Assembly: GCA_947259235.1 (NCBI GenBank)
Contig: CAMYLL010000028.1
Span: 1-14,579, forward strand
DNA length: 14,579 bases
Direction of reading: 5' to 3'
Origin: an uncultured Pseudodesulfovibrio sp.
GTDB taxonomy: Bacteria; Desulfobacterota; Desulfovibrionia; Desulfovibrionales; Desulfovibrionaceae
Positions 1 to 14,579 of the stretch are shown here, piece by piece (within the stretch, counting starts at the first letter, position 1; the number at the start of each line of letters is the position of its first letter). The notes under the pieces were generated by a model. The model saw nothing but the letters and a program-made list of their open reading frames with translations, ran no database searches and was not told the DNA's origin. A program made the position numbers and the translations under genes.

Positions 1-1
1 G

Positions 2-178
2 ACGGTCATCATCGCTCCCGCCTCGGGCGAGGGCAGGACCGAGCCCGACGAGCTGGCCGAACTGGTGGCTCAGGAGAGCGAGGCGGGCGGCAAGCCCAAG
101 GAGATCGCCCGCCGGGTGGCCGCGCGGGCCGTTGGCTGGACAGCCAAAGAGGTCTATGCCACCATGCGTTCCGAATGA
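2..178 (+). CDS. rsmI: C-terminal end of a probable 16S rRNA 2'-O-ribose methyltransferase RsmI (partial)
   Basis: The first 58 codons, open from the window edge, are the end of a longer gene whose start lies outside. The fragment begins with a hydrophobic strand (TVIIAPA). After an acidic linker comes a small helical segment with GKPKEIARRVAARA followed by GWTAKEVYATM. This matches the C-terminal helix-turn-helix-like tail of RsmI, which usually reads as a 'K-E/D-A-A-K ... K-K-E-V/L-Y' pattern. In the family, RsmI methylates the ribose of C1402 in 16S rRNA using SAM; the catalytic domain is not visible here. The stop codon overlaps the bioB start (ATGA, 175-178), which suggests translational coupling. 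The call rests on a short tail, so another protein with a similar end is possible. Confidence 0.7.
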   Translation, partial: TVIIAPASGEGRTEPDELAELVAQESEAGGKPKEIARRVAARAVGWTAKEVYATMRSE

Positions 179-1149
179 CCCTGAAAGCGGCATATGACAA
201 GGCTTTGGCCGGGAAATCCCTGAGCGATTCGGATATCCGCTTTCTGACGGACCTGCCTGCCGAGCGCGTGCCGGAACTCATACGTCATGCCCATGCCCTG
301 CGTCTGGCCCGGTTCGGCGACAGGGTGGAGCTGTGCGCCATCGTCAACGCCAAGTCGGGCGGGTGCTCCGAGGACTGCTCCTTCTGCGCCCAGTCGAGCC
401 GCAGCACTGCGGACAGCCCGCGCCATCCGCTGCTCCCGGCCCGAGACATCGCGGCCGCAGGCAGGGCGGCCAGGGAACGCGGGGCCACCCGGTTCGGCGT
501 GGTGGCCAGCGGCAAGCGGGTGGGCGCGCGCGACCTCGCCGGATTCGCCGAGGCCGTGGGCCTGCTGGCCGGGCTGGGCCTGTCTCCCGACCTGTCGCCG
601 GGCGTCCTCGACCAGGGGCAAGTAAAAACGTTGAAGAAGGCCGGGCTCAAGGGGTATCATCACAACCTGGAGACGTCGGCCTCGTTCTTTCCGCGCATGT
701 GCACCACCCATGACTACGACGAGGACGTGCAGGCGGTGCGGGCCGGGGTCGCGGCCGGGCTGCATGTCTGCTGCGGAGGCATCTTCGGCATTGGCGAGAG
801 CTGGGACGACCGGGTGGAGCTGGCCCTGCTCCTGGGTGAGCTGGGCGTGGACTCCGTGCCCATCAATTTTTTGCAGCCCATCCCCGGGACGCCCCTGGGC
901 GGGCGCGAGCCGCTCTCAAGGAGCGAGGCCCTCAAGGTGGTGGGGCTCTACAGGTTTCTGCTGCCGGACAGGGCGCTGCGCATCTGCGGCGGACGACTGC
1001 CGGTGTTCGGCTCCGATGGCGGACCCGAACTGCTGACCTCGGGCGCGAACGGCCTGATGATCGGCGATTATCTGACGGTGCGCGGTGGCGACACGGCCTC
1101 GGACCTCGCGGCCATCCGCGCCGCCGGGCTGCGGCCGCAGGTCGTCTGA
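175..1149 (+). CDS. bioB: Biotin synthase BioB, variant auxiliary-cluster site
   Basis: Radical SAM enzyme that inserts sulfur into dethiobiotin, the last step of biotin synthesis; 324 residues, normal for the family. The SAM [4Fe-4S] motif CxxxCxxC is complete (C64, C68, C71, in GGCSEDCSFCAQSS). The family blocks GLKGYHHNLETS (158-169), CCGGIFGIGE (199-208), VPINFLQPIPGTP (228-240) and RICGGR (269-274) are all present. Compared with E. coli BioB from memory, the spacing aligns without gaps from the SAM motif to C188. E. coli C97 becomes Gly108 and C128 becomes Asp139, while C188 (C199) and R260 (R269) are kept. Two extra cysteines, C200 and C271, replace Ser189 and Ser262. This looks like the second BioB class, known from anaerobes and carrying a different auxiliary Fe-S cluster. 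No other biotin synthesis gene is in the window; bioY follows 60 bases on. Confidence 0.95.
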   Translation: MTLKAAYDKALAGKSLSDSDIRFLTDLPAERVPELIRHAHALRLARFGDRVELCAIVNAKSGGCSEDCSFCAQSSRSTADSPRHPLLPARDIAAAGRAARERGATRFGVVASGKRVGARDLAGFAEAVGLLAGLGLSPDLSPGVLDQGQVKTLKKAGLKGYHHNLETSASFFPRMCTTHDYDEDVQAVRAGVAAGLHVCCGGIFGIGESWDDRVELALLLGELGVDSVPINFLQPIPGTPLGGREPLSRSEALKVVGLYRFLLPDRALRICGGRLPVFGSDGGPELLTSGANGLMIGDYLTVRGGDTASDLAAIRAAGLRPQVV

Positions 1150-1209
1150 ACCAATCACTCCTGAACAGGAAGGGCAGCGCCAACCATTCGGGAAGACAAC
1201 AGGAAGTAC

Positions 1210-1761
1210 ATGCCCAAGGATTCTCTCCACGACCTTCACCAGCTTGTCTGGACCGCGCTCCTCGCCGCAACCATCGGGGCCGGAGCGTATCTCATCGTGC
1301 CCATCGGGCCGGTTCCGGTCTCCATGCAGCCATTCTTCGTCTTTCTGGCGGGTTATGTTCTCGGTCCCCGGCGGGGGGCCATGGCCGTGGCCCTGTATCT
1401 GCTGGCCGGAACCATCGGCCTGCCCGTGTTCGCGGGCGGGCGGTCCGGTCTGGGGCATCTCTTCGGACCCACCGGCGGCTACCTCTTCGGCTGGCTGGTC
1501 ACCGCCTGGCTGTGCGGCCTGGGCCGCGACCGGGACGGCGGGCTGCCCTGGGTGCGCGGCGGCGCGTTCGGGCTGGCGGCGCTGCTCACGCTCTATGGGA
1601 TGGGCGCGGCCTGGCTCAAGTTCGCCCTGGCCATGAGCTGGCACAAGGCGTGGCTGGTGGGCATCGCCCCGTTCATCCCCTGGGACGCCGTCAAGATCGT
1701 GGCCGCGCTGGCATGCGCCCGCTACCTGACGCGGCTTAGGCTGTTGCCGGGGCGCAGGTAA
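1210..1761 (+). CDS. bioY: Biotin transporter BioY (ECF S component)
   Basis: Integral membrane protein of 183 residues that binds biotin. It works alone or as the substrate-binding S component of an ECF transporter with EcfT and EcfA, neither of which is in the window. Family signatures are clear: IGPVPVSMQPFFVFLAGYVLG (residues 32-52), the LYLLAGTIGLPVFAGG block (62-77) and GPTGGYLFGW (86-95). The C-terminal half contains further membrane segments and the FIPWDAVKI stretch (155-163) typical of the last helix. About six transmembrane helices are expected. AGGAAG lies immediately upstream of the start at 1201-1206, an unusually short spacing. Being next to bioB, it gives the cell both synthesis and uptake of biotin, a common pairing. 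It sits where a PTS IIC gene might be expected, just before EIID, but its motifs are BioY and not IIC. Confidence 0.93.
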   Translation: MPKDSLHDLHQLVWTALLAATIGAGAYLIVPIGPVPVSMQPFFVFLAGYVLGPRRGAMAVALYLLAGTIGLPVFAGGRSGLGHLFGPTGGYLFGWLVTAWLCGLGRDRDGGLPWVRGGAFGLAALLTLYGMGAAWLKFALAMSWHKAWLVGIAPFIPWDAVKIVAALACARYLTRLRLLPGRR

Positions 1762-1781
1762 CCCCTCAAGGACGCACGGGT

Positions 1782-2570
1782 ATGGACCACAGCCCCACAA
1801 ACCTCCGCGGCGATACCCTCGTCATGGCCTGCCTGCGCAGCTTCCTGCGCTGCTACATGGCCGGTGCGGGGTTCAACACGCGGGGCATGCAGAACATCGG
1901 GCTGGTCTACGCCATGCAGCCCGGGCTGCGGGTCATCCACACCGATCCGAAAAGCCTCAAGGCCGCCCAGAAGCGCTACGTCCGCCACTACCAGTCCCAT
2001 CCCTTCTGGATGCCGTGTCTGGTGGGCATATTTCTCAACGTGGAGAGGTCCATAGCTGTGGGCCGGTTCCCGGCCACCATGCTGTCCAAGGTCAAGGACA
2101 CCACGACCTACACCCTGTCCGCCCTGGGCGACTCGGTGTTTGCCGGGAGCATGCTCATCTTCTGGGCGCTGCTGACCATCTGTCTGCTGCTCTCTGACCA
2201 GCCAGAGGCGGCGCTCGCCCTGGGGGCGATCCTCTTCGCCGGGCTTCAGGGTTTCAGGATTTACACCTTTGTCTGCGGCGTGCGCCACGGCTTCCGTTTC
2301 CTGGAGCGGCTCAAGCGGTGGGACCTCATCAACTGGGGCCGCAGGATCAAGTACGCCAACGCGGCGCTGCTGCTGTGGCTGTGGGTGCTCATCTGGCCCC
2401 AGCCCTTTGACTGGGGCGAGTGGCTGATCGGAACGGGCGCGCTCATGCTCTTTGCACGGTTCGTGCGGACCGGGCTTTTGTCGCGGGTGTTCGCGGCCGC
2501 TGTTTTCGTGGTGGGGATCGAGGTCTTTCCGCAGGTCGAGCAGATGATTCGGAAATTTTTGAGCTTGTGA
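1782..2570 (+). CDS. PTS mannose/fructose/sorbose-family IID component
   Basis: A 262-residue membrane protein of the PTS EIID family (ManZ-like), close to the usual length. The diagnostic N-terminal block is present: FNTRGMQNIGLVYAMQPGL (31-49), followed by a SHPF motif (72-75) and the ALGDSVFAG segment (114-122), corresponding to the family's G-x-GDS motif. Hydrophobic stretches lie at about 119-138, 142-164, 193-206, 213-229 and 233-249. In this family IID pairs with IIC to form the membrane channel, and IIA and IIB pass the phosphate on. No IIA, IIB or IIC gene is visible in this window, so the partners must be encoded elsewhere or this protein has a role apart from classical transport. 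AAGGA at 1768-1772 with a 9-base spacer supports the start. It lies 20 bases after bioY and 50 before ptsH. Confidence 0.88.
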   Translation: MDHSPTNLRGDTLVMACLRSFLRCYMAGAGFNTRGMQNIGLVYAMQPGLRVIHTDPKSLKAAQKRYVRHYQSHPFWMPCLVGIFLNVERSIAVGRFPATMLSKVKDTTTYTLSALGDSVFAGSMLIFWALLTICLLLSDQPEAALALGAILFAGLQGFRIYTFVCGVRHGFRFLERLKRWDLINWGRRIKYANAALLLWLWVLIWPQPFDWGEWLIGTGALMLFARFVRTGLLSRVFAAAVFVVGIEVFPQVEQMIRKFLSL

Positions 2571-2620
2571 TTATTGGTACAACCAGACATATAAAGACGT
2601 GTCAAACGAGCAGGTAGGTC

Positions 2621-2926
2621 ATGACCGAGACGAATGAAGGCATGGATGCGGAGCAGGGGGATTTCCTCTCCCGCGAGGTGGTGGTTTCAAACGAGCACGG
2701 GCTGCACGCCCGGCCCGCGGGAAAACTCGCCCAGCGCGCTCAGGGCTTTACCGCCCGGATACGCATAGTCCATGATGAACATGAAGTGGACGCCAAGTCC
2801 ATCCTTGAGGTGCTGACCCTGGCCGCAGGGCCCGGAGACGTGCTCGAAATCCGCGCCATGGGCGACGACGCCGCCCAGGCTGTCGAAGCCCTGGAAAGAC
2901 TGTTTCACAAAAGGTTCGACGAATAG
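2621..2926 (+). CDS. ptsH: Phosphocarrier protein HPr
   Basis: Small cytoplasmic phosphocarrier that takes phosphate from EI and passes it to IIA-type domains. It has 101 residues, about 14 more than E. coli HPr because of an acidic N-terminal extension. The active-site loop NEHGLHARPAG is intact, with the phosphorylated histidine at H29. The regulatory serine region DAKSILEVL carries Ser60, equivalent to Ser46, so control by an HPr kinase is possible; no kinase gene is in the window. Two starts are possible: ATG at 2621, preceded by AGGTAGG (2612-2618), or ATG at 2642 (Met8). The first is chosen because of this ribosome binding site. A TATAAA at 2590-2595 might belong to an internal promoter, but no well-spaced -35 is seen. 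The stop codon TAG touches the ptsI ATG directly, so the two are surely co-translated. Confidence 0.95.
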   Translation: MTETNEGMDAEQGDFLSREVVVSNEHGLHARPAGKLAQRAQGFTARIRIVHDEHEVDAKSILEVLTLAAGPGDVLEIRAMGDDAAQAVEALERLFHKRFDE

Positions 2927-4711
2927 ATGGCAGACAAGATTCTTACCGGCATTCCGGTGGCCACCGGCATAGCCATCGGCAAGGCCTTCTTCATCAATCG
3001 CAATCACAAGGCGCACCTGCCGCGACATACCGTGGCCGCCTCGCAGATGGACGAAGAGACAGGGCGTCTGCATGACGCCTTTGCCGCCGTGGAGACGGAG
3101 CTTTCCGCCATCCGAGAGCAGGTTCCGGCCGAGCTCAAGGACTACGGTCTGCTCATCGACACGCACATTCTCATGCTCAAGGACCCCAAGCTCGCCGGGG
3201 TGGCCGACGAATACATCAAGACCCTGGGCCTCAACGCGGCCTGGGCGCTGGAGAAGGCTGTCTCCGACCAGGAGATCGCCTTCGGAGCGGTGCACGACCC
3301 ATACATCCGCGAGCGCATGCAGGACGTGCGCGTGGTGGCGGACAAGGTCCAGGCCAAGCTCATCGGCCGCGAAACGGACCTCTCGGCCATATCCGGCCGG
3401 GCCATCATCATGGCCCACGACCTGACCCCGGCCGATACCGTGGAGATTCAGGTGAGCAAGATCATGGGCTTTGCCACGGTGCGCGGCGGCAAGACGTCGC
3501 ACACGGGCATCATGGCCCGGTCGCTGGGTATCCCGGCCCTGGTGGGCGTGGATATGCTTGAGGATTTCGTCCACGACGGCGACCTGGTCGTCATCGACGG
3601 GCTCACCGGCAAGATCGTGGTCAACCCCACCGAGTCGGAGCTGGAGGACTACAACGAGCGCGCCGCGTTCTTCGAGGACTATACCCGCAAGATCAAGCGC
3701 GGCTGCCAACTGCCCGCCGAGACCTTCGACGGCTCCCGCGTCCAGGTGCTGGCGAACATCGAACTGGTGGAGGAGGTCGCCTCCGCACTGGACAACGGCG
3801 GCGAGGGCGTGGGTCTGTACCGCACGGAATACGCCAATCTCAACCGCACCGACCTGCCCAGCGAGGACGAGCTGGCCGAGAAGTATATCGACCTGGCGGC
3901 CATCCTGTCGCCGCGCAAGGTCGTCTTCCGCACCCTGGACCTCGGGGCGGACAAGTTCATCTCCGCCTTTGGCGAGCTCAACGAGACCAACCCGGCCATG
4001 GGCCTGCGCGCCATCCGCTTCTGCCTGCGCAACCCCCAGCTCTTCAAGACCCAGCTGCGCGCCATCCTGCGTGCCTCGGCCTACGGCAACGTCTCGCTCA
4101 TGTTTCCCATGATCTCCGGGGTCAAGGAGGTGCGCCAGGCCAAGGCGTGGCTGGCCCAGGCCAAGGCGGAGCTGCGCCGCGAGGGCGTGGAGTACAACCC
4201 GGACATGCCGGTGGGCATCATGATTGAGCTGCCCTCGGCGGTGATGATCGCCGAGTTCCTGGCTCATGAAGTGGATTTTTTCTCCATCGGCACCAACGAC
4301 CTGATCCAGTATTCCATCGGCGTGGACCGGACCAACCACCATGTGTCCTACCTCTACCAGCCGCTGCACCCGGCCACCCTGCGAACCATCAAGCTGGTGG
4401 TTGACGCGGCCCATCAGGCGGGCATAGAAGTCTCCCTGTGCGGCGAGGTGGCCAGCGACCCGTTTTGCGTGCCCATCCTGCTGGGCATGGGCATTGATTC
4501 GCTCTCCCTGACCCCGCAGGCCATCCCGGGCATCAAGCGGATCATCCGGCAGACCAACATGCACGACTGCCGCAAGCTCCTGCGCAAGGTCCTTGAATGC
4601 CGCACGGTCAGCCGCATCAACGGCCTGGTCATGGACAACATCTTCAAGTATTTCCCGGATGAGGTCACGTTCTTCTCATCACTGCTCGAGAACGACGAAG
4701 CCCCGTCCTGA
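2927..4711 (+). CDS. ptsI: Phosphoenolpyruvate-protein phosphotransferase (PTS enzyme I)
   Basis: Enzyme I takes phosphate from PEP and gives it to HPr, starting the PTS relay in the cytoplasm. It is 594 residues, slightly longer than the usual ~575. The order of domains is normal: a helical HPr-binding part, the swivelling phospho-histidine domain with GGKTSHTGIMARSLGIPALVG (187-207, active His192), then the PEP-binding TIM barrel. Barrel motifs include GLYRTEY (296-302), the FRTLDLGADK block (334-343), GIMIELPSAV (430-439), FSIGTNDLIQY (452-462) and the acid-base cysteine Cys505 in SLCGEVASDP. All key residues are present, so the enzyme should be active. It follows ptsH with no gap. After it come 114 bases with no gene or convincing terminator before smpB. 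Confidence 0.97.
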   Translation: MADKILTGIPVATGIAIGKAFFINRNHKAHLPRHTVAASQMDEETGRLHDAFAAVETELSAIREQVPAELKDYGLLIDTHILMLKDPKLAGVADEYIKTLGLNAAWALEKAVSDQEIAFGAVHDPYIRERMQDVRVVADKVQAKLIGRETDLSAISGRAIIMAHDLTPADTVEIQVSKIMGFATVRGGKTSHTGIMARSLGIPALVGVDMLEDFVHDGDLVVIDGLTGKIVVNPTESELEDYNERAAFFEDYTRKIKRGCQLPAETFDGSRVQVLANIELVEEVASALDNGGEGVGLYRTEYANLNRTDLPSEDELAEKYIDLAAILSPRKVVFRTLDLGADKFISAFGELNETNPAMGLRAIRFCLRNPQLFKTQLRAILRASAYGNVSLMFPMISGVKEVRQAKAWLAQAKAELRREGVEYNPDMPVGIMIELPSAVMIAEFLAHEVDFFSIGTNDLIQYSIGVDRTNHHVSYLYQPLHPATLRTIKLVVDAAHQAGIEVSLCGEVASDPFCVPILLGMGIDSLSLTPQAIPGIKRIIRQTNMHDCRKLLRKVLECRTVSRINGLVMDNIFKYFPDEVTFFSSLLENDEAPS

Positions 4712-4825
4712 TCGACCCGGAGCCGAAAGCCGCCGCAATCCCGGCGCGAAACAAGGCATCCGGCACACCCTCGCGGCCCGGCCCGGGGGCAAGGGGCCGT
4801 CCCCTCAAGGAACAAAAGAATACCA

Positions 4826-5305
4826 ATGGCGAAAACCAAGAAATCGGCTCCCACGCCCGGCACCATCGGCACCAATAAACAGGCGCGCCGTCTTTACGAA
4901 ATCCTCGAGACCTTCGAGGCGGGCATCTCCCTGCACGGCAGCGAGGTCAAGTCCCTGCGCGGCGGTCACGTCGCCTTCAAGGACGGCTATGTCCAGTTCC
5001 GCGACGGCTCCGCCTTCCTGGTGGGCGTGCATATCGCGCCCTATGACAAGGCCGGCGAGTTCGACCAGCACGACCCGGAGCGGCCGCGCCGCCTGCTGCT
5101 GCACAAGCGCGAGATACTGGCCCTGCGGGCCAAGAGCGACCAAAAGGGCCTGACCGTGGTCCCCATGAAGATGTATTTCACTCGGGGCAAGGTCAAGGTG
5201 CTCATCGGCCTGGGCAAGGGCAAGAACGTCCATTCCAAGAAACAGGACCTCAAAGACCGCGACATCGCCCGCGACACGGCCCGCCAGCTGGCCGATCACC
5301 GCTAG
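4826..5305 (+). CDS. smpB: SsrA-binding protein SmpB
   Basis: Small basic RNA-binding protein, 159 residues, typical length. SmpB binds the tRNA-like end of tmRNA and brings it to stalled ribosomes for trans-translation. Visible signatures are [20 protein letters not shown] (17-36), [11 protein letters not shown] (37-47), the strand with [10 protein letters not shown] (52-61) and the positively charged [16 protein letters not shown] block (82-97). The basic C-terminal tail ([20 protein letters not shown], 131-150) is the part that enters the empty mRNA channel. AAGGAA at 4807-4812 is a somewhat distant ribosome binding site. No tmRNA gene is seen on either side of smpB here, although the two are adjacent in many genomes. 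It is the last gene of the plus-strand run that begins with rsmI. Confidence 0.96.
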
Positions 5306-5374
5306 CCTTCAGAACACACGGCTCCTTGCGCCCATGGAAGCAGGGGCGTCTGCCACACCAATTTTGTCCGCTTG

Positions 5375-5403
5375 TTGATATCAAGCATCCTATGTGCTAT
5401 AGC
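5375..5403 (+). promoter_or_regulatory. Sigma70-like promoter of the lipoprotein gene
   Basis: TTGATA (5375-5380) and TATAGC (5398-5403) are separated by exactly 17 bases, matching 5 of 6 and 4 of 6 consensus positions. The spot is 22 bases before the chosen lipoprotein start and outside coding sequence. It suggests this gene is expressed apart from the smpB run. A start site near 5410 would leave just room for the AGGAGG-type ribosome binding site. Confidence 0.5.
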
Positions 5404-5424
5404 TTCTGCAAAATAGGAGGGGGC

Positions 5425-6207
5425 ATGAAGGTGCGGACGTTGTGTGCTGTGGTTGTGGCGTCCTTTTTGCTCGCCGGTTGCGCGAGTCGTGTTTCTCAGC
5501 CGCAGGGGGCTGCGCTCATCGATCAGGTGTCGCTATCGCCTGGGCAGTATCTTGGATATCAGCCCGTTGATCCGGTTCCGGTCACATGGGTGGAGCGGTA
5601 TGACAAGACCAAGGGGCAGTTCGTCCGGTGTGCATGGGAGAGTTTGTCATCGGCGGAGAAGCTGGCTCTCCTGCCGAACCAGTCCGCGCAGGTTTCGGTG
5701 CTTCGAACCGAAGAGAATGGAGAGCTCAAGTTCATGACGGCAGCGGTTTCCGGGTCGGTGGGAAGCTACACGGTCATCATGGACTACATGAAATACCGCG
5801 TAGACGATGTGTATGATGATTTCGGCCTGCAGCCGTTGGGCAACGGAAAGATTGGAGTCGGTCTCAGGATCAAGGCCGAAGTCGTCACAGCGGATGCGTC
5901 CGTCAACCTGGGCAGTCTTTTCGCGCTCGGGCTTGCCGCCAAGGCCAATCAACTGCAGGGAAACATCTCGGTCGACGTGATCGGTATTGATTCCCAGGAT
6001 GTCACAGACCTTTTGCCGCTGTCTGCAAATATTGATCAGTCGTCAATTCAAGGGTCACTCCAGGCTCTTGCCTCGATCAAGGCGAAGATGTGGGATGAGA
6101 CAACAGTGACGCCTCAGGTGATCGCATTTCGTCAGGCTCAGGCTGATTCCATCCCGAAGCTCAAGATGCAAATAGAAAAGAGTCAAGGAACACCAGGCAA
6201 CTTATAA
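5425..6207 (+). CDS. Predicted lipoprotein of unknown function
   Basis: A 260-residue protein that I do not recognise. The start at 5425 is preferred over an in-frame ATG at 5326. It has a strong ribosome binding site (TAGGAGG, 5414-5420) and opens directly into a lipoprotein signal: a positive start MKVR, a hydrophobic core and the lipobox LAGC with the lipidated cysteine at residue 19. The mature protein has no further membrane segment. It contains acidic/aromatic stretches and a Gly/Leu-rich segment with the pattern VNLGSLFALGLAAKAN, followed by an Ile/Gln-rich C-terminal part. Lipidation implies anchoring to the inner or outer membrane, facing the periplasm. Base and codon use differ from neighbours: many T- and A-ending codons and visibly lower GC, which suggests recent acquisition or relaxed selection. 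It has its own candidate promoter and no operon partner. Confidence 0.8.
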   Translation: MKVRTLCAVVVASFLLAGCASRVSQPQGAALIDQVSLSPGQYLGYQPVDPVPVTWVERYDKTKGQFVRCAWESLSSAEKLALLPNQSAQVSVLRTEENGELKFMTAAVSGSVGSYTVIMDYMKYRVDDVYDDFGLQPLGNGKIGVGLRIKAEVVTADASVNLGSLFALGLAAKANQLQGNISVDVIGIDSQDVTDLLPLSANIDQSSIQGSLQALASIKAKMWDETTVTPQVIAFRQAQADSIPKLKMQIEKSQGTPGNL

Positions 6208-6215
6208 CGCATGGT

Positions 6216-6240
6216 CTTTGCTTCGAGCGAGGCGTTTTGT
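6216..6240 (+). terminator. Possible weak terminator after the lipoprotein gene
   Basis: Bases 6216-6222 (CTTTGCT) can pair with 6226-6232 (AGCGAGG) around a TCG loop, using two G-U pairs, and CGTTTTGT follows. The stem is weak and the T-run short, so termination here is only a possibility. It begins 9 bases after the stop codon. Confidence 0.3.
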
Positions 6241-6324
6241 AGGGGACGGCGAAGGGACTCCTCATCTCCCTATGGCTCTGGGCCAGGCGGCAACAAGCGA
6301 GATATACCCGATCAGACTCGATGG

Positions 6325-6355
6325 GCGGGCAGGGAGGAGAGTATCGCTTGCCCGC
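6325..6355. other. Inverted repeat in the spacer before glcD
   Basis: GCGGGCA (6325-6331) and TGCCCGC (6349-6355) form a 7-base perfect inverted repeat with a 17-base loop. No T-run follows, so it is not a standard terminator; it could be an operator or a chance match. Apart from this and the flanking terminator and promoter candidates, I see nothing else in the 289-base spacer 6208-6496. Confidence 0.3.
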
Positions 6356-6461
6356 TGTGCTTGAGATTCTCCGGCCTATTCCGCCAATGGCGATTATCCC
6401 CAATATTTACCGCACGGCGTCGCGGCGTATCCTGCTCGGCCGCCCCGGGGCGCGCCAGTCA

Positions 6462-6490
6462 TTGACACCCTTCCCGCGCAGCCGTACCTT
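6462..6490 (+). promoter_or_regulatory. Promoter placing glcD transcription start at its ATG
   Basis: A perfect TTGACA (-35, 6462-6467), a 17-base spacer, then TACCTT (-10, 6485-6490; 4 of 6 consensus positions). Only six bases separate the -10 from the ATG at 6497, so the expected start site falls on or next to the A of the start codon. No Shine-Dalgarno sequence is present. This points to a leaderless mRNA for the glcD/glcF pair. Confidence 0.55.
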
Positions 6491-6496
6491 CCCGGC

Positions 6497-7888
6497 ATGA
6501 CCGGATATGCCGCCTCCCTTACCCCGGCCCACGAGGCCTTTTTGAACGATCTCTTTCCCGGGGACGGCTGCGTTCTGACCCGGGAGGGCATGAACGCCTT
6601 TGCAACGGACGCCAGCCAGGAGCGGGCCATGCCCTGGGCCGTGGTCCGGCCCGAGTCCCGGGAGCAGGTGGCCGAGCTGCTGCGCTGGGCCCACGGCGAG
6701 CGTATGCCCATCTACGGCAGGGCGCGCGGCACGGGGCGCGTGGGCAACGCCGTGCCGTCCCTGGGCGGGGTGGTGGTGTCCATGCTGCGCATGGCGGGCG
6801 AGCCGGTGGTGGACGCTGACGATTTCGTGGCCGTGGTCCGGCCCGGAGTGGTCACCGCCGATCTCCAGGCGGCCTGTGCGGCCAAGGGGCTCTTCTATCC
6901 GCCGGACCCGGCCAGCGTGCGCATCTCGACCATCGGCGGCAACGTGGCCACCTGTGCGGGCGGCCTGCGTGCCGTCAAGTACGGCGTCACGCGGGACTGG
7001 GTGCTGGGGCTGGAGACGGTGCTGCCGGGCGGGCGCGTGCTGCGCTCGGGCGGGCGGTCCCACAAGGACGTGGTCGGGCTGGACCTGACCCGGCTCATGG
7101 TGGGCAGCAACGGCAGGCTGGGGCTGATCACCGAAATCATAGTCAAACTCATCCCCCTGCCCGAGACGTCGGCCTCGGTGCTGGTGGGGTTTGCCGACCT
7201 GCGCGCCGCCCTGGACGGGGCGCGGGCGGTCTTCCGCGCCGGGGTGCTGCCCGCCGCCTGCGAGTTCATGGACCGGGTCACCCTCGAAGCCGTGCGCCTG
7301 GGAGGGGAGGCCATCCCCCTTGCCGCGAGCGCGCAGGCCGCGCTGCTCTTCAAGCTGGACGGCACGCAGGAGGGAGTGGATGCCGAGGTCCGGCATCTGG
7401 TGAAGGCCCTCGGGCCGCTTGACCCCGTGTCCGTGGAAGTCGGGCGGGGCGAGGACGAGGGGGCTGTCTGGACCGTGCGGCGCGGCATCTCGCCCGCCGC
7501 CTTCAGGATCGCGCCCGACAAGCTGGCCGAGGACATCTCCGTGCCGCGCGGCCGCGTGGCCGAGGCGGTCGAGCGCGCCCACGAGATAGGGCGCGGGCGT
7601 GGCCTGATCGTGCTCTGCTTCGGCCATCTGGGCGACGGCAACATCCATGTCAACGTCATGTACGACGGATCGGCGGCCGGGGAGGCGGCGGCTGCGGCCG
7701 GGGCCAAGGACGAGATTTTCAGGCTGGCCGTGGCCCTAGGCGGGACCATCTCCGGCGAACATGGAACCGGGCTGACCAAGGCTTCCTTTGTGGCGGAGCA
7801 GTTGGGCCGGGACGCCATGGGGCTGATGGACGACGTCCGCCGGGTCTTCGACCCCCGCGGGATCATGAACCCGGGCAAGGGGTGGTGA
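6497..7888 (+). CDS. glcD: FAD-linked 2-hydroxy acid dehydrogenase, GlcD/D-lactate dehydrogenase type
   Basis: Flavoprotein of 463 residues, the usual length for GlcD-like D-lactate or glycolate dehydrogenases. The N-terminal FAD-binding domain shows GRARGTGRVGNAVPSLGG (74-91), AGGLRAVKYGVTRDWVLGLE (154-173) and LTRLMVGSNGRLGLITE (198-214). The C-terminal FAD-linked oxidase domain has GHLGDGNIH (376-384) and SGEHGTGLTK (419-428), whose histidines are conserved. It oxidises a 2-hydroxy acid to the keto acid and hands electrons to the Fe-S partner encoded 3 bases downstream. In sulfate reducers lactate is the likeliest substrate, but the sequence does not separate lactate from glycolate. The start at 6497 lacks a ribosome binding site. 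It is kept because the family's N-terminal region begins right after it and a promoter sits at leaderless distance. Confidence 0.9.
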   Translation: MTGYAASLTPAHEAFLNDLFPGDGCVLTREGMNAFATDASQERAMPWAVVRPESREQVAELLRWAHGERMPIYGRARGTGRVGNAVPSLGGVVVSMLRMAGEPVVDADDFVAVVRPGVVTADLQAACAAKGLFYPPDPASVRISTIGGNVATCAGGLRAVKYGVTRDWVLGLETVLPGGRVLRSGGRSHKDVVGLDLTRLMVGSNGRLGLITEIIVKLIPLPETSASVLVGFADLRAALDGARAVFRAGVLPAACEFMDRVTLEAVRLGGEAIPLAASAQAALLFKLDGTQEGVDAEVRHLVKALGPLDPVSVEVGRGEDEGAVWTVRRGISPAAFRIAPDKLAEDISVPRGRVAEAVERAHEIGRGRGLIVLCFGHLGDGNIHVNVMYDGSAAGEAAAAAGAKDEIFRLAVALGGTISGEHGTGLTKASFVAEQLGRDAMGLMDDVRRVFDPRGIMNPGKGW

Positions 7889-7891
7889 GCC

Positions 7892-9013
7892 GTGGGCGGC
7901 GACTGCATCCTGTGCGGCAAGTGCCTTGAGGTCTGCCCGCTCCTGGCCGCCACCGGGCGCGAGGAGCTGGGGCCGCGCGCCAAGGCGGACCTGTGCGCCC
8001 TGCTGGCAGGGGACGATTCCCTGCTCCGGGGCGAGGACGCGGCCCGGCTGGCCGGGCTGTGCCTGGGGTGCGGTCGGTGTCGGAAGGTCTGCTCCCAGGG
8101 GGTGGATGTGCCCGGGCTGGTGGCCGCCCTGCGGGGCGCGCACCCGGACTTCAGGGGATGGCTGTGGAAGACATGGCTGACCCATGCCCGGGAGCTGTGG
8201 GCGGCCGGTTCCACTGCGGCCCGGCTCATCCCGGGGCGGTGGCGGCCGGAAAAGCTCGGCCCCCTGCTCAAGATGCTGGCAGGGCTCAAGGGCGGGCCGG
8301 GGCTTGACCCGTTCCTGACGCCGACGACATTTCCCGATACCCACCGGGGCAGCAAGGTGCTTTTCTTCGCGGGCTGCACGGCCACCCATGTGCAGAGGCG
8401 CTGGCTTGCGGCGGCCCTGGAGCTGCTGGACGGGCTGGGGGTGGAGGTGCTCCCCGGGGACTTCGGCTGCTGCGGGGGCGGGCTGAAGGCCGCCGGATTT
8501 GCGGCCGAGGCCGGGGATATGGCCGCGCGAAATTTCGAGGTATGGCGGGCGGCGGGCAGGCCCGGGGTGGTCACCCTGTGCGCGTCCTGCCTGTCCGGGC
8601 TGGCCGCCGCAGGCGAGATGCTTTCCGGCGACGAGGCGGACGCCTGGGCGGGCGCGCTGACACCGCTGTCCACGCTGGTCCGGTCCGTGTCCTTCCGGCT
8701 TTCGGACGATGCGCCGGAGCGGGTGGGTTACCACCGCCCCTGCCATGCGGACGCGGGAGATTCTGATTTCCTGCTGCTGCGCGAGGCGCTGGGCGAGCGG
8801 CTCGTCGCGGCCACGGACAAGGAGTGTTGCGGCTTTGGCGGCGTCATGCGCCTGGCCCGGCCGGGGCTGGGCGATCAGGTCAACGGCCGCTGCTGGGAGC
8901 GCCTGGGCGTGGCGGCGACGGTGCTCACCGGGTGCTCGGCCTGCGCGGCCCAGCTGACGGCCACCGCGCCCGACGGAGTGCGCGTGGGACATTGGCTGGA
9001 GGCCGTGGGCTGA
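7892..9013 (+). CDS. glcF: Fe-S subunit of the GlcD-type dehydrogenase (GlcF/CCG-domain protein)
   Basis: A 373-residue electron-transfer protein that accepts electrons from the FAD subunit. It starts at GTG 7892 just after the glcD stop, with AAGGGG at 7877-7882 inside the end of glcD. The first 4Fe-4S motif lies almost at the N-terminus (C5, C8, C11, C15), the second at C57, C60, C63, C67. Two CCG domains follow: one with FAGCTATH, GDFGCCGGG and LCASC, the other with YHRPCH, DKECCGFGG and TGCSACAAQL. These coordinate further Fe-S clusters of the heterodisulfide-reductase type and probably dock the complex to a quinone or another membrane acceptor. No membrane anchor is visible. It is rich in GCC/GGC codons like its partner. 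The gene symbol follows the domain layout; the enzyme may be a D-lactate dehydrogenase complex. Confidence 0.87.
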   Translation: MGGDCILCGKCLEVCPLLAATGREELGPRAKADLCALLAGDDSLLRGEDAARLAGLCLGCGRCRKVCSQGVDVPGLVAALRGAHPDFRGWLWKTWLTHARELWAAGSTAARLIPGRWRPEKLGPLLKMLAGLKGGPGLDPFLTPTTFPDTHRGSKVLFFAGCTATHVQRRWLAAALELLDGLGVEVLPGDFGCCGGGLKAAGFAAEAGDMAARNFEVWRAAGRPGVVTLCASCLSGLAAAGEMLSGDEADAWAGALTPLSTLVRSVSFRLSDDAPERVGYHRPCHADAGDSDFLLLREALGERLVAATDKECCGFGGVMRLARPGLGDQVNGRCWERLGVAATVLTGCSACAAQLTATAPDGVRVGHWLEAVG

Positions 9014-9025
9014 GGGGCGCCCCCT

Positions 9026-9053
9026 GGCGCGTGCATCGACTTGCACGCCCTTT
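9026..9053 (+). terminator. Stem-loop after glcF, abutting the secA promoter
   Basis: GCGTGCA (9029-9035) pairs perfectly with TGCACGC (9042-9048) around the loop TCGACT. Two more G-C pairs (9026-9027 with 9049-9050) are possible if C9028 bulges. Only TTT follows before the -35 of secA P1, so it is a modest intrinsic terminator that would end the glcD/glcF transcript. Confidence 0.45.
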
Positions 9054-9079
9054 GACTGCCCGCCCCTTTGTGCTAAGAA
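9052..9079 (+). promoter_or_regulatory. Candidate secA promoter P1
   Basis: TTGACT (9052-9057) and TAAGAA (9074-9079) with a 16-base spacer. This lies 128 bases ahead of the secA start and directly after the glcF hairpin. A 5-base GC stem (CCGGG 9088-9092 with CCCGG 9101-9105), followed by TTTC, would lie in the early transcript. Confidence 0.4.
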
Positions 9080-9110
9080 AAGGCCCGCCGGGAAACATGG
9101 CCCGGTTTCA

Positions 9111-9138
9111 TTGACTTTGCCGAATCGGAATATATGTT
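9111..9138 (+). promoter_or_regulatory. Candidate secA promoter P2
   Basis: A second TTGACT (9111-9116) with TATGTT (9133-9138) at a 16-base spacing. It would give a leader of roughly 60 bases before secA. An alternative -10, TATATG at 9131-9136, leaves a spacer of 14, which is too short. Confidence 0.42.
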
Positions 9139-9206
9139 TGACGATGCCCGCTTTTTGCCCCGGGAGAGCGCGGTTTGCATAAGACGTTTTCAGGAGACCA
9201 TCCAGC

Positions 9207-11753
9207 ATGCTCAAATTTCTCTTCGGTTCCAAGAACGACCGCTATCTGAAGAAGCTCGATCCCATCATAGAGCGGATCAACGCCCTGGCTCCGGAGATGG
9301 AAGCCCTGGCCGACAGCGACTTTCCCGTCAAGATCGCCCAGTGGAAGGCCCAGGTGGCCGCAGACGAGAAGACCCTGGACGACCTGCTGCCCGAGTGCTT
9401 CGCCCTGGTGCGCGAGGCGGGCCAGCGCGCCTTTGACCCGCCCATGCGTCACTTCGACGTCCAGCTCATCGGCGGCTGCGTGCTCCACGAGGGCAAGATT
9501 GCGGAGATGAAGACCGGCGAGGGCAAGACCCTGGTGGCCACCCTGCCCGTGGTGCTCAACGCGCTCTCCGGCAAGGGAGTGCACGTCATCACGGTCAACG
9601 ACTACCTGGCCAGCCGCGACGCCGAGTGGATGGGCCAGCTCTATTCCTTCCTCGGCCTGAGCGTGGGCGTCGTGGTCCACGGCATCTCCGAAAAGGAGCG
9701 CCAGGACGCCTACCGCGCGGACATCACCTACGGAACCAACAACGAGTTCGGGTTCGACTACCTGCGCGACAACATGAAATTCTACAAGGAGACGCTGGTC
9801 CAGCGTCCCCTCAATTTCGCCATCGTCGACGAGGTGGACTCCATCCTCATTGACGAGGCGCGGACCCCGCTGATCATCTCCGGCCCGGGCGAGAAATCCT
9901 CCGGCCTCTACCGCCGCGTGGACGCCATTGTGCCGGACCTGATCAAGTCCTCGCCCACGGACCCGGAGGACAAGAACGCCATCCCCGACGGCGACTTCGT
10001 CCTCGACGAGAAGACCAAATCCATCACCCTGACCGACGCGGGCGTGGAAAAGATCGAGGGAATGCTCGGGGTGGACAACCTCTTTGACCCCCAGCACATC
10101 TCGCTCCAGCACCATGTGCTCCAGGCGGTCAAGGCGCACCATTGCTTCCTTCGGGACGTTGAGTACATCGTCAAGGACGATCAGGTGGTGCTGGTGGACG
10201 AGTTCACAGGCCGCCTGATGCCGGGGCGTCGCCTGTCAGACGGGCTGCACCAGGCCATCGAGGCCAAGGAGAAGGTCAAGGTCGAGGCCGAGAACCAGAC
10301 CCTGGCCTCCATCACCTTCCAGAACTATTTCCGCATGTACGACAAGCTGGCGGGCATGACCGGTACGGCCGATACCGAGGCCGTGGAGTTCAAGCAGATC
10401 TACAACCTCGACGTGGTGGTCATCCCCACCCACAGGCCCATGGTCCGCAAGGACAACCCCGACGCCATCTACAAGACCCAGGTGCAGAAGTACGAGGCCA
10501 TTGCCGACGATATTGCCGACTGTCACCATCGCGGCCAGCCCACCCTGGTGGGCACGGTGTCCATCGAGAAGTCCGAGTTGCTCTCCCGCCTGCTCAAGAA
10601 AAAGCGAATTCCCCACAGCGTGCTCAACGCCAAGCAGCACGAGATGGAGGCCGAGATTGTGGCCGAGGCCGGACACGCCGGCAAGGTGACCATCGCCACC
10701 AACATGGCCGGTCGCGGTACGGATATCAAGCTGGGCGAGGGCGTGCGCGAGCTGGGCGGCCTGCACATCATCGGTACCGAGCGCCACGAATCGCGGCGCA
10801 TCGACAACCAGCTGCGCGGCCGCGCCGGACGCCAGGGCGACCCGGGCTCGTCCCGCTTCTACCTCGCCCTGGACGACGACCTCATGCGTCTGTTCGGTTC
10901 CGACCGGCTCACCGCCATCATGGACAAGCTCGGCCTCGAAGACGGCATGGCCATCGAGAACAAGATGGTCTCCAACGCCATCGAGAAATCCCAGACCCGC
11001 GTCGAGGCCCATCATTTCGAGATACGCAAGCAGTTGCTGGAATATGACGACGTCATGAACCAGCAGCGCGAGGTGGTCTATTCCCTGCGCCGCGACCTGA
11101 TGCTCTCCGAGGAAGTGGACGACATCGCCCGCGAGTACGCCATCGACCTGCTCGAAGAAATTCTGGAACCCGCCCTGGATGCCAAGACCCACGAGCAGGA
11201 GCTGGTGGATTCCGTCCGCGCCCGGCTGGAGGCGGTCTTCAACTTCGAGCGGTTCGAGGCGTGGCAGGAGATCGAGCTGCCCACCCGCGAACAGGCCGAA
11301 GCCTGGGTGGACGACATCTTCGCCTATCTGCGCGCCTCCACCGGCGACCACTATCAGGAGGTCCTGCGCTACTTCCTCCTCGACTGTCTGGACCGCAACT
11401 GGAAGGAGCACCTGCTCAGCATGGACCACCTGCGCGACGGCATCGGCCTGCGCGGCTACGGCCAGAAGGACCCCAAGCAGGAGTACAAGCGCGAGGGCTT
11501 CGAGCTCTTCACCGAGCTGATCTACACCATCAAGGAAAACGTCATCCGCGCCTTTTCCCACCTGCGCATCCAGGCGGAGGTCAAGGACGACGAGTTCCAG
11601 CACGAGCAGTCCGACGACCTGGAATACAAGGGGTCCGATGCGGACGGCGACAAGAAGCCGGCCCCGGTCAAACGCGCCGAGCCCAAGGTCTCCAGAAACG
11701 CCGCCTGCCCCTGCGGATCGGGCAAGAAATACAAGAAGTGCTGCGGCTCCTAG
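9207..11753 (+). CDS. secA: Preprotein translocase ATPase SecA
   Basis: The motor that pushes unfolded preproteins through SecYEG at the inner membrane; 848 residues, within the normal bacterial range. Walker A is MKTGEGKT (101-108, Lys107) and the DEAD-type Walker B is VDEVD (207-211) in the family block leading to [12 protein letters not shown]. The [13 protein letters not shown] block of the second nucleotide-binding domain and the MTGTAD motif are also present. The helical scaffold (around [15 protein letters not shown]) is intact. The C-terminus carries a linker and a zinc-binding SEC-C motif, [13 protein letters not shown] (C834, C836, C845, C846), which in the family binds SecB and phospholipid. 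AGGAGA at 9192-9197 with a 9-base spacer supports the start. Two promoter-like sites precede it and a clear terminator follows, so it is probably monocistronic. No SecM-like arrest peptide is seen upstream. Confidence 0.98.
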
Positions 11754-11784
11754 CCTGCGGCTGAAGGCATACGGAACGCATCAG

Positions 11785-11816
11785 GGCCGATCTCCGAAGG
11801 GAGGTCGGCCTTTTCT
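11785..11816 (+). terminator. Intrinsic terminator of secA
   Basis: GGCCGATCTCC (11785-11795) pairs with GGAGGTCGGCC (11800-11810) around a GAAG loop: 11 pairs with one G-U. TTTTCT follows. It lies 31 bases after the secA stop and is the best plain terminator in the window. Confidence 0.9.
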
Positions 11817-11896
11817 CTGCCGGATCAACCCGCGTCTGTTTTCATGCCGACGAACCAGTTGCCATGAGGCGGCCTGAGCCGGTAGAGAGGGGAGTC

Positions 11897-12817
11897 ATGC
11901 GGTACATCCTCGCCATTCTTCTCTGTCTTTTCGTCTGCGTCCGGCCCGTGTTCGGTGCGGACGCGGTCATGTCTCCCGCGCCGGAGTTCCTGCTCACCGA
12001 GGATGACGACGGGGGCGACGGGCTGCGCCTGGACGCCGAGGCCAGCTATGTGGGCGAGGCGGACTTTACCAACGGGCTGGGCAGCGTCAGCGTGCTGCGC
12101 ACCACCCTGGCTGCCGAGTATTCCATGTTCCGCCTTTCCTACGGCCTGTCGCGGTTCATCTGGGAGGACAAGGGCCAGGTGCGGTTCGCCCGGGGGGACA
12201 AGGCGCCGTGGGAGAATCTGCACGACGTCACGCTCCAGGCCCGCGTGCTCGACAACTCGCTGGGCGGCGGTTGGCGCTACTGGCTGAGCGGGGAGCTGTC
12301 CTCGTCTTTTGAGGCGGATTTTCCCGGCGCGGTGGGCGCGGGCCTTGACGGCGGCGTGGCCTACGAGTTTCTGGACGGCTGGATGATAGGGTTCACGGGC
12401 AAGACCATCCTCCTGAGCGCCCTGCGCGACGATCTGCTGGGGGATATCGAAGTGGGGGTGGCTCTGGCCGTCTCCCAGAAGGCGGTGCGGCGCGCGCTCA
12501 AGAGCCTGGGGCTGGCCCGGATGATGGGTGACGGCAGCGAGAAAATCGGCTTCAGCGTGGCTTTCTCAGGGGCGGACAAGACCTATAGGCTGGCCCCGGA
12601 CAGCCCGGTGCGCAGGAACGGCTATCTCGGGTTGGTGCGCTCCAAGGTGGGCGCCTACCTGAACTACCGCAACGACGAGCACCTGACCTTCACCATCGGC
12701 CCGGAATACAACTACGCGCGCAAGTACAAGCTCTACGATTCGAGCGGCGCGCTCTCCTCGTCCCATCGGCTCGACGACGCCTTCGGCGGCTCCTGCCGCC
12801 TCATGTGGGCCTTCTGA
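11897..12817 (+). CDS. Exported, probably outer-membrane beta-barrel protein of unknown function
   Basis: A 306-residue protein. The start at 11897 is chosen over an in-frame ATG at 11864. GAGAGGGGAG lies just before it and the protein then opens with a standard signal peptide (MRYILAILLCLFVCV), with likely cleavage after Ala21 or Ala23. The mature part alternates polar and hydrophobic residues in many short strands, has Gly- and Asp-rich turns, no long hydrophobic helix and no cysteine pairs. It ends in LMWAF with a terminal phenylalanine, the signal used by the BAM machinery for outer-membrane barrels. It resembles the uncharacterised DUF6268-type barrel proteins, though I cannot confirm the family. 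Its substrate or role is unknown. It follows the secA terminator, so it needs its own promoter in 11817-11880, where I see none clearly. It converges with the minus-strand unit 9 bases downstream. Confidence 0.75.
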   Translation: MRYILAILLCLFVCVRPVFGADAVMSPAPEFLLTEDDDGGDGLRLDAEASYVGEADFTNGLGSVSVLRTTLAAEYSMFRLSYGLSRFIWEDKGQVRFARGDKAPWENLHDVTLQARVLDNSLGGGWRYWLSGELSSSFEADFPGAVGAGLDGGVAYEFLDGWMIGFTGKTILLSALRDDLLGDIEVGVALAVSQKAVRRALKSLGLARMMGDGSEKIGFSVAFSGADKTYRLAPDSPVRRNGYLGLVRSKVGAYLNYRNDEHLTFTIGPEYNYARKYKLYDSSGALSSSHRLDDAFGGSCRLMWAF

Positions 12818-12826
12818 CGGACCGGG

Positions 12827-13084
12827 CTAGCCTTGCGCGGCCAGAACCTCGCTCTTGACGGTCTCTATGCGGCGGTTGGCCTCGGCCATGGCCATGGTGT
12901 GCCCGGCCAGGACCTTGGCGGCCATGGTCCAGACTTCGAGCATCTCGTCCCTGGACAGGCCGTACCCCTTGGAGTTGATGTAGGTCTCCATGGAGGCCTG
13001 GTCCGTGAGGGTCATGGCCTCGGAGAGCATGGCCGGATTGCTCATGACGTCGTTCACCAGTCTGGAGAGTTCGTCTTTGCTCAT
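12827..13084 (-). CDS. Small protein with Nif11-like N-terminal domain
   Basis: An 85-residue protein with a good ribosome binding site (GGGAGG on the minus strand, just upstream of 13084). Its first ~50 residues follow the Nif11-like pattern: MSKDEL start, a short amphipathic helix, an NPAML segment, a second helix and GYGLSRDEM. In that family the domain serves as a leader for modified peptides or occurs in small stand-alone proteins. Here the C-terminal part (VLAGHTMAMAEANRRIETVKSEV) is a charged helix. It has no Cys, few Ser/Thr, no clear Gly-Gly cleavage site, and no modification enzymes nearby, so a peptide natural product is unlikely. It is the last gene of the DUF486-creA unit, 39 bases after creA. 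Family assignment is by eye and moderate; the gene itself looks real. Confidence 0.7.
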   Translation of the reverse strand: MSKDELSRLVNDVMSNPAMLSEAMTLTDQASMETYINSKGYGLSRDEMLEVWTMAAKVLAGHTMAMAEANRRIETVKSEVLAAQG

Positions 13085-13123
13085 GTCGCGCCTCCCGTGA
13101 GTGCTTGGTTGTTCGTCTTCGCT

Positions 13124-13636
13124 CTATTCCACCTTGACGCAGGCCACGCTGTTCTTGGGCGATCCCTCGACCACGCGGTCGCTGTAGACCATGTAGACCA
13201 GGACGTTGCGCTTCTTGTCGTAGAAGCGGATCACCTGCATGGACTTGAAGATGAGCGAAGTGCTTTTCTTGAAGACCCTCTCGCCGTCCCGCTTGCCGCT
13301 TTTGATGTCCTCGGGAACCGTGATGGGGCCGGTGCGGATGCACTCGATGGACGCGTCCGACGGGTCTTCGGCCACGCCGAGCATGCCCTTGACCCCGCCC
13401 TTGCGCGCCCGGCTCAGGTAGCAGGTCACCCCCTGGATGTCCGGGTCGTCGAAGGCCTCCACCACGATGTCGTCGTCGCGGGAGAGCATGTGGAATACGG
13501 TGTCCACTGTGCCGATGACCTCTGCCGCCGCAGGGGCGGGAGCGATCAGGCCCAGGGATACGGCGAGGAAGAGCCCGGCGAGGGCGGTCCCCGGCGACCG
13601 GCGGCGCAGGTTCGAGAGAAAGTCTAGATTATGCAT
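13124..13636 (-). CDS. creA: CreA family periplasmic protein
   Basis: A 170-residue exported protein of the CreA family, whose biochemical role is still unknown; in E. coli it is the first gene of the creABCD locus. The match is strong along the whole mature part: [32 protein letters not shown] (59-78), the [20 protein letters not shown] block (80-99), [19 protein letters not shown] (122-140) and [12 protein letters not shown] (151-162). The N-terminus has an Arg-rich start, a hydrophobic core and a cleavage site after PAAA (Ala38). Three mature cysteines (C72, C99, C166) could form a disulfide. The start at 13636 is used because it yields a proper signal peptide; no good ribosome binding site precedes it, and GTG at 13642 is an alternative. 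No creB, creC or creD is nearby. It lies 56 bases after the DUF486 gene. Confidence 0.93.
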
Positions 13637-13692
13637 GGTCACTCTGTACCAAGGAGCGGAAGGGAAGGCAAGGGATGGCCGCCCGCCCGGGA

Positions 13693-14034
13693 TCAGGAGC
13701 GGAAGATGAAGTAGACCGCGCCCAGCAGGCACAGCGACGCCCACAGGTAGTCCCACTTGAGGGGCTGGTCCATGTACAGGATGCAAAAGGGCGCGAACAC
13801 GGCCAGGGCGAGCACTTCCTGCATGACCTTGAGCTGCGGCAGGGTCAGGGTGGTGTAGCCCAGCCTGTTGGCCGGAACCTGGATCATGTATTCGAAGAGG
13901 GCTATGCCCCAGCTCAGAAGGGCGGCAATGTACCAGGGGCGCTGGTTCAGCTCCTTGAGATGGGCGTACCAGGCAAAGGTCATGAAGACGTTGGAGGCCG
14001 TCAGCAGCAGCGCGGTCAAAAGCGGAATTCTCAT
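13693..14034 (-). CDS. DUF486 (DMT-superfamily) small membrane protein
   Basis: A 113-residue inner-membrane protein with four hydrophobic segments: about 4-23, 32-50, 72-90 and 93-111. The family pattern is clear: [18 protein letters not shown] near the start, then [20 protein letters not shown], the [11 protein letters not shown] motif and a final AVYFIF. DUF486 proteins are short drug/metabolite-transporter-like proteins with no proven substrate. The start at 14034 follows GGGGAAG with normal spacing. A longer reading to 14082 adds 16 residues without a hydrophobic or conserved character and is rejected. It is probably the first gene of a minus-strand unit with creA and the Nif11-like gene, served by the promoter candidate at 14079-14107. 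Confidence 0.9.
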
Positions 14035-14078
14035 TATCTTCCCCTCATGCGAAGCGGGTCGTCGCAAACGGACGGCGG

Positions 14079-14107
14079 ACAATATGGCAAGTCGGCCCGG
14101 GCGTCCA
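14079..14107 (-). promoter_or_regulatory. Candidate promoter of the DUF486-creA unit
   Basis: Read on the minus strand: TGGACG (14107-14102) and TATTGT (14084-14079) with a 17-base spacer, each matching 4 of 6 consensus positions. A start near 14072 would give a leader of about 38 bases with a GGGGAAG ribosome binding site. Confidence 0.35.
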
Positions 14108-14117
14108 CTGTTTACGT

Positions 14118-14195
14118 ACGGGCCGGGGGGGAGCGCGCACCGGCTCCGTTGCGCGCCTCATGCCCCCAAATCACTCGACGGACCGGGGGAGCGCG
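14118..14195. repeat. Imperfect direct repeat, two GC-rich copies
   Basis: Copy one at 14118-14137 reads ACGGGCC, a run of G, then AGCGCG; copy two at 14178-14195 reads ACGGACC, a shorter G run, then AGCGCG. The copies begin 60 bases apart, and each overlaps the 5' arm of a hairpin (at 14127-14167 and 14191-14209). Confidence 0.5.
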
Positions 14196-14300
14196 TGTTA
14201 AGAACGCGCAAAAAGAGGGGGGCTTTCCGGTTTCCTTCTTTTTCCCGCCCGGCACCTTGACCATGTTGGTCCAGGCCATTTCCCACCGGGCGGTTTTTTG
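14127..14300 (+). ncRNA. Candidate structured RNA: small RNA or leader of the gene at 14322
   Basis: Three stem-loops follow each other on the plus strand. First, GCGCGCA (14133-14139) pairs with TGCGCGC (14150-14156), extended by GGGGG (14127-14131) with CCCCC (14163-14167). Second, GCGCGT (14191-14196) pairs with ACGCGC (14204-14209). Third is a terminator-like element ending in six T. No coding frame is supported here, and the flanking genes diverge, so the structure does not finish either neighbour. No known riboswitch class was recognised, and the 5' end and promoter are not identified. Confidence 0.4.
14245..14299 (+). terminator. Terminator-like stem with internal hairpin and T6 tract
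   Basis: CCGCCCGG (14245-14252) pairs perfectly with CCGGGCGG (14286-14293), and TTTTTT (14294-14299) follows. The enclosed loop itself folds: CCT (14255-14257) with AGG (14273-14275) and GACCA (14259-14263) with TGGTC (14267-14271). It ends 22 bases before the ATG of the next gene, so it fits either the end of a small RNA or an attenuator. Confidence 0.65.
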
Positions 14301-14321
14301 TTCAATCATTGGAGGATCGGC

Positions 14322-14539
14322 ATGGACAAGTATCAGAAGCAGGCCTTGCAGGTCGCCAAGGAAGTGGTGATCAAGTTCATCGAGGTCGGGCGCATCTCGC
14401 CAGCAACTTCGGTCAGAACTTCGACGTGATCTACAAAGACGTCATGCGCACCATCACCGGCGTCACCGCGGGCGACGGCTCCCGCGAGGAAGAGCTGGCG
14501 GCCATAGAGGACGACGACGTCGTGGAGCAGGGCGAATAA
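14322..14539 (+). pseudogene. Small conserved-type protein gene interrupted by a one-base frameshift
   Basis: The gene has an excellent ribosome binding site (GGAGGA 14311-14316, 5-base spacer) and begins MDKYQKQALQVAKEVVIKFI in the frame of 14322. That frame stops early after about 35 residues. At 14400-14401 the sensible protein continues in the frame one base back as NFGQNFDVIYKDVMRTITG, with an acidic tail ending in DDDVVEQGE and TAA at 14537-14539. Adding one C to the CC at 14400-14401 restores a 72-residue protein reading RISPSNFGQNF across the joint. It may be a sequencing error in a C-run or a real broken gene. The product looks like a small helical cytoplasmic protein with an acidic C-terminus; function unknown. 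It lies directly after the terminator-like RNA element. Confidence 0.7.
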
Positions 14540-14543
14540 ATGG

Positions 14544-14560
14544 CCGGCAGCGAGTGCCGG
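14544..14560. other. Short hairpin after the last gene
   Basis: CCGGCA (14544-14549) and TGCCGG (14555-14560) form a 6-base stem with a 5-base loop just after the stop codon at 14537-14539. No T-run follows within the window, so it is not called a terminator. Confidence 0.35.
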
Positions 14561-14579
14561 TCCGCCACCGGAGCACAGA

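Follow-up and report, generated by a model that had tools for sequence, protein, structure and literature searches.

How biotin synthase (BioB) releases sulfur, and how its auxiliary cluster is then rebuilt, is a long-debated question. In the Escherichia coli enzyme, the ligands of this cluster sit on strands of the barrel. They are listed as Cys97, Cys128, Cys188 and Arg260 in the accessible part of a study of mycobacterial BioB, which requires the protein BsaP, and the same text counts S43 among the cluster-surrounding residues that differ in mycobacteria (PMC11099021). Type II biotin synthase (Lachowicz et al., JACS 2024, 10.1021/jacs.3c05481) is described in other papers as having an auxiliary [4Fe-5S] cluster to which a sulfide is ligated. 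Pathways that retain only BioB and are fed by dethiobiotin, often together with BioY, have already been proposed in gut bacteria, according to the accessible part of PMC6593275.

The window, by which we mean the whole stretch of 14,579 nucleotides analysed here (contig CAMYLL010000028.1 of an uncultured Pseudodesulfovibrio sp.), opens with the end of a gene that we take to be rsmI from our own reading of its protein, followed by bioB and bioY (Table 1). The TGA of the upstream gene overlaps the bioB start codon as ATGA, and the order rsmI-bioB-bioY recurs in three genomes of the same genus whose ORFs were read by eye. No BsaP-like gene for a small Fe-S protein lies directly beside bioB, the direct neighbours being the presumed rsmI 3′ end and bioY. 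Members of Pseudodesulfovibrio are anaerobic sulfate reducers, and several homologs at 65–70% identity among the best 120 of 4840 matches carry this genus name. The source genome is 82.8% complete and contains one BioB match.

The encoded protein scores 322.7 bits against TIGR00433, the BioB equivalog (cut-off 225), and consists of a Radical_SAM domain (PF04055) and a BATS domain (PF06968). The top family not named biotin synthase was PylB, at 74 bits against its own cut-off of 348.2. The protein is a BioB; affiliation with another radical SAM enzyme, which the sequence-only reading had named as the outcome that would tell against it, is not supported by these scores. The CxxxCxxC SAM motif and the equivalents of C188 (C199) and Arg260 (R269) are all present. 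Among solved structures, the best matches are 8vcw and 8vdw (200.9 and 199.5 bits), which we take to be the published type II biotin synthase structures, followed at some distance by E. coli 1r30 (146.4 bits).

Alignment to E. coli BioB, with the NC_000913 bioB product as the numbering reference, pairs C64, C68 and C71 with C53, C57 and C60, G108 with C97, D139 with C128, C199 with C188 and R269 with R260. It also places C54 at S43, R106 at R95, C176 at I165, H179 at R168, C200 at S189 and C271 at S262. C71 and C199 are 128 residues apart, as are C60 and C188 in E. coli, and no gap falls between them in the alignment. The comparison with E. coli in the sequence-only reading was therefore accurate: the spacing from the SAM motif to C199 is unchanged, Cys97 and Cys128 have become Gly108 and Asp139, Cys188 and Arg260 are kept, and additional cysteines stand at the Ser189 and Ser262 equivalents. 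The type I ligand set C97/C128/C188/R260 is incomplete, with G108 and D139 at the first two places. Both 8vcw and 8vdw carry Cys at 54, 139, 176 and 199, together with His179, Arg269, Ser200 and Ala271, and three of their four common cysteines are found here, position 139 being Asp. C176, earlier picked out as a further candidate ligand, is common to both structures and a Cys in 612 of 641 homolog rows. C54, the E. coli S43 position, had been overlooked. Because C54, C176 and H179 are common to 8vcw, 8vdw and most relatives, assignment to the anaerobe-type ("type II-like") class is supported, and the residues that mark this class in the alignment are C54 and C176. The sequence-only reading had also proposed a second, anaerobe class of BioB; the class is supported, but by C54, C176 and H179. 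A TGA flagged in the BioB match of one further genome (G231) was considered as a selenocysteine codon and turned out to be a normal stop codon.

Table 1 Features of the bioB locus in the window (homolog rows as defined in the text).
Feature	Position	Strand	Basis
3′ end of upstream gene (rsmI in relatives)	2..178	+	Contig start; protein read by eye
bioB, type II-like biotin synthase, 324 aa	175..1149	+	ORF including stop codon; TIGR00433; Radical_SAM and BATS domains; AlphaFold2 model
C54, type II-like Cys, candidate auxiliary-cluster ligand	334..336	+	Cys in 634/641 rows and in 8vcw/8vdw; modelled strand 50–61
C64-x3-C68-x2-C71, SAM-binding [4Fe-4S] motif	364..387	+	Each Cys in 186/186 rows
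R106 and G108 (E. coli R95, C97)	490..498	+	Cys sites in relatives that lack C139 and lack Asp/Glu/His there; no Cys here
D139 (E. coli ligand C128), candidate oxygen ligand, codon GAC	589..591	+	121/121 near homologs; Asp in 38/185 diverse rows
C176-T-T-H179 (E. coli I165...R168), type II-like motif	700..711	+	C176 in 612/641 rows; H179 in 178/186
C199 (E. coli ligand C188)	769..771	+	Cys in 641/641 rows
C200 (E. coli S189), probably incidental	772..774	+	S/C/A/V in 121/46/14/5 of 186 rows
R269 (E. coli R260) and C271 (E. coli S262)	979..987	+	Kept Arg; lineage-conserved extra Cys, 498/641 rows
bioY, biotin transporter S component	1210..1761	+	PF02632, 146.7 bits

An AlphaFold2 model built from 102 sequences (mean pLDDT 96.6, pTM 0.93) places C54 in strand 50–61, G108 in strand 106–111, D139 in strand 137–141, C199 in strand 197–199 and R269 in strand 267–270, positions that fit the placement of the E. 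coli ligands on barrel strands. If side chains alternate as usual up to the strand ends, C271, two residues past R269, should point into the pocket, and C200, which adjoins C199, out of it. C271 probably lies in the same pocket as R269.

Conservation was counted in three samples. The near-homolog set (n = 121) consists of the window protein and the best 120 of 4840 matches; in it D139, C176, H179, C199 and R269 are each present in 121/121, C271 in 120/121, C54 in 120/120 with one gap, and C200 in 10/121. A diverse set of 186 rows was obtained by dropping rows at least 70% identical to an earlier row, which reduced 460 rows to 184 at <70% mutual identity, and adding 8vcw and 8vdw. In this set Cys occupies position 54 in 181/186 rows, 139 in 131/185, 176 in 163/186, 199 in 186/186, 271 in 129/186 and 200 in 46/186; positions 125 (53/186), 252 (35/186) and 291 (24/185) are also partly Cys, and at the R269 position about half of the 184 rows have K, I, V, L, T, M or others. 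The full count of 641 rows was not dereplicated and includes repeats, among them the window protein itself (as P0001 and L001) and one gene entered twice (L037/L125). Homologs were taken from the best 120 of 4840 matches, the best 120 of 8000 (119 used), the best 120 of 7957, and 80 of 583; a BioB match was found in 200 of 297 genomes, and the rows come from part of the matches listed. Rows with <230 aligned residues, a 428-aa protein with an extra domain (P0122, PF19288) and an E. coli duplicate (L031) were dropped. The phylum of the window itself makes up most of the sample; the 80 named loci come only in part from other phyla, and type I is represented by a single sequence. Trees were built without the trait columns, and the number of changes at each position was compared to 100 label shuffles: position 139 changes 11 times (38–53 in shuffles), 176 changes 9 times (20–23) and 271 changes 13 times (41–56).

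Among the 54 rows of the first set that lack Cys at 139, Asp is the commonest replacement (38 rows), and it accounts for 6 of 13 changes out of C139 where 3.3% would be expected from BLOSUM62 and the composition of BioB. Rows with Ser139 and Cys106 brought a regularity to our attention, which was fixed as a rule before 179 further rows were examined: where residue 139 is neither Cys nor Asp/Glu/His, a Cys is found at 106 or 108 (E. coli R95 or C97). In the first 186 rows, Cys at 106/108 accompanied 14/14 such residues, compared with 3/40 for Asp/Glu/His139 and 11/131 for C139; one more row of this set, gapped at 139, has it too. The further 179 rows gave 71/71 versus 0/108 for C139; they contain no Asp/Glu/His139, so that they test the rule for Cys but not for Asp, and 120 of them are the best 120 of 7957 matches to a query (L133) that itself has the trait. 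The 59 further rows not picked for the trait showed the Cys in 6/6 versus 0/53 with C139, and the 42 that are <70% identical to all earlier rows in 9/9 versus 0/33. Taken over all 641 rows, the substitute Cys is present in 93/93 rows without C/D/E/H139, 3/174 with D/E/H139 and 13/373 with C139, as well as in the single row gapped at 139. Among the sampled rows, C139 is lost without a substitute Cys only where residue 139 is a possible metal ligand. Counted as events on the tree, a substitute Cys accompanies 6/6 losses to S/A/G and 1/6 replacements by D/E/H (Fisher p = 0.015), while independent pairs on well-supported branches point in the same direction but number only four (p 0.125 at best). 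These parsimony events come from quick trees that are somewhat discordant, L129/L130 having their own D event in one and falling within the window's clade in another, and one D event lies on a 4-row branch (with L176) of support 0.

Several other ligand patterns were encountered. In nine BioBs with Ser139 and Cys106 (L048, L051, L057, L063, L080, L085, L103, L133 and L152), and in 59 further rows with the L133 pattern, the cluster Cys has apparently moved to the neighbouring strand. A further ligand set, Val176 with Cys54/139/199, occurs in L101, L102, L111, L113, L162, L177, L190 and others, and Arg54, Cys108 and Gly139 occur together in L174, L191 and L203, of which two are Dadabacteria records and one is an unclassified MAG. 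One protein of the same order (L138, genome G052) has C54 and C108 without C139 or C176, midway between the E. coli and anaerobe patterns. The only one of the 186 diverse rows with fewer than three Cys among positions 54/108/139/176/199/271 is L193, from a Planctomycetaceae MAG, which retains Cys only at 54 and 199 and has D139, T176 and R179; a reduced site with D139 therefore exists.

The sequence-only reading had taken the lost and the gained cysteines as one exchange within the pocket, a view that fares differently for the two residues and finds no support for the exchange itself. C200 was tried as a ligand and rejected: it is scattered almost at random, and with 36 changes on the 186-row tree, just under the lowest shuffle (37–46, mean 41.0), it carries very little inherited signal. 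It is present in only 10/121 near homologs and probably has no role. C271, by its 13 changes against 41–56, is an inherited and strongly lineage-conserved residue. By parsimony its single gain maps to a branch of 93 rows (support 80), inside which the change from C139 to Asp falls on a branch of 26 rows (support 98). Outward from the window protein, D139/C271 is found in each of the first 26 rows; of the next four, two are C139/C271 and two D139/A271, and the following 14 are mostly C139/C271. Since C271 arose earlier than the loss of C139 in this event count, the one was not exchanged for the other, and no compensating pattern links loss and gain as one event. Replacement of C139 by C271 as the fourth ligand, close to the earlier idea, is accordingly improbable in our estimate: C271 is found in 120/121 near homologs, is strongly inherited and, at two residues from R269, probably shares its face, but in the 184-row table 92 of the 129 rows with C271 have C139 as well, 11 rows combine D139 with A271, and the independent pairs lean the same way (2.3 in the same direction and 0.1 opposite, of 4 supported pairs; underpowered and not significant). 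That C271 took over from R269, the Arg260 equivalent, as the odd ligand is hardly likely at all. I/V/L is found at 269 in 27/129 C271 rows and in 3/55 without C271, yet the presence of R269 is unrelated to that of C271 (Fisher p = 0.75), the independent pairs show no compensation, with 4 supported pairs only, and both residues are kept in the window's lineage. C271 is an extra conserved thiol.

We consider it probable that the protein functions as a biotin synthase and belongs to the anaerobe (type II-like) class, with its auxiliary cluster on C54/C176/C199 and Asp139 at the fourth place. The [4Fe-4S] cluster bound by C64/C68/C71 would cleave SAM to give a radical that activates dethiobiotin, and sulfur would be delivered from the auxiliary cluster inside the barrel, as expected for the BioB family. 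The conserved C54, C176 and C199 would hold this cluster and, in the place of E. coli C128, Asp139 may serve as an oxygen ligand instead of Cys. That substitution is the likeliest single reading of position 139, although we put it slightly below an even chance; it is suggested by the distribution of the substitute Cys (93/93 versus 3/174 rows), which makes Asp139 a candidate cluster ligand. It has a precedent in the aspartate-ligated cluster of NsrR, and PMC11138216, in the part that was accessible, considers labile ligands of clusters that donate sulfur. Asp139 could instead hydrogen-bond R106 or water. A second arrangement, which we regard as plausible but doubtful, needs only C54/C176/C199, leaving the fourth iron free for an extra sulfide and Asp139 in the second shell. 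These three cysteines vary least (634, 612 and 641 of 641 rows), 13 of the 54 rows without C139 combine them with Ala271, and a [4Fe-5S] cluster with a ligated sulfide, as far as the accessible description goes, could be three-cysteine; this arrangement, however, leaves both the preference for Asp at 139 and the Cys106/108 of 93/93 S/A/G-type rows unexplained. We find it very unlikely that the auxiliary site is damaged or depends on a partner protein as in mycobacteria, where BioB has Ala at C128 and Glu at S43 and needs BsaP (accessible part of PMC11099021), because none of C54, D139, C176, H179, C199 and R269 varies among the 121 homologs wherever the position is present, the pocket still has three to four cysteines, and the direct neighbour of bioB is bioY and not a gene for a small Fe-S protein. 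Returning to the oxygen ligand at Asp139, we tentatively extend it to a one-slot rule, in which the iron that C128 binds in the E. coli enzyme would keep a protein ligand through C139, through Cys106/108, or through Asp/Glu/His139; among Pseudodesulfovibrio and its relatives the cluster would be Asp-ligated and probably more labile, and C271 could carry sulfur. The literature searched contained no Asp ligand in BioB and no such rule, the primary type II paper lying outside the reach of the search; the rule is new in this analysis and is not claimed as unpublished. The natural ligand series (Cys; Asp/Glu/His; next strand) could show whether sulfur transfer and turnover depend on how labile the ligand is, and the residues to mutate are C54, C176 and D139 rather than C200.

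In the cell, bioB is paired with bioY. Both genes are present in 22 of the 23 same-genus genomes searched for both, the source genome included, and adjoin in 21 of these 22; one genome has them apart (G021) and one lacks bioB (G017). Four genomes that are 99–100% complete (G006, G007, G009, G015) keep bioB and bioY, while their bioA and bioD matches stay under the cut-offs and their bioF matches under 30 bits; the bioA matches (210–239 bits) are probably other aminotransferases. In the source genome, no bioD or bioA match exceeded the cut-off and no bioF match was found, which may simply reflect missing sequence. The retention of bioB and bioY without bioA or bioD matches over the cut-offs or a strong bioF match suggests possible salvage of dethiobiotin, and in this lineage the enzyme may mainly convert imported dethiobiotin. 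In five genomes (G010, G012, G019, G021, G022), bioD and bioA matches adjoin in open frames of equal length (675–1106 aa) and probably represent one fused gene, and only weak bioF matches were seen there. A tandem pair of bioY matches stands beside bioB on contigs G007:C17, G009:C1 and G012:C4.

Set against the known systems, the window protein is a radical SAM relative of the methylornithine synthase PylB and of HydE, but scores far lower against them (PylB, 74 bits; cut-off 348.2). With the BsaP-dependent mycobacterial BioB, as described in the accessible part of PMC11099021, it shares a non-Cys residue at C128 and an acidic residue in the pocket, although the mycobacterial enzyme has Ala at C128 and Glu at S43 where Asp and Cys are found here. 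The type I E. coli enzyme (1r30, auxiliary [2Fe-2S]) has the same SAM motif and the C188 and R260 equivalents, whereas the window protein lacks C97 and C128 and has C54, C176 and H179. The presumed type II enzymes 8vcw and 8vdw are similar over the full length and share C54, C176, H179, C199 and R269; they differ in carrying Cys139, Ala271 and Ser200, in place of the Asp139, Cys271 and Cys200 found here.
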